Shown here in pieces: positions 1-59,837 of a DNA stretch of 59,837 nucleotides. Numbering within the stretch: the stretch's first letter is position 1; the number at the start of each line of letters is the position of its first letter. Origin of the DNA: an uncultured Prochlorococcus sp. (GTDB taxonomy: Bacteria; Cyanobacteriota; Cyanobacteriia; PCC-6307; Cyanobiaceae); NCBI GenBank assembly GCA_902537445.1, contig CACBBI010000006.1, positions 1 to 59,837 on the forward strand. The letters are read 5' to 3'. Position numbers and translations under genes: made by a program. The notes beneath the pieces were generated by a model, which saw only the letters and a program-made list of their open reading frames with translations, was not told the DNA's origin and ran no database searches.

Positions 1-793
1 ATTATTACCAAATACTTTAGATCGGCAAGCAAAATTACTTGAAAGTCTTGCAAAAATAAAAGGCCAAATTAAAAGTGCATTGGCTTATCCAGTCGCGATA
101 GCAGTTTTAACACTAATAATAGTTTTGATCATGATGTTATTTGTAATTCCAATTTTTGTAGACATATACGATCAAGCAGGAGCTCCTCTCCCTGGCATAA
201 CGCAAATGCTTATTAATATTTCGGACCAGTTAAGATCAGTCAGCTTTTATTTTAAAGCTGCTCCAACAGGCGTAGCTCTTTTTTTACTTTATAAATTTTT
301 TTCTAGCAGATCGGCTGTCTTGTGGTGGTATGACAAAACATTACTTCAAATACCAATAACAAAAGATTTAGTCACGAAATCTTGCTTGGCAAATTTTTCA
401 AGAACTTTATCTTCACTAAATAGTGCAGGGGTTCCAATTCTAGAATCTCTTACTATTGCAAAAAAAACATTAAAAAATCGAATTTTTAGCAGAATAATTG
501 AAAAAGCATATATTGATATTCAAGCTGGTAATCCAATTCATAAAGCACTTAATAAAGAATCTGTAATTCCTATTATGTTTAGTTCTATGTTCAGAATTGG
601 AGAAGAAACAGGAGAACTAAGCGAAATGATTACAAAACTAGCGGATTTTTATGAAGATGAAGTTACCGCAAGTGTTAAAAGTTTAACTTCAATCATGGAG
701 CCATTAATGATTATTTTTGTCGCTGTTTTTGTTGGAATTATTTTAATTGCGATGTATCTACCTATGTTCAGCATGATGTCAACTGTAGGTTAA
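1..793 (+). CDS. pilC: Type IV pilus inner-membrane platform protein PilC (5' part cut off by window)
   Basis: The reading frame is open from base 2 to the stop at 791-793, so about 263 codons of a roughly 400-residue family are present and the true start lies outside the window. The visible part has an N-proximal membrane segment (LIIVLIMMLFVIPIFV), a soluble stretch, and a complete second T2SF domain with NFSRTLSSLNSAGVPILES and RIGEETGELSEM. It ends in the usual C-terminal hydrophobic helix. PilC is the membrane platform on which the pilus ATPases drive pilin assembly. The prepilin peptidase gene lies just 2 bp beyond, convergent, which supports a pilus/competence locus extending left of the window. 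Confidence 0.9.
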   Translation, partial: LLPNTLDRQAKLLESLAKIKGQIKSALAYPVAIAVLTLIIVLIMMLFVIPIFVDIYDQAGAPLPGITQMLINISDQLRSVSFYFKAAPTGVALFLLYKFFSSRSAVLWWYDKTLLQIPITKDLVTKSCLANFSRTLSSLNSAGVPILESLTIAKKTLKNRIFSRIIEKAYIDIQAGNPIHKALNKESVIPIMFSSMFRIGEETGELSEMITKLADFYEDEVTASVKSLTSIMEPLMIIFVAVFVGIILIAMYLPMFSMMSTVG

Positions 794-795
794 AT

Positions 796-1611
796 TTACC
801 AATTAAATGTTGAAAAAATTAATCTCATAAATACCTCATTACCAAACTGCCAGACAATTAAGCCAGAAAGAGACAAAAATGCACCAAATGGAATTTTTTG
901 CTTACGTTTAATTTTTTTTAAAATCAAGCCAAAAATGACAAGAATTGATGCAGCAAAAAAAGACAGCCAAATAGCAATAAATAATCCTTGCATTCCTAGC
1001 CAAGAGCCTAATAGAGCACTTAATTTTGCATCTCCACCACCCATTACTGGTGTCTTATAAATTTTTAAACCTAAGAGACTTAATAAATAAAAAAAAATAA
1101 ACCCTATAAATGCAGCAAATATAGAATTAATAAAATAACTAAATTGACTTAAATTATAAAATAAATCTACTATTAAAGAAAAAATTAACCCTAACGTTAA
1201 TCCCCCAAGTGTAATGTTTTTAGGCAACCAAAAATATTTACAATCTAATACAGCTAAAACAATCAAGATTGAACTAAAAATTATCCCTGAAAATATTATT
1301 AAAAATTTCGGTAATTGATCATAAATAGATGGATATGCAAAAAAATTAGCACAAAATATTAGTCCAGTTGTTAACTCTATTAAAGGATAAGAGATCGATA
1401 TTTTCTTTTTACATGATCTACATTTGGCTCCTAATACAATCCAACTTATAAGAGGAATATTGTCAAACCACTTAAGTTTACAATTACATTTAGTACATCT
1501 ACTACTTGGGTATATAATTGATTGTCCTAGAGGTAGCCTAAAATTTAAAACATTTATAAAGCTTCCAACACAACAACCAATTACAAATAAATAAATTCCA
1601 GTTATTCCCAC
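796..1611 (-). CDS. pilD: Prepilin peptidase / N-methyltransferase (A24 family)
   Basis: This integral membrane aspartic protease cleaves type IV prepilin leaders and N-methylates the new N-terminus. The N-terminal domain has [12 protein letters not shown] followed by the two zinc CxxC pairs (CTKC, CRSC) around DNIPLISW. The C-terminal membrane domain has the [12 protein letters not shown] motif carrying a catalytic Asp. The length of 271 aa is normal. The start is GTG at 1611, inside the last codons of guaA (10-nt overlap), and little upstream room exists for another start. This implies translational coupling to guaA. It pairs functionally with the adjacent pilC. Confidence 0.9.
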
Positions 1612-3188
1612 TCAATAGTTCCAGGAGGTTTGCTTGTAATATCATAAACAACTCTATTAACTGAGATTACTTCATTTACGATTCTATTTGCAATCCTCTC
1701 CAAATTCTGAAAAGGAATTTTTGACCAATCGGCTGTCATGCCATCTTCACTAGATACACAACGTAAAACTATTGGCCATGCATAAGTCCTTTTATCGCCC
1801 ATAACTCCTACAGTCTTTACAGGTAACAATACTGCAAAAGCTTGCCAGATATCATTGTAAAGACCTGCTTTTTTAATTTCATCTCTTACTATCCAGTCTG
1901 CATCTCTCAAACAATCAAGTTTTTCATTATTAACCTCTCCCAAAATTCTTATAGCTAATCCTGGTCCTGGGAATGGATGCCTTTTTATAATTTCATCCGG
2001 CAGACCTAAAGCAGCGCCAACTTTTCGGACTTCATCCTTAAAAAGTTTTCTTAATGGCTCAACTAATTTAAATTGTAAATCTTTTGGCAATCCTCCCACA
2101 TTATGATGGCTCTTTATTTTTACAGCTATCCTCTCACCTGTCTTAGGATCAATGTTAGTACCAGCACTTTCAATAACATCAGGATAAAGAGTACCTTGAG
2201 CTAGATACTGAAAAGGTCCCAATCTATTGCTTTCTTCTTCAAATACTCTAATAAATTCTTCACCAATAATTTTTCTTTTTTGTTCTGGATCAGTAATCCC
2301 TTTTAATTTGCCAATAAACCTTTCCCTTGCATTAATATATTCAACTTTAATATGAAATTTCTTATCAAAAAAATTCATTAAAAATTCTGGTTCACCTTTT
2401 CTCATGAACCCTTGATCTATAAACATGCAAGTGAGCTGATTTCCAATTGCTTTATTAAGAAGAAATGCAAGAGTTGAGGAATCAACTCCTCCTGACAAGG
2501 CAAGCAATACTTTTTTGTTGCCAACTTGCTCTCTTATTCTTGGAATAGTTTCCTCTATATATGTTTCGGTTGTCCAATCAGCCTCACAGCAAGAAATTTT
2601 ATAAACAAAATTTTTAATTACCGTCATTCCAAACTCTGAATGAACAACTTCAGGATGAAATTGTACGCCAAATAATTTCTTTACATCATTTGAAATTGCT
2701 GCATGGAGTGTGTTCTCAGTATGAGCAATCTTATTAAATCCATCGGGCAAACAATTAATTGAATCGCCATGACTCATCCACATTATAGATTTATCTTCTA
2801 CATCAAAAAGGAGGTCAGATTCTTGATCTATATTAAGTGGCGCTCTACCATATTCAGCTTTTTTGGTTGCTGCAATAACAGATCCTCCAAGTTCTTTGAC
2901 CATTAATTGCATTCCATAGCATATGCCAAGAATAGGAATTCCTAAATTAAAGATTTTTTCATCACATCTAGGAGCATTTTGTTCATATACAGAATTTGGG
3001 CCTCCACTCAAAATGATCCCTTTAGGATTAATTTTATTAATTTCCTCAATTGAAATAAAATTACTTACTACAAGAGAGAAAACATTAGTTTCTCTAATTC
3101 TTCTTGCAATCAATTCAGAATATTGAGATCCAAAATCTAAAATTAATATTGAAGGATCTCGCTCTTTTTTTAAAGATTTTTGACTCAT
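1602..3188 (-). CDS. guaA: GMP synthase (glutamine-hydrolysing)
   Basis: Converts XMP to GMP using glutamine and ATP in purine synthesis. The N-terminal class I glutaminase domain shows [27 protein letters not shown], the catalytic-Cys loop GICYGMQLM and the His/Glu pair in [12 protein letters not shown]. The ATP pyrophosphatase domain has the P-loop [16 protein letters not shown]. The C-terminal dimerisation domain ends KPPGTIEWE, as in the family. The 528-aa length is normal. The gene reads leftward after cbiD with a gap of about 50 bp and runs into pilD. Confidence 0.97.
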
Positions 3189-3241
3189 ATATAAAAGTTA
3201 GCTCAATTTATTTACAAAAGCATGATGAATCAAAATTCATC

Positions 3242-4354
3242 TCATTGAAAATAAGAAATATACTTGTTACCGTTAATGCCAGCCCACCTTATTTTCCTTT
3301 TTCTATCAAAAATGATTGAGGCGATTTCTATATCAGTTTTTACATACCTATTTACATAATTAAAAGAACGCTTTTCAATCGTATTTGATAAATTTTTGAA
3401 TAATTTATCAGTTAAAGCTTGATTGAATCTTTCAAGAAGTAGTAATGCATCCTCAAGATTATTTAACTGAGATAATTCAACTATTATTTCAGGTGGTGCC
3501 TTTTCTTGAACAGCTAAATAAACAAGAATCTCAATTCTTGCATCAGCTAAATGATTATGTGTATGAAAAATACCACCTGCTAATTTAATTAATTTCCCGT
3601 GATAACCAAAAAGAATTACAGTTTTAACTTTTTTTATTGCAGCATCAACTAATAATGGTCCTATCCAATTTCCAATTTTGATAATTGGCAAATTAACATT
3701 ATAAGTTTTGGCCAAATTTAACCCATTTTCACCAATAACAAATACAACTTTCCCTTTAAAATCATTTTGAATTAACTTTGCTAGATTATTTTTAGCCTCT
3801 TCTAATTGATCTGGTGCAGCACTCGAATAAGTCTCAGCAGAAGTACCAATAATAGATAATCCATCAACAATACCAAATGACCTATTACTAGTTCTTTCAG
3901 CTAAAAACGCCCCATTTGGGAAAATAATTTCTAATTGCAAATTAAAGCCCGCAGGAATAATATCTAATAAATTTTCATATAAAACTTCTTTGGCAAAATT
4001 AGAAATGCATATCTCTGATGTATCTTCTTTTATGCCTACACCAGATCCTGCAATAATATTTATTGGAATTGTTTGAACGGGATTATTAAAAGAAATTCTT
4101 TCTAAAGAGGCTATTGTCCACACCTCTAAGTTTTGTGTAATGTCAAGATCTAAGCCAGACTTTGCAAAGGTAATTCCTAATGCATGCGAGTCATCTTTAA
4201 GTAAGCCAACAGAATGAATCTCGATTTTTATTTCTTTTTTTTCATTAGGAATTTTTATTAGTTCATAATTCGTAAATGGTAACCCTACTAATTTTTTTAA
4301 TGCTGACCTAGCAGCTCCAGCAACCCACAAAGGTAAAGAAAATCCTTTTTTCAA
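3242..4354 (-). CDS. cbiD: Cobalt-precorrin-5B C1-methyltransferase CbiD
   Basis: CbiD methylates C1 of the corrin ring in the anaerobic (early cobalt insertion) cobalamin pathway, which Prochlorococcus uses to make pseudocobalamin (family knowledge). The protein has the N-terminal LPLWVAGAARSALKKL segment, the glycine-rich GSGVGIKEDTSEI and AERTSNRSFGIVDGLSIIG loops and the late ILFGYHGKLIKLAGGIFHTHN motif. At 370 aa it is full length. The start used is TTG at 4354. The frame extends about 10 codons upstream to a stop without an ATG. It is divergent from the aminotransferase with only 60 bp between, so the two genes share a very short promoter region. Confidence 0.88.
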   Translation of the reverse strand: MKKGFSLPLWVAGAARSALKKLVGLPFTNYELIKIPNEKKEIKIEIHSVGLLKDDSHALGITFAKSGLDLDITQNLEVWTIASLERISFNNPVQTIPINIIAGSGVGIKEDTSEICISNFAKEVLYENLLDIIPAGFNLQLEIIFPNGAFLAERTSNRSFGIVDGLSIIGTSAETYSSAAPDQLEEAKNNLAKLIQNDFKGKVVFVIGENGLNLAKTYNVNLPIIKIGNWIGPLLVDAAIKKVKTVILFGYHGKLIKLAGGIFHTHNHLADARIEILVYLAVQEKAPPEIIVELSQLNNLEDALLLLERFNQALTDKLFKNLSNTIEKRSFNYVNRYVKTDIEIASIIFDRKRKIRWAGINGNKYISYFQ

Positions 4355-4414
4355 ATCAAGTAATTGAAAAATATATAATGAGAACTAATCTAAGAATGAC
4401 TTATTTAACAAAAA

Positions 4415-5578
4415 GTGGCCATACAACAAAAATTATCATTGATGATTCCTGGACCCACACCAGTTCCAGAAAAAGTTTTACAAGCATTAAGTAAGCATCC
4501 AATAGGCCATCGGAGTAAAGAATTCCAAGATCTCGTTGAGAGTACTACTAAAAATTTACAGTGGCTTCATCAAACTCAAAATGATGTTCTAACAATCACA
4601 GGTAGTGGGACTGCCGCAATGGAAGCTGGAATAATAAATACCTTAAGTAGAGGAGATAAGGTAATTTGTGGAGAAAATGGAAAATTTGGCGAAAGATGGG
4701 TAAAAGTTGCTCAAGAATTTGGTTTAGAAGTAATAAAAATTGATTCCGAATGGGGTACTCCTCTTGATCCAGAAGAATTCAAAAAGATATTAGAGGAAGA
4801 TAAACGAAAAGAAATAAAGGCGGTTATTTTGACTCATTCTGAAACCTCAACAGGTGTAATTAATGATCTAGAAACTATAAGTTCATATATTCGAGAACAC
4901 AACACAGCATTATCAATTGTTGACTGCGTTACAAGTCTTGGAGCCTGCAATGTACCAGTAGATGAATGGGAACTAGATATCGTTGCGTCAGGCTCACAAA
5001 AGGGATATATGATACCTCCAGGGCTTAGCTTTATTTCGATGAGCCAAAAAGCTTGGGAAGCTACAGAAAAATCTAATTTACCAAAATTTTATTTAAATTT
5101 AAAATCCTACCGAAAAAGTCTTTTAAATAACAGTAATCCATACACCCCAGCAGTTAATTTAGTTTTTGCTTTAGATGAAGCTTTAAAAATGATGAGAGAA
5201 GAAGGCTTAGATAACATTTTTCTAAGACACAATAAACACAAATTAGCGATGAGCAATGCTATAAAGGCTTTAAATCTAAAATTATTTGCTGATGAAAAAT
5301 ATTTAAGTCCTTCAATTACTGCAATAAAAACTGAAGGACTTGATGCTGAAGAATTTAGAAAAACAATAAAGAATAATTTCGATATTTTACTTGCTGGTGG
5401 TCAAGATCAATTGAAGAGCAAAATATTCAGAGTCGGACACTTAGGTTATGTTAACGATAGAGATATTATTACAGTAGTTTCTGCTATTAGTCATACACTT
5501 CTCAACCTCGGTAAAGTTTCAGCCCAACAAGCAGGTGAAGCATTAGTTGTGGCATCTAGATATCTTGAAGAAACTTAA
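4415..5578 (+). CDS. Class V PLP aminotransferase (serine/alanine-glyoxylate type)
   Basis: A fold-type I PLP enzyme of the serine-pyruvate/alanine-glyoxylate aminotransferase group. In cyanobacteria these were often labelled 'soluble hydrogenase 42 kDa subunit'. The N-terminus has the LMIPGPTPVPEKVL signature, then TGSGTAAMEAG. The PLP lysine lies in VASGSQKGYMIPPG (about residue 193). The length of 387 aa is typical. The GTG start at 4415 fits the family N-terminus, and the nearest ATG would begin inside the PGPTP motif. A likely role is photorespiratory glyoxylate/serine-glycine metabolism, but the exact amino donor cannot be read from sequence. Confidence 0.85.
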   Translation: MAIQQKLSLMIPGPTPVPEKVLQALSKHPIGHRSKEFQDLVESTTKNLQWLHQTQNDVLTITGSGTAAMEAGIINTLSRGDKVICGENGKFGERWVKVAQEFGLEVIKIDSEWGTPLDPEEFKKILEEDKRKEIKAVILTHSETSTGVINDLETISSYIREHNTALSIVDCVTSLGACNVPVDEWELDIVASGSQKGYMIPPGLSFISMSQKAWEATEKSNLPKFYLNLKSYRKSLLNNSNPYTPAVNLVFALDEALKMMREEGLDNIFLRHNKHKLAMSNAIKALNLKLFADEKYLSPSITAIKTEGLDAEEFRKTIKNNFDILLAGGQDQLKSKIFRVGHLGYVNDRDIITVVSAISHTLLNLGKVSAQQAGEALVVASRYLEET

Positions 5579-5579
5579 T

Positions 5580-5777
5580 TTAAGTACCTGGCTCTTCAAC
5601 ATTTCCGCCTAATTCAACAATTTTTTTTCTAAGTACAATTGATTTTTTTTCATCACCGTTGGTTTGAGCGATTGCAAGGGCAAACTCTAATTTTTCGAGC
5701 TGGTGGCCACCCTCAATAAAAGATAATTTTTTCCTTATGCGGTTTTTATTATCTTTGTATGAAATTTGTGAAGACAT
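5580..5777 (-). CDS. Small conserved-looking protein, function unknown (65 aa)
   Basis: Not recognised as a named family. The product is soluble, charged and predicted mostly helical (LEKLEFALAIAQTNGDEKKS, IVLRKKIVELGG), without signal peptide or cysteines. It has an ATG start and sits 1 bp after the convergent aminotransferase stop, leaving no space for a separate terminator. The next gene upstream is divergent after about 130 bp, so it has its own promoter region. Codon composition matches its neighbours. I think it is a real gene because it exactly fills the gap and reads as a well-behaved protein. This is inference. Confidence 0.65.
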   Translation of the reverse strand: MSSQISYKDNKNRIRKKLSFIEGGHQLEKLEFALAIAQTNGDEKKSIVLRKKIVELGGNVEEPGT

Positions 5778-5910
5778 AAAAATTCATGCTTTAAATAATA
5801 TTATGCCAACAAAAGGGGACATTACGAGAGGAAATCAAAAATATAATTTGAATATAAACTTAAGCAAATAAATTTTTTTCTAATATTATATCCAAACATC
5901 ATTAAAATTT

Positions 5911-6423
5911 ATGCCAAACATAAATCTCATATATTACCTTCTTGCTGGCGGCATTTTTGGAGCTTTAGCTCTAAAAACAGGTATCCCTGCAGCTCCTCTT
6001 GCAGGGGCCTTAATAGGCGCAAGCATACTTAGCATAAGTGGCAAAGTCGATATTGCAGAGTGGCCAATAGGCACAAGAACATTTTTAGAAATCGGCATTG
6101 GAACAGTTATTGGTACATCATTAACCAAAGACTCATTAATGGATCTTCAAACCTTATGGAGGCCTGCTATTTTAATAACTTTTACTTTAGTTATTACAGG
6201 ATTAGCAATTGGATTATGGACAAGCAGATTACTTAATATCGATGTGATAACAACAATTCTTGGTGCAGCACCAGGAGGTATTAGCGGTATGAGTCTTGTA
6301 GGGTCAGAGTATGGAGTAGGAGCTGCAGTAGCTACCCTGCACGCAGTTAGGTTGATTACTGTGCTTCTAATTCTTCCTTTAGTTGTGAAATGCTTGAATA
6401 TATTTGGAGTAATTAAATCTTAA
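5911..6423 (+). CDS. AbrB-family membrane protein, single-repeat (half-length) form
   Basis: A hydrophobic protein of 170 aa with about five membrane segments. The sequence GALALKTGIPAAPLAGALIGA, then EIGIGTVIGTSLT and the glycine-rich GAAPGGISGMSLVG followed by ATLHAVRLITVLL, matches the AbrB/'ammonia monooxygenase'-annotated transporter family (PF05145-type). Typical bacterial members are about twice this length and are two tandem copies of this unit. This one is a single unit, so it probably works as a dimer or with a partner half encoded elsewhere. The substrate is unknown and ammonia oxidation should not be inferred. The start is ATG after an AT-rich promoter region. Confidence 0.75.
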   Translation: MPNINLIYYLLAGGIFGALALKTGIPAAPLAGALIGASILSISGKVDIAEWPIGTRTFLEIGIGTVIGTSLTKDSLMDLQTLWRPAILITFTLVITGLAIGLWTSRLLNIDVITTILGAAPGGISGMSLVGSEYGVGAAVATLHAVRLITVLLILPLVVKCLNIFGVIKS

Positions 6424-6479
6424 ATTTCTATAGACATATTCACAATTAAAGATATTTTTAAATAGAAGTTAAATAACTA

Positions 6480-6944
6480 ATGCAAAGATTTAAGGATAAA
6501 AAACTAATATTATTATCGTTGGGAGTTTTCACTCCTCTAATCCTTACTAATGCAAAAGTTAATGCAAGTTCATTTGGGGCAGAAATTTTTTGTACTATGC
6601 GAGATGGCGGAAATGACCATGAAAGTAGTTGGGATGCAGCTTATACATATATAAAAAAACAAAAGGGAGGATTATTCAAAATTTCACCTAAAAATGCAGC
6701 AGCACAAATTACTGAAACAGTTATAAGAGAAAGAGAAAAATTTAGTTATTGCGTTGAATATTTAGATAATCTTCATCCAAATAGAAAACTAATACGAGAT
6801 TTAGAAAAAGAAGAAAAAAGAAAAGAAAAAGAAGCAAAGGATAGAAAAAACAAAAGAATAAAATTAGAAAAAGAATTAGAAGAAACTAATAAAGAAATTT
6901 CTGAAGAATTTACTGAGGAAACACTTGATAGATATAGTTATTAA
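6480..6944 (+). CDS. Probable exported protein with charged C-terminal helix, function unknown
   Basis: 154 aa. An N-terminal signal peptide is likely: basic MQRFKDKK, hydrophobic LILLSLGVFTPLIL, then a possible cleavage after VNA. The mature N-part has a two-cysteine segment (FCTMRDGGNDHESSW and FSYCVEYLD) that may form a disulfide. From about residue 105 the chain is almost only K/E/R (EKEEKRKEKEAKDRKNKR), giving a highly charged helix or coiled coil. The CTMRDGGN segment looks like a conserved cyanobacterial domain of unknown function, but I cannot name it safely. It lies 56 bp downstream of the AbrB-like gene on the same strand. Confidence 0.7.
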   Translation: MQRFKDKKLILLSLGVFTPLILTNAKVNASSFGAEIFCTMRDGGNDHESSWDAAYTYIKKQKGGLFKISPKNAAAQITETVIREREKFSYCVEYLDNLHPNRKLIRDLEKEEKRKEKEAKDRKNKRIKLEKELEETNKEISEEFTEETLDRYSY

Positions 6945-7111
6945 TCAAGTTTTTAAAAAGATAATAATTTTTTTTCTAAATTTACTAAATACTATTTTGT
7001 ATCTATACACACTAAAACATATTTCCAATAGCAAATTATTCCCTAAAAAGGGTAAGTAATTATTGACTTTTAATATATTCAAGCCATTATTTATTTAAAT
7101 AAATATTCTGA

Positions 7112-7513
7112 ATGCATATTAATGATGCGGTGTTTTTAGAGGATTTATGTCCTAAATTCAGATTGAGACAATGGCGAAAATCTATTCATAGGTTTACAGG
7201 AAAAAGTTGTATATATTGCGGAAAACCATCTGAATCTATTGACCATGTAATTCCAAGATGCCAGGGAGGCTTAAGTACAACAGAAAACTGCGTCCCTGCA
7301 TGTCTTTCCTGTAATGGGGATAAATCAGATGAAAATGCTTTGTATTGGTATAGAAAGCAAAAATTTTATGATCCTCGAAGAGCAATGGCAATAAGAGCTT
7401 GGTTAGAGGGAGATTTAAGATTAGCTATTAGATTACTGCAATGGGCTAATCCTAATTTTAAGTTAAAAAATAAAAATTACGAAAAAGATGAATCAGAATA
7501 TAAAGCAGCTTGA
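7112..7513 (+). CDS. HNH endonuclease-like protein
   Basis: 133 aa. A compact HNH/zinc-finger nuclease core is visible: CIYCG (first CxxC), SIDHVIPRCQGG with the catalytic-type His, ENCVPACLSCNGDKSD with the second CxxC and the final N-x-x-K/D element. A short basic N-terminus (RLRQWRKSIHR) precedes it. A C-terminal RRAMAIRAWLEGDLRLAIRL helical region follows. It stands alone, with no methylase, intron or phage neighbours, so it resembles the orphan HNH proteins common in cyanobacterial core genomes. The biological target is unknown. The start is ATG after a 167-bp AT-rich gap that contains no other gene. Confidence 0.8.
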   Translation: MHINDAVFLEDLCPKFRLRQWRKSIHRFTGKSCIYCGKPSESIDHVIPRCQGGLSTTENCVPACLSCNGDKSDENALYWYRKQKFYDPRRAMAIRAWLEGDLRLAIRLLQWANPNFKLKNKNYEKDESEYKAA

Positions 7514-7744
7514 CTACCAAACATTACATATTTTTCTAGAGTTATAACTCTCACATATATTTTCCAATTCTTTTGGGGATTCAGGAAATATTAAAATTGT
7601 CGAAAATGCGAGAATAAAGACAAATAATTTTTGATAGAATTTAAAATTAACTAAGCTAAATTCTTTCTCTATAAGACGGGGATAACTTTTGCTAACACAG
7701 AAAGTTTTTGATTTTAAATCAGACTTAAGAGCTGTCTTCATCAT
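7514..7744 (-). CDS. Small single-membrane-segment protein, function unknown
   Basis: About 76 aa if the ATG at 7744 is used. A TTG one codon upstream and a second ATG one codon downstream are alternatives. The protein has a basic N-terminal third, one hydrophobic segment (LFVFILAFSTILIF) and a short C-terminal tail with two cysteines ending ICNVW. The tail pattern, Cys-x-Tyr-Asn then Cys-Asn-Val-Trp, looks like small secreted/membrane proteins of marine picocyanobacteria, but this is an impression only. The stop codon abuts the HNH gene's stop exactly (convergent, no gap). Confidence 0.5.
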   Translation of the reverse strand: MMKTALKSDLKSKTFCVSKSYPRLIEKEFSLVNFKFYQKLFVFILAFSTILIFPESPKELENICESYNSRKICNVW

Positions 7745-7776
7745 CAATTAATACATATGTACTACTTTAACCCAGC

Positions 7777-8655
7777 ATGAAGAAACCTGCAAGTTTAATC
7801 GGAAATAAAAATAAATTTTTAATATTAGGATGTGGTTACAGCGGTAGTTATTTTGCAAAAACTATTAAAACATTCGGTTGCACTGTTTTAACAAGCTCAA
7901 GATCTATAAGCAGGGATCCAAATAGTTTTGTTTTCAACAGCGAAAACGGTATGGTTCCTGATGCAAAAATTTTTAATGGAGTAACACATATTCTTAGTTG
8001 CATACCTCCAGACAAAAATGGAAATGATCCAGTATTAAGGATTCTTAAAAATAAACTAAAAAGTTTGTCCCTAGAATGGGTTGGCTATTTATCTACAACA
8101 GGAGTTTACGGAAACACCAAGGGTGATTGGGTTTCTGAAATTAATGAACCAAACCCCTTTCAAAAACGAAGTTACAAGAGGTTAAATTGTGAAAAAGAAT
8201 GGATTGAATCTGGTTTGCCTGTACAAATTTTTAGGTTACCTGGTATTTATGGACCTGGAAGATCCACTTTTGAGGCAATAAAAAATAAAAAAATTCGCGT
8301 TATATCAAAAAAAAATCAGGTATTTTCAAGAATTCATGTTGCTGATATTGCAAATGCAATTATCTATCTATTACAAAACAAAAATTCCTTAAAGTTTTAC
8401 CAAATTATTAATATTGCAGATGATGAACCCTGTTCTCAGATAGAGGTTATTCAATATTGCTACGATTTACTTGGTTTAACAATGCCAAAGCCAATATTAT
8501 TTGAAGATGCAAAAGAAGAATTATCACCTATAGCTCAATCTTTTTGGATGGAAAATAGAAGAGTTTCAAATAAACTTTTATGCGAAACACTCGGTTATAA
8601 ACTAATTTATAAAAACTATAAAATAGGCTTAAAAAATTGCTATCTCAAGAGTTAA
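7777..8655 (+). CDS. NAD(P)-dependent epimerase/dehydratase-like protein (extended SDR)
   Basis: 292 aa. A Rossmann N-terminus (LILGCGYSGSYFAKTI) begins an atypical/extended SDR domain. Also visible are VGYLSTTGVYGNTKGDWV, the substrate-loop region FRLPGIYGPGRSTFEAI and HVADIANAIIYLL, all usual for the YeeZ/nucleoside-diphosphate-sugar epimerase group. The classic YxxxK is not clear (the local sequence is SYKRLNCEKEW), so catalysis of a sugar epimerisation is uncertain. It is followed after 16 bp by pdxA on the same strand, suggesting co-transcription. Confidence 0.75.
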   Translation: MKKPASLIGNKNKFLILGCGYSGSYFAKTIKTFGCTVLTSSRSISRDPNSFVFNSENGMVPDAKIFNGVTHILSCIPPDKNGNDPVLRILKNKLKSLSLEWVGYLSTTGVYGNTKGDWVSEINEPNPFQKRSYKRLNCEKEWIESGLPVQIFRLPGIYGPGRSTFEAIKNKKIRVISKKNQVFSRIHVADIANAIIYLLQNKNSLKFYQIINIADDEPCSQIEVIQYCYDLLGLTMPKPILFEDAKEELSPIAQSFWMENRRVSNKLLCETLGYKLIYKNYKIGLKNCYLKS

Positions 8656-8671
8656 AAAAATTTAAAATTTT

Positions 8672-9706
8672 ATGAATTTTCAAAATACAAATAAGCCACT
8701 AAAGGTAGTAATAAGCGTAGGAGATGAGTCAGGTATTGGACCCGAAATAATCTTAAAAGCACTTTGCTCTAATGAGTTGCCAAAAAATATTGAATTTATA
8801 TTAGTTGGATCAAAAAAAAATCTACAAAATACATATAAACATCTTAGATCCTTAGGATTAGAAAACCTTGCAAATCCTAAAAATCTAAAGATACAAGATC
8901 TCGAAATTTCTCCATCAAATAATGACCCTAAATCATATTACGGTGATTCAAGTTTCAAATATTTAACAAAAGCAATAGAAATTGTCAAACGATATCCCAA
9001 TTCAGCACTTGTAACTGGACCAATTTGCAAGAAATCATGGTCTCTAGCAGGTCATTACTTCTCTGGCCAAACTGAAGTACTAGCAGAATCGTGTGGAGTA
9101 AAAAACGTTGGAATGTTATTCACAGCAAAATCGCCAATTACAGGTTGGAGATTTAATACTTTACTAGCTACAACTCACATAGCGCTTTGTGAAGTTCCCA
9201 AGAAATTAAATACAGAATTAATCCACTCTAAATTAAATCTTTTCAAAGATTTTTGTAATTCCTACATTGATGAACCTATTTTAAAAGTAGCAGGATTAAA
9301 CCCTCATGCCGGCGAAGAGGGCATTTTAGGTTATGAAGAAAAAGATTGGCTCAATGAAGCGTTAATTACCTGGAATAAGAAGAATAGAAATATTAAATTA
9401 TTAGGCCCTCTATCGCCAGATAGTTGCTGGAATTCTTCCGTAAAAGCCTGGAGTGACAAAAATGCTGAAAAGCATGATGGCATTCTCGCTATGTATCATG
9501 ATCAAGGTTTAATACCAATGAAAGTGATAGCTCTTAATTACTCAGTTAATACCACAATCGGTTTACCTTTTATTAGAACATCTCCAGATCATGGGACAGG
9601 ATTTGATATTGCTGGCAAAGGAATTGCTCAATCTCAGAGCATGATTGAAGCTATAAAAACTGCAATAGAAATGACTAAAAATTCAAGATTGCTTAACACG
9701 CATTAA
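8672..9706 (+). CDS. pdxA: 4-hydroxythreonine-4-phosphate dehydrogenase
   Basis: Oxidises 4-phosphohydroxy-L-threonine in the DXP-dependent pyridoxal phosphate pathway. The protein has the N-terminal SVGDESGIGPEIILKAL signature. The three metal-binding His regions are TTHIALCEVP, GLNPHAGEEG and MYHDQGLIPMKVI. The end is SPDHGTGFDIAGKG. The length of 344 aa is normal. The last 24 nt overlap the 3' end of the convergent accB, so neither gene can have a conventional terminator between them. Confidence 0.95.
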   Translation: MNFQNTNKPLKVVISVGDESGIGPEIILKALCSNELPKNIEFILVGSKKNLQNTYKHLRSLGLENLANPKNLKIQDLEISPSNNDPKSYYGDSSFKYLTKAIEIVKRYPNSALVTGPICKKSWSLAGHYFSGQTEVLAESCGVKNVGMLFTAKSPITGWRFNTLLATTHIALCEVPKKLNTELIHSKLNLFKDFCNSYIDEPILKVAGLNPHAGEEGILGYEEKDWLNEALITWNKKNRNIKLLGPLSPDSCWNSSVKAWSDKNAEKHDGILAMYHDQGLIPMKVIALNYSVNTTIGLPFIRTSPDHGTGFDIAGKGIAQSQSMIEAIKTAIEMTKNSRLLNTH

Positions 9707-10183
9707 AACTTGACCAAATTCAACTGGAGTCCCATTTTCAACGAGAATCTCTACTATTTCAGCATTAAATTCAGATTCAATTTCATTCATTAACTTCATT
9801 GCTTCCAAAATACAAATAGTTTGGCCAACCTTAACGTTATTTCCTACTTCGACGAATGGCTCCTCACCAGGCGCTGCAGCCCTATAAAATGTCCCAACCA
9901 TAGGAGAAGTAATTTCAGTCAAATCAGAGCTGCCTGGAGGGGCTACCAGAGGTGCTTCAGGCTCAGTAACAGCTGGAATATTATCATTAATAGTTTTTTG
10001 ATTAGCAATTGTTTGCCTATCAGATGAAGTACTAGAGACTAAATTATTGATAACTTGATTCTGATCAAATAAATTCCTTTTTATTTCGAGCTTAAAATCT
10101 TCTCCCTCTAAAGAGAACTCTTGTATATCACTTGAAGAGATTTTCTCTATTAAGCGATTTAAGTCTTCATGATCTAATTTCAT
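9683..10183 (-). CDS. accB: Biotin carboxyl carrier protein of acetyl-CoA carboxylase
   Basis: The carrier subunit whose lysine receives biotin and shuttles CO2 for malonyl-CoA synthesis. The C-terminal lipoyl/biotinyl domain contains ITSPMVGTFYRAAAPGEEPF and the biotinylation site EAMKLMNEIE (Lys in AMKLM). An N-terminal helical part and a flexible Pro/Ala/Ser linker precede it. The length of 166 aa is typical. It lies 5 bp downstream of efp, the conserved bacterial/cyanobacterial efp-accB pair, and is very probably in one operon with it. It overlaps the 3' end of pdxA by 24 nt. Confidence 0.96.
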   Translation of the reverse strand: MKLDHEDLNRLIEKISSSDIQEFSLEGEDFKLEIKRNLFDQNQVINNLVSSTSSDRQTIANQKTINDNIPAVTEPEAPLVAPPGSSDLTEITSPMVGTFYRAAAPGEEPFVEVGNNVKVGQTICILEAMKLMNEIESEFNAEIVEILVENGTPVEFGQVLMRVKQS

Positions 10184-10188
10184 AGCTT

Positions 10189-10749
10189 TTAATTTTCACG
10201 TCCAAGATAACTGTCATTACGAGTATCAACTTTAATCATTTCTCCCACAGAAATAAATAAAGGAACCATAACTTGAGCACCTGTTTCTAGAATAGCTGGT
10301 TTAGTGCCCCCACTAGCAGTATCACCTTTAACTCCAGGATCAGTCTCTGTAACTTTCAAAGAAATAGATATTGGAAGTTCTACTTCTAAAACTTTACCAT
10401 TATGGAAAATAACATTAACCTCCATTCCCTCTTTCAAATACTTTGCGCCTTTACCGATTTGTTCAGAGCTAAGTCTTGTTTCTTCAAAACTCGTCATATC
10501 CATAAAAACATAATCACCAGACTCCACATAAGTATGTTGCAGGTTAGACTTCTCAAGGATAGCCTGCTGTACTGATTCTCCGGCTCGAAAAGTTTTTTCA
10601 ACCACGTTGCCGCTTTGAACTGATTTTAATTTTGTTCGCACGAAAGCAGAACCCTTACCAGGCTTGACATGTAGAAATTCTACAACACGCCAAACTTGTC
10701 CATCCAATTCGATGGTTGTACCTGTGCGAAAATCGTTACTGGAAATCAT
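10189..10749 (-). CDS. efp: Translation elongation factor P
   Basis: EF-P relieves ribosome stalling at polyproline. The 186-aa protein begins [18 protein letters not shown]. Its tip loop is [16 protein letters not shown], with a lysine at the usual modified position, and it ends in the [15 protein letters not shown]-fold signature. An ATG start is used. No modification enzymes are visible nearby. It heads the efp-accB pair and is divergent from the cyclophilin gene, with about 43 bp holding both promoters. Confidence 0.97.
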
Positions 10750-10792
10750 TCCTGTATTAAATCCTCATGGATCATAAACCTGCAAGAGTGCT

Positions 10793-11884
10793 ATGCAAAA
10801 ATTCTTATCAAATCAGAACAAACTTTTATTAATTCTATCAATCGCAATTTTTCAGATTTTTCTCTTTAAACCGATTCAAGTACTAGCTGATTTACCTACT
10901 GGAAATGCTGTAAAAGACCCTTCTGCAATCCTCAGGAATGCACTCCCTATCAAGCAAGTTGAGTTACAAGAAATTCAACACAAATTGGAAGAAACTAGTG
11001 ACCTTGTAAGAGGAGGAAGATGGCCCGCTCTTACAAAAACTGTTACAAAATGTCAATCTTTACTAAAAAAATACCAAAGTCGAATTATCCAAGATTTACC
11101 AAACGATAAAAAGAAAATTGCTGAAAACACATTTTTAGAGCTCAAAGAAGATTTTGATAGTCTTCAAGATTACTCTAAGTCAAAGGATAAATATTCATTT
11201 ATAGCTACCCGAAGAAATGCTTTAGATAAAATAGGTGGATTAGAAGAATATTTCCTACCAAATGAATTTCCATACTCTATTCCCCAGGAATTTGATAATT
11301 TACCAAGATTACTGGGCAGAGCAAAAGTCAATATAAAGACCTCCAAAGGAGATATGCAAGCAATTGTGGATGGATTTAACGCCCCACTTACAGCAGGAGC
11401 ATTTATAGATTTATCTTCAAAAAACTTCTACAAAGATTTACCTATCAATAGAGCAGAAGAATTTTTTGTACTGCAAACAGGTGATCCAATTGGTGAAAAT
11501 ATTGGTTATATAGATCCTGAAACAAACGAAGAACGTCATGTTCCATTAGAAATTAGAATTCCTGATGAACAGGATACTTTTTATAATCAAACTTTTGAAG
11601 ATTTAGGTCTTTACACAGAGACGCCAACATTACCTTTTGCAACACTTGGAACTCTAGGATGGTCCCATTCAAATACCGCAGTAGATGATGGCTCATCGCA
11701 ATTTTTCTTCTTTTTATATGAAGCAGAATTAAATCCAGCAGGTCGCAATTTAATTGACGGGAGGAATGCTGCCTTTGGTTACGTTGTAGATGGATTTGAT
11801 GTATTAGAAGAGCTTTCTAAAGAAGACACAATTATTTCAATTGATGTTTTAGAAGGAATTGAAAACCTCAAATTAAATGCATAA
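10793..11884 (+). CDS. Cyclophilin-type peptidyl-prolyl isomerase, TLP40/CYP38-like, exported
   Basis: 363 aa. A signal peptide (LLLILSIAIFQIFLFKPIQVLA) sends it to periplasm or thylakoid lumen. Residues of roughly 40-170 form a helical domain rich in LEETSDLVRGGRWPAL-type sequence, as in plant TLP40/CYP38. The C-terminal cyclophilin fold follows (KVNIKTSKGDMQAIVDG, FFVLQTGDPIGENIG, SSQFFFFLYEAELNPAGRNL). The catalytic Arg/Phe residues of true cyclophilins are not all evident, so isomerase activity may be weak. CYP38 assists photosystem II assembly in plants. That role here is inferred by homology. The gene overlaps thiL by 8 nt. Confidence 0.85.
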   Translation: MQKFLSNQNKLLLILSIAIFQIFLFKPIQVLADLPTGNAVKDPSAILRNALPIKQVELQEIQHKLEETSDLVRGGRWPALTKTVTKCQSLLKKYQSRIIQDLPNDKKKIAENTFLELKEDFDSLQDYSKSKDKYSFIATRRNALDKIGGLEEYFLPNEFPYSIPQEFDNLPRLLGRAKVNIKTSKGDMQAIVDGFNAPLTAGAFIDLSSKNFYKDLPINRAEEFFVLQTGDPIGENIGYIDPETNEERHVPLEIRIPDEQDTFYNQTFEDLGLYTETPTLPFATLGTLGWSHSNTAVDDGSSQFFFFLYEAELNPAGRNLIDGRNAAFGYVVDGFDVLEELSKEDTIISIDVLEGIENLKLNA

Positions 11885-12863
11885 AGAAATATTAGAAGAT
11901 TTAGGGGAAAAAGAATTAATAAATAGGCTAGGAAAATTTATGCCTAAAAACCAAATTTCAGATGATTGCGCTTTAATCAAAACTAAAAATAAAAATTTAC
12001 TTGTTAATACTGATTCTTTAGTGGAGAATGTTCATTTCAATGACATAACTATTTGTCCTGAGGACCTTGGGTGGAAAGCAGTTGTTAGCAACATCTCTGA
12101 CTTATTATCCAGTGGAAGCAAGAAAACTATAGGAATTACAATAAGCCTAGTTCTACCCGCTAGAACTGAGTGGATTTGGGTTGAAGATTTATATAGAGGA
12201 ATAAATAAAGCTTTAAAAGAATATGGCGGCATAATTCTTGGAGGAGATTGCTCAAAAGGGAATCAAAAAGCCATATCAATTTCTGCCTTTGGGATTCAAG
12301 GTGAACTTGAATTACGAAGAAACGCATGTAAACCAGGAGATGTCATCTTAACTACAGGAATTCATGGTCTTAGCAAACTAGGATTTTTAATTAAAAATAA
12401 AATTAATTTAGATAATGATATTTCTCTTAAAAAAAGATTAATCAGTAAATCCATTGAACATTTTTGTCGCCCTAAAATTAACCCAAATTTTCTAAAAAAT
12501 CTTATGAAAACTCGCCCCAATAAAAAAATCAAGAGAATAGGATGTACTGATAGCAGTGATGGTCTATTTCAAGCTTTACAAGATTTAGCAAGTGCTAGCA
12601 AATGTAAAGCAATTATCAATTATGAAAAAATACCCAAAGATAAGGATTGGCCAATAGGGGATGAATGGGACGAATATTATTTTTTTGGAGGTGAAGATTA
12701 CGAATTAGTTTTCTCCTTGCCAAAAAAGTGGGCAAAGAGTTTATCTAAACTTGATAAAGATATTAACGAAATTGGTTTTTTTGCTGATGGTGAACCATCA
12801 ATAGAATTTAAAGATAGTAACAAAAACAAATTATTAAAAAAGACACCCTTCAGGCACTTTTAA
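11877..12863 (+). CDS. thiL: Thiamine-monophosphate kinase
   Basis: Phosphorylates thiamine monophosphate to the active pyrophosphate cofactor. The family motifs are DDCALI, NTDSLVENVHF, a metal/ATP loop GGDCSKG, TDSSDGLFQAL and FFGGEDYELVFSLP. The length of 328 aa is normal. The ATG is inside the end of the cyclophilin gene (8-nt overlap), so translation is likely coupled. The stop abuts the convergent gap2 stop with no intervening base. Confidence 0.94.
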   Translation: MHKEILEDLGEKELINRLGKFMPKNQISDDCALIKTKNKNLLVNTDSLVENVHFNDITICPEDLGWKAVVSNISDLLSSGSKKTIGITISLVLPARTEWIWVEDLYRGINKALKEYGGIILGGDCSKGNQKAISISAFGIQGELELRRNACKPGDVILTTGIHGLSKLGFLIKNKINLDNDISLKKRLISKSIEHFCRPKINPNFLKNLMKTRPNKKIKRIGCTDSSDGLFQALQDLASASKCKAIINYEKIPKDKDWPIGDEWDEYYFFGGEDYELVFSLPKKWAKSLSKLDKDINEIGFFADGEPSIEFKDSNKNKLLKKTPFRHF

Positions 12864-13886
12864 TTATTCCCAATTTTTTGCAACAATCTCTGCTAAATCT
12901 ACAACTCTCTGACTATAACCCCACTCATTGTCATACCATGCAAGAACCTTTACAAGGTTATCTCCGATACACATAGTAAGGTCACTATCTACAATTGATG
13001 ATTCATTGGTACCTGCATAATCGCTTGACACTAATGGTTCATCTCCGTACTTAATAATGCCTTTCATTGAGCTTAGAGATGCTTCCTTTAGAGCATTATT
13101 GACTTCTTCAGCTGTGACAGATTTAGAAGATTCAAACACAAAATCGACTGCTGAAACGTTAGGAGTTGGAACTCTCATTGCAATTCCTGTTAATTTGCCT
13201 TTCATTTCTGGATATACCAGAGCTACTGCTTTTGCAGCTCCTGTAGAAGTAGGAACAATGTTTGTAGCAGCGGCTCTAGCCCTTCTTAGATCTCTATGAC
13301 TATTATCTAAAATTCTTTGATCCCCTGTATAACTATGAATTGTAGTCATCAAACCTTTGTTAATCCCAAAAGTTTGGTCTAAAACTTTAACTACTGGAGC
13401 TAAACAGTTCGTTGTACAACTAGCATTACTCAAAATATCATAGTCTTTATGTTTATATGTATCAGCATTGACTCCAACTACATAAGTACCAACGCCATCA
13501 CCTTTACCAGGAGCAGTTAAGATGACTTTTTTTGCTCCTACCTCTAAGTGCTTACTTGCCCCTACATCTGTATTAAATACTCCAGTAGATTCAATAACCA
13601 AATCTACACCCCATTCTTTCCAAGGGAGATTCATTGGGTTTCTATCAGAGAAACATTTAATTGTCTTGTTATTAATTACAAAAGTATCATCAGTATATTG
13701 AATATCAACACCATCAAGTTGACCAAGAACTGAGTCGTACTTTAGTAGATGAGCATTAGTCTTAGGATCTGAGGTAACATTAATTCCAACTACTTCAATA
13801 TTGGTGTAAGCCCCTCTACTAAGCCAACAACGCATAAAGTTTCGACCAATTCTTCCAAAGCCGTTAATTGCAACACGCAAAGTCAT
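12864..13886 (-). CDS. gap2: Glyceraldehyde-3-phosphate dehydrogenase, Calvin-cycle type
   Basis: 340 aa. NAD(P)-binding N-terminus [18 protein letters not shown], active-site Cys in [13 protein letters not shown], His region [13 protein letters not shown] and C-terminal [16 protein letters not shown]. The N-terminal [19 protein letters not shown] stretch resembles cyanobacterial Gap2, which accepts NADPH and runs in the photosynthetic direction. The symbol rests on this resemblance and on remembered Prochlorococcus gene order. The 193-bp upstream gap carries its promoter and that of murC. Confidence 0.93.
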
Positions 13887-13922
13887 AACTAATAATTGCT
13901 AAATGATTAACCTAAGTTGCTG

Positions 13923-13928
13923 ATCATA
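13923..13928 (-). promoter_or_regulatory. Candidate -10 element for gap2
   Basis: On the minus strand this reads TATGAT, ending 36 nt upstream of the gap2 ATG. No good -35 sits at standard spacing. A -10-only promoter of this kind is common in Prochlorococcus, but this is a weak, by-eye call. Confidence 0.3.
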
Positions 13929-14079
13929 CTGAATTTTGTGCAATAACGTAAGGTTTTTTTGATTTATTAAGCAAATAAGTCTAGTTTTGTATTAATTCAC
14001 AAAAAAAAACATTTTTTTTTTAAGAAAAAATAGCAAAATTTTACTTAGAAGTTATTTTGATTTTAGTAAAAGATAAACA

Positions 14080-15492
14080 TTGGATAAAAAATTACAATTG
14101 AAAAGTCATTTTCATTTTATTGGGATTGGAGGCATTGGGATGTCAGCATTAGCAATAGGTTTACTTAAAAAAGGTTGTTCAGTTTCAGGATCTGATTTAG
14201 TTAAAAACGATGAAACTAAAAAATTGGAGAAATTAGGTGCAGTAATCTTTACTTCTCAAATTCGACAAAATATTGAATTTGTTATTTCAAAATTTACCAA
14301 CAAATTAATTAATTTTGTTGTAAGCTCCGCAATCAAGCCAGAAAATGAAGAATTTTTGTACTGTAGAGAAAAAAATTTATCAATAAAACATCGTTCCGAA
14401 ATACTTGCAATGCTAATGCGCACTTATACTACATTGGCGGTAGCCGGCAGCCACGGAAAAACATCAACCAGTACATTTCTTTCTACAATACTTGAGTTAT
14501 GTACACGTAATTCTTCTTCAATAACTGGAGGAATAATTCCTATTTATAACTCTAATTGTCATTTAGAAAATACAAAATACTTAGTAGCTGAAGTTGATGA
14601 ATCCGATGGTACGATTAACAAATATAAGTCTGATATCGGAATAATCAATAACATTGATTTTGATCATTGCGATCACTTTTCTAATTTAAGCGATGTAATA
14701 TCTTCTTTTAAGAGTTTTGCCAAAAACTCTAAAAAATTACTACTTAATTTTGATTGTGAAACCTCAAGAAATAATTTTTGTTCTAATTTTAATTGGTCAA
14801 ACACTACGGCTAAAAACGTAGCTTATGCAATAATTCCAAGTGAAATTAATTCACAGTATACAATTGGAAAATATTACGAAAATGAAAATTTTATTAGTAA
14901 TTTAAATATTCCAATTCCAGGATTACACAATCTATCTAATATCACCGCAGCAATAGCAGCTGCAAGAATGATAGGAGTAGATTTTATAGAAATTAAGAAA
15001 AATATAAAATATCTGAAACTCCCTAAAAAAAGATTTGAATACAGAGGCCAAATAGATGAAAGAAGTTTATATGATGATTATGCACATCACCCAAACGAAA
15101 TAAAAGAGACGATTAAATTAGGAAGATTATTGATTCAGCAAAAAAATAATAATAAATGTCAAAAAAGTAGATTAATAGCTATATTTCAACCTCATAGATA
15201 CTCTCGAGTAAAGCAATTTACTAAAGAATTCGCTGAAGAATTATCAAAAGCAGATGTTGTTTATGTAACCAGTATTTTTGGAGCAGGAGAAGGAAACGAA
15301 GATAAAATTACTTCGAAAATTATCACTGATCTGATTTATAAAAAAAATAAAAATGTTAGTTACATAAATAATTATTATGAAGTTACAAAGAATTTTTACG
15401 AATTAACTCAAAAAGGGGATTTAATTTTGAATATGGGAGCTGGTGATTGTCATAATTTCTGGTCAATTTTAAATAAAAAACAATTAAAATAA
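14080..15492 (+). CDS. murC: UDP-N-acetylmuramate-L-alanine ligase
   Basis: Adds the first amino acid (L-Ala) to UDP-MurNAc in peptidoglycan synthesis. Visible motifs are HFIGIGGIGMSALAIG (UDP-binding Rossmann), AVAGSHGKTSTSTFL (ATP P-loop), VAEVDESDGT and DDYAHHPNEI near the C-terminal domain boundary. The length of 470 aa is normal. The start is TTG at 14080, and no in-frame ATG precedes the first motif. It is followed after 11 bp by murB and then ybaB, a likely operon. Confidence 0.95.
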   Translation: MDKKLQLKSHFHFIGIGGIGMSALAIGLLKKGCSVSGSDLVKNDETKKLEKLGAVIFTSQIRQNIEFVISKFTNKLINFVVSSAIKPENEEFLYCREKNLSIKHRSEILAMLMRTYTTLAVAGSHGKTSTSTFLSTILELCTRNSSSITGGIIPIYNSNCHLENTKYLVAEVDESDGTINKYKSDIGIINNIDFDHCDHFSNLSDVISSFKSFAKNSKKLLLNFDCETSRNNFCSNFNWSNTTAKNVAYAIIPSEINSQYTIGKYYENENFISNLNIPIPGLHNLSNITAAIAAARMIGVDFIEIKKNIKYLKLPKKRFEYRGQIDERSLYDDYAHHPNEIKETIKLGRLLIQQKNNNKCQKSRLIAIFQPHRYSRVKQFTKEFAEELSKADVVYVTSIFGAGEGNEDKITSKIITDLIYKKNKNVSYINNYYEVTKNFYELTQKGDLILNMGAGDCHNFWSILNKKQLK

Positions 15493-15503
15493 ATAAATAA
15501 TTT

Positions 15504-16397
15504 ATGAATAAAAAAATTTTTTCTGAAAACTGTAATTTAAGTAGTTATACAACTATAAAAGTGGGAGGAATAGCCGAATATTTTGCTGAGCCAAGAAGCA
15601 TTGAGGAACTTTCATATTTAATAAAATGGGCTAATGTAAACAAACAAATATGTCAAATAATTGGTGCAGGTTCAAATCTTTTAATAAATAATATTTTCAT
15701 AAAAGGCTTAGTTGTTTGTACAAAAAAATTGAAATCACTAAAGATAGAGCCATATTCAGGAATTGTCGAAGCGGAAGCAGGCGTAATGCTCCCAACATTA
15801 TCTAATTCTCTTGCTAAAAATGGATTACAAGGAGGGGAATGGGCTGTAGGAATTCCAGGAACATTAGGAGGAGCAATTTTCATGAATGCTGGCACAGGTA
15901 ATTTATCGCTAGCAAAAAATCTTATTTCCGTAAAAGTTATAAATAATAAAACTCATAAAAAACTGGAAATTGCAAAAAAAGATATCAATTTTGAGTATCG
16001 ATTTAGCTCTTTTCAAAGAAATGATTTAACAATTATTAGTGCAAGATTACATTTTGAACCTAATGGGAATCTAGAACAATTAATTCAAACAACCAAAAAT
16101 AACCTTAAATTAAAAACAGAAACACAACCATATCATCAACCAAGTTTTGGTAGCGTTTTTAAAAATCCTAAAAATAATTATGCAGCAAAATTAATTGATG
16201 ATATGGGTTTTAAGGGATTTAAAATTGGCGGTGCTGAAATTTCTACAATGCATTCAAATTTTATAATTAACTCTTCTTCAGCAAGTTCAAAAGATATTTA
16301 TGAATTAATAACAGTAATTCAACAAAAAGTACTACAAAACAAAGGGATTTATTTGCAACCGGAAGTAAGAATGATTGGTTTTGACTATCCTAACTAA
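15504..16397 (+). CDS. murB: UDP-N-acetylenolpyruvoylglucosamine reductase
   Basis: FAD enzyme reducing the enolpyruvyl group to give UDP-MurNAc, the substrate of the adjacent MurC. The FAD-binding part has [25 protein letters not shown] and [19 protein letters not shown]. The C-terminal substrate domain has [10 protein letters not shown] with the catalytic Ser and HSNFIIN. The length of 297 aa matches type II MurB. The start is ATG, 11 bp after murC. Confidence 0.95.
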
Positions 16398-16414
16398 AGA
16401 AACGTTTTTACAAA

Positions 16415-16765
16415 ATGGCGGGTTTTGGACTTCCTAACTTTGGACAACTTACAGAAGCTTTTAAAAAAGCTAAACAAATTCAGCAAGATGCTCAAAAATT
16501 ACAAGATGAACTTGAAAATATGGAGATTGAAGGCAAGAGTGATGATGAAATGATAAAAGTTTGGATAAGTGGAAATCAGCTCCCTTTAAAGGTAGAAGTA
16601 CAAGAAAATATTTTAAATTCAAATAAAGAACAAATAGAGCAAAATATTCTACAAGCTATTCAAAAAGCTCATGAATTATCAACTACAACTATGAAAGAAA
16701 GAATGAATGATTTGACAGGTGGATTAAATCTTAATCTTCCTGGTTTTGACAATAGTGACTCTTAG
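16415..16765 (+). CDS. YbaB/EbfC family nucleoid-associated protein
   Basis: 116 aa. The central YbaB fold is visible: [19 protein letters not shown], then a beta hairpin ([16 protein letters not shown]), then a helix with [19 protein letters not shown]. These small dimeric DNA-binding proteins affect nucleoid organisation, and in other bacteria they sit beside dnaX/recR. Here it follows murB by 17 bp. Its last 35 nt overlap the 3' end of convergent rsgA, so the tail ([11 protein letters not shown]) is overprinted. Confidence 0.88.
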
Positions 16766-17648
16766 AAGACTCAATCATTTCTTTATAAAAAGAATATCTT
16801 TCGAAGGTTTTATTTAAATTACATCCCTCATCATTCAAATGTAAGCAGTTACGAAATTTACACATAATTCCTTCTTCGATTACCTGTTTATATATTTCTG
16901 AATAAAGATTTGGTAACAACTTAATATCAACCTCTAGAGGTTGCATATTAAAACCAGGAGTATCCACAATGTAACTTTGATTTGACATAGAAAATAACTC
17001 AACATTTCGAGTAGTATTTTTTCCTCTCTTAATTTTATTGGAAACTGGAGCGGTACTATTTTGAAGACCTGGAATAATCATATTTAGCAAAGTAGTTTTA
17101 CCAACTCCAGATGGGCCCATAAAAATTGAACATTCTTTTTGCTTTAACTCGACCAATAAATTTTTAAAGCAATCAGATTTCTGTAAATTTAAAGTTATTG
17201 CTTGATAACCCCACTTCTCAAATTTATCAAGTAGATATGATTTTCTTTTATCAGAAATTAAATCACACTTTGTCAAAACTAATGAAACTTCTACTCCCAT
17301 TGATTCTGCTGATATCAAAAACCTATTCACTTGAGATAAATTTAACTCTGGCTCTTCAACGGAGAAAGTAACATATATGTTAGAAATATTTGCAACTGAG
17401 GGTCTAACTAAAAGATTTTTTCTTTTTTTTAGACTTGTTATTACTGCACGTTTACTTTTAAAATCAATTTTTTCAATCGCTACTTTGTCTCCAACATAAA
17501 TTAATTGATCCTTGAAATTTATAGACTTCTTAACCTTACATAAAAATTTCTCGCCATTTCCAGAGTTTCCTTGATTTTTTAAATCAACTAAAAAAAAATC
17601 ATTGAATTTTTTCGTAACTAAACCTAAATATTTACTATTAGTTTTCAT
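16731..17648 (-). CDS. rsgA: Ribosome small-subunit-dependent GTPase RsgA
   Basis: Circularly permuted GTPase that checks late 30S maturation. An N-terminal OB domain is followed by the permuted GTPase: G4 VLTKCDLI, then the P-loop [14 protein letters not shown], then G3 DTPGF. The C-terminal zinc knuckle is [14 protein letters not shown]. The 305-aa length is normal. Its start codon lies inside the end of the tusA-like gene (11-nt overlap) and its 3' end overlaps ybaB by 35 nt. It is likely the last gene of a grpE-dnaJ-tusA-like-rsgA transcript. Confidence 0.93.
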
Positions 17649-17868
17649 TCAATATTTTTATTTTTATAGATTTTTCATTTTCTTTGATTTGTTTAAAGAG
17701 ACGTCCCATCTCTTTTAAATTGTTTAATACCATTTCTTCTGGTTCACCTTTATCTAGTTCGACAATAAGTTGTTCGTTTTTAGATAACTTCTCTAAAGCC
17801 AATTTAATTTTGACAACATTTAAAGGACATGGAACAGATTTAAGATCCAAATGCTTTAAGGAAGTCAT
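17638..17868 (-). CDS. TusA/SirA-like sulfur-carrier family protein
   Basis: 76 aa. The family core is recognisable: LDLKSVPCPLNVVKIKLALEK, then LIVELDKGEPEEMVLNNL and a C-terminal beta strand. The active-site-type Cys is present (PCPLNVVK). The usual Cys-Pro-x-Pro becomes Cys-Pro-Leu-Asn, so the second Pro is lost. TusA proteins pass persulfide sulfur to tRNA-modifying or Moco enzymes. No tusBCDE or mnmA is visible here, so the acceptor is unknown. Translation is tightly coupled: dnaJ stop and this ATG overlap as TAATG, and rsgA starts within its end. Confidence 0.82.
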   Translation of the reverse strand: MTSLKHLDLKSVPCPLNVVKIKLALEKLSKNEQLIVELDKGEPEEMVLNNLKEMGRLFKQIKENEKSIKIKILNEN

Positions 17869-18992
17869 TAAGATTCTTTACCAAATAATTTACTAAAAAG
17901 TCCACTACTGGAATTAATATTTTTATCTGAATATTGAGAAGCTAAACCCTCTAAAAGCTCTCGTTCTCCATCGGTTATACGAGTTGGTAATTTCACTTTT
18001 ACCAAGACTTCATGATTTCCTCTCGCAACCGGATTACCAAGTCTAGGTACACCTTTATTCTCAAGTGAAAGAGTTGTATTTGGCTGCGTACCACTTGGAA
18101 TTTTTAAATTAACATCTCCATCAACTGTAGTAATTTTAACTGTGTCACCTAAAATAGCCTGTAAATAACTCACTGCTATTTCGGAGTAAATAGTCACACC
18201 ATCTCTTTTAAGTTTTGAATCCTTCTTAACCTTTATAAAAACATAAAGATCTCCAGGTGGACCCCCTTTCAAACCAACATTTCCCTCACCCGAAACTCTT
18301 AATTTAGTACCTGTATCAACTCCTGCAGGAATATTAATTTTTAATTTTTTTCTGACTTGCTTCACTCCATTACCACCGCAACTTACACATGGATCTGCAA
18401 TTATCTGACCAGCCCCATTACATGAAGGACATTCAGCCACTTGTGTGAAATTACCAAATGGTGTTCTCGTTGCTCTTCTAACTTGTCCACTTCCTCCACA
18501 AGTTGTACAATTTTTAGGTCCTGTTCCTGGTTTAGCACCTGTTCCCCTACAGACTTCACATGTCTCAAGATGAGGAATCGTAATTTCTCTTTGTTGGCCA
18601 AATATTGCATCTTTAAAATCAACATTAAGGTCATATCTTAAATCATCTCCTTGTTGAGGTCCTCTTCTTTGAGTTCTTCCTCCCTGTGGAGTTTGTCCTC
18701 CAAAGCCATTAAAAAAGGTTTCAAATAAATCAGCAAACCCACCCATATCACCCATATCAGGCATTCCAGCCGCACCTCCAAGGCCAGCTTCTCCGAACTG
18801 ATCATATCTAGCTCTAGTTTCAGGATCAGCTAGTGCTTCATAAGCCTTACCAATTTCTTTAAATTTATCTTCAGCACCAGGTTCTTTATTAACATCAGGA
18901 TGATATTGTCTTGCTAATTTTCTATAAGCCCTTTTTAAGGTATCCGCATCAGCATCTCTTGAAACTCCAAGTATTTGGTAAAAATCAGCCAT
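17868..18992 (-). CDS. dnaJ: Chaperone DnaJ (class A J-protein)
   Basis: Stimulates DnaK ATPase and delivers unfolded clients. The domains run in order: J-domain with HPD (RQYHPDVNK), a Gly/Phe- and Gln/Arg-rich linker ([16 protein letters not shown]), four CxxCxGxG zinc repeats ([32 protein letters not shown]), then the C-terminal substrate-binding domain. At 374 aa it is a complete class A protein. It lies 29 bp downstream of grpE. The nearest dnaK is about 33 kb away on the other side of the putative origin. Confidence 0.96.
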
Positions 18993-19021
18993 TAGATAAT
19001 GCTTAAATAAGAATTTGGAAT

Positions 19022-19741
19022 TTATACATCTTCAGAAGTATTTACCTCTGAATCAACATCCCCTTCAACTTTATCCTTTTCTACTTCTTGTTGTGAATTT
19101 TGTTTGCCAGGTCCCATTGAAACCTTAACCAATGCATGTCTTAAAACCTTACCTTCTAAATGATATCCTCGTTGCAATTCTTCAATAATGAAATCCTCTT
19201 CAAACTCTTCACTAGGTTCTCTTAATACAGCTTCATGCAAGTTTGGATCAAATTGCTGACCAACAACTCTCATAGGTGAAACTCCCTGTTGTTTTAAAAC
19301 TTCTACCAATTGTTTATACAATCCTTGATAGCTTCTATGAAGAGCTTGAGCTTCTTCACTTTCTGGTTTAAGTTGTTGTCTTGCTCTCTCAAAATTATCA
19401 ACAATAGGAAGTATTGCTGTTAAAGTCTTTGAAATAAGTTGGATTTTTAAATCATCCTGATCCCTTGACTGCCTTTTTCTAAAATTATCAAAATCTGCTG
19501 AAATCCTTACATACTGATTTTTTAATGTTTCATGCTCTTTTTCTAATTGTTCTAATCTCGCATCATTATTGGAGATAGTATTTTTTAATTCTTCGGTATT
19601 TATTTCTTCTGTTTTTTGAGGAGATAATTCATCATTTTCGATTATTTTATCTTCAGCAGATGAAGTATTTTCAGGGGCATTATCCTGATTAGAAAGATCA
19701 TTTTCTTTAATATCAATATTGTCTGATTGATTTTCAACCAT
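19022..19741 (-). CDS. grpE: Nucleotide exchange factor GrpE
   Basis: Exchanges ADP for ATP on DnaK. The first roughly 80 residues are acidic and disordered. A long coiled-coil helix ([18 protein letters not shown]) follows, then the conserved [18 protein letters not shown], and finally the beta-wing with [12 protein letters not shown] and [18 protein letters not shown] chose ATG 19741 (MVENQSDN, 239 aa). A longer reading frame to 19792 would add 17 residues unlike GrpE ([11 protein letters not shown]). The gene heads the dnaJ-tusA-like-rsgA run. Confidence 0.92.
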
Positions 19742-19815
19742 TTTTCTAAAATTTAATAAAACTATTCTCCAATAAAGTGATGCACAAAACAAGTTGCGGA
19801 AGGCCGCACAAATTG

Positions 19816-20310
19816 CTAGTCAGGAACAAACCTTAATGCCAATCCATTATTACAATATCTTTTACCAGTGGGAAGTGGTCCATCATTGAAGACATGTCCT
19901 TGATGGCCTCCACATCTTGAGCAATGATATTCGGTTCTTGGGACAATTAACTTGAAATCAACTTTTGTTTCAACTGATCCTTGAATTGGATCCCAAAAGC
20001 TTGGCCATCCTGTGCCGCTGTCATACTTTTTATCTGAGAGAAAGAGCGGCAAATCACATCCTGCACAATGAAAAACCCCTTTTCTTTTCTCATTATTTAA
20101 TTGGCTGCTGAAAGCTCTTTCAGTACCTTCCTCCCTCAAAATATTATAAGATTCTGGACTAAGCCTAGATTTCCATTCATCTTTTGATAAATTCCACTCC
20201 TCTTTAGAAGCAAGTGAAGAAGCTAATACTTGCATAGGCTTAAAAATTATTTTTAAAATTGACATAGTAGGAATTAGAATAAAAGTTCTTCTGGATAAAA
20301 ATTGATTCAT
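19816..20310 (-). CDS. msrB: Peptide-methionine (R)-S-oxide reductase, probably Tat-exported
   Basis: Reduces the R-epimer of methionine sulfoxide in proteins. The catalytic domain has [12 protein letters not shown] and [13 protein letters not shown] (two zinc CxxC pairs), [10 protein letters not shown], and the resolving end [11 protein letters not shown] with the catalytic Cys. The N-terminal 30 residues contain a twin-arginine pattern (LSRRTFIL) and a hydrophobic stretch ending VLASS. This suggests export to periplasm or lumen by Tat, unlike typical cytoplasmic MsrB. The 164-aa length equals domain plus leader. Confidence 0.9.
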
Positions 20311-20334
20311 ATATTTAAATCACATAAAAAATAA

Positions 20335-21339
20335 ATGATTTCCAATACTTCTAATTCTATTCAAAATATTCATAAATTAAGTATTGCTCCAATGATGGAT
20401 TGTACTGATAAACATTTTAGGATGATAATGAGAAAAATAAGTTCTAAAGCTCTCTTGTATACAGAAATGATTGTGGCCCAGAGTTTAGCTTATACAAATA
20501 AAAAAGAAAATTTTCTAGATTTTAATGATGAAGAACACCCTATATCCATTCAATTTGGTGGCGACGATCCTGCAATCCTTAAGGAGGCTGCCCGAATGGC
20601 AGAGGATTGGGGTTATGACGAAATAAACTTTAATGTTGGTTGTCCGAGTCCAAGGGTCTGTTCTGGAAATTTTGGTGCTTCACTTATGAAAAACCCTGAA
20701 AAAGTAGCGAAATGTATAGAATCCTTAAAAAATAATTGCAACTTACCGGTTACGATCAAACACAGAATCGGTGTAGACAATGATGATAGTTTCTTTAACT
20801 TAAATACTTTCGTAAGAATTATCGCAAATGCTGGCGCAGACAGATTTATAGTTCATGCAAGGAAAGCCATATTAAAAGGTCTTAATCCAAAACAAAACAG
20901 GACGATACCTCCATTAAATTATGATGTAGTAAAAAAATTGAAAAAATCAAATCCAGAATTATTAATAGAAATCAATGGGGGTTTAACGAATATCGATGAA
21001 TCATTAAAAGCCTTGAATAATTTTGATGGGGTAATGATTGGACGGTCAATATACAAACATCCCTTAAGATGGTCTGAGATTGATCAAAGGATTTATGGAA
21101 TTAATACAAAATCCAAATCTGCTTCACATATTATATTCTCCTTAATTCCATACATAGAATTGCATTTAAGTAATGGAGGAAAATCTTGGGATATTTGTAA
21201 ACATCTTATAAATTTAGTTGAAGGTATACCAAAAGCTAAAATCTGGAGAAATCAAATTTCAAATAAATCTATAAAAAAAGAATTAAATATTGAATATCTA
21301 TTTAAATTAACTACAGCGCTTGCAGAAATGGGTTACTAA
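20335..21339 (+). CDS. dusA: tRNA-dihydrouridine synthase (DusA type)
   Basis: FMN/NADPH enzyme that reduces uridines in the tRNA D-loop. The motifs are SIAPMMDCTDKHFRMIMR, INFNVGCPSPRVCSGNFG (catalytic Cys region), TIKHRIGVDN, FIVHARKAILKGL, NGGLTN and MIGRSIYKHP. The sequence HARKAILKGLNPKQNR and the length of 334 aa favour DusA over DusB/C. It starts 24 bp from the divergent msrB start. Its stop overlaps the stop of the convergent RRM gene by 4 nt (CTAA). Confidence 0.92.
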   Translation: MISNTSNSIQNIHKLSIAPMMDCTDKHFRMIMRKISSKALLYTEMIVAQSLAYTNKKENFLDFNDEEHPISIQFGGDDPAILKEAARMAEDWGYDEINFNVGCPSPRVCSGNFGASLMKNPEKVAKCIESLKNNCNLPVTIKHRIGVDNDDSFFNLNTFVRIIANAGADRFIVHARKAILKGLNPKQNRTIPPLNYDVVKKLKKSNPELLIEINGGLTNIDESLKALNNFDGVMIGRSIYKHPLRWSEIDQRIYGINTKSKSASHIIFSLIPYIELHLSNGGKSWDICKHLINLVEGIPKAKIWRNQISNKSIKKELNIEYLFKLTTALAEMGY

Positions 21340-21839
21340 TTTGTCTCGTTTGAAGCATTGCTCTCATTGGACACTCCCCTTTTTCTTCTGCTCCTCCCAT
21401 TTTCGTATTCAGAATTATCAGAAGAATTTCCATAACTTCTATCTTCCCAACCTTCTGCTCCAGAAGATTTATTAGCATTAGAGCTATTAGATCCATTAGC
21501 GCCACCGTAGCCGCCGCCGCCGTAGCCACCATTATTACCACCACCACCGTAGCCGCCATTGTTGCCACCTCTTCCTCCTCTACGAGATCCACCTGAACCT
21601 CTAGGCTCAGCCTTATTGATTCTTAATGGTCTACCCATAAGTTCCGTGCCTTGCAAACCATCAATAGCTGTTGACTCAATCGCTTCATCTGCCATTTCAA
21701 TAAAAGCGAATCCTCTTTTCCTTCCAGTATCTCTCTCCAAAGGAAGAGAACAATTTAAAACCTCACCAAAAGGGGCAAACAACTGAATAACATCTTCACG
21801 CTCTGCGCGGAACGGCAAATTGCCAACAAAAATACTCAC
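21336..21839 (-). CDS. RRM-domain RNA-binding protein with glycine-rich tail
   Basis: 167 aa. One RRM covers residues 1-80, with RNP2 SIFVGNLPF and RNP1 KRGFAFIEM. The tail is Gly/Asn/Tyr-rich (SRRGGRGGNNGGYGGGG and repeats), then polar and ends SNASNETN. This is the cyanobacterial Rbp architecture of cold- or light-responsive RNA-binding proteins. Targets cannot be read from sequence. A GTG start at 21839 fits the family N-terminus exactly. The Gly-rich part creates artificial open frames on both strands. Confidence 0.9.
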   Translation of the reverse strand: MSIFVGNLPFRAEREDVIQLFAPFGEVLNCSLPLERDTGRKRGFAFIEMADEAIESTAIDGLQGTELMGRPLRINKAEPRGSGGSRRGGRGGNNGGYGGGGNNGGYGGGGYGGANGSNSSNANKSSGAEGWEDRSYGNSSDNSEYENGRSRRKRGVSNESNASNETN

Positions 21840-21952
21840 TTTAAACTCAACAAAAAATTTACCTTATAAAAAAACTACAATAAGTAGTCTCATAACATTG
21901 CTTTCCTATTCTACTTCAAAGCATACCCTTGTTGTAGAAAAAAAATTGAGAT

Positions 21953-23332
21953 TCAAAGTAACAATCTTTTTTGCCAATTTTTTATCTCTTTTTCTACCTG
22001 AACAAAACCTGTACCACCTTCGCTATTTCTCGAGTTAACGACATTAAGAGGTTCAAGATCCACAAAAACATCCTCATCAAATTCGGGATGAAATTTTTTA
22101 AATTCTTCAATTTTGAGATTTTTAAATAACATTTTTCTCTCTAGGCAATATTTAACCATTTGACCAACAACTTGATATGCGGTCCTAAAAGGAACATCTT
22201 TACCAACTAAGTAATCTGCCAAATCAGTAGCATTAGAAAAGTCGTTTTCTACAGAATCAGATAGATTTTTGATATTAAATTCAATGCCCTCATTAATTAG
22301 AATAGTCATTGCTTTTATACAAGAAGATATTGTTTCTGCAGTGTCAAATATTGGCTCTTTATCCTCTTGAAAATCCTTATTGTAAGAAAGTGGTACCCCT
22401 TTGACCATCGTTAACAATGCCTGGAGATGTCCATACACTCTTCCTGTCTTACCTCTTATCAATTCTGGAACGTCAGGATTTTTTTTCTGCGGCATTAAGC
22501 TACTTCCTGTGGCACATTTATCTGTTAATTTTGCAAAAGAAAATTCATCAGTTACCCATAAAATTATTTCCTCTGAAATTTTACTTAAATGAGACATCAG
22601 TATTGCAGATGCAGAGACAAACTCTATACAAAAATCTCTATCACTTACTGCATCAATACTGTTTTTATAAATCTTTTTGAAACCCAATTCTGTAGCTGTA
22701 AAATGCCTATCTATTTTTATTTTTGTTCCAGCTAATGCTGCAGCTCCTAACGGAGAAATATTAACTCTTGAGCGTACTTCTTTATACCTTTCACGGTCTC
22801 TTTGGAGCATTTCTATGTAAGCCAATAAATGATGAGCTAAAGACAATGGTTGAGCTCTTTGCATGTGGGTATATCCTGGAATTAAGGTATAAATATTAGA
22901 TTTCGCAAGATTTAAGAAGGATTTTTGTAAATCTGTTATTAAAATTTCAATATTGTCAATCTCTTTTCTTAGCCACAATCTTATATCTGTACCAACTTGA
23001 TCATTTCTACTTCTACCTGTATGTAGTTTTTTTCCAGTTTCACCAATTAAACTTATTAGCTTTTCTTCTATGCAATAGTGAATATCTTCAGAAGGTGGAC
23101 CAGGAGAAAATTTACCCTCCAAATACTCAACTTTTATTAATTCTAAACCATTAATAATTTGCAAAGATTCAGAAAAGGATAAAACTTTTGTTTTACCAAG
23201 CATTTTCGCATGAGCAATCGAGCAATCTAAATCTTCTAAAATAAGCTTTCTATCAAAACCAATTGAGGCATTAAACTTTTCAATAAAAGGGTCAAGTGCA
23301 TTATCAAACCTTTTACTCCAAGCTTTAGCCAT
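21953..23332 (-). CDS. argH: Argininosuccinate lyase
   Basis: Final step of arginine synthesis: argininosuccinate to arginine plus fumarate. Signature [20 protein letters not shown] (fumarase/ASL superfamily) lies in the middle. [18 protein letters not shown] and [18 protein letters not shown] are the other two conserved regions. The 459-aa length is normal, with an ATG start. Its substrate-producing partner argG is also in this window but about 27 kb away, so the arginine genes are dispersed. Confidence 0.97.
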
Positions 23333-23394
23333 ATCAATTAGTAACTTTAAGTATCTCTAATAAAGCATTTTTTTATATAAGTGACAAAAAATAT

Positions 23395-24738
23395 CTATTT
23401 CAATTGAAAAATAACCATCGAAGCATCATCTTCAAGATGTCTATTTTGCCCTGTAAAATCATCTAACTTTTTAAATATTTTATTTAAAATTTCTTGGGAT
23501 GTATAAGATTGCTTGCATAATTTTGTGAGGGCTTTAATTAACCTTTCCTCATCAAATCTTTGTCCTAAAGAGTTAGAAGTATCAATTACTCCATCTGTGT
23601 AATAAAGAACCAAATCATTTTGATTAAGCTTGATTTCACCACAATGATATTCAGCATCTTTTTGTAATCCAAGTACAAATCCTTTTGCATCTAATTTAAT
23701 AATTTTCTGATCTGAACTTTTCCAAAGCAGAGGAGGATTATGTGCTGCATTAGCGAATCTCAATTTTCTAGTTCTAGGATCATAATCTGAGTAAAATAAT
23801 GTCACAAATCTATGCGATTGATCTAAATCATTTATTGCTAGTTGATTCAAATCATGCAAAATTCTATCTGGAGGCAGACCTGTAAGAACCTCTGCACGTA
23901 GCATTCCTCTTAACATAGTCATTAAAAGACCGGCTGGAATCCCTTTCCCCATGACATCACCTATTACAAAAGCCCATTTTGATTTTTCTTTCCTTTTTTC
24001 AGATATATTCGTCTTTAAACACATAAAATCATAGTAGTCTCCTCCGAGCTGAAGAGCTGGCCTACAATGTGCCGCCAGGTCTATACCATAGATAATTGGA
24101 CAATAATCTGGAAGCAATTGAGATTGAATTTCAGCACCAGTGGAAATTTCTCTATCTACATTTTCATGCTTTTTCTTTGTTTTTATTAAGTAGTGATTTT
24201 CTAATCCAACAGCTAGACAATTTTCAATAAAATTAAAATTACTATCTTCAGTAATTGACTGTCTAGAAATATCTTCACTAAGAATATAAATGAACCCTCT
24301 ACATTTGCCTCTAGATATTATTTTTTTTGTTTCAATTTTATATTCTTTAAATTTATTTTTTAAAGCATTTTCAAAAGTTAGAATTTCTTTTATTTTAAAA
24401 TTTTTTGAAAAATGAAATTGATCCAAAAAACTATTAATTTCTTCTTGAATTGTTAAATATTCATAATTAACAGAAATTTTTATATTTTCATTCCATATCT
24501 CCCCCTCGTAATTTAAAGGAATAATTAAAATTATATTCTCAGAAAAAATATGTTTAAAAAGTAAGCTTACATAATCCAGTAATTTATTTATGTTGGAAAA
24601 TGATTTTAAATAATATGCTAGGGAGGATGCAATTTCAGCAAATTTATATTTATTTTTTTGAGTTACTTTAGAATCATTGTCTAAAAAATGTTGGATAAAT
24701 TTATTAGAAAATATTTTTTCTTTTTGATTATTTGTCAA
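23395..24738 (-). CDS. PP2C-type SpoIIE-domain serine phosphatase (RsbU-like)
   Basis: 447 aa. The C-terminal half is a SpoIIE/PP2C domain: EIQSQLLPDYCP, LAAHCRPALQLGGDYYDF, FVIGDVMGKGIPAGLLMTML, FANAAHNPPLLW and LVLYYTDGVIDT, with Asp residues placed to bind Mn/Mg. The N-terminal half is a divergent GAF-like sensor region rich in Lys/Asn/Ile. Such proteins dephosphorylate anti-sigma-factor antagonists. No partner is visible next to it. The start is TTG at 24738. It sits between ftsY and argH with gaps of 62-67 bp. Confidence 0.86.
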   Translation of the reverse strand: MTNNQKEKIFSNKFIQHFLDNDSKVTQKNKYKFAEIASSLAYYLKSFSNINKLLDYVSLLFKHIFSENIILIIPLNYEGEIWNENIKISVNYEYLTIQEEINSFLDQFHFSKNFKIKEILTFENALKNKFKEYKIETKKIISRGKCRGFIYILSEDISRQSITEDSNFNFIENCLAVGLENHYLIKTKKKHENVDREISTGAEIQSQLLPDYCPIIYGIDLAAHCRPALQLGGDYYDFMCLKTNISEKRKEKSKWAFVIGDVMGKGIPAGLLMTMLRGMLRAEVLTGLPPDRILHDLNQLAINDLDQSHRFVTLFYSDYDPRTRKLRFANAAHNPPLLWKSSDQKIIKLDAKGFVLGLQKDAEYHCGEIKLNQNDLVLYYTDGVIDTSNSLGQRFDEERLIKALTKLCKQSYTSQEILNKIFKKLDDFTGQNRHLEDDASMVIFQLK

Positions 24739-24805
24739 AACTAATCTAATAGATAAATATGTTTTAACATTAAATTTAAGTTTTTAAAAAAAATTAATTA
24801 AATAT

Positions 24806-26041
24806 TTATTTATCTGCAAGCATAGCTTCTACAAATTCAAAACTATTAAATGGCCTCAAATCTTTTATGCCTTCTCCAGCTCCAATAAACCTTATAGGCA
24901 AATTTACTTCTTCAGATACAGCTAAAGAAACACCCCCTCTAGAAGTGCCATCTAATTTAGTAATAATTGCTCCACTTAAATCTGCTGATTTAGCGAAACT
25001 TTTTGCTTGTTTTAAACCATTTTGTCCCTGACTTGCATCTAAAACTAATAAAGATTCAATAATTGCATCTGGGGCCTTTTTATCAATAATTTTTTTTATT
25101 TTTGCTAATTCATCCATCAAATTATTTTTTGTTTGCAATCTACCCGCTGTATCAACAAGTAATAATTCAACATTTCTTTTTTTTGCAGAATAAATTGCAT
25201 CAAAAACTACTGCAGCTGGATCAGCATTTTTTGATTGATTACATATAACGTCAACATTACTTCTATCTCCCCACACTTTAAGTTGTTCTACTGCAGCCGC
25301 TCTAAAAGTATCGGCAGCAGCAATCAAAGTTTTATAATTACTTTTTGATGACAGATATGCTAATTTTCCCAATGTAGTAGTTTTACCAACACCATTAACT
25401 CCTACTAATAACCAAACATTTAGCTTACCCTTTTGGGGAACCAAAAGATCAGATCCTGAATTTTTTATTGGTTTATCGATAATTAATTTTAATTCCCTCT
25501 TCAAGAATTTTATTCCTGCTTCTCCACCCACGACTTCCTCGTTTAATTTTGTTCTAAGAGAACTTATAACTTTATCTGTTGAATCAATCCCTACATCAGC
25601 TCTTATTAATAGGGTCTCTAAATCATCAAGAGATTCAGGAGTAAGAGGATCATCTCCCAATTTATCCAATAATTCAGTAACAAATCCTTTTCTGGTTTCT
25701 TCTAATCCTCTGCGTAATTTAGTTAACCAATCAATTTCATCAATCGATATTTGATTTATTTTTTTTCCTTGAGCAGCTAACACCATTGCAGACCAAGTAA
25801 AATTATCATCAAATTCTCCTAATTCAAATTCAGATTCAGCAATATTTTTGGACTGTCCTGCAATATTTTCTTTATTAGTAATATTAATCAATTCTTGCTT
25901 TTGCTCTTCCTGTTTCTCTAATTCTTGCTTTTGCTCTTCCTGTTTCTCTAATTCTTGCTTTTGCTCTTCCTGTCGTTTTTTTAAAAGTGCATAAGCTTGT
26001 GCAGCCCATTCACGAGAATTATCAGAATCAGTATTAGTCAT
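24806..26041 (-). CDS. ftsY: Signal recognition particle receptor FtsY
   Basis: SRP-receptor GTPase that docks translating ribosomes at the membrane. The N-terminal about 100 residues are an acidic/Gln-rich region with a nearly exact decapeptide repeat (EEQKQELEKQ). The N domain then leads to the G domain: VGVNGVGKTTTLGKLA, ADTFRAAAVEQL, DTAGRLQTKNNLM, TKLDGTSRGG and GAGEGIKDLRPF. The 411-aa length is close to cyanobacterial FtsY. It follows nusB on the same strand. Confidence 0.96.
   Translation of the reverse strand: MTNTDSDNSREWAAQAYALLKKRQEEQKQELEKQEEQKQELEKQEEQKQELINITNKENIAGQSKNIAESEFELGEFDDNFTWSAMVLAAQGKKINQISIDEIDWLTKLRRGLEETRKGFVTELLDKLGDDPLTPESLDDLETLLIRADVGIDSTDKVISSLRTKLNEEVVGGEAGIKFLKRELKLIIDKPIKNSGSDLLVPQKGKLNVWLLVGVNGVGKTTTLGKLAYLSSKSNYKTLIAAADTFRAAAVEQLKVWGDRSNVDVICNQSKNADPAAVVFDAIYSAKKRNVELLLVDTAGRLQTKNNLMDELAKIKKIIDKKAPDAIIESLLVLDASQGQNGLKQAKSFAKSADLSGAIITKLDGTSRGGVSLAVSEEVNLPIRFIGAGEGIKDLRPFNSFEFVEAMLADK
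25891..25973. repeat. 30-bp in-frame tandem repeat in ftsY (about 2.8 copies)
   Basis: Units at 25891-25920 and 25921-25950 are identical. 25951-25973 matches the first 23 bases of a third unit. Each unit encodes ten residues of the acidic N-terminal region of FtsY (EEQKQELEKQ), keeping the frame. The exact nucleotide identity suggests recent slippage or duplication. Confidence 0.95.
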
Positions 26042-26107
26042 TATTATCTATAGTTCGTAATTAAAATTTTCTAAATACTATTTATTTATATCAAATAATT
26101 ATGACAA

Positions 26108-26725
26108 TTAAATTGATTGTAATCTCCTTAAAACTCCATTAATAAATTTTCTTCCTTGCAGATCACTATATTTATTAGCTAAATTAACCGCCTCATCACA
26201 AGCAACGGCGACAGGTGTGTTCAAAAAATTTATATCCACGTAAGCTAAACGCAGAATATCCCTATCAATTCTTGGTAATCTTTTTAATCTCCAGCCATCC
26301 ATTACTTGATCGATATCGGAATCAATACTTTTGAGATTATTAATAATATTACAAATCCTTTGATTTACATCCTCTCTAATATCAATTTGACCACTAGAAA
26401 CAATTAATTTTGGAAAGTCTAAAGTAACAGAAAGTGTATTCATTACTGTTTCAATTTTTGTCAGAGAATTTTTTAACTCATCTCGAACATTTGAATAAGA
26501 GGAATCAACACCTTCTTGCAATTCACTATCTAATATTTTTTGTGAAGCATTTTCTAACTCTGACTCGCAATTATCTAATTCCTCTCTGCAATGGTTTATT
26601 AGAGAATCTAAAGCAGATTCAAAAATTTCTTCTATCTGAAATTTATTTAATTTAAAATCACCTTTATCTTTTATAAGGCCAAGAGAAATTAAAGATAATT
26701 CTCTAGAAAGGGATCTATTATGCAT
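26108..26725 (-). CDS. nusB: Transcription antitermination factor NusB
   Basis: About 205 aa. The N-terminus HNRSLSRELSLISLGLI and the C-terminal helical core with RLPRIDRDILRLAYVDI, PVAVACDEAVNLANKYSD and FINGVLRRL match NusB, which with NusE assembles on boxA of rRNA transcripts. The middle has a longer acidic insertion than E. coli NusB (139 aa), usual in cyanobacteria. I used ATG 26725. A TTG codon sits directly upstream (26728) and abuts the stop of the DUF502 gene, so the two are probably co-transcribed. Confidence 0.88.
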   Translation of the reverse strand: MHNRSLSRELSLISLGLIKDKGDFKLNKFQIEEIFESALDSLINHCREELDNCESELENASQKILDSELQEGVDSSYSNVRDELKNSLTKIETVMNTLSVTLDFPKLIVSSGQIDIREDVNQRICNIINNLKSIDSDIDQVMDGWRLKRLPRIDRDILRLAYVDINFLNTPVAVACDEAVNLANKYSDLQGRKFINGVLRRLQSI

Positions 26726-26728
26726 CAA

Positions 26729-27463
26729 TTAAGAAGAAGTATTAGAAGAAGCTCGTAATTGAGAAAACAATTTTGAAAATGTTGGATTTGAGGTGTTATT
26801 TTTTTCATCTGGATTAACTATTCCAGCAGAAATTATTGTTCTAAAAGCATCTTCAACAGAAATATCCAAATCCTTTACAGAAGACTCAGGAACGAGTGTA
26901 TACCAACCAGTAGTTGGGTTTGGTGCTGTAGGGATGAAAACACTAAGCAACTTTTCTTCCAATTCTGGCTGTAGAGAAGGCCCTACATCTCCAGTTACAA
27001 AGCCTACACTATATAGTCCCTCGCGTGGATATTCAACTAAAACAACTCGTCTAAATCTATTAGATTTATTACTTAAGAAGGTTTCTAACAATTGTTTAAG
27101 GGTTTTATAAACCGCTCCAGCTACTGGAATTTTTGATAAAGTACCTTCTCCAAATTCTAATAACCATCTTCCTACAAAATTTCTCGCCATCAAGCCTATT
27201 AGCAAAATAGCTAATAAAGGAACAGTTAAACCTAAGGTGAGATTGATTAAATCTTGTAATAAAGGATTTAAATTAATAAAGGGATTTAGTTGCTTTGGGA
27301 CTGAAGTAACTAATGTTAAAACAAATTTACTAACTAATGATGACAACCAAATTGTTGTTGCTAAGGGTATTACAACTAACAACCCTGCAATAAGATCATT
27401 TTTGAGATCTTGTTGAAGCCTAGATCCTAAATTCGAATCTTGATTTTGATTAGATTCAACCAA
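26729..27463 (-). CDS. DUF502 family membrane protein
   Basis: 244 aa. Two membrane segments follow the first 25 polar residues (LIAGLLVVIPLATTIWLSSL; LTVPLLAILLIGLMA). A soluble domain follows with GTLSKIPVAGAVYKTLKQLLE, VLVEYPREGLYSVGFVTG and VFIPTAPNPTTGWYTLVPES, the DUF502 pattern found widely in bacteria and plants (COV1/LCV). The role is unknown. The conserved position upstream of nusB and ftsY hints at membrane or translocation functions, but this is guesswork. The TTG start at 27463 is the only start that fits. Confidence 0.85.
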   Translation of the reverse strand: MVESNQNQDSNLGSRLQQDLKNDLIAGLLVVIPLATTIWLSSLVSKFVLTLVTSVPKQLNPFINLNPLLQDLINLTLGLTVPLLAILLIGLMARNFVGRWLLEFGEGTLSKIPVAGAVYKTLKQLLETFLSNKSNRFRRVVLVEYPREGLYSVGFVTGDVGPSLQPELEEKLLSVFIPTAPNPTTGWYTLVPESSVKDLDISVEDAFRTIISAGIVNPDEKNNTSNPTFSKLFSQLRASSNTSS

Positions 27464-27607
27464 AATAACGTTTTAACTATAATAACTTTACTAATAATTT
27501 AACTGTTTTTACTAGGTTAGGATATATTTTTCTTAAATATATCTATTTTATTTATAAGTTTATTCTCCAGAAATAACTTTTAAAAGAAATGCTATAAAGA
27601 AAAAGAA

Positions 27608-28564
27608 ATGATTGATACGATTCAAAACAAAAAAGAAATAAGTAAAAAATTAAAAGAAAGAGCCATTTTTGAAGGTTTTGCAGTTGCTGGAATAGCTTCA
27701 ATACCAGGTAGTTCGCGCGTAAAATTAAGAACTAATGCATTAGAAAGATGGTTATCAAATAACTATCATGCTGAAATGAAATGGATGGAAGCAGAAAAAA
27801 GAAAAAATATTGGCTCACTTTTTGAGGATGCAAAAAGTGTTTTAAGTGTTGGATTTAATTACATTAATTCACAAAACATAAACAATAATTTCCTGAAGGT
27901 AGCTAAATTCGGCCAAGGTGAAGATTATCATAAAGTAATTCACAAAAAATTAAAGAATATTGGTAAATGGATCAACTTAGAAATCCCTGATTGCAAATGG
28001 AAAATATGTGTTGATACCTCTCCACTTCTTGAAAAAGCATGGGCAGAAGAGGCAGGTATTGGTTGGATAGGTAAAAATAGTAATTTAATCAGCCAAAAAA
28101 ATGGTTCTTGGTTTACTTTGGGTTTTATGATTCTCACAAAAGATTTAATGCCAGATAATCCTCATCAATCACTTTGTGGAAAATGTGATATTTGTATTGA
28201 ACATTGTCCCACAAAGGCAATCGTAGAACCCTTTGTAATACAATCAAATCTATGCATCGCATATCACACAATAGAAAGCAGAGATAAAACTATTCCAAAG
28301 AAAATAGAAAAAAATTTAGGTGGATGGGTTGCAGGATGTGATATTTGTCAAGATGTTTGTCCATGGAACAAATCAGTGCCAAACAATAATAATCATGCAA
28401 CTGAACCGAAAGAGTGGATTAAAAATCTTAATATTGAGTCACTTAATTGGGACGATAAAACGTGGCAAGAAAATCTTAAAGGAACTACCTTAAAAAGAAT
28501 TAAACCATGGATGTGGAAAAGAAACATAAAAGCAAATATAAAAAATAAAAAAATTAAAATATGA
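27608..28564 (+). CDS. queG: Epoxyqueuosine reductase
   Basis: Cobalamin-dependent last step of queuosine synthesis in tRNA. The N-terminal catalytic part includes RALERWLSNNYHAEMKWM-like sequence and EEAGIGWIGKNSNLIS. Two 4Fe-4S clusters follow: CGKCDICIEHCPTKAI and CDICQDVCPWNKSVP. The length of 318 aa is normal for the form without HEAT repeats. The cobalamin need fits the corrin gene cbiD in this window. The ATGA overlap with the next gene implies coupling. Confidence 0.94.
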   Translation: MIDTIQNKKEISKKLKERAIFEGFAVAGIASIPGSSRVKLRTNALERWLSNNYHAEMKWMEAEKRKNIGSLFEDAKSVLSVGFNYINSQNINNNFLKVAKFGQGEDYHKVIHKKLKNIGKWINLEIPDCKWKICVDTSPLLEKAWAEEAGIGWIGKNSNLISQKNGSWFTLGFMILTKDLMPDNPHQSLCGKCDICIEHCPTKAIVEPFVIQSNLCIAYHTIESRDKTIPKKIEKNLGGWVAGCDICQDVCPWNKSVPNNNNHATEPKEWIKNLNIESLNWDDKTWQENLKGTTLKRIKPWMWKRNIKANIKNKKIKI

Positions 28565-29424
28565 AGAAATTTTTAAAAAAAACAATATGGATCTCTTTGA
28601 TCTGTTTTTACTTTTTTCAAATAGAAATAGTTCGAGCAATAGTTCCCTATTATTATTTCCCAACAATAAAAAATATACAAAAGCAAAGTTTATATATTGG
28701 CAAAAATGCATATCAACTACTTTATTTTGGTCAATATGAAGACAGTCTTAACTTAGCCAAATTAGCTGTAAAAATAAATGCAAAAGATGAAAAACTATGG
28801 TTGATTTTGGCTGAGGCACAAATAGCTAACAAAAAATACAAAAACGCATTAAATTCTTTAAATAAAGCAGAACAAATCAATTCAAATATTAGCGAAATAT
28901 ATTTTGCTAAAAGTAATGTTTACTTAAAAATTTCCCAACAAACGAAAGCAAAGATTGCTCTAGAAAAAGGAATAAAGATTGAGCCTAATAACCACAAAGC
29001 TATTTTTCAATTAGGAAATATTTTATTAATGGAAAAAAATTATTTGGGAGCTATCAAATTATTTGATAAATCTATAAAAATTAAACCTGATTTCTGGCAA
29101 GCAATCAATAATCAAGGTTTAGCTTATTTCGAAAGAAACAATGTAAGCCTCTCAATCAAACTTTTTGAAAGTGCAATCTCAATTGAGGAAAATGCTGAAC
29201 CATTACTAGGATTGGCCTCATGTAAAAATATCAATGATACAAAATTAGCAATTCAACTAGCAAAAAAAGCTTTGGCTAAAGATCCCAAATATGTCAATTA
29301 TGATTATAGAAAAGAACAGTTATGGGGAGAAAAATTACAAGCCAATACAGAAATTCTTCTACAAAATGAACAACTTAAAGAAGATGTAATAATGGCAAAA
29401 TCCAAAATAAGTGAATCATCTTAA
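28561..29424 (+). CDS. TPR-repeat protein, exported or membrane-anchored
   Basis: 287 aa. A hydrophobic N-terminal segment (TIWISLICFYFFQIEIVRA) serves as a signal or anchor. The following sequence has at least five tetratricopeptide repeats, for example LAEAQIANKKYKNALNSL, LGNILLMEKNYLGAIKLF and NNQGLAYFERNNVSLSIKLF. TPR proteins scaffold complexes. The partner is unknown. The ATG overlaps the queG stop by 4 nt. It ends before a short gap leading to the topoisomerase gene. Confidence 0.85.
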   Translation: MKKFLKKTIWISLICFYFFQIEIVRAIVPYYYFPTIKNIQKQSLYIGKNAYQLLYFGQYEDSLNLAKLAVKINAKDEKLWLILAEAQIANKKYKNALNSLNKAEQINSNISEIYFAKSNVYLKISQQTKAKIALEKGIKIEPNNHKAIFQLGNILLMEKNYLGAIKLFDKSIKIKPDFWQAINNQGLAYFERNNVSLSIKLFESAISIEENAEPLLGLASCKNINDTKLAIQLAKKALAKDPKYVNYDYRKEQLWGEKLQANTEILLQNEQLKEDVIMAKSKISESS

Positions 29425-29435
29425 TGTTCAATACT

Positions 29436-29453
29436 GGTAAATATTGTTTTACC
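29436..29453 (+). terminator. Small perfect hairpin after the TPR gene
   Basis: A 6-bp perfect stem (GGTAAA / TTTACC) with a 6-nt loop lies 12 nt after the TPR stop. It lacks a clear U-tract, so it is at best a weak attenuator or 3'-end stabiliser for the queG-TPR transcript. Confidence 0.25.
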
Positions 29454-29501
29454 TATTAGTCTTAATTTAGTTAGTTAATAATTATTCAATTTTGCGCTCT
29501 A

Positions 29502-31943
29502 ATGGATAAGAAAAAATTCACTTCCATCTCACTCCAAGAAGAAATGCAACGTTCTTATTTGGAATATGCAATGAGCGTAATAGTTGGACGTGCTTTACCT
29601 GATGCAAGAGACGGTCTTAAGCCTGTACAAAGAAGAATCATATTTGCGATGCACGAATTAGGTTTAACACCTGATAAACCATTTCGGAAGTGTGCAAGAG
29701 TTGTTGGAGATGTACTTGGAAAGTACCATCCTCACGGAGATCAAGCAGTATATGATGCATTAGTAAAGCTAGTACAAAATTTCTCAACTAAATATCCTAC
29801 TCTTGAAGGTCATGGAAATTTTGGATCTGTGGATAATGATCCGCCAGCAGCAATGAGATATACTGAGACCAGATTAGCCCCAATAGCTCATAAAGGATTT
29901 CTTGAGGAAATTGGATCAGAAACAGTAAACTTTTCAAATAACTTTGACGGTTCTCAAAAAGAACCAAATGTTCTTCCAGCCCAGCTTCCATTTTTATTGT
30001 TGAACGGCTCATCAGGCATTGCTGTTGGCATGGCAACAAATATACCCCCACACAACTTAGGAGAAATTGTAGATGGTTTAGTTGCTTTAGTAAAAAATAA
30101 AGATATAAGTGATAAAAAACTTTCAAACATTATTAAAGGGCCAGATTTTCCTACTGGAGGAGAGTTAATTTATAGTCCAGCAATAGAGGAACTTTATGAA
30201 ACAGGCAAAGGCTCTCTAACAATAAGAGGCGTTATAAATATGGAAGAAGTAAATTTAGGCAAAGGCAAACATAAAAAAAATGCACTAATCATTACGGAAC
30301 TTCCTTACCAAATTAATAAAGCCGGTTGGATTGAAAAACTCGCTGAACTTGTTAATTCAGGAAAAATTGATGGGATCTCTGATATTAGGGATGAGAGCGA
30401 TAGAGATGGAATGAGAATCGTAATAGAGTTAAAAAAAGATTCTAATTCTGAACTAGTTATTTCTAATTTATATAAAAAAACAACTCTACAAACAAACTTT
30501 GGCGCAATATTCTTAGCTTTAATTAAAGGCAAGCCTGTACAACTAAACCTAAAAAAATATCTCAACTATTTTCTTGAATTTAGAGAAGAAACAATTAGAA
30601 AAAGAACTTATTATTTTCTAAAAAACACTCTTGAAAAACTAGAGATATCAGAAGGTTTATCTGAAGCCACAAAAAACATAAAAAAGGTTGTAGAAATTAT
30701 TGAAGAATCGGAAAATTCTGTAGAAGCTAAATCAAAATTAATTGAAAATTTTTTCTTAAGTGAAAAACAAGCAAATTCAGTTTTGGATATGCCACTAAGA
30801 AAATTAACAAATCTAGAAAAGAATCAAATTGATGATGAAATAAAAAATTTGAAAGAAAAAAAGAATTATTTTCAAAAGTTATTGAACGAAAGAGAATTAT
30901 TACTTCAATTGCTTATAGAAGAATTATTAACATTAAAGAAAAAATATAATGCTATAAGAAAAACAAAGGTAATTAAAAATATAAATCACAACCAAGAGTT
31001 AGAAACACTAAATAATCAGATTTTAGAAGAATTTATAAATAAAAAAACTAAGTTATATATAGACAACAGATTTTATTTAAAAAAGATGATTTCAAGTAAT
31101 TACAAGAAATCATTTGAAGTTGTAAATAAAATTATAGATAATAAAAACATTCAAAAATTTATATTTAATATTGAAAAAAATATAAAATTAATTGGAATCA
31201 CAAATACAGGAAAAGTATTTAACATTGATTGGGAATCAAATATTAATAAAGAATATAAAATAGATAATAAAATTCTTGGAAATATTCATCCAAGGGAAAT
31301 AATAAATTTTCACTCATTTAGAAAAGAAATTAGAAATTATTTATGCATATTAAATTCCGATGGAAGATTTAAAAAAGTTTTATTTGATGAAGATATGATA
31401 AAAAGTAATAGAACTTTCACAATTACAAAATTAAAGAATAATCTAAAGACAATCGATTCATTTATTTTTAATGAAAGCAAAGATTTAATAATATTAACCT
31501 CGATAGGAAGAATTTTTAACTTTAATTTATCAAATAAATTTTTAACACCAACTTCTAAACAATCCCAAGGATTAATACTTGCAAAACTTTTACCAACTGA
31601 AAAAATCGTTTCATGTTGTACATATCAAAATGGAGAAAATATTTTTCTAATATCTAAACAAGGAAAAATCTTTTATATAAATAGCAATGAAATTTATTAC
31701 TCAAATGAATACAATTTGGGATATTTAAATGAAAAAACCAAACTTAAAAACGATTACTTCTTCAAAATAATAACAAGTAACCATTACCTCGATATTGAAA
31801 CTAATAAAAATAAATCTGCAAGATTGGACCTAAATAAATTAAATTTCAAATCCAATAAATCAGATTTTTTAATTGATTTTTTAAAGTTAGATAAGGGTGA
31901 ATACCTTGAAAATTGTTTCCGACTTAAAAACTTTCCCAACTAA
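29502..31943 (+). CDS. Type II topoisomerase subunit A (GyrA/ParC family) with divergent C-terminal domain
   Basis: 813 aa. The N-terminal breakage-reunion domain is well conserved: [53 protein letters not shown] (active Tyr), [16 protein letters not shown]. From about residue 500 the sequence becomes very rich in Asn/Lys/Ile and the beta-pinwheel is only faintly visible ([27 protein letters not shown]). I cannot find a GyrA-box (QRRGGKG type). It could therefore act as a ParC-like decatenase or as a second GyrA. No B subunit is nearby. Confidence 0.85.
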
Positions 31944-33400
31944 GATTTATATTCATTTTCAACCCAATTTAAGTACTCTTGATTTACTGTTCCTGTTACA
32001 TAAGAACCAGTAAAGCAACTCATTTCCAAATCTTTAATAGGAGAATCACTTATTATAGACTTTCGCAAACTATCAACACTTTGATAAACAAGGTTATCAA
32101 TTTCAAGATGCTCAGCAATTTCACTTATTGTTCTATCGTGAGCTATTAATTCATCTCTATTAGGCATATTAATTCCATAAACATGAGGATAACGAACTGG
32201 AGGCGCTGCTGATGTAAAAAAAACTTTATTTGCTCCTGAGTCTTTAGCCATTTGAACAATTTCTTTTGAAGTAGTACCTCTTACTATCGAGTCATCAACA
32301 ATTAATACATTTTTATTTTTAAACTCTGCACTCATAGCATTTAATTTTTGTCTTACAGATTTCTTACGTTTCTGTTGACCAGGCATTATGAAGGTTCTAC
32401 CAACATATCTGTTTTTAAAAAAACCTTCCCTATATTCTATCCCTAACTGTCTTGCAACTTGCATTGCCGCAGGTCGAGAAGAATCAGGAATAGGCATAAC
32501 TACATCAACATCTCCAGAATTAATTGTCTCTTTTATTGTTTCTGCAAGGTAATCTCCCATCTTTAAACGAGCTTTGTATACTGAAATTCCATTCATAATT
32601 GAATCTGGCCTAGCTAGATAAACATATTCAAAAGCACAGGGAAATAACATTGGATTTTCAGAACATTGCTTAGAAAAAAACTCCCCATTAAGATTTATAA
32701 AAACAGCTTCTCCAGGATCTACATCTCTCACTACTTGATAATCGTTATTCTCAAGAACTAGAGATTCACTAGCAACCATCCACTCTTCTTTTTTTGTAAT
32801 TAATGAAAGTCTTTTCCCTATAACTAAAGGCCTAATGCCGAAAGGATCTCTGAATGCTAATAAACCATGTCCTGAAATTAATGCAATTGAAGCATATGAT
32901 CCCTGAATTCTTTTATGTAAAGATTTGACCGCATTAAAAATAATATCAGGTTCTAATTCTTGATTATTAATTTGTTCTTGTAATTCTGTGGCAAATACAT
33001 TTAACAACATTTCAGTATCACTTGAAGAATTTGTATGCCTCTTATCAATATTAAATAATTGTTTTTCTAAATCTCTTGTATTAGTCAAATTTCCATTATG
33101 TATCAAAACAATTCCATAAGGAGCATTTACATAAAAAGGCTGAGCTTCTTCTACACTTTCTGCTGATCCCTTTGTTGCATACCTAACATGACCCAATCCA
33201 ATTTTGCCAATTAAATTTCGCATATCTCTCGTCCTATACGCAGTATTAACCTGACCTTTAGCCTTATGTATATGAAAAACAGTATTTTCCATTGTTGCTA
33301 TACCTGTTGAATCTTGACCTCTATGCTGCAAAAGCAAAAGACTATCGTAAATTTGTTGATTTACATCATCTGAAGAAACGATTCCAACTATTCCGCACAT
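31940..33400 (-). CDS. purF: Amidophosphoribosyltransferase
   Basis: First committed step of purine synthesis: PRPP plus glutamine to phosphoribosylamine. The start MCGIVGIVS supplies the N-terminal nucleophile Cys2 of the Ntn glutaminase, so the ATG at 33400 is certain. Other glutaminase motifs are [13 protein letters not shown] and HNGNLTN. The phosphoribosyl-transferase domain has [18 protein letters not shown], the PRPP loop. The 486-aa length is normal. It follows purL (51-bp gap), and its stop overlaps the stop of the topoisomerase gene by 4 nt (CTAA). Confidence 0.97.
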
Positions 33401-33451
33401 AACTTAATATCCTAAAAATTTTAATAGTTGAAAAATGTTTTTCATATTTAT

Positions 33452-35791
33452 TTAAAAGTAACCTGAAATACTATTATTAAATTTTTCGGATAATTCCTCA
33501 ACCCTAATATTGCAGATAATTTTATCTTGAATTTTTATCTTAAGCGTTTCATTAGATACATACCCTATTTTTTTTACATAAACACTTGAAGGCAAATTTT
33601 TTTGATTTTGTTTTAAATAATTAAGCCATTCATTTTGTTTCATTTTGCTAATTGAAAAAATAATTCTAGAACCTCCTTCTGCAAACAATAAATTATCATC
33701 TCTATTTAGATCATTCTTTAATTCTATCGTTGCGCCTTTTTCTGACAAAATACAAGACTCTGCTAAAGCTATAGCTAAACCGCCATCGCTGATATCATGA
33801 GAAGAAACTACAAAACTTTTTGAAATAGCATTTCTTAAAAAACTCTGACAAAACTTTTCATCAAGCAAATCTATTTTTGGAGGCCGACCTGTGATTTGTC
33901 CATGAAAATATTCCAAATAAGAACTAGCTGCAATTGTTAAATCTGATTTATTAGAACCTATTAACCAAATTTGATCATCAATATTTTTCCATTCACTACT
34001 TATAGCTTTTTCGACATTATCTATCTTTCCAACCATTCCAATAACTGGTGTAGGATTGATAGGAGTTATTACATTATCTTTATTTTTAGATTCATTGTAT
34101 AAAGAAACATTACCTCCTGTCACAGGAGTTTCCAATGCTTTACAGGCTTCAGCAATTGCATTACATGAAGATGAGAGTTGCCAATATCCTACTTCATTCT
34201 CCGGAGAAGAAAAATTTAAATTATTTGTAATTGCTACTGGTTCAGCCCCAACACAACTAACATTTCGAGCGGATTCTGCAACAGCGGCGATAGTTCCTCT
34301 AAAAGGATCAAGAGCAACCCATCTACTATTACAATCAACTGAAGCCGCAACTCCAGAAAATAGTTTACTTTTATTTTTTTTAATTTGTTCCCTTAGTCTT
34401 ATTACGGCTGCATCTGATTTTCCAGGTTTAAAAACTGTATTTGCCTGTACTTGAGAGTCATATTGTCTAAAAATCCATCTTTTAGAAGCTATTGAGGGAT
34501 TAGAAAGTAGTTTTAAGATGATTTCTGAATAAGAAAAAATCTTATTTTCTTTCAATGAAAATATTTTTTGGTCATAAATTTCTGGTAAATCACTTTCTTT
34601 CCATTCCCATTTCTTTAAAAAATTATCAGGTGGATTATTAATCACATTGTGAAAATTTACAGGGGTATCATCAGACAAGGCAGAAGTAGGTATTTGAGCA
34701 ACAATTTTACCTTTATGAGAAATAATTACCTCATTTTTTTCTATAACTTGACCAATTACATTGGCATATAATCCCCACTTATTAAATTTTTCAATAAGAT
34801 CTTTAATTTTTTCTTTTTTAACGACAAACAACATTCTCTCTTGGGATTCAGATAATAAATATTGGTAGGGAGACATATCATCTTCTCTAGAAGGAACCAA
34901 ATCTAAATCAATAGATATGCCTAATTTTCCATTTGCAGCCATTTCTGCACTACTGCATGTTAAACCTGCAGCACCCATATCTTGAGCTGCAATTACATCT
35001 CCTGTTTTGAAAGCATCCAAACAGGCTTCAATAAGACTTTTCTCGATAAATGGGTCACCTACCTGAACTGCTGGTCTATCATCTAATGAGGTAGTAGTTA
35101 ATTCTGAACTGGCAAAACTAGCACCACCAACTCCATCTCTGCCAGTAGTATTACCAACATATAATACTGGTGATCCTATATTTTTAGCTCCAGAACAAAC
35201 GATTTCATTAGTCTCTAAAAGTCCTAAAGCCATAACATTCACTAAAGGATTTCCGGAATAACTATCATCAAAGTCAATTTCACCTCCAACAGTCGGTACA
35301 CCGACACAATTCCCGTAATGTGCAATACCGGATACAACACCTCGCAGTAAATCAACATTTGATGATTTATCAAGGTTTCCGAATCTCAATGAATTCAATA
35401 CTGCAATTGGCCTTGCACCCATCGTAAATATATCTCTTAAAATCCCTCCTACTCCTGTTGCAGCACCCTGAAAGGGCTCAATAGCAGAAGGATGATTATG
35501 ACTTTCTATTTTAAAAACAAGTTTTTGATTATTTCCAACATCAATAACGCCAGCATTTTCTCCAGGTCCAACTAAAACATTTTTACCTTTAGTGGGAAAT
35601 TTTGATAGTAAAGGTTTTGAATTTCTATAACAACAATGTTCAGACCACATAACACCAAACATGCCTAATTCCGTTCTATTAGGTTTTCTCTTTAATCTTT
35701 TGCAAATTTCTTCATAATCATTAAGTGTTAAATTTTCAACTTTCAGTGCCTCATTAAGATCATAAAGATCATGATTTTCTTTATTTATCAT
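33452..35791 (-). CDS. purL: Phosphoribosylformylglycinamidine synthase subunit PurL
   Basis: Converts FGAR to FGAM using ammonia from PurQ. At 779 aa this is the 'small PurL' form needing PurS and PurQ, neither of which is in the window. Motifs include MFGVMWSEHCCYRNS, GPGENAGVIDVG, FKIESHNHPSAIEPFQGAAT, GGEIDFDDSY, AAQDMGAAGLTCSSAEMA and VSSHDISDGGLAIALAES. It is in a dnaN-PRC-purL-purF run with 3 bp to the gene upstream. Confidence 0.97.
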   Translation of the reverse strand: MINKENHDLYDLNEALKVENLTLNDYEEICKRLKRKPNRTELGMFGVMWSEHCCYRNSKPLLSKFPTKGKNVLVGPGENAGVIDVGNNQKLVFKIESHNHPSAIEPFQGAATGVGGILRDIFTMGARPIAVLNSLRFGNLDKSSNVDLLRGVVSGIAHYGNCVGVPTVGGEIDFDDSYSGNPLVNVMALGLLETNEIVCSGAKNIGSPVLYVGNTTGRDGVGGASFASSELTTTSLDDRPAVQVGDPFIEKSLIEACLDAFKTGDVIAAQDMGAAGLTCSSAEMAANGKLGISIDLDLVPSREDDMSPYQYLLSESQERMLFVVKKEKIKDLIEKFNKWGLYANVIGQVIEKNEVIISHKGKIVAQIPTSALSDDTPVNFHNVINNPPDNFLKKWEWKESDLPEIYDQKIFSLKENKIFSYSEIILKLLSNPSIASKRWIFRQYDSQVQANTVFKPGKSDAAVIRLREQIKKNKSKLFSGVAASVDCNSRWVALDPFRGTIAAVAESARNVSCVGAEPVAITNNLNFSSPENEVGYWQLSSSCNAIAEACKALETPVTGGNVSLYNESKNKDNVITPINPTPVIGMVGKIDNVEKAISSEWKNIDDQIWLIGSNKSDLTIAASSYLEYFHGQITGRPPKIDLLDEKFCQSFLRNAISKSFVVSSHDISDGGLAIALAESCILSEKGATIELKNDLNRDDNLLFAEGGSRIIFSISKMKQNEWLNYLKQNQKNLPSSVYVKKIGYVSNETLKIKIQDKIICNIRVEELSEKFNNSISGYF

Positions 35792-35794
35792 TAT

Positions 35795-36502
35795 TTATAT
35801 CCAGGGGTCATCTTCTCTTTTTTCACTAAACGGCATGGATATTGTATCTTCATTATAAAAACTTTTTTGTTTAAAATCTAAGTTTTGGCTAATATCTTCA
35901 TCTTCTTCAAGCCAATCCTCTAATCTATTAGAAGCAATATTTTTCATATCATCAAATCGATCAAAAATTTTTTTTCCTTTTTGCATAAATTCATTCTTAA
36001 TACTTGATTTTATTAAAGATAAGTCATCTAAAGAATTAATTTCACAAAATACTAATCCAGGTTGTTGGTCATTAATATTTTCAATATTTAATTTCCATCT
36101 ACTTGAACCTGGAATTTTAGGATTAGATCTAGAAACCAAGTAATAAATAATCTTACCCGTTTTCATGTCAAATAAAAAATCAGCAATAACTCCTATTTTT
36201 GATCCATTTACATTTATAAGATTAGCTTCTATTAAAGTTGGAAACCTATTTAAAGTTGCTAAATCAGAAATAGCTGGATCACCTTTGACATATATTTCAT
36301 TATCTATTATTTGAGAAATTTGATTTAATCGCCAAACATTTCTTTTTAAATCAAAATTTGAAGGGCGAGAGTACCATCCTAAAATTCGATGAACTGGAGG
36401 ATGCATCCAAACATTTTCACCATTTCCGTAATTAAGGACCATATTCCCCTTAACACAATAATTTAGTAATTCACTCAATAAAATTTCTTTAGGTAATTTC
36501 AA
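35795..36502 (-). CDS. PRC-barrel-like protein of the dnaN-purL locus, function unknown
   Basis: 235 aa. The middle segment (LIEANLINVNGSKIGVIADF followed by LFDMKTGKIIYYLVS) has the look of a PRC-barrel, a small beta-fold also seen in RNA-metabolism and photosynthetic reaction-centre proteins. The N-terminus may hold a second, weaker copy. The C-terminal about 60 residues are acidic and Ser/Asn-rich. No catalytic motifs are visible. A TTG start at 36502 follows the dnaN stop by 1 bp, so it is likely co-transcribed and coupled with dnaN. Conservation next to dnaN is remembered for Prochlorococcus, not checked. Confidence 0.7.
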   Translation of the reverse strand: MKLPKEILLSELLNYCVKGNMVLNYGNGENVWMHPPVHRILGWYSRPSNFDLKRNVWRLNQISQIIDNEIYVKGDPAISDLATLNRFPTLIEANLINVNGSKIGVIADFLFDMKTGKIIYYLVSRSNPKIPGSSRWKLNIENINDQQPGLVFCEINSLDDLSLIKSSIKNEFMQKGKKIFDRFDDMKNIASNRLEDWLEEDEDISQNLDFKQKSFYNEDTISMPFSEKREDDPWI

Positions 36503-36503
36503 A

Positions 36504-37661
36504 TTAAGAACGAACCTGGACAGGCATAACTAAATAAGTAAAAGAATTAAGATTATCATCTGGTACAAAAACAGCTGGAGTAGTTGCAATATTACACTTT
36601 AAAAGTACATTTTCAGAAGCAATAACTTTTAAACCTTCTAAAAGATATCTAACGTTAAATGCAATATCAAAATCTTCTCCAGAGTAAGAAACCGGTATTG
36701 ATTCATTTGCATTTCCAATATCTTGGGCATCTGCACTGATAGAAGCTAAATCTTTATTATCTAATTTAATCTTTACAACACTACTTTGCTGATCAGCTAA
36801 AACAGCAATTCTTTCAAGTGCATCAGTTAATTTTTTTGTATTGAAATTTAGAATTTTAGAAAAAGTATCAGGAATTAATTGTGAATAGTTAGGATAAGTT
36901 CCTTCAAGGGTTCTTGTCGTAATTATTTGACTAGAAGAAATAAATACTACTTGTCCTTTATCATAGAAAAGTTTTATTGAATTCTCAGAGCTTCTCAAAG
37001 ATACTAGTTTTTCAATTTCCCTTAATGATCTAGTTGGAATAGTTACTGACAAATTACCATCATTTGAAGATAAGTTTTCTTTATGTTCGATATGTTCTTC
37101 ATTACCAATTAAAGCGACGGCCAATCTATGACCATCTGTAGAAGCAGACTCTAAATAATTTGGTTTAAAAGTAAAGTTGACACCTGTAAGTAATTGCTTT
37201 GAGTCATCATTACTACTAGCAAAAATTGTAGACTTTAAAGCTTTTAAAAAAGAACTAGGATCAATATTCAAAGAAGTACCACTTTCAACAAATGGCAAAT
37301 TAGGATATTCATCAGAGGGAATACCTTTAAGGTTATAAGAACCTCTGTCACTTTTTATTAAAATATTATCTGAATTCCCATCAACTTCTAAAGAAACAGG
37401 AGTTTCATTAGGTAATTTGTTTACTATTTCAGATAAAAGTTTTGAAGGTATAGTAATAGCTCCACTATTTTTAACAGTTCCATCAAAAGAGGTTTGAATT
37501 CCTAAATTAAGGTCAAAGCCTGTCATGCTAATCTTATTAGTTCCTTCATCAGCTGTTAAAAGTATATTTGCAAGAATTGGATGCGTTGGTCTTGAGGCAA
37601 CTGCTTTGCTCACTAGTTGTATAGCATTATTTAATTCATTTTGATTACAAATAATTTCCAT
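36504..37661 (-). CDS. dnaN: DNA polymerase III sliding clamp (beta subunit)
   Basis: Ring-shaped processivity clamp of the replicative polymerase. Three clamp domains are evident: MEIICNQNELNNAIQLVSKA, VASRPTHPILANILLTADE, then the middle with TDGHRLAVALIG, and the final TYLVMPVQVRS, close to the usual MPVR-type C-terminus. The 385-aa length is normal. An ATG at 37661 is used. It reads away from the presumed origin region and heads a dnaN-PRC-purL-purF series. No dnaA is adjacent, unlike most bacteria. Confidence 0.97.
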   Translation of the reverse strand: MEIICNQNELNNAIQLVSKAVASRPTHPILANILLTADEGTNKISMTGFDLNLGIQTSFDGTVKNSGAITIPSKLLSEIVNKLPNETPVSLEVDGNSDNILIKSDRGSYNLKGIPSDEYPNLPFVESGTSLNIDPSSFLKALKSTIFASSNDDSKQLLTGVNFTFKPNYLESASTDGHRLAVALIGNEEHIEHKENLSSNDGNLSVTIPTRSLREIEKLVSLRSSENSIKLFYDKGQVVFISSSQIITTRTLEGTYPNYSQLIPDTFSKILNFNTKKLTDALERIAVLADQQSSVVKIKLDNKDLASISADAQDIGNANESIPVSYSGEDFDIAFNVRYLLEGLKVIASENVLLKCNIATTPAVFVPDDNLNSFTYLVMPVQVRS

Positions 37662-37686
37662 CGGAATTTGGAACTTTTACAAATAC

Positions 37687-37715
37687 AATATACTTTTTCC
37701 GTTAATTAAATTCAA
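37687..37715 (-). promoter_or_regulatory. Candidate sigma-70-type promoter for dnaN
   Basis: On the minus strand TTGAAT (37715-37710) and TATATT (37692-37687) are separated by 17 bp, a near-consensus bacterial promoter. Transcription would start near 37680, giving a leader of about 20 nt before the dnaN ATG. Confidence 0.5.
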
Positions 37716-37738
37716 TAAATTAATTTTTTACTTTTTTC

Positions 37739-37772
37739 TAATATATAAATAAATAATAAAATAAAAAATTTA
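37739..37772. other. 34-bp A/T-only run, candidate unwinding element
   Basis: Uninterrupted A/T from 37739 to 37772, immediately left of the TAG array and the first DnaA box. Its position fits a DNA unwinding element, but AT-rich intergenic DNA is common in this genome, so function is inferred from context. Confidence 0.5.
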
Positions 37773-37782
37773 GTAGTAGTAG
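37771..37782 (+). repeat. (TAG)4 array, DnaA-trio-like
   Basis: Four perfect TAG units (3'-GAT-5' read backwards) lie 4 bp from the first DnaA-box-like site and abut the A/T run. DnaA-trios of the bacterial basal unwinding system have the 3'-[G/A]A[T/A]-5' form between boxes and the unwinding site, so sequence and placement both match. Strand orientation relative to the box should be verified. Confidence 0.5.
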
Positions 37783-37786
37783 TGTT

Positions 37787-37804
37787 TGTGGAAACTGTGG
37801 AATT
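37787..37804 (-). promoter_or_regulatory. Pair of DnaA-box-like sites
   Basis: Two directly adjoining 9-mers: 37787-37795 TGTGGAAAC (8 of 9 to TGTGGAAAA, the complement of TTTTCCACA) and 37796-37804 TGTGGAATT (7 of 9). Both have the same orientation. Adjoining boxes suggest cooperative DnaA binding. Confidence 0.55.
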
Positions 37805-37849
37805 CTTAACTCAAATAGCTTGTCTGTATACTTTACGAAAATTAGAAAA

Positions 37850-37858
37850 TGTGGAAAA
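37850..37858 (-). promoter_or_regulatory. Perfect DnaA box
   Basis: TGTGGAAAA, the exact complement of the cyanobacterial DnaA box TTTTCCACA. Same orientation as the pair at 37787-37804. Confidence 0.65.
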
Positions 37859-37869
37859 AATTTTTTATG

Positions 37870-37947
37870 TGTTGAATAATTTTTACTTTATTCAAAAAAT
37901 TTAAATTTATTCAACAAATAGGATTACTTATTATGAATTTTTCAACA
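37870..37947. repeat. TTATTCAACA-like repeat family in the origin region
   Basis: Four copies: TGTTGAATAA at 37870-37879 (inverted), TTATTCAAAA at 37888-37897, TTATTCAACA at 37907-37916 and TTTTTCAACA at 37938-37947. The first and third form a perfect 10-bp inverted repeat, and the first and second an 8-bp one. A 7-bp hairpin (ATGAATT / AATTCAT, 37933-37953) encloses part of the last copy. They are distinct from the DnaA-box consensus. They may be weak boxes or sites for another protein. Confidence 0.6.
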
Positions 37948-37968
37948 ATTCATGTTTATTTATAATTG

Positions 37969-37977
37969 ATTTCCACA
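37969..37977 (+). promoter_or_regulatory. DnaA-box-like site, opposite orientation
   Basis: ATTTCCACA, 8 of 9 to TTTTCCACA, 20 bp beyond the thrC stop. It is inverted relative to the other three boxes, so the boxes bracket the TTATTCAACA repeats. Confidence 0.5.
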
Positions 37978-37996
37978 GACACTATTTTTTTTGATC

Positions 37997-39100
37997 TTAA
38001 TATCCTAAGATTTTAGTTATATTTTTTAATGAAGGTTCAATATTTTTCCTGAAAATAGCATCATTGTTTTTTATTGCGCAATCAGGATCTTTTAAGCCAT
38101 TTCCAGTAAGAACACAAACAATAGTCGATTCTTTTTGAATTCTATTTTTATTTTTAATCATCCCAGCAACTGATGCTGCACTAGCAGGTTCACAAAAAAT
38201 TCCCTCTTGGGCAAGGATTTTATAAGCATTGATTATTTCTTCATCTGTAACTGATTGAAAGTGTCCTTTACTTTCTTTTTTTACTTTTTTTGCTTTTTCT
38301 CTATTTACAGGATTCCCAATTCTTATTGCAGTAGCAATTGTTTCTGGATCTTTAACTATTATATTTTTTACTAATGGAGCAGAGCCTTCGGATTGAAAAC
38401 CCATCATAATTGGTAATTTCAAATTTCTTTTTATTTTTGTATATTCTTTAAACCCCATCCAATAAGCAGTTATATTTCCTGCATTACCCATTGGAATACA
38501 AAGCCAATCAGGAGCATCACCTAAGTCATCAACTATTTCAAAAGCTGCCGTCTTTTGTCCTTGTATTCGATATGGATTAACAGAATTAACAAGTTCTATA
38601 GGATGTTCCGAGGATAAATCTCTAACAATTTCAAGAGCCTTATCAAAGTTTCCATTAATAGATATTATCTCGGCGCCATACATTAGTGCTTGCGCAAGCT
38701 TTCCTTGTGCAACAAATCCTTCTGGGATTAAAACATAAGGTTTCAATCCTCCTCTCGAAGCATATGCAGCAGCAGCAGCAGAAGTGTTTCCAGTACTTGC
38801 ACAAATTACTGCTTCGCGGCCTTCTTCTTTTGCCTTGCTAATTGCCATAGTCATACCACGATCTTTAAAAGATCCTGTTGGATTAAGACCATCATATTTT
38901 AAAAAAACTTTTGTTCCATTTCCAATTAAGTCGCTAATTGACTCGCTTAGAATTAATGGTGTATTTCCTTCGTTGAGCGAAATAATTGGAGTTTTTTTTG
39001 TAACTGGGAGATATTGTTTATAAGCTTCTATTAGACCTGGCCATCTTTTTTTTCTGTAATTAATACCCAGTTTATTTTTGATTTTATTTAATAACACCAT
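37997..39100 (-). CDS. thrC: Threonine synthase
   Basis: PLP enzyme converting O-phosphohomoserine to threonine. The PLP lysine motif is [18 protein letters not shown]. Other signatures are [29 protein letters not shown] (phosphate-binding loop), and a C-terminal [13 protein letters not shown]. The 367-aa length fits the short bacterial form. It lies 5 bp downstream of the DUF1400 gene and at the end of the ABC1-DUF1400-thrC run. It reads toward the putative origin, i.e. against fork movement if that origin is correct. Confidence 0.95.
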
Positions 39101-39105
39101 GTTTG

Positions 39106-39678
39106 TTAATTTGTTTTGATTTTTTCTAGAGGAGAATTGGTGAAAAAGGTTAATAATTCTGAAATCGATTCTACTTTATTCATTACTTTGCTCAAAGCGC
39201 TGACATCTAAAATTACAGTTTTAGTTGGATATCCTTCAAAAAAATTTATTAGATTTATTTTTCCATTACCTATTTTAATTCCTTGAATTATGCTTGCTCT
39301 AAGAGCTAACACGCCTGTTCTTTCATCAGTTGCTCTGGGTGCGTGGATAATAGATGAAAGTCTTGTTAAAAAAACATTTCCTATTTCAGAATATACTAGT
39401 TTGCTTGCAATGGTAATAGGAATATCAAAATCTTTATTTAAAAATGCTCTAATTTCTTTATCGGGAGACCCAGTTGCTTTCAAAATTCTCTTTAATTTTT
39501 TTGTTGATTTACCTTGTGTAGCAAAAGTTTTTAAAGAATCTACTTTAATTGTTCTAGAAAATATGCTGTATGTGATTTTAATTTCTTCTGCAGCATTAGC
39601 TTTTGGAACATTAATAAATAATGGAGAAATTACTAAAATAAAAAATATTTTAAATATTAAAAATTTACTAAACTTCAT
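39106..39678 (-). CDS. DUF1400-type exported protein (stand-alone domain)
   Basis: 190 aa. A hydrophobic leader ([21 protein letters not shown]) ends in an AxA-like cleavage site. The mature part ([77 protein letters not shown]) matches the cyanobacterial DUF1400 domain. That domain is often fused N-terminal to an alpha/beta hydrolase. Here the protein stops after DUF1400, so no hydrolase is present. Zero-gap placement after the ABC1 kinase and 5 bp before thrC suggests one operon. Confidence 0.78.
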
Positions 39679-41535
39679 TTAGATATTTGCACCAGCGGCA
39701 ATTTTAACAAGTCTTACTACTCCTTTTTCAGTTACTTTTTTTGCAATTTTTATACCCATTTCTTTTGTATAGGGCTCATTTAGAAGTCTGGGAACCCTTT
39801 TTAGAAAAATCTCAATTGAATAACCAGGTACTGATTGTAAAATCTCTAAAAAATTTCTCAATGGTTCTACATACATTATAAGGTCACTTAAGTTGTTATT
39901 TTCGTAAGTAGTGTTTAATTTAATTGATCGTGGAAGATAGTTATTCAAACTTTTCAATATTTTTAGATTAAGTATATCTATCTGATTTGTTAAACCTTCA
40001 ACTATCTCATTTCTAAGAAATCCTCCATTTGGAGAAAAGAGAAGATTTATAACTTCATCTAAAAGTTTTTCTAAATCGAGATTTGTTTGTTTTGCAGCAT
40101 TAGAAAGCAGATCTTCTAAACGGTCCCATTTAAATTTTTTATTATCAAAAAGCATTTCTTTGAGGCTTTCCCTTAATTGCGGATCAGGGTCTTCCATTAA
40201 TCTTCTTGCAAAATATGGATAAGCTGCGCCTAATATTTTGAAGTTAGAATCTACGCTTAAAGCTATTCCTTCTAATGTAAGCAATGACCTAATTATAAGT
40301 GCATAATACGGGGGTAGTCTGAAAGGGAATTTATACATCACACCAGACATATCGTCTGTAACGCTCTTAAAATCCATTTTCGAAACTCCTTGTTCAACGG
40401 CGTTGATGAAAACATCTTGAAATGCTGGAACAATGGGTTCTAAATTAACTTCCTCTGATAAAAATCCTAATTTAACGAAATCTTGAGACAATTTATCGAA
40501 GTTTTTATTTACTAAGTGAACTACTGCTTGAATTAATCCTGATCTAGATTCTCTGGAAACCTCGCTCATCATTCCAAAATCTAGATAACATAGTCTTCCA
40601 TCCTTTAAGGCTAATAAATTACCTGGATGTGGGTCTGCATGAAAAAAACCATGTTCTAAAAGTTGTTCTAAACTGCATTGCACCCCTATATCAATCATTA
40701 CATCAGGATTGATTCCTAATTTTTTTACCTCTTCCAAATTTGTTAATTTTGTGCCGTCTATCCATTCCATTGCTAAAACTCTTCTTGAAGTTATTTCTTT
40801 ATAAATTTTTGGTACGGCAATCATTTTGTTATGTTTATGCATATCTCTAAATTTTTCTGCATTTGCAGCTTCGTTTAGATAATCCATCTCTTCAAAAACT
40901 CTCTTACCTAATTCATCAATCAAAGCAACTAGATCGCTTCTGATTAATCCGATATTATTTTTTAGCCAATAAGCAATATTCCTTACTATGTAAAGATCTA
41001 AGGTTATTTGTTCTCTTAAACCTGGCCGTTGTACTTTTATTGCAACGATCTCTTTATTTTTTAATTTAGCTTTATGCACTTGTCCTAAAGAAGCAGCGGA
41101 AATTGGTTCTTTATCTATTTCTAAAAAAATCTCATTTATTTTGTATCCTAAATCTTCTTCTATTAATTCCATAGCTTTATTACCATCAAACCCTGGGAGT
41201 TGATCTTGCAATTCAGATAATTCTTCTAGAAGAATCCCCGGGATTATATCTGGTCTTGTTGATAAAGCTTGGCCTGCTTTAACAAATGCAGGTCCTAGTT
41301 CTACCAACAAATTTGTTAATTCTCTTGCTCTAAATCTTGCTTGTTTTTCATTTTTCAATCTTCCAGTTAATTTATCCCATCCCACTGAAAAAATGTAAGC
41401 AAAAATAGGTATGAGTGTTTGCCAAAGTCTTTTTAAAAGTCTTTTAGGATTTTTTTTATAAATTTTAGAAATTGTATCTGGATCATAATTTAAGAGTCCA
41501 GATACCTCAATAAAATCAGTAAAATCTTCTTTCAT
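39679..41535 (-). CDS. ABC1/UbiB-family atypical protein kinase-like protein
   Basis: 618 aa. ABC1K motifs in order: KAGQALSTRPDIIPG (KxGQ), an ExD-like region, KVQRPGL (the nucleotide-binding Lys), EMDYLNEAANAEKF, HADPHPGNLLALKDG and LDFGMMSEVS. Cyanobacterial and chloroplast ABC1Ks control prenylquinone or tocopherol metabolism and stress responses. The specific substrate is not visible. A C-terminal helical region of about 150 residues is typical. It heads the run to DUF1400 and thrC and is divergent from recN (about 68 bp). Confidence 0.9.
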   Translation of the reverse strand: MKEDFTDFIEVSGLLNYDPDTISKIYKKNPKRLLKRLWQTLIPIFAYIFSVGWDKLTGRLKNEKQARFRARELTNLLVELGPAFVKAGQALSTRPDIIPGILLEELSELQDQLPGFDGNKAMELIEEDLGYKINEIFLEIDKEPISAASLGQVHKAKLKNKEIVAIKVQRPGLREQITLDLYIVRNIAYWLKNNIGLIRSDLVALIDELGKRVFEEMDYLNEAANAEKFRDMHKHNKMIAVPKIYKEITSRRVLAMEWIDGTKLTNLEEVKKLGINPDVMIDIGVQCSLEQLLEHGFFHADPHPGNLLALKDGRLCYLDFGMMSEVSRESRSGLIQAVVHLVNKNFDKLSQDFVKLGFLSEEVNLEPIVPAFQDVFINAVEQGVSKMDFKSVTDDMSGVMYKFPFRLPPYYALIIRSLLTLEGIALSVDSNFKILGAAYPYFARRLMEDPDPQLRESLKEMLFDNKKFKWDRLEDLLSNAAKQTNLDLEKLLDEVINLLFSPNGGFLRNEIVEGLTNQIDILNLKILKSLNNYLPRSIKLNTTYENNNLSDLIMYVEPLRNFLEILQSVPGYSIEIFLKRVPRLLNEPYTKEMGIKIAKKVTEKGVVRLVKIAAGANI

Positions 41536-41603
41536 AACTTTATATATTTAAAACCTTTATTTTTTTAAAAAAGAAGTTAATTTTTTTATATGGAAGATTT
41601 ATC

Positions 41604-43283
41604 ATGTTAATACAATTAAAAATAGAAAATTTTGCCTTAATAGAAATTATAGAAATTAATTTCGAAAAAGGTTTGAATATCATAACTGGGGATTCAGGTT
41701 CAGGAAAATCATTAATTTTGGATTCTTTAAATGCTTTATTTGGTGGATCTAATATACCTTTAAAACATTTAATACGTCCAGGAAAAGATTTTTGCGTTAT
41801 TGAGGCGATATTTTCTTCTTCTTCTCAAATTAATAATTGGTTAATTAGTAATGGTTTTGAAATAACTTCTTCAGAACTACAAATTAAAAGAAAATCTTAT
41901 AAAAAAAATAATAAAATCTTATCCAAATATAGCCTTAATGATTTATCAATTAATAGACAATTATTAGAAAAACTTGGACGATTTTTAATAGATTTTGCAG
42001 GTCAATCTGATACTTTTATCTTTGATTCTTTAGATAAGAGAAGATTAATTATTGATGACTTAAGTTCCCAAGAATCAAGAGATACCAGCGAAAGGATTAA
42101 AAGTATATGGGGAGAAACTAACGTTCTAAAAGGATTAATGGATGAAAAAATAGAACTTTCAAGGAATCAAGAAGAAAAAAACTTAGCAATTAAACACATG
42201 TTGAAGAGTTTAGAAGAAGCTGATTTAAATTCCAGTGAAGAAATTTTAGAATTAGAGTTATTAGAAAATAAACTTGTAAATAATCTAGCAATTAATAATT
42301 CAATTAAATCATCATTAGATAACTTAAATAATTTCAGTCATGATGAACCGTCAGTAACATTTTTGTTAAATCATTCAATAAAAATTTTAAATAAAGCAGC
42401 AGATTTCGATTTAAAGATTCAAAAATTTAGAGAGAAGTTATTAAATATCCATGCTGATGTTGAAGATTTAATTTTTGATCTAAACTCATATTTGCAGGAA
42501 ATTGAAAATTATGAATATAATCTTCCAGAAATACAAAAAAGACTATTTTTTTTAAAAAACTTAGAGAGAACTTTTTCATTAGAATTACCTCAATTAATTG
42601 AAAAGCGCGATCAACTAAAGACCTATGTTCAACAAAATGATCAAGATAATGAGATTTGCAGGATTAAAGCTCAAATTGAGAATTTACAAAGTAATTTAAA
42701 TTCTTTATTTATTATTCAATCTACTGAAAGAAAAAAAATTGCTAAACAGTTACAAAATTCAGTAATGTCGATTTTAAGCAATCTAGGTTTAGAAAATGCA
42801 AATTTTTCAATTCAATTTTCTGAATCCAAGCCTTCTGGAGATGGAATTGATGATATAAATTTTTTGTTTTCAGCTAATCCTGATCAGACGCTTGCTCCAT
42901 TATCAAATGTTATTTCTGGTGGAGAAATGTCAAGATTCTTGTTGGCTATTAAATCTAGTATTTCTAAAAAACCCAATACTTTCTTTTTAGATGAAATTGA
43001 TAGTGGTTTAAGTGGTAAATCTCTATTTTCTTTAGTTAAGCTCATAAAAGAAATTTCTAAAAATCAACAAGTTTTATGCATTACACATCAGCCATTCTTG
43101 GCTGCTAGGGGATTAGCTCATTTCAAAGTTAATAAAAACGTAATTAATGGAATAACTTATACTTCAATTGCAAAATTAACTACAAAAAATCAGAGAAAAA
43201 ATGAACTAATAGAACTTATAGGTGGAGGTTCTTGCGAAGTAAACGAATATGCTTCTAAACTTCTTGATCGCCCAGCTGCGTAA
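41604..43283 (+). CDS. recN: DNA repair protein RecN
   Basis: SMC-like ATPase for double-strand-break repair. N-terminal half-nucleotide site: GDSGSGKSLILDSLNALF (Walker A; the usual GETGAGKS becomes GDSGSGKS). The middle about 280 residues are coiled coil. The C-terminal part has the ABC signature VISGGEMSRFLLAIKS, Walker B TFFLDEIDSGLSG and a final His switch CITHQPFLAA. The 559-aa length is normal. The ATG is clear. A candidate -10 for uvrA follows after 17 bp. Confidence 0.95.
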   Translation: MLIQLKIENFALIEIIEINFEKGLNIITGDSGSGKSLILDSLNALFGGSNIPLKHLIRPGKDFCVIEAIFSSSSQINNWLISNGFEITSSELQIKRKSYKKNNKILSKYSLNDLSINRQLLEKLGRFLIDFAGQSDTFIFDSLDKRRLIIDDLSSQESRDTSERIKSIWGETNVLKGLMDEKIELSRNQEEKNLAIKHMLKSLEEADLNSSEEILELELLENKLVNNLAINNSIKSSLDNLNNFSHDEPSVTFLLNHSIKILNKAADFDLKIQKFREKLLNIHADVEDLIFDLNSYLQEIENYEYNLPEIQKRLFFLKNLERTFSLELPQLIEKRDQLKTYVQQNDQDNEICRIKAQIENLQSNLNSLFIIQSTERKKIAKQLQNSVMSILSNLGLENANFSIQFSESKPSGDGIDDINFLFSANPDQTLAPLSNVISGGEMSRFLLAIKSSISKKPNTFFLDEIDSGLSGKSLFSLVKLIKEISKNQQVLCITHQPFLAARGLAHFKVNKNVINGITYTSIAKLTTKNQRKNELIELIGGGSCEVNEYASKLLDRPAA

Positions 43284-43300
43284 AATAGAAAAAATTCTAC

Positions 43301-43306
43301 TATAAT
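43301..43306 (+). promoter_or_regulatory. Candidate -10 box for uvrA
   Basis: Perfect TATAAT ending 31 nt before the uvrA ATG, in the short recN-uvrA gap. No recognisable -35 lies at 17 bp (the bases there are GCGTAA). By-eye call. Confidence 0.4.
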
Positions 43307-43337
43307 AGCTTTTTTAAATCATAAATAAGATTTAAAC

Positions 43338-46241
43338 ATGGTTAATAAAGTTGATAGTAGTTTTGGAGAATATAACTCAATCAATATTAGGGGAGCTCGT
43401 CAGCATAATTTAAAAAATATTGATCTTTCTCTACCTAGGAATAAATTTATAGTTTTTACAGGTGTGAGTGGAAGTGGTAAAAGTTCTCTAGCCTTTGACA
43501 CTATTTTTGCTGAAGGGCAAAGAAGATATGTTGAGAGTCTTTCGGCGTACGCAAGGCAATTTTTGGGTCAAGTAGATAAACCAGATGTTGACAATATTGA
43601 AGGTTTATCACCTGCTATTTCAATTGATCAAAAATCTACAAGTCATAATCCTCGATCAACAGTTGGAACAGTAACAGAGATACAAGATTATTTAAGATTA
43701 TTGTTTGGTCGTGCTGGTGAGCCGCATTGTCACCACTGCGGGATTCCAATTGCGCCTCAAACAATTGATGAAATGGTGGATCAAATTCTTCTTTTACCAG
43801 AAGGAACAAGGTACCAATTGTTGGCTCCTGTTGTAAGAGGTAAGAAAGGGACACATACGAAATTAATAAGTGGACTAGCTGCTGAAGGATTTGCTAGGGT
43901 AAGAATCAACGGAGAGGTAAGAGAACTTGCTGATAGTATTGAATTAGATAAAAATCAAATTCATAATATTGAGGTAGTAGTTGATAGATTAATTGCAAGA
44001 GAAGGAATACAAGAAAGATTAAATGATTCTCTACAAACTTGTCTCAAAAGAGGCGATGGCTTAGCAATAGTAGAAGTTGTTCCAAAAAAAGGAGAAAATT
44101 TACCTTCTAATTTAGAGAGAGAAAAACTTTACTCAGAAAATTATGCATGTCCTGTACATGGCTCTATTGTTGAAGAACTGTCTCCTAGATTATTTTCTTT
44201 TAATAGCCCGTATGGTGCTTGTCCAGATTGTCATGGGATTGGTTATTTAAAAAAATTTACTGCGGATAGAGTTATACCTGATAAAACATTGCCTGTTTAT
44301 GCTGCAATAGCTCCTTGGAGTGAAAAAGATAATACTTATTATTTCTCATTACTTTATTCTGTAGGACAAGCTTATGGTTTTGAATTAAAAACCCCTTGGA
44401 AAGATTTAAGTGATTTGCAAAAACAAGTTCTACTTTTGGGATCAGATAAACCAATATTAATTCAAGCTGATAGTCGTTTTAAAACTTCTAGTGGTTTTGA
44501 AAGACCTTTTGAGGGGATTTTGCCAATATTAGAAAGGCAATTGAATGAAGCCAATGGAGAATCAGTTAAACAAAAATTAGAAAAGTATCTTGAATTAGTT
44601 CCCTGTAAGACATGTTCTGGAAAAAGATTAAGACCTGAGGCTTTGGCCGTTAAACTTGGTCCATACAACATTACTGACTTAACTTCTATAAGTGTTTCTG
44701 AAACCCTAAATCACGTAGAGCGTATAATGGGTTTAGGTAAGTCAAAGAAGGAAAATATATCTTTATCAGAAAAACAAAAGCAGATAGGTGAATTGGTTTT
44801 AAAAGAGATTCGTTTACGTTTGAAGTTTTTAATTAATGTAGGTTTAGATTATTTGACTCTAGATAGACCAGCTATGACTTTGTCTGGCGGTGAGGCTCAG
44901 CGTATCAGATTGGCTACACAAATAGGTGCAGGTCTTACTGGTGTTTTATATGTATTAGATGAACCTAGTATTGGTTTGCATCAGAGAGACAATGACAGAT
45001 TATTAGAAACATTAAAAAGCTTAAGAGACTTGGGAAATACTTTGGTTGTGGTTGAACATGATGAAGATACTATGAAATCCGCAGATTATTTAGTAGATAT
45101 TGGTCCAGGGGCAGGTGTTTATGGCGGGGAAATTATTGCTAAAGGATCTTATCAAGATGTCTTAAATTCAGAAAAGTCATTAACTGGAGCTTATCTCAGT
45201 GGTAGGAAGTCTATTCCTACTCCAAAAGAACGTAGATCATCTGTAAAAAAAAGTTTAATTTTAAATAATTGCTCTAAAAATAATTTAAAAAATATTTCTG
45301 TGGAATTTCCTTTAGGAAGATTAGTTTCTGTAACTGGTGTTAGTGGAAGTGGTAAGAGCACTTTGATAAATGAACTACTTCATCCTGCATTGTGTCATTC
45401 TCTAGGATTAAAAGTTCCTTTTCCTCAAGGTGTAAAAGAGTTAAAGGGTATAAAGGCAATTGATAAAGTTATCGTTATTGATCAATCTCCAATAGGGAGA
45501 ACTCCAAGATCAAATCCTGCTACATATACCGGTGCTTTTGATCCTATAAGGCAGATATTTACTGCCACAGTAGAAGCAAAAGCGAGAGGTTATCAGGCTG
45601 GTCAATTTAGCTTTAACGTGAAAGGAGGAAGATGCGAAGCTTGTAAAGGCCAAGGAGTCAATGTTATTGAAATGAATTTTTTACCTGATGTTTATGTTCA
45701 ATGTGAAGTATGTAAAGGAGCTCGTTTTAATAGGGAAACTCTTCAAGTCAAATATAAAGGTTTCAATATATCTGATGTTTTAGAGATGACTGTTGAACAA
45801 GCTGCAGAAACTTTCTCTGCAATACCTCAAGCTGCTGATAGATTATCTACATTGGTGGATGTCGGCTTAGGATATGTCAAATTAGGCCAACCAGCACCTA
45901 CATTATCTGGTGGAGAGGCTCAAAGAGTTAAGTTAGCTACGGAATTGTCAAAAAGGGCTACTGGAAAAACTTTATATTTGATTGATGAACCAACTACAGG
46001 GTTAAGTTTTTATGATGTTCATAAATTAATGGATGTGATACAACGTTTGGTAGATAAAGGTAATTCAGTAATTGTCATTGAACATAATTTAGATGTTATT
46101 AGATGTTCAGATTGGATTATCGATTTAGGACCTGATGGAGGGGATAAAGGCGGAGAAATCATTGCGGAAGGTATTCCTGAGGATGTAGCTAAAAATCCTA
46201 TAAGTCATACAGCAAAATATCTTAAAAAGGTTCTAAAATAA
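43338..46241 (+). CDS. uvrA: Excinuclease ABC subunit A
   Basis: Damage-recognition ATPase of nucleotide excision repair. Two ABC modules are present: the first has GVSGSGKSSLAFDTIFAEG and LSGGEAQRIRLATQIG, the second GVSGSGKSTLINELL and LSGGEAQRVKLATELS with LIDEPTTGLSFYDVHKL. Zinc fingers are seen (CHHCG, CPVHGS...CPDCHG, CEACKGQG...CEVCKG). The 967-aa length is normal. It uses ATG and follows recN, so two repair genes are neighbours. Confidence 0.98.
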   Translation: MVNKVDSSFGEYNSINIRGARQHNLKNIDLSLPRNKFIVFTGVSGSGKSSLAFDTIFAEGQRRYVESLSAYARQFLGQVDKPDVDNIEGLSPAISIDQKSTSHNPRSTVGTVTEIQDYLRLLFGRAGEPHCHHCGIPIAPQTIDEMVDQILLLPEGTRYQLLAPVVRGKKGTHTKLISGLAAEGFARVRINGEVRELADSIELDKNQIHNIEVVVDRLIAREGIQERLNDSLQTCLKRGDGLAIVEVVPKKGENLPSNLEREKLYSENYACPVHGSIVEELSPRLFSFNSPYGACPDCHGIGYLKKFTADRVIPDKTLPVYAAIAPWSEKDNTYYFSLLYSVGQAYGFELKTPWKDLSDLQKQVLLLGSDKPILIQADSRFKTSSGFERPFEGILPILERQLNEANGESVKQKLEKYLELVPCKTCSGKRLRPEALAVKLGPYNITDLTSISVSETLNHVERIMGLGKSKKENISLSEKQKQIGELVLKEIRLRLKFLINVGLDYLTLDRPAMTLSGGEAQRIRLATQIGAGLTGVLYVLDEPSIGLHQRDNDRLLETLKSLRDLGNTLVVVEHDEDTMKSADYLVDIGPGAGVYGGEIIAKGSYQDVLNSEKSLTGAYLSGRKSIPTPKERRSSVKKSLILNNCSKNNLKNISVEFPLGRLVSVTGVSGSGKSTLINELLHPALCHSLGLKVPFPQGVKELKGIKAIDKVIVIDQSPIGRTPRSNPATYTGAFDPIRQIFTATVEAKARGYQAGQFSFNVKGGRCEACKGQGVNVIEMNFLPDVYVQCEVCKGARFNRETLQVKYKGFNISDVLEMTVEQAAETFSAIPQAADRLSTLVDVGLGYVKLGQPAPTLSGGEAQRVKLATELSKRATGKTLYLIDEPTTGLSFYDVHKLMDVIQRLVDKGNSVIVIEHNLDVIRCSDWIIDLGPDGGDKGGEIIAEGIPEDVAKNPISHTAKYLKKVLK

Positions 46242-46428
46242 GAAAATCATTGTTGTATTTCTTTGTATTTTAATTATTTCAGCAAAACGAAATTCTTTTT
46301 TAGAGGGGCATAAAACAAGTCTATAAATGCTTTTTTAAAACTTTTGTATTAAAAAATTTTTAAAATCATAATGCTTTCTTAATATTTCCTTAGAAAATTC
46401 AGCTTATTTGTATTAAAGGCCGTTGATC

Positions 46429-46433
46429 GGAGG
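46429..46433 (+). promoter_or_regulatory. Strong Shine-Dalgarno for the sucrose-phosphate synthase gene
   Basis: GGAGG with a 9-nt spacer before ATG 46443. This is a strong, well-spaced ribosome-binding site in a genome where many genes show none, and it fixes the start. The 201-bp gap upstream (46242-46442) otherwise holds no open frame I trust. Confidence 0.75.
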
Positions 46434-46442
46434 ATTTGCTGG

Positions 46443-47852
46443 ATGAGGTTGAAATTTTTACATTTACATTTACATGGTCTTATACGTTCTAAAAATCTTG
46501 AGTTAGGTAGAGATGCAGATACTGGAGGTCAAACACAATACGTTTTAGAGTTAATTAAAAGTTTGGCTAATACTTCAGAAGTTGATCAAGTAGATTTAGT
46601 TACTCGTTTAATAAAAGACCCTAAAGTTGACGTTGAGTATTCTCAAGAAGAAGAATTTGTAGAACCTGGAGTTAGAATTTTAAGATTCAAATTTGGACCT
46701 AATAAATATTTAAGAAAGGAATTGCTTTGGCCCTATTTAGATCATTTAACTGAAAGGTTAATTTCTTATTATAAAAAAAACAAAAAGCCTAATTTCATTC
46801 ATGCACATTATGCAGATGCTGGATATGTAGGAGTTAAGCTAAGTAGATCCTTAAACGTTCCTCTTATTTTTACTGGTCATTCTTTAGGAAGAGAGAAAAA
46901 AAGGAAATTGCTTGATACTGGTTTAAAAACTAATCAAATAGAAAAGCTTTATTCTATAAGTAAAAGAATTGAGGCAGAAGAAAAAGCATTGAAGTCTGCA
47001 GATATTGTTGTTACAAGCACTAAACAAGAGTCAGTTTATCAATATTCTCAATATTCTTCCTTTTCATCTCACAAAGCTAAAGTTATTCCTCCAGGTGTAG
47101 ATCATAATAAATTTCACCATATTCACTCCACAACCGAGACAGCCGAAATTGAAAATATGATGAAACCTTTTCTAAAGGATTCTTCTAAACCTCCATTTTT
47201 GACTATTTCTAGAGCTGTACGAAGAAAAAATATTCCCTCTTTGATAGAGGCATATGGAAGATCTGAAAAATTAAAAAGAAAAACTAATTTGATTTTAATT
47301 TTGGGTTGTCGAGACAGTACTTCAAAACTTGATGCTCAACAAAAAGATGTATTTCATAAAATTTTTGAAACAATTGATAAATATAATTTGTATGGAAAGG
47401 TAGCTTATCCAAAAAAACATCTTCCAAATCAGATTCCTGCTTTATATAGGTGGGCTGCTAGCAGAGGTGGTGTATTTGTAAATCCAGCTTTAACAGAGCC
47501 TTTTGGTTTAACTCTTCTTGAAGCTTCTTCATGTGGATTACCAATAATATCCACAAATGATGGAGGGCCAAAAGAAATTCGTTCAAAATGTGAAAATGGA
47601 CTTCTAGTAGATGTTACTGATATTAATAAGTTGAAAGTTATTCTTGAAAAAGGAATTTCAAATAATAATCAGTGGAAATTATGGAGCAGAAATGGAATTG
47701 AGGGTGTAAATAGGCACTTTAGTTGGAACACTCATGTACGCAATTATTTATCAGTACTTACTGAAAAATTTTCAACTTCAAATAGTTATTCTTCATCTGA
47801 CATTAAACAAAGTTGTTTAAAAGGAACTTCTTCACTTATAAAACCCCATTGA
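46443..47852 (+). CDS. Sucrose-phosphate synthase, glucosyltransferase domain only
   Basis: GT4/GT-B enzyme making sucrose-6-phosphate from UDP- or ADP-glucose and fructose-6-phosphate. The N-terminal LHLHGLIRSKNLELGRDADT segment, GGQTQYVLELIKSLA and FIHAHYADAGYVGVKLS identify SPS. The C-terminal sugar-nucleotide site includes PALTEPFGLTLLEASSCGLP. At 469 aa it ends right after the GT-B fold, near WNTHVRNYLSVL. The sucrose-phosphate phosphatase domain of bidomain SPS is missing. The last 67 nt (SSDIKQSC onward) overlap an antisense gene. Sucrose is a compatible solute in these cyanobacteria. Confidence 0.88.
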   Translation: MRLKFLHLHLHGLIRSKNLELGRDADTGGQTQYVLELIKSLANTSEVDQVDLVTRLIKDPKVDVEYSQEEEFVEPGVRILRFKFGPNKYLRKELLWPYLDHLTERLISYYKKNKKPNFIHAHYADAGYVGVKLSRSLNVPLIFTGHSLGREKKRKLLDTGLKTNQIEKLYSISKRIEAEEKALKSADIVVTSTKQESVYQYSQYSSFSSHKAKVIPPGVDHNKFHHIHSTTETAEIENMMKPFLKDSSKPPFLTISRAVRRKNIPSLIEAYGRSEKLKRKTNLILILGCRDSTSKLDAQQKDVFHKIFETIDKYNLYGKVAYPKKHLPNQIPALYRWAASRGGVFVNPALTEPFGLTLLEASSCGLPIISTNDGGPKEIRSKCENGLLVDVTDINKLKVILEKGISNNNQWKLWSRNGIEGVNRHFSWNTHVRNYLSVLTEKFSTSNSYSSSDIKQSCLKGTSSLIKPH

Positions 47853-48031
47853 TCAAATACTTTGGGATCAGGGTGAAGAATAAGTTGATTGTTATGAGTT
47901 TTCTTTAGTTTGAAACCTTTCTTAGATAGTTTTTTCATTAAGTTAGCAGTTTCTTCAAATCTTGATGCCATTGCATCAAGACTTGAGCAGTCACTTGTTA
48001 ATCCATTATCTTTCCATGTAAAAAAACTCAT
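47786..48031 (-). CDS. Small conserved-looking protein, function unknown (81 aa)
   Basis: A well-formed 81-residue protein, not a shadow: MSFFTWKDNGLTSDCSSLD, then RFEETANLMKKLSKKGFKL, then LILHPDPKVFDQWGFISEE. The composition is balanced and includes Trp and Cys. I associate this pattern with a conserved hypothetical of marine picocyanobacteria, from memory only. It starts 10 bp after mraY and is likely co-transcribed with it. Its 3' end overlaps the 3' end of the SPS gene by 67 nt on the opposite strand. Confidence 0.72.
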   Translation of the reverse strand: MSFFTWKDNGLTSDCSSLDAMASRFEETANLMKKLSKKGFKLKKTHNNQLILHPDPKVFDQWGFISEEVPFKQLCLMSDEE

Positions 48032-48041
48032 AACAAATTTT

Positions 48042-49118
48042 CTAAAGAATGATTTTTAAAACTATACCTAAAATTATAAGTAAAATGTTGATTTTCCAAA
48101 AATTTCCAACTATTCTTTGTTCTTTAACTCCTTTAAGTTCAAAATGGTGGTGCAGTGGAGCCATTAAAAATATGCGTTTTCCTTTGTGAAATAATTTTTT
48201 TGTAATTTTAAAAAACCCTACTTGAATCAGTACTGAGAATGATTCAATAATAAATATTCCTGCGAAAATAAATAAGGTAAAAACGCTATTAGTTAATAAC
48301 GCTATAGAACCAAGAATTGCACCAATAGTTAAAGATCCTGTATCACCCATAAATATTTTTGCAGGATATCTATTGTATTTGAGAAATCCTAAGCATATGC
48401 CGGACATTGAATAACATAAAATACTAAAAATAAAAAGCTCTTGCTGTTCCTTCATTAATATTTCTGTTCCTAATCCATAAAAGACAACCCCACTGCAACC
48501 AGCTGCTAATCCATCTAATCCATCAGTCAAATTTACGGAATTACTTATGCCAACAAGTACTAAAAAAGAAATTGGCAATATGAAAATATTAATATTTATT
48601 CCCCAAGAGTCAGATACTATAATGAATGGATCTATTAAATTTTTTTTATAGGCTAAAAATATAAAGATTATTGAAATGATACTTTGAAGGGCAAATTTTT
48701 CCTCTGTTTTTAAACCTGTATTCTCTTTTTTCTTTATGCTTAAATAATCATCTAAAAATCCTGTAATAAAGAAACCAAAAATAGCAAGTAATAAAAGAAA
48801 TAATTTTATAGAACCTGAATTTATGGTTATTATCAAAAGAAAAATTAAAAAAGGGATTATCATAAAAATCCCCCCCATTGTTGGTGTATCACTTTTTTTA
48901 AAGTGATTAGCTGGACCTTCACTCCTAATATTTTGAAGTAGATTAAATTTTTTGATGATCTTTAGACCGTTTTTCGTTGTGAAAATAGAAATAAAGAAGA
49001 ATAATATGTAAACTCCTGTAAAAATAAAATTGTTAAAAAAGTAGGAGGTAACTATTACCGCAAAAGTATTTATTATTAATAAAGATTCAAAGTTAAACTT
49101 TTTAATCTTCCCAATCAT
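48042..49118 (-). CDS. mraY: Phospho-N-acetylmuramoyl-pentapeptide transferase
   Basis: Integral membrane enzyme forming lipid I from UDP-MurNAc-pentapeptide and undecaprenyl phosphate. About ten membrane helices. The family motifs are SDTPTMGGIFMI, FLDDYLSIKKK (DDxxK-type), NLTDGLDGLAAG, KIFMGDTGSLTIG and APLHHHFELKG. The 358-aa length is normal. The ATG overlaps the end of the DUF3134 gene by 17 nt. MurC and MurB act upstream in the same pathway and are also in the window but far away. Confidence 0.97.
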   Translation of the reverse strand: MIGKIKKFNFESLLIINTFAVIVTSYFFNNFIFTGVYILFFFISIFTTKNGLKIIKKFNLLQNIRSEGPANHFKKSDTPTMGGIFMIIPFLIFLLIITINSGSIKLFLLLLAIFGFFITGFLDDYLSIKKKENTGLKTEEKFALQSIISIIFIFLAYKKNLIDPFIIVSDSWGININIFILPISFLVLVGISNSVNLTDGLDGLAAGCSGVVFYGLGTEILMKEQQELFIFSILCYSMSGICLGFLKYNRYPAKIFMGDTGSLTIGAILGSIALLTNSVFTLFIFAGIFIIESFSVLIQVGFFKITKKLFHKGKRIFLMAPLHHHFELKGVKEQRIVGNFWKINILLIILGIVLKIIL

Positions 49119-49383
49119 CTTCTAATGAAGGATCTTCGTCAGTTTTATAATCTTCTTTTTCTCCCATAAGTGCTGAAAGTTCTTCTTCTTCTATTGTACT
49201 AATCTCTTGTGAATCTCCATCTTTTTCTGCAACAAGTCTACCTGTATTTTCGAGCCATGATAGCAGATCAGGTTCCTCTCTTAATGGCAACACAGGAGCT
49301 GGATCATCTCTGTGGTAGCAAGTTAAAGCAGGATTGACTTCAGAAATGATGTCCAATCTAAGTTTTAATTTATTTGAATCCAT
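49102..49383 (-). CDS. DUF3134-type small acidic protein
   Basis: 93 aa. The conserved part is NPALTCYHRDDPAPVLPL followed by DLLSWLENTGRLVAE. The C-terminal 35 residues are almost entirely Asp/Glu/Ser. This matches what I recall of the cyanobacterial DUF3134 family, of unknown role. Coupled with mraY (17-nt overlap), it might act in wall synthesis, but that is inference from position only. ATG start at 49383. Confidence 0.78.
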   Translation of the reverse strand: MDSNKLKLRLDIISEVNPALTCYHRDDPAPVLPLREEPDLLSWLENTGRLVAEKDGDSQEISTIEEEELSALMGEKEDYKTDEDPSLEDDWED

Positions 49384-49436
49384 TAAAGGTTATGTTCTAT
49401 ATATACGATAATACATAATGATGCACACGAAAAACT

Positions 49437-49631
49437 TTGTTTGATAAAGCAAATTTAAAATACTTTTTTATTTGGCTATTGTCATTGTTGCTAGCTGGAT
49501 TATTTAAACTTATTGGATACTTATACCCCAATGTTTTAATAATTAATAACTTTCTTCTCTTGTTACTAGTTTTTGGTCCAGCTCTTTTAGTTACAATAAT
49601 ATTAGTTTTTAATAAGTTTTCAAATTCTTAA
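49437..49631 (+). CDS. Small two-helix membrane protein, function unknown
   Basis: 64 aa if the TTG at 49437 is the start. The sequence holds two hydrophobic segments (FFIWLLSLLLAGLFKLIGYL and NFLLLLLVFGPALLVTIILV) and a short polar tail. No ATG lies upstream in frame before a stop, and no good ribosome site is seen, so the exact start is uncertain. It occupies the DUF3134-argG gap and ends 37 bp before argG on the same strand. Confidence 0.5.
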   Translation: MFDKANLKYFFIWLLSLLLAGLFKLIGYLYPNVLIINNFLLLLLVFGPALLVTIILVFNKFSNS

Positions 49632-49668
49632 TTACGACAAAAATTTAAATTTTATGGAGCAAATTTAG

Positions 49669-50883
49669 ATGCAGAAGATAAAAAAAGTTGTATTAGCTTA
49701 TTCTGGTGGGGTAGATACGAGCGTCTGTATTCCATATTTAAAGAATGAATATGGAATTTCAGAAGTGGTTACTTTTGTAGCAGATCTCGGACAAGGCGAG
49801 GATTTAGAACTTATTAGGCAAAAAGCTTTAAATTCTGGGGCATCTAAGTCAATCGTTGGCAATTTAGTTAATAGTTTTGTCGAGAGATACGCTTTTCCAG
49901 CCATTAGAGCAAACGCATTATATTTAGATAAATACCCTTTATCTACCGCTCTTGCCAGGCCTTTAATTGCTGAAAATCTTGTGAGTATTGCTAGAGAGAT
50001 AAATGCCGATGCAGTAGCTCATGGATGTACTGGTAAAGGGAATGATCAAGTTCGGTTTGATTTGGCAATTCATGCTTTAGGCCCTGATTTAAAAATAATC
50101 ACTCCTGCAAGGGAGTGGAATATGAGTAGAGAAGAGGCGATAGTGTATGGAGAAAAATTTGGTATACCTACACCAGTATCAAAAAAATCACCATATTCAA
50201 TAGACGTTAACTTACTTGGAAGGAGTATTGAAGCGGGCATACTAGAAGACCCAATGCAAGAAGCACCTGAGGATATATTTTCGATGACATCATCAATTCA
50301 TAATTCACCTGATTCCCATCAAGATATAGAAATTATCTTTAAAAATGGTTTTCCAGTTGGAATTAATGATGAATTTTTAACTCCACTAGAGATTATTCAA
50401 AAAGCTAATGATCTTGCAGGTAAACACGGTTTTGGGAGAATAGATATGATTGAAGATCGAGTAGTAGGAATTAAAAGTAGAGAGATTTACGAAACACCTG
50501 GCCTCTCACTTTTAATCAAAGCCCACAAAGAATTAGAGAGCATAACATTAAACCCAGATGTTGTCGATTTTAAAGGAATAGTGGAAAAAAAATGGGGTCA
50601 ATTAGTCTATCAAGGTTTTTGGTTTGGACCTCTTAAAGAAAGTTTAGATGTATTTATATCATCGACTCAAACTTCAGTTAATGGAAGAGTAAAGATTAGA
50701 CTTTATAAGGGGAACGCAATAGTCATTGGGAGAATGTCGGAAAATAATTCACTTTACAGGGAAGATTTGGCAACTTATAGCAAAGATGATGTCTTTAATC
50801 ATTCTTTAGCAGAGGGTTTTATTTATATGTGGGGTATGTCTAATAAAATATGGGCTGAGTTAAATGCAAAAACAAAAGATTAA
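49669..50883 (+). CDS. argG: Argininosuccinate synthase
   Basis: Joins citrulline and aspartate using ATP. The P-loop-like [16 protein letters not shown] opens the N-domain. Then come [31 protein letters not shown] and [17 protein letters not shown]. The 404-aa length is normal. The ATG follows a weak GGAG in TTTATGGAGC. It is convergent with rpsF with only 3 bp between stop codons. Confidence 0.97.
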
Positions 50884-50886
50884 TAT

Positions 50887-51339
50887 TTAAGATTCTGTAT
50901 TTTCAGCATCATCTTTTCCCGAAGTTGAAGTATCTGCACTTGCTACTGGTTGTTTTTCTTTAGATTTAACTTTGGCATCTGGATTATCTTTGTTCTCTGA
51001 TTGAGATGTATTCTTGTTAGAAGGTCTTGGGGTTGGCAAAGGACCTTCTTGTTTAACGGTCATGTATCTAATAACATCATCACTTAGTCTCATTGCTTTT
51101 TCAATTTTGAAAATATGTTGACCATCACCTTGATGACTAAGTTGCACGTAAATACCTTCTCTATGTTTTGCTATTTGATAGGCTAATCTTCTTTTGCCTC
51201 TCATTTGACTATCAAGAATGGTACCGCCAAATTCTTCTAAGAGCTTATTGTATTTATCAATGTGATTGGTTACTTCATCTTCCGCAATATCTGGGCGGAG
51301 GATATACATGGTTTCGTAATAAGATTGTTGATCGTTCAT
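50887..51339 (-). CDS. rpsF: 30S ribosomal protein S6 with long acidic/polar tail
   Basis: The S6 fold occupies residues 1-100: [49 protein letters not shown] and [12 protein letters not shown]. The last about 50 residues are Ser/Lys/Asp/Asn-rich and likely disordered ([18 protein letters not shown], then [15 protein letters not shown]). E. coli S6 also has an acidic tail, but this one is longer. It is convergent with argG, and a promoter lies in the 101-bp gap to aroE. Confidence 0.94.
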
Positions 51340-51440
51340 GGTTTCAGACGAGGTCTTTGGCTCATAAATTGGTGTGATGAGCGTCTGTTCATTATTAACG
51401 ATACATTATGAGAGGCAATTTCTTAAAAATAGGGTCATTT

Positions 51441-52301
51441 TTAAAGATATTTTTTTAGTGCGTCATTCATTACATGAAAAGGTACTTCTAAACCATCTGT
51501 CCAAAATGATACTGATTTCATTCCTTGAGCAACAAGCATTTCCAAACCATCTATAGTCATGCATCCTTTTTTGGCACTAAATTTTAATAAAGGAGTTGGA
51601 GCAGGATTATAGATTAAATCATAAACAATCGTTTTTGAGTTAAGACATCTCCAAAAAGTTTCGCCATATGGCAATAAATTATTTTCATATCTAGTTGTTT
51701 TCATCCCTACTGGTGTTGTATTTACAATCAAATCTGCTTCCCGAATTAAAATTTGGGCTTGATCATCAGAATTTAATACACCCTGCAGTTGAATTTGATT
51801 ATCAAAGTTTTTTATTAATTCATCTAGTGATGATTTGTTACGCGATATTACTGAAATTGTTGAAAGATTTAAATTTATTAAACCTTGAATAACAGATCTT
51901 GCTGCACCTCCTGAGCCAAGAATCATTGATTTTTTCTTGGCTAAGTTTAAATTTTTTAATGGATAAATAAATCCATCTACATCAGTATTAGTTGCGCTCC
52001 ATTCTTTTTCAGAATTTAATTTCAGGGTATTTATTGCTTTAAGTTTGTTAGCAATAGGTGAGATTTCACTACAAAGGTTAAATACTTTTTCTTTGTGTGG
52101 AATTGTAATGTTTAAACCTTTGCAATTAATCTTCTTAAAAGAATTCAGAACTAATTCTAGATCTTCATCTTTACAGGGTATAGCAATATAGATTAAATCT
52201 AAGCCTAAATATTGAAAGGCAGCATTTTGCATAATTGGCGATAAAGAATGGCTTATTGGATTACCAATTAATGCTATGAAGGATGTCTTGCTTGAAATCA
52301 T
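51441..52301 (-). CDS. aroE: Shikimate dehydrogenase
   Basis: NADPH-dependent reduction of 3-dehydroshikimate. The N-terminal substrate domain has LIGNPISHSLSPIMQNAAF and LNITIPHKEKVFNLC (catalytic Lys/Asp region). The C-terminal Rossmann domain has ILGSGGAARSVIQGL and VNTTPVGM. I chose ATG 52301 (MISSKTSF), 286 aa. The frame runs open to 52346, but the extra 15 residues are unlike AroE. It is divergent from dnaK, with 117 bp between the two starts. Confidence 0.94.
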   Translation of the reverse strand: MISSKTSFIALIGNPISHSLSPIMQNAAFQYLGLDLIYIAIPCKDEDLELVLNSFKKINCKGLNITIPHKEKVFNLCSEISPIANKLKAINTLKLNSEKEWSATNTDVDGFIYPLKNLNLAKKKSMILGSGGAARSVIQGLINLNLSTISVISRNKSSLDELIKNFDNQIQLQGVLNSDDQAQILIREADLIVNTTPVGMKTTRYENNLLPYGETFWRCLNSKTIVYDLIYNPAPTPLLKFSAKKGCMTIDGLEMLVAQGMKSVSFWTDGLEVPFHVMNDALKKYL

Positions 52302-52418
52302 GTTTAGAATTTTTTCCTTAAAAATACTGATCTGTTCGGGAACCACACCCCGTCTTTGAGTAACAATAATGACGACGATGACCGATTATGGAGAATAACA
52401 AATATAGAGAATTTACCC

Positions 52419-54326
52419 ATGGGTAAGGTTGTAGGAATTGATTTAGGAACAACTAATAGTTGTGTTGCTGTCATGGAAGGTGGTAAACCTACTGTAATAG
52501 CAAATGCCGAGGGTTTCAGAACTACTCCATCAGTTGTTGCATATACAAAAAATCAAGATCAACTTGTTGGACAAATAGCAAAAAGACAAGCTGTAATGAA
52601 CCCTGAAAATACTTTTTATTCTGCAAAACGTTTTGTAGGTAGAAGGGTTGATGAAGTTAATGAAGAATCTAAAGAAGTTAGTTATTCTGTTGAAAAATCT
52701 GGTTCTAGTGTCAAATTAAAATGTCCTATCTTGGATAAGCAGTTTTCTCCTGAAGAGGTAAGTTCTCAAGTTTTAAGAAAGTTAGCAGATGATGCGGGCA
52801 AATATCTTGGTGACAAAGTTACACAGGCTGTAATTACAGTTCCAGCTTATTTTAATGATTCCCAAAGACAGGCTACTAAAGATGCTGGAAAGATTGCAGG
52901 TTTAGAAGTACTCAGAATTGTTAATGAACCAACTGCTGCGGCTTTAGCATATGGTTTGGATAAAGAAAATGAAAAAATTCTTGTTTTTGATTTAGGTGGA
53001 GGCACATTTGATGTCTCAGTTATTGAAGCTGGTGATGGAGTAACTGAAGTTCTATCTACTTCTGGAGATACACATTTAGGTGGTGATGATTTTGATCGAT
53101 GCATCGTAGATCACTTAGCTAATACTTTTAAATCAAACGAGGGAATTGATCTCAGACAAGATAAGCAAGCTTTGCAAAGATTGACTGAAGCTGCAGAAAA
53201 AGCAAAAATAGAACTCTCAAATGCTACGCAAAGTGAAATAAATTTACCTTTTATTACAGCGACGCCCGAAGGGCCAAAACATTTGGATTTAAACCTTACT
53301 AGAGCAAAGTTTGAGGAATTAGCAGCTTCTTTAATTGATAGGTGTAAGACCCCTGTTGAGAGAGCTATAAGTGATGCAAAAATTTCTACTAGTGAAATTG
53401 ATGAAGTTGTTATGGTGGGAGGCTCATCTAGAATACCTGCTGTTTTAGATTTAGTTAAAAAAATAATTGGCAAAGAACCAAATCAAACTGTTAATCCTGA
53501 TGAGGTAGTAGCTGTTGGAGCTGCAATTCAGGGAGGAGTTTTAGCAGGAGAAGTTAAAGATATATTGTTGCTTGACGTTACACCACTTTCTTTAGGTGTA
53601 GAGACTTTAGGGGGAGTAATGACAAAAATGATAAATCGAAATACTACAGTACCTACTAAGAAATCTGAAACATATTCAACTGCCGTAGACGGTCAAACAA
53701 ATGTTGAAATACATGTTTTACAGGGTGAAAGAGAAATGGCTTCTGATAACAAAAGCTTAGGAACCTTTAGATTGGATGGTATACCTTCAGCACCAAGAGG
53801 TGTGCCGCAAATTGAAGTTACATTTGATATCGATGCAAATGGTATTCTTAGTGTTACTGCCAAAGATAAAGGAAGTGGCAAAGAGCAAAGTATTTCTATC
53901 ACTGGGGCTTCAACTCTATCTGATAATGAAGTAGAAAAAATGGTAAAGGATGCTGAATCAAATGCATCTGTAGATAAAGAAAAAAGAGAAAAAATTGATT
54001 TAAAAAATCAAGCTGAAACACTTGTATATCAGACAGAAAAGCAACTTGGTGAGTTAGGAGACAAAATTGATGCTGCAGCAAAGTCTAAAGTTGAAGAAAA
54101 AAGTAATGCTTTAAAAGAAGCAACTTCAAAAGAAGATTATGAATCAATGAAAAAACTTCTTGAAGAACTTCAGCAAGAACTTTATGCAGTTGGTTCATCT
54201 GTTTATCAGCAACCAGGCAACCAGCCCCCATCACCTGGCGCAGCAGGCGGTCCTGATCAGAGTGATTCAAACGAAAAAGGTGGAGATGATGTAATTGATG
54301 CAGACTTTACTGAAACAAAAGATTAG
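52419..54326 (+). CDS. dnaK: Molecular chaperone DnaK (Hsp70)
   Basis: 635 aa using ATG 52419 ([20 protein letters not shown]). The ATPase domain has [30 protein letters not shown] and [19 protein letters not shown] substrate-binding domain follows ([32 protein letters not shown]), then a lid, and the tail ends [12 protein letters not shown]. The 5'-extended frame (52356, 656 aa) begins with a non-Hsp70 acidic segment and is unlikely. This is a housekeeping-type DnaK. Its grpE and dnaJ lie about 33 kb left. It overlaps the next convergent gene by 4 nt (TTAG). Confidence 0.96.
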
Positions 54327-55405
54327 TAACTGTAATTTTTAATTTCATTTGCAACCCATTTAGAACAAGCTGGAGCCAGCAAAATCCCATTTTTATAAAA
54401 ACCTGTACATATAATTAGTCCATCTTCAAGATTTTTCATTATTGGTGAAGGCTCACCATCTGGTCTTGACCTTATCCCGTACCATTTTTTAGAAATTTTT
54501 CCTTTCATGAGCCAATTTGGTTTTTTGTCAAGAAAATTTGTGAGTTTTTCGAATATTTTTTCTTCTGGCTTCGTACTATATTCGTCTGTTGATCCAATAA
54601 TTAGCTTATTTTTTGATTTTGGAATTATATTTTTACCATTTATATTGAATTGTTTTGGGAGCGATAATAAATCAACTTCTTCATCATTTATTTCAATTTC
54701 CATAGCTTGACCTAAAACAGGTTTTAATTTGATGTTGTGAGATAGGTCATCTATTAAATCAGTTGCTTTAAGTGAATTACACAAAATAACCATGTCAGAT
54801 TTGATGTTTTCATTATTTTTTGTTGTAGAAATCCATTGATTGTTTGATTTCCTTATTTTCATTATTTCTCCTTGCAAATAATTTACTTTTTTATGTTTTA
54901 GATATTTATCTAATGTTTGAAGTAACGACAAAGCATTTATTCTTCCATCTTTGAGGGAAATCATTCCTTTTATATTTTTTGTTTGGAAAGCTTTATTTAT
55001 ATTATTGATAAATATTGAGTCTCTTTCTAAAATTCGTAAGTTTTGATCATTATTTTCATAAATAAATTTCTCTATTTTTTTGAACTTTTCTTCATTAGTA
55101 GTTAGTTGTATTAATGGTTTTTCGATATGTAAGTCATAATTAAATTTTTGCAAGAATGTAATCCATTGTGGCCATAATTCAATGCTTTGTTTCCTGAGAT
55201 CCCAACTTCTACCTCTTCTTTTTTGATACATATTACCCATTAGCAAGCCTAAAGCTGCGTTGCTACTATTTTGGGGTTGAGTTGGATCTATTATTGTTAT
55301 CTGGAAACCTAATTCTGATAATTCTAAAGCGTTAAATTTTCCAATAATCCCTGATCCAATAATAACTATGTGTGCTTTTTGAAAATTTTCTTTTAAGCTT
55401 TTCAT
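54323..55405 (-). CDS. FAD-dependent amine/glycine-oxidase-like protein (ThiO/DAO family)
   Basis: 360 aa. The N-terminal dinucleotide motif is [20 protein letters not shown] with an FAD-ribose acidic end (ITIID). The DAO domain then has [20 protein letters not shown] and a C-terminal FAD contact [20 protein letters not shown]. This fits glycine-oxidase ThiO, which makes the glyoxyl imine for thiazole synthesis, or a related amino-acid oxidase. thiL is elsewhere in the window but not linked. The exact substrate is undetermined. ATG start; the stop overlaps dnaK's stop. Confidence 0.75.
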
Positions 55406-55453
55406 TGATATATTAGATATACTTGCTTATTTGATTTAATAGTTAAAGATTTT

Positions 55454-56308
55454 TTGGAACATCCTTCAATTATATTCAAAATTGTTTGTCCCGATCGTCC
55501 TGGTCTTGTAAGTTTACTTACAAGTTGGATTTCAAATTACGGTGGAAACATAAAACATTCTGATCATCATACAGATCAAGATGCGGGTTTGTTTCTTAGT
55601 CGAATTGAATGGAATAGTAAAAATGCATCTTTTAATAGAGATGAAATCTATAAAGAATTTAAAAAAATTGCAGATGAAGTTAATGGAAAATTTAACGTAA
55701 ATTATTCTGATGAAATTCCAAATGTTGCTATTTTTGTGAGCAAACAAAATCATTGTTTGATTGATTTGCTTTGGAGAGTAAGAAATGGTGAACTCAAAAT
55801 GAAAGTGCCGTTAATAATTTCTAATCATTGTGATCTTGAAAATATCGCAAATGACTTTAATGCAAAATTTGTCTATATTGATACCTTTAATACTGATAAA
55901 TCTATTGTTGAAGATCAATTTTTAAATTTATTAAAAGATTATGAAATTGATCTTGTTGTATTGGCCAAATATATGCAAATTTTGAGTGACTCTTTTTTAA
56001 AAAAGTTTTCTTCAATAATAAATATTCATCATTCTTTCTTACCTGCATTCAAGGGTGGGCAACCATATCATCGAGCATGGAAGAGAGGTGTTAAATTAAT
56101 TGGTGCTACTGCTCACTATGTTACTGAAGATCTTGATGAAGGCCCTATAATAGAGCAATGCACAGTTAATGTAAGTCATAGGGATGAAGTTGATGATTTG
56201 ATAAGAAAAGGAAGAGATATTGAAAGAATAGCTTTAGCAAGAGCTGTTAGATTACATCTAAATCATCAAGTATTTGTTTATAACAGCAAAACTGCTGTTT
56301 TTGATTGA
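55454..56308 (+). CDS. purU: Formyltetrahydrofolate deformylase
   Basis: Hydrolyses 10-formyl-THF to formate and THF, balancing one-carbon units, and may supply formate to PurT. An N-terminal ACT domain (IVCPDRPGLVSLLTSWIS) precedes the formyltransferase-fold domain. Conserved residues sit in INIHHSFLPAFKGGQPYHRA (Asn/His) and GATAHYVTEDLDEGPIIEQ (Asp). The length of 284 aa is normal. The start is TTG at 55454. An in-frame ATG gives no plausible ACT domain. Convergent with the ClC gene after 10 bp. Confidence 0.92.
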   Translation: MEHPSIIFKIVCPDRPGLVSLLTSWISNYGGNIKHSDHHTDQDAGLFLSRIEWNSKNASFNRDEIYKEFKKIADEVNGKFNVNYSDEIPNVAIFVSKQNHCLIDLLWRVRNGELKMKVPLIISNHCDLENIANDFNAKFVYIDTFNTDKSIVEDQFLNLLKDYEIDLVVLAKYMQILSDSFLKKFSSIINIHHSFLPAFKGGQPYHRAWKRGVKLIGATAHYVTEDLDEGPIIEQCTVNVSHRDEVDDLIRKGRDIERIALARAVRLHLNHQVFVYNSKTAVFD

Positions 56309-56318
56309 AGATAGTTTC

Positions 56319-57677
56319 TTAGTCTTCTAATTCTATTTGTATTTGCCTTTCATAAATTGATTCTTCATTAAAAGCTCTTGCTATCAAAAAACTGGCAATG
56401 CAGCTGATTAAGACAGGTTTCATTATTAATAAATTTTTTGTTAAAGCAAAAGCTAAAAACATTGCTGTTATTGGTGTTCGCGAACATCCAGCTACGAAAG
56501 CTCCCATTCCTGCAAAAATGTATGTACTTGGAGCATGTCCTGTCGCAATTTCTACCCAGCTTCCCATTATTAGTCCGATTGATCCTCCTAAAGTAAGCAT
56601 TGGATAGAATAATCCTCCAGGAGCTCCAGATGCTGCAGCTAAACCTGTCGTGATAAATAGTACCAAAACTGCTAATAAAGCAATTCCAATACTTGTATTT
56701 TGTTCAGCTATTATTTTTTGTAATTCATCTAAATTATGAAATGTACTGGGTAAACAAGAGTAGATACTTCCTAAAATAAGTCCACAGATACTCATTTTTA
56801 AAACAAATTTATTTTTATACCACTGTTTCCCAAGATTTTGCATTAACAAAACATATCTGCTGTATAATTCTGCAAATATCCCAATAATTATTCCTAGTAA
56901 AATTAAGTAAATAAAATCTACAGGTAAGAAAAAAACTGATGGGTCATATTCTTTTTGAATCAAAAATCCGAGGTTAAAATCAAAGCCTCCTGCTTTAGGG
57001 TCTAAACCCAAGGCTTGAATAATATCAGCTGATGAATCTGCAATAAAAGTTGTAATTACTACTAATAGCAAAATTACTGGTCTAGCAGAGTTTAATAACT
57101 CTTCTATTGCATAGACAAACCCTCCTAATGGAGCGCTAAATACTGCAGCTATTCCAGCACCACCACCTGCTGCAACTATTACTCTTCTGAAAGCTGTAGG
57201 AGCTTTGAGCCACTTGGCCATTTGCCAAGCTACTGATCCTCCCATTTGAACTGATGGACCTTCTGGCCCCAAAGGGAATCCACTACCAATAGCAATGATT
57301 CCTGATATGAGCTTTACTAATCCTACTTTTAAATTCATTGGAACTTTTTTATGTCTTAAGAAACCCATTATTTGACTCACACCTGAACCTTTTGCAGCAG
57401 GTGCTATATTTTTGATCAAATATCCTGCAATAGCTCCTCCTAGAGCGCCAAAAATAGGTAAGACCGCAATAGATGGGAATTGGTCTAATAATGCCAATCT
57501 CCAATTATTAATAAAATAGATTCCAGTTTTAAAAGATATGCTTGTAATTGAGGCCCCTAAACCTGTTAATAAGAGCGAAAATGCAACGACTAAAGATCTT
57601 TGTTTTAATAATTTTTTGATGCTACGAGAAGAATTATTACTTGTTTTTTGAATATTATCTTTTATAAAGTTTGGCAT
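56319..57677 (-). CDS. ClC-family chloride/proton exchanger
   Basis: 452 aa, all-alpha membrane protein. The selectivity motifs are KGSGVSQIMG (GSGIPE-like), GFPLGPEGPSVQMGG with the gating Glu of GxEGP, and GAPGGLFYPMLTLGG. The helix with SAPLGGFVYAIEELLNS holds the EE pair, including the internal proton-pathway glutamate. Retention of both glutamates favours a Cl-/H+ antiporter rather than a channel. It has no CBS domains. ATG start. It follows acnB by 9 bp on the same strand. Confidence 0.9.
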   Translation of the reverse strand: MPNFIKDNIQKTSNNSSRSIKKLLKQRSLVVAFSLLLTGLGASITSISFKTGIYFINNWRLALLDQFPSIAVLPIFGALGGAIAGYLIKNIAPAAKGSGVSQIMGFLRHKKVPMNLKVGLVKLISGIIAIGSGFPLGPEGPSVQMGGSVAWQMAKWLKAPTAFRRVIVAAGGGAGIAAVFSAPLGGFVYAIEELLNSARPVILLLVVITTFIADSSADIIQALGLDPKAGGFDFNLGFLIQKEYDPSVFFLPVDFIYLILLGIIIGIFAELYSRYVLLMQNLGKQWYKNKFVLKMSICGLILGSIYSCLPSTFHNLDELQKIIAEQNTSIGIALLAVLVLFITTGLAAASGAPGGLFYPMLTLGGSIGLIMGSWVEIATGHAPSTYIFAGMGAFVAGCSRTPITAMFLAFALTKNLLIMKPVLISCIASFLIARAFNEESIYERQIQIELED

Positions 57678-57686
57678 AGTCCATGA

Positions 57687-59837
57687 TTACTTTGTCAAGC
57701 TGAAATCGTGTATTTCATCAAATTGAAGATAGCGATAAAGCTCATCTGAATATGGATTAATTTTATTTTTAGTAATATCCTGATACTCTTCAACTTCAGG
57801 GATTTTGCCAAGCAGTGCGCAAACTGCTGCTAATTCAGCGCTGCCTAAAAAGACTTGAGCATTCTTGCCAAGTCTATTGTCAAAATTTCTTGTACTTGTA
57901 GAAAATACTACGGAACCTTCATCTACTCTGGCTTGATTTCCCATACATAAAGAACAGCCTGGTAACTCTAACCTTGCACCACAATCTTCGAATATTTTAT
58001 AGTAGCCTTCAGCTTTTAGAGTTTCTTCATCCATTTTTGTTGGTGGACAAATCCATAATTTAGATTTTAAATTTTGTACACCTTCAAGAACTTTCGCAGC
58101 TGCCCTGTAATGACCAATATTTGTCATACAAGAACCTATAAAAACCTCGTCAATATTTGTATTTGCAACATCAGTAATTTCTTTTACATTATCTGGATCG
58201 TTAGGGCAAGCAACTATAGGTTGTGTTACTTTTGCTAAATCAATTTCAATGATTTCTTCGTACTGAGCGTTTAAATCTGGTTGAATTAATGATGGTTTTT
58301 TTAACCAATTTTTCATATCATTGATTCTTCTTGAAATCGATTTTGAATCTTCATAATTACTCTCGATCATTTTTTCTAGCAGGCAAATATTGCTTCTTAA
58401 GTACTCTTGAACAGTTTCTTGGGATAAAAGTATGGTGCTACCAGCGCATGAGCGTTCTGCAGTGGCATCAGTAAGTTCAAACGCTTGTTCAAGTTTTAGG
58501 TTTGGTAATCCTTCAATTTCCATAATTTTACCGTTAAATATATTTTTCTTATTTTCTTTCTCAACAGTTAACAGTCCTTTTTTAATTGCAAATAGAGGGA
58601 TTGCATTTACTAAATCTCTCAGAGTAATTCCTGGTAATAATTCCCCCTTAAATTTAACCAGTACAGATTCCGGCATATTTAATGGCATTGATCCTATTGC
58701 AGCGGCAAAGGCAACAATGCCCGACCCTCCAGGAAATGAAATGCCAAGAGGAAATCTTGTATGACTATCTCCACCTGTGCCAACAGTATCGGGGAGAAGC
58801 ATTCTGTTAAGCCAACTATGAATTATGCCGTCTCCAGGCTTAAGAGCTACTCCACCTCTTTGCGATATAAAATCAGGTAATTCTTTATGGGTAACTAGAT
58901 CTACTGGTTTAGGATATGCAGCTGTATGACAAAAACTTTGCATCACTAAATCTGCAGTAAATCCTAAACAAGCTAGTTCTTTTAGTTCATCTCTAGTCAT
59001 AGGGCCAGTAGTGTCTTGACTACCAACTGTCGTCATAATTGGCTCACAGGTCATTCCTGGCCTAACTCCATCTAAACCGCATGCTTTACCTACTATTTTT
59101 TGAGCTTGAGTAAAGCCGGCAGTACTTTCGCTTGGATTTTGTGGTCTGGTAAATATTTCACTTGGTTGATAATTTAATTTGTTTCTAATTTTGTCCGTAA
59201 GAGATCTTCCAATCATAAGGTTAATTCTTCCGCCAGCTTGAATTTCATCAGTAAGAGTTGATGGAAACAAGTCGAATTTGCTTATTAATTTTTCAGTATT
59301 TGAATCTTTTTCAATTTTTTTAATAATGCCTTTATAAGGATATATTTTAATAATATCTCCTGTTTTCATATGAGATACGTCAGCTTCTATAGGTAAAGCT
59401 CCTGAATCTTGTGCAGTATTAAAAAAAATTGGGGCTATTTTGCTGCCAATTATTATGCCACCTGTTTTTTTGTTTGGAACACAAGCAATATCTTCTCCTA
59501 TATGCCAAATAAGTGAATTAATAGCAGATTTTCTAGAACTCCCTGTTCCAACAACATCTCCAACATAAGCTATCGGCAAATTTTGTTTTTTTAAATTATC
59601 AAGAATCTTTAGTCCATCAGGTATTTTAAATTCCAACATAGCTAATGCATGCATCGGAATATCCGGGCGTGTTGTTGCATGTACAGCCGGAGATAAGTCG
59701 TCTGTGTTTGTCTCACCGTCAACTTTAAATACTAAACAAGTAATCTCTTTCTCCAGAACTTTTTTATTTTTGAACCATTCTGCATTTGCCCAACTATTTA
59801 CAACCTCTTTTGCATAAACATTATTTTGAGATAATTC
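57687..59837 (-). CDS. acnB: Bifunctional aconitate hydratase 2 / 2-methylisocitrate dehydratase (5' end outside window)
   Basis: The frame is open to the right edge of the window without a stop, so about 716 codons of a protein near 860 residues are visible and the true start is outside. The visible N-proximal part is the AcnB swivel domain ([30 protein letters not shown]). The catalytic core has [16 protein letters not shown] and the three 4Fe-4S Cys: [19 protein letters not shown] and [15 protein letters not shown], by family analogy. It isomerises citrate to isocitrate. The ClC gene follows closely. Confidence 0.94.

Follow-up and report, generated by a model that had tools for sequence, protein, structure and literature searches.

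The gap between dnaN and thrC in the stretch of DNA analyzed here raises the question of where a Prochlorococcus chromosome starts to replicate and which bases DnaA would open there. The window, meaning the whole stretch of 59,837 nucleotides, is contig C6 of a draft genome of 1.12 Mb (57 contigs, 69.8% complete), and of the best 80 relatives of its dnaN, 78 are Prochlorococcus and 2 are uncultured Synechococcaceae, with 91-97% identity in the best segment. The Prochlorococcus origin has been placed between dnaN and threonine synthase from skew and DnaA boxes (PMC2836286), the numbering of closed picocyanobacterial genomes has been started 174 bp before dnaN, taken as their approximate origin (PMC7522525), and DoriC is described as finding cyanobacterial oriC usually beside dnaN (PMC6323995). 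Since an origin at this gap is already published, its place is known and the fine anatomy is the new contribution. We treat the gap as the predicted Prochlorococcus oriC and very probably the site where replication starts. A first-pass annotation had proposed an oriC with the element order of the bacterial basal unwinding system (BUS), and in substance this proposal holds, with tandem boxes, a 4-nt spacer, four trios and an A/T run in the required polarity. A script recovered each motif where it had been placed (A/T run, TAGx4, spacer, tandem 9-mers, the 37850-37858 box and the inverted box), including 34 A/T-only letters at 37739-37772 with C and G as flanks. The features are as follows, with "of 90" referring to the genus loci described below.

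36504 to 37661, minus strand: dnaN, DNA polymerase III beta clamp (TIGR00663, 329 bits, over the cut-off)
37662 to 37996, no strand: dnaN/thrC intergenic gap, predicted oriC, 335 bp (flanking-gene matches; Prochlorococcus origin flanks as published)
37739 to 37770, no strand: A/T-only tract beside the trios, putative unwinding region (composition; the 34-bp run is 37739-37772)
37771 to 37782, plus strand: four DnaA-trios, 5'-TAG-3' on the plus strand, which is 3'-GAT-5' read away from the boxes (script check; conservation)
37783 to 37786, no strand: 4-nt spacer TGTT between box and trios, of fixed length and free sequence (conservation)
37787 to 37795, minus strand: trio-proximal DnaA box GTTTCCACA (plus strand TGTGGAAAC), 1 mismatch to TTTTCCACA
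37796 to 37804, minus strand: second tandem DnaA box AATTCCACA (plus strand TGTGGAATT), 2 mismatches
37850 to 37858, minus strand: distal co-oriented box TTTTCCACA (plus strand TGTGGAAAA), perfect match at a conserved offset
37870 to 37878, minus strand: weak box-like site TATTCAACA, 2 mismatches, identical in 65 of 90
37908 to 37916, plus strand: weak inverted box-like site TATTCAACA, 2 mismatches, identical in 66 of 90
37939 to 37947, plus strand: inverted box-like site TTTTCAACA, 1 mismatch, identical in 80 of 90
37969 to 37977, plus strand: inverted DnaA box ATTTCCACA, 1 mismatch, identical in 77 of 90
37997 to 39100, minus strand: thrC, threonine synthase (TIGR00260, 322 bits, over the cut-off)

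Read toward dnaN, the distal half of the gap comprises the inverted box, two weaker inverted boxes, a weak forward box and TTTTCCACA, and the proximal half comprises 45 nt, AATTCCACA-GTTTCCACA, AACA, CTACTACTACTA, the A/T-only tract and dnaN, whose start lies 121 nt past the start of the trios. An intergenic cluster of DnaA boxes beside replication genes is a feature of oriC, and here four boxes with at most one mismatch lie within 335 bp with dnaN adjoining. The distal box lies, start to start, 63 bp from the trio-proximal box and 54 bp from the second tandem box. This is not the "minimal" oriC first proposed; there are seven box-like sites, three of which (37870-37878, 37908-37916 and 37939-37947) are weaker conserved boxes that had been overlooked. 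The gene for DnaA is not adjacent to the gap and is carried on contig C30 (locus L001). Between 37908 and 37977, the window also contains three inverted box-like sites, conserved in the genus, with centres 31 and 30 bp apart, or about three helical turns each.

The arrangement resembles a BUS in having tandem co-oriented boxes close to the trios (37787-37804, with the 4-nt spacer) and, where a BUS has at least three trios of the 3'-GAT-5' type immediately past the box on the appropriate strand, four exact ones. Since CTA on the dnaN-ward strand is 3'-GAT-5' on the other strand, these are consensus trios, and their strand and side match what a BUS requires given the published order of box, spacer and trio, with the trios on the 5'-tail. 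From this polarity, unwinding would be directed toward dnaN. Two details count against the explanation, namely that the spacer is A-rich rather than GC-rich and that the trio-proximal box is a better match (1 mismatch) than the upstream tandem box (2 mismatches), so that the better upstream match of a BUS is missing here; among published BUS modules, as far as the source describes them, the better upstream match is a tendency and not a requirement.

We compared the gap with 4000 dinucleotide shuffles of its 335 bp and found TAGx4 in none of them, at least four boxes with at most one mismatch in none, and the strict module, defined as a box with at most 2 mismatches followed by 4 nt and CTAx3, in none (0/4000 each). 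The 59.8-kb window contains (TAG/CTA)4 a single time, and a count over both strands of the closed relative G015 (1,738,790 bp) likewise gives one (CTA)4, located in the dnaN gap at base 48 of the record. The strict pattern has one place in the window and one in G015; a second G015 match only repeats it, in the 200 bases duplicated to account for circularity. In the 1.12-Mb draft itself, TTTCCACA-N4-CTACTACTA at up to 2 mismatches matched the gap only, while the reversed control gave 0 matches.

Simpler signals were set aside. The A/T run is present at the coordinates first given for it and is unremarkable by itself; runs of at least 34 bp number two in the window and 25 in G015 and are therefore ordinary, and we rejected the run as evidence. 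In the window's own genome, TTTTCCACA is not enriched (18 matches, with 16 when the pattern is reversed), and the eight densest clusters of boxes listed for G015 all lie away from the gap, so DnaA-box density alone was rejected as an origin finder. A published permissive BUS rule (PMC8287927), which we re-coded without the authors' ranking step, held in 3480 of the 4000 gap shuffles. It is thus informative only in strict form, and in this re-coded version it was rejected as a test in A/T-rich DNA. The same version gave about 7.3 matches per kb of A/T-rich chromosome. Since the rule is so frequent in shuffles and in A/T-rich chromosome, the 85% figure reported in PMC8287927 would gain from a composition control.

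Conservation in the genus was assessed in 90 distinct sequences out of 99 loci, the window included, with dnaN identity of at least 88% and no less than 400 nt upstream. An exact CTAx4 is present in 74 of the 90, and the remaining 16 each have a single base change affecting one trio. Spacer length is 4 nt in 90/90, with 18 different sequences. The boxes vary more: the trio-proximal box reads GTTCCCACA in 54/90 and GTTTCCACA in 13/90, the second tandem box reads AATTCCACA in 78/90, and the distal box reads TTTTACACA in 44/90, TTTTTCACA in 23/90 and TTTTCCACA in 9/90. The box at 37850-37858, initially singled out as perfect, is perfect in the window but in only 9/90 relatives, and a "perfect box" was rejected as a conserved feature. 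Across the 90 sequences, the spacings on the distal side shift by no more than 1 nt (44 or 45 nt; 109-111 nt), the distance from the trios to the dnaN start varies by 5 nt, and the A/T tract has a mean A+T of 0.98 (minimum 0.90, pure A/T in 45). A separate genus tally of 105 distinct sequences included 2 that were short, 99 that passed and four (L024, L066, L230 and L231) that failed with a changed trio. Nine of the 99 passing loci scored best off spacer 4, seven of them at 13, which is the upstream tandem box, and L075 and L099 at 1. One locus, L261, was taken from a motif match and is among the genus loci of this module tally and of the distal-box tally below.

The family set comprised 58 other genera with one genome each, 48 of which had an assessable dnaN gap. 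With thresholds of a box matching at least 7/9 and at least 2 CTA, 34/48 loci carry the module, and the spacer is 4 nt in 34/34, on a score that slightly favored 4. Of the remaining 14, 12 have a degenerate module on visual inspection, and L310 and L316 are without one. In L307, L308, L311, L331 and L334, the trio array reads CTACGACTACGG or CTACGACGACGG, with every other trio or more lacking the middle A. In L112-L141 and L292-L305, the trio-proximal box is often TTTCCTCA (A to T at the seventh position) and the preceding box is often near consensus. Loci L112-L141 and L252-L260 were chosen from motif matches and were excluded from conservation rates, serving for position beside dnaN; 27 of the 30 in L112-L141 lie beside dnaN, and the three without dnaN (L117, L122 and L124) were taken as chance matches. 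For the class, we used one dnaN gap from each of 18 other families, selected by dnaN rather than by motif, and found the module within 500 nt in 12/18, while L251 and L235 have it further up. Genome-wide, 176 of 289 class genomes contain the pattern at up to one mismatch, a count that misses variants, since many members of the window's own family fail one-mismatch patterns. Together, these comparisons bear out the expectation of conservation in close relatives, with the box-spacer-trio module kept in the genus, the family and other cyanobacterial families. In G059, dnaA, the module and dnaN follow in that order on one strand, and in G052 the module adjoins dnaA, away from dnaN; given these arrangements, the missing dnaA neighbor in Prochlorococcus would most simply be a loss.

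The cumulative GC skew of G015 traces a V, climbing from the gap to a peak near 996 kb and dropping to its minimum at 1,685,945 of 1,738,790, 53 kb before the gap; the detrended AT skew peaks at 5,961. The origin reading survived this check, as in this one closed relative the gap lies at the shift point within the flat bottom of the curve. That bottom is shallow and its minimum is 53 kb off the gap in the one chromosome, which counts against the explanation. The window has its own local cumulative GC-skew minimum near 41-42 kb (41536-41604), at a gene-direction switch about 4 kb from the gap, and this was likewise counted against.

The skew offset of G015 would suit an alternative in which the boxes serve DnaA-responsive regulation of dnaN (or of the thrC 3' side), the TAG array is an incidental microsatellite and the origin lies elsewhere. 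DnaA is thought likely to be a transcription regulator in cyanobacteria that replicate without it (PMC7198777), and a weak promoter-like site lies at 37715-37687, yet the scan gave 5 sites vs 5.0 expected. On the other hand, a slippage repeat would not hold a 4-nt spacer in 90/90 while the spacer letters vary, nor would it reappear in other families with box, spacer and trios in the same order. The positions between dnaA and dnaN (G059) or beside dnaA and away from dnaN (G052) also argue against regulation of dnaN, as does the published numbering of picocyanobacterial genomes from just before dnaN as the approximate origin (PMC7522525). We therefore consider regulation at this gap, with an origin elsewhere, very unlikely.

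The DnaA of this genome is a clear equivalog (TIGR00362) and matches the Bacillus subtilis DnaA chain 8btg with an E value of 7e-122, the core region aligning without gaps. We take 8btg to be the B. subtilis BUS complex. The B. subtilis residues N187, I190, K222, E223 and R264 correspond to N201, I204, K236, E237 and R278 here, and the oligomerization, ssDNA and base-capture residues of a BUS DnaA are thus represented by conserved equivalents. By homology, the BUS mechanism would operate here as well. DnaA, encoded elsewhere (contig C30), would bind the tandem boxes at 37787-37804, and the weaker boxes and the distal box at 37850-37858 would load further DnaA. Since the distal box is some six helical turns farther upstream, a loop of the DNA could bring it to the tandem boxes on the same face. 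Starting at the trio-proximal box, a DnaA oligomer would then grow over the 4-nt spacer of fixed length and along the plus-strand series of four 3'-GAT-5' trios, stretching and capturing that strand. The trios and the adjoining A/T tract would melt on the dnaN side, where the helicase would be loaded. Binding, melting, looping and helicase loading are all predicted steps of this scheme. In vitro, Synechococcus elongatus DnaA is reported to unwind its own scaffold of boxes and trios and to need the trios; its unwinding is also reported to occur without a need for ATP, which was counted against the explanation.

An origin at this gap could also open in the manner of the E. coli DUE, with any A/T-rich tract beside the boxes being enough and the TAG trios not being read as such. 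This would agree with a flanking tract that is at least 90% A/T in 90/90 and with degenerate NAN trios that occur nearly anywhere, as the 3480/4000 shuffles under the loose rule illustrate. Arrays like CTACGACTACGG in some family members mean that not every trio has a middle A, and some lineages with box arrays are without GAT trios. A/T content alone, on the other hand, would not conserve exact CTA triplets in fixed frame and spacing on an A/T-rich background, and the reported in vitro unwinding of S. elongatus required its trios. We regard a DUE mode that ignores the trios as very improbable. Judging from the sequence, it is highly probable that the gap is the Prochlorococcus chromosomal oriC opened by BUS-type action of DnaA.

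The distal box of this predicted BUS-type origin keeps a conserved offset, which the first-pass annotation had overlooked. A box with at most one mismatch lies 61-65 bp upstream of the trio-proximal box in 92/95 genus modules (62-63 bp in 90), 23/37 family modules and 13/14 class modules (62-65 bp in these 13). No other 5-bp bin tested contains more than one locus, apart from 71-75 in the class, with 12/14 owing to the leading box of a distal pair, and the family bin 81-85, with 9/37. The distal box is absent in 14/37 family modules, which counts against the explanation; the class module without it, L246, is a doubtful one that needs TTTTAGAAA and two CTA to pass the loose rule. This test used 700 nt, with L235 left out because its module is too far up and L237, L240 and L244 giving no module; twelve genus and eleven family loci were also left out, having no module by the rule or less than 110 nt upstream. 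Among the family modules of L292-L340, 9/37 have a second box with at most one mismatch 81-85 bp upstream, about two turns past the 63-bp position.

Among the matches listed, 48 class genomes have both the trio pattern and a distal box pair, and in 36 of these 48 the tandem pair is on the same strand with its second box at an offset of 61-65 bp from the trio-proximal box, 63 bp in 20 of them; 7 of the 36 are also in the 18-gap class set. In the other 12 (G351, G561, G565, G413, G402, G394, G427, G421, G468, G499, G389 and G380), the listed pair is on another contig, far away or on the opposite strand. Between the distal and tandem boxes, the 45 nt show little similarity (mean identity 0.34 in 19 sequences vs 0.26 when shuffled). 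At the B. subtilis origin, an engineered distal box is reported to work only from 44 bp, in helical phase for three turns (PMC6669920), and the 54 bp to the upstream tandem box would fit that phase. The cyanobacterial distal box may act by looping. No paper combining "helical phasing" with cyanobacteria was found among the open-access literature matches listed.

Some cyanobacteria appear to have lost the trios. A match to DnaA domain IV is missing from 6/289 class genomes, and the distal box pair is present in 0/6 of these vs 205/289 overall. One of the six, G442, has a trio-pattern match. This genome (family f31, 3.8 Mb, one contig, 99% complete) has neither a DnaA domain IV match nor a dnaN match at E 0.001, and the missing matches could be due to masking or divergence. 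Across family f31, the distal box pair is present in 16/18 genomes and the trio pattern in 3/18. We searched 30 genomes, from families chosen for lacking the pattern or dnaA (f29, f31, f33-f35 and f40), and found no good module in their 29 dnaN gaps (L262-L290). Several dnaA-bearing genomes among these have long DnaA-box arrays without GAT trios, and the five dnaA-less gaps have no module and at most one box-like site. In L269, L276 and L277, the 54+9 = 63-bp spacing is intact and the CTA repeats are absent, a loss that is to be read with the caveat that degenerate NAN trios may persist; L271 and L277 have short CTA remnants.

DnaA-independent replication has been described in several cyanobacteria, some with dnaA and some without (PMC7198777), and the trio-poor families (f29, f31, f34 and f35) may, at a guess, be these lineages. 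We tentatively suggest, as a possibility to which we give somewhat less than an even chance, that cyanobacterial oriC is a rigid device (a distal box about six turns or 63 bp away, a 4-nt spacer and GAT trios, with the sequence between them free) and that DnaA-independent lineages are natural trio mutants in which the box scaffold persists, in some with its 63-bp spacing, until both are lost once dnaA is gone. If true, the trio module would be a sequence marker of DnaA dependence, and the 63-bp phasing rule would extend the engineered B. subtilis origin findings to nature. The comparison suggests two testable rules, 63-bp phasing and trio loss as a mark of DnaA-independent replication.

Earlier placements of the origin beside dnaN rest on gene order, skew and DnaA boxes, as their sources describe them. 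What is new here is a specific predicted melting site with a falsifiable design, consisting of the boxes, the 4-nt spacer, four trios and a phased distal box. The published Prochlorococcus predictions concern the identical dnaN-threonine synthase gap (PMC2836286, PMC7522525), while the trio module, fixed spacer and 63-bp distal box are not described in the available portions of those papers or of PMC6323995; the module may already be in the papers' supplementary tables or in DoriC entries. No paper combining "DnaA-trio" with "Synechocystis" was found in the open-access literature. Further sources were PMC10721633, PMC10225481, PMC4674748, PMC2921402 and PMC6478999.

Among known systems, the S. 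elongatus oriC is likewise a cyanobacterial origin near dnaN, with box and trio unwinding reported in vitro by others, whereas the window comes from an A/T-rich Prochlorococcus, and the likeness is one of description and not of origin sequence. The B. subtilis oriC BUS (DnaA-box#6/#7 and trios), as published, shares the two co-oriented boxes, the short spacer, the 3'-GAT-5' trios running away from the boxes, a co-oriented distal box in compatible helical phase and the conserved DnaA core residues. It differs in that here dnaA is on another contig, A predominates in the spacer, the boxes are degenerate versions of the TTTTCCACA type with the trio-proximal one the better match, and the distal box lies 54 bp from the upstream tandem box vs the 44 bp reported for box#3 in B. 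subtilis. Altogether, these comparisons suggest that the gap is a real origin of a known kind, for which the BUS reading is well supported by sequence.
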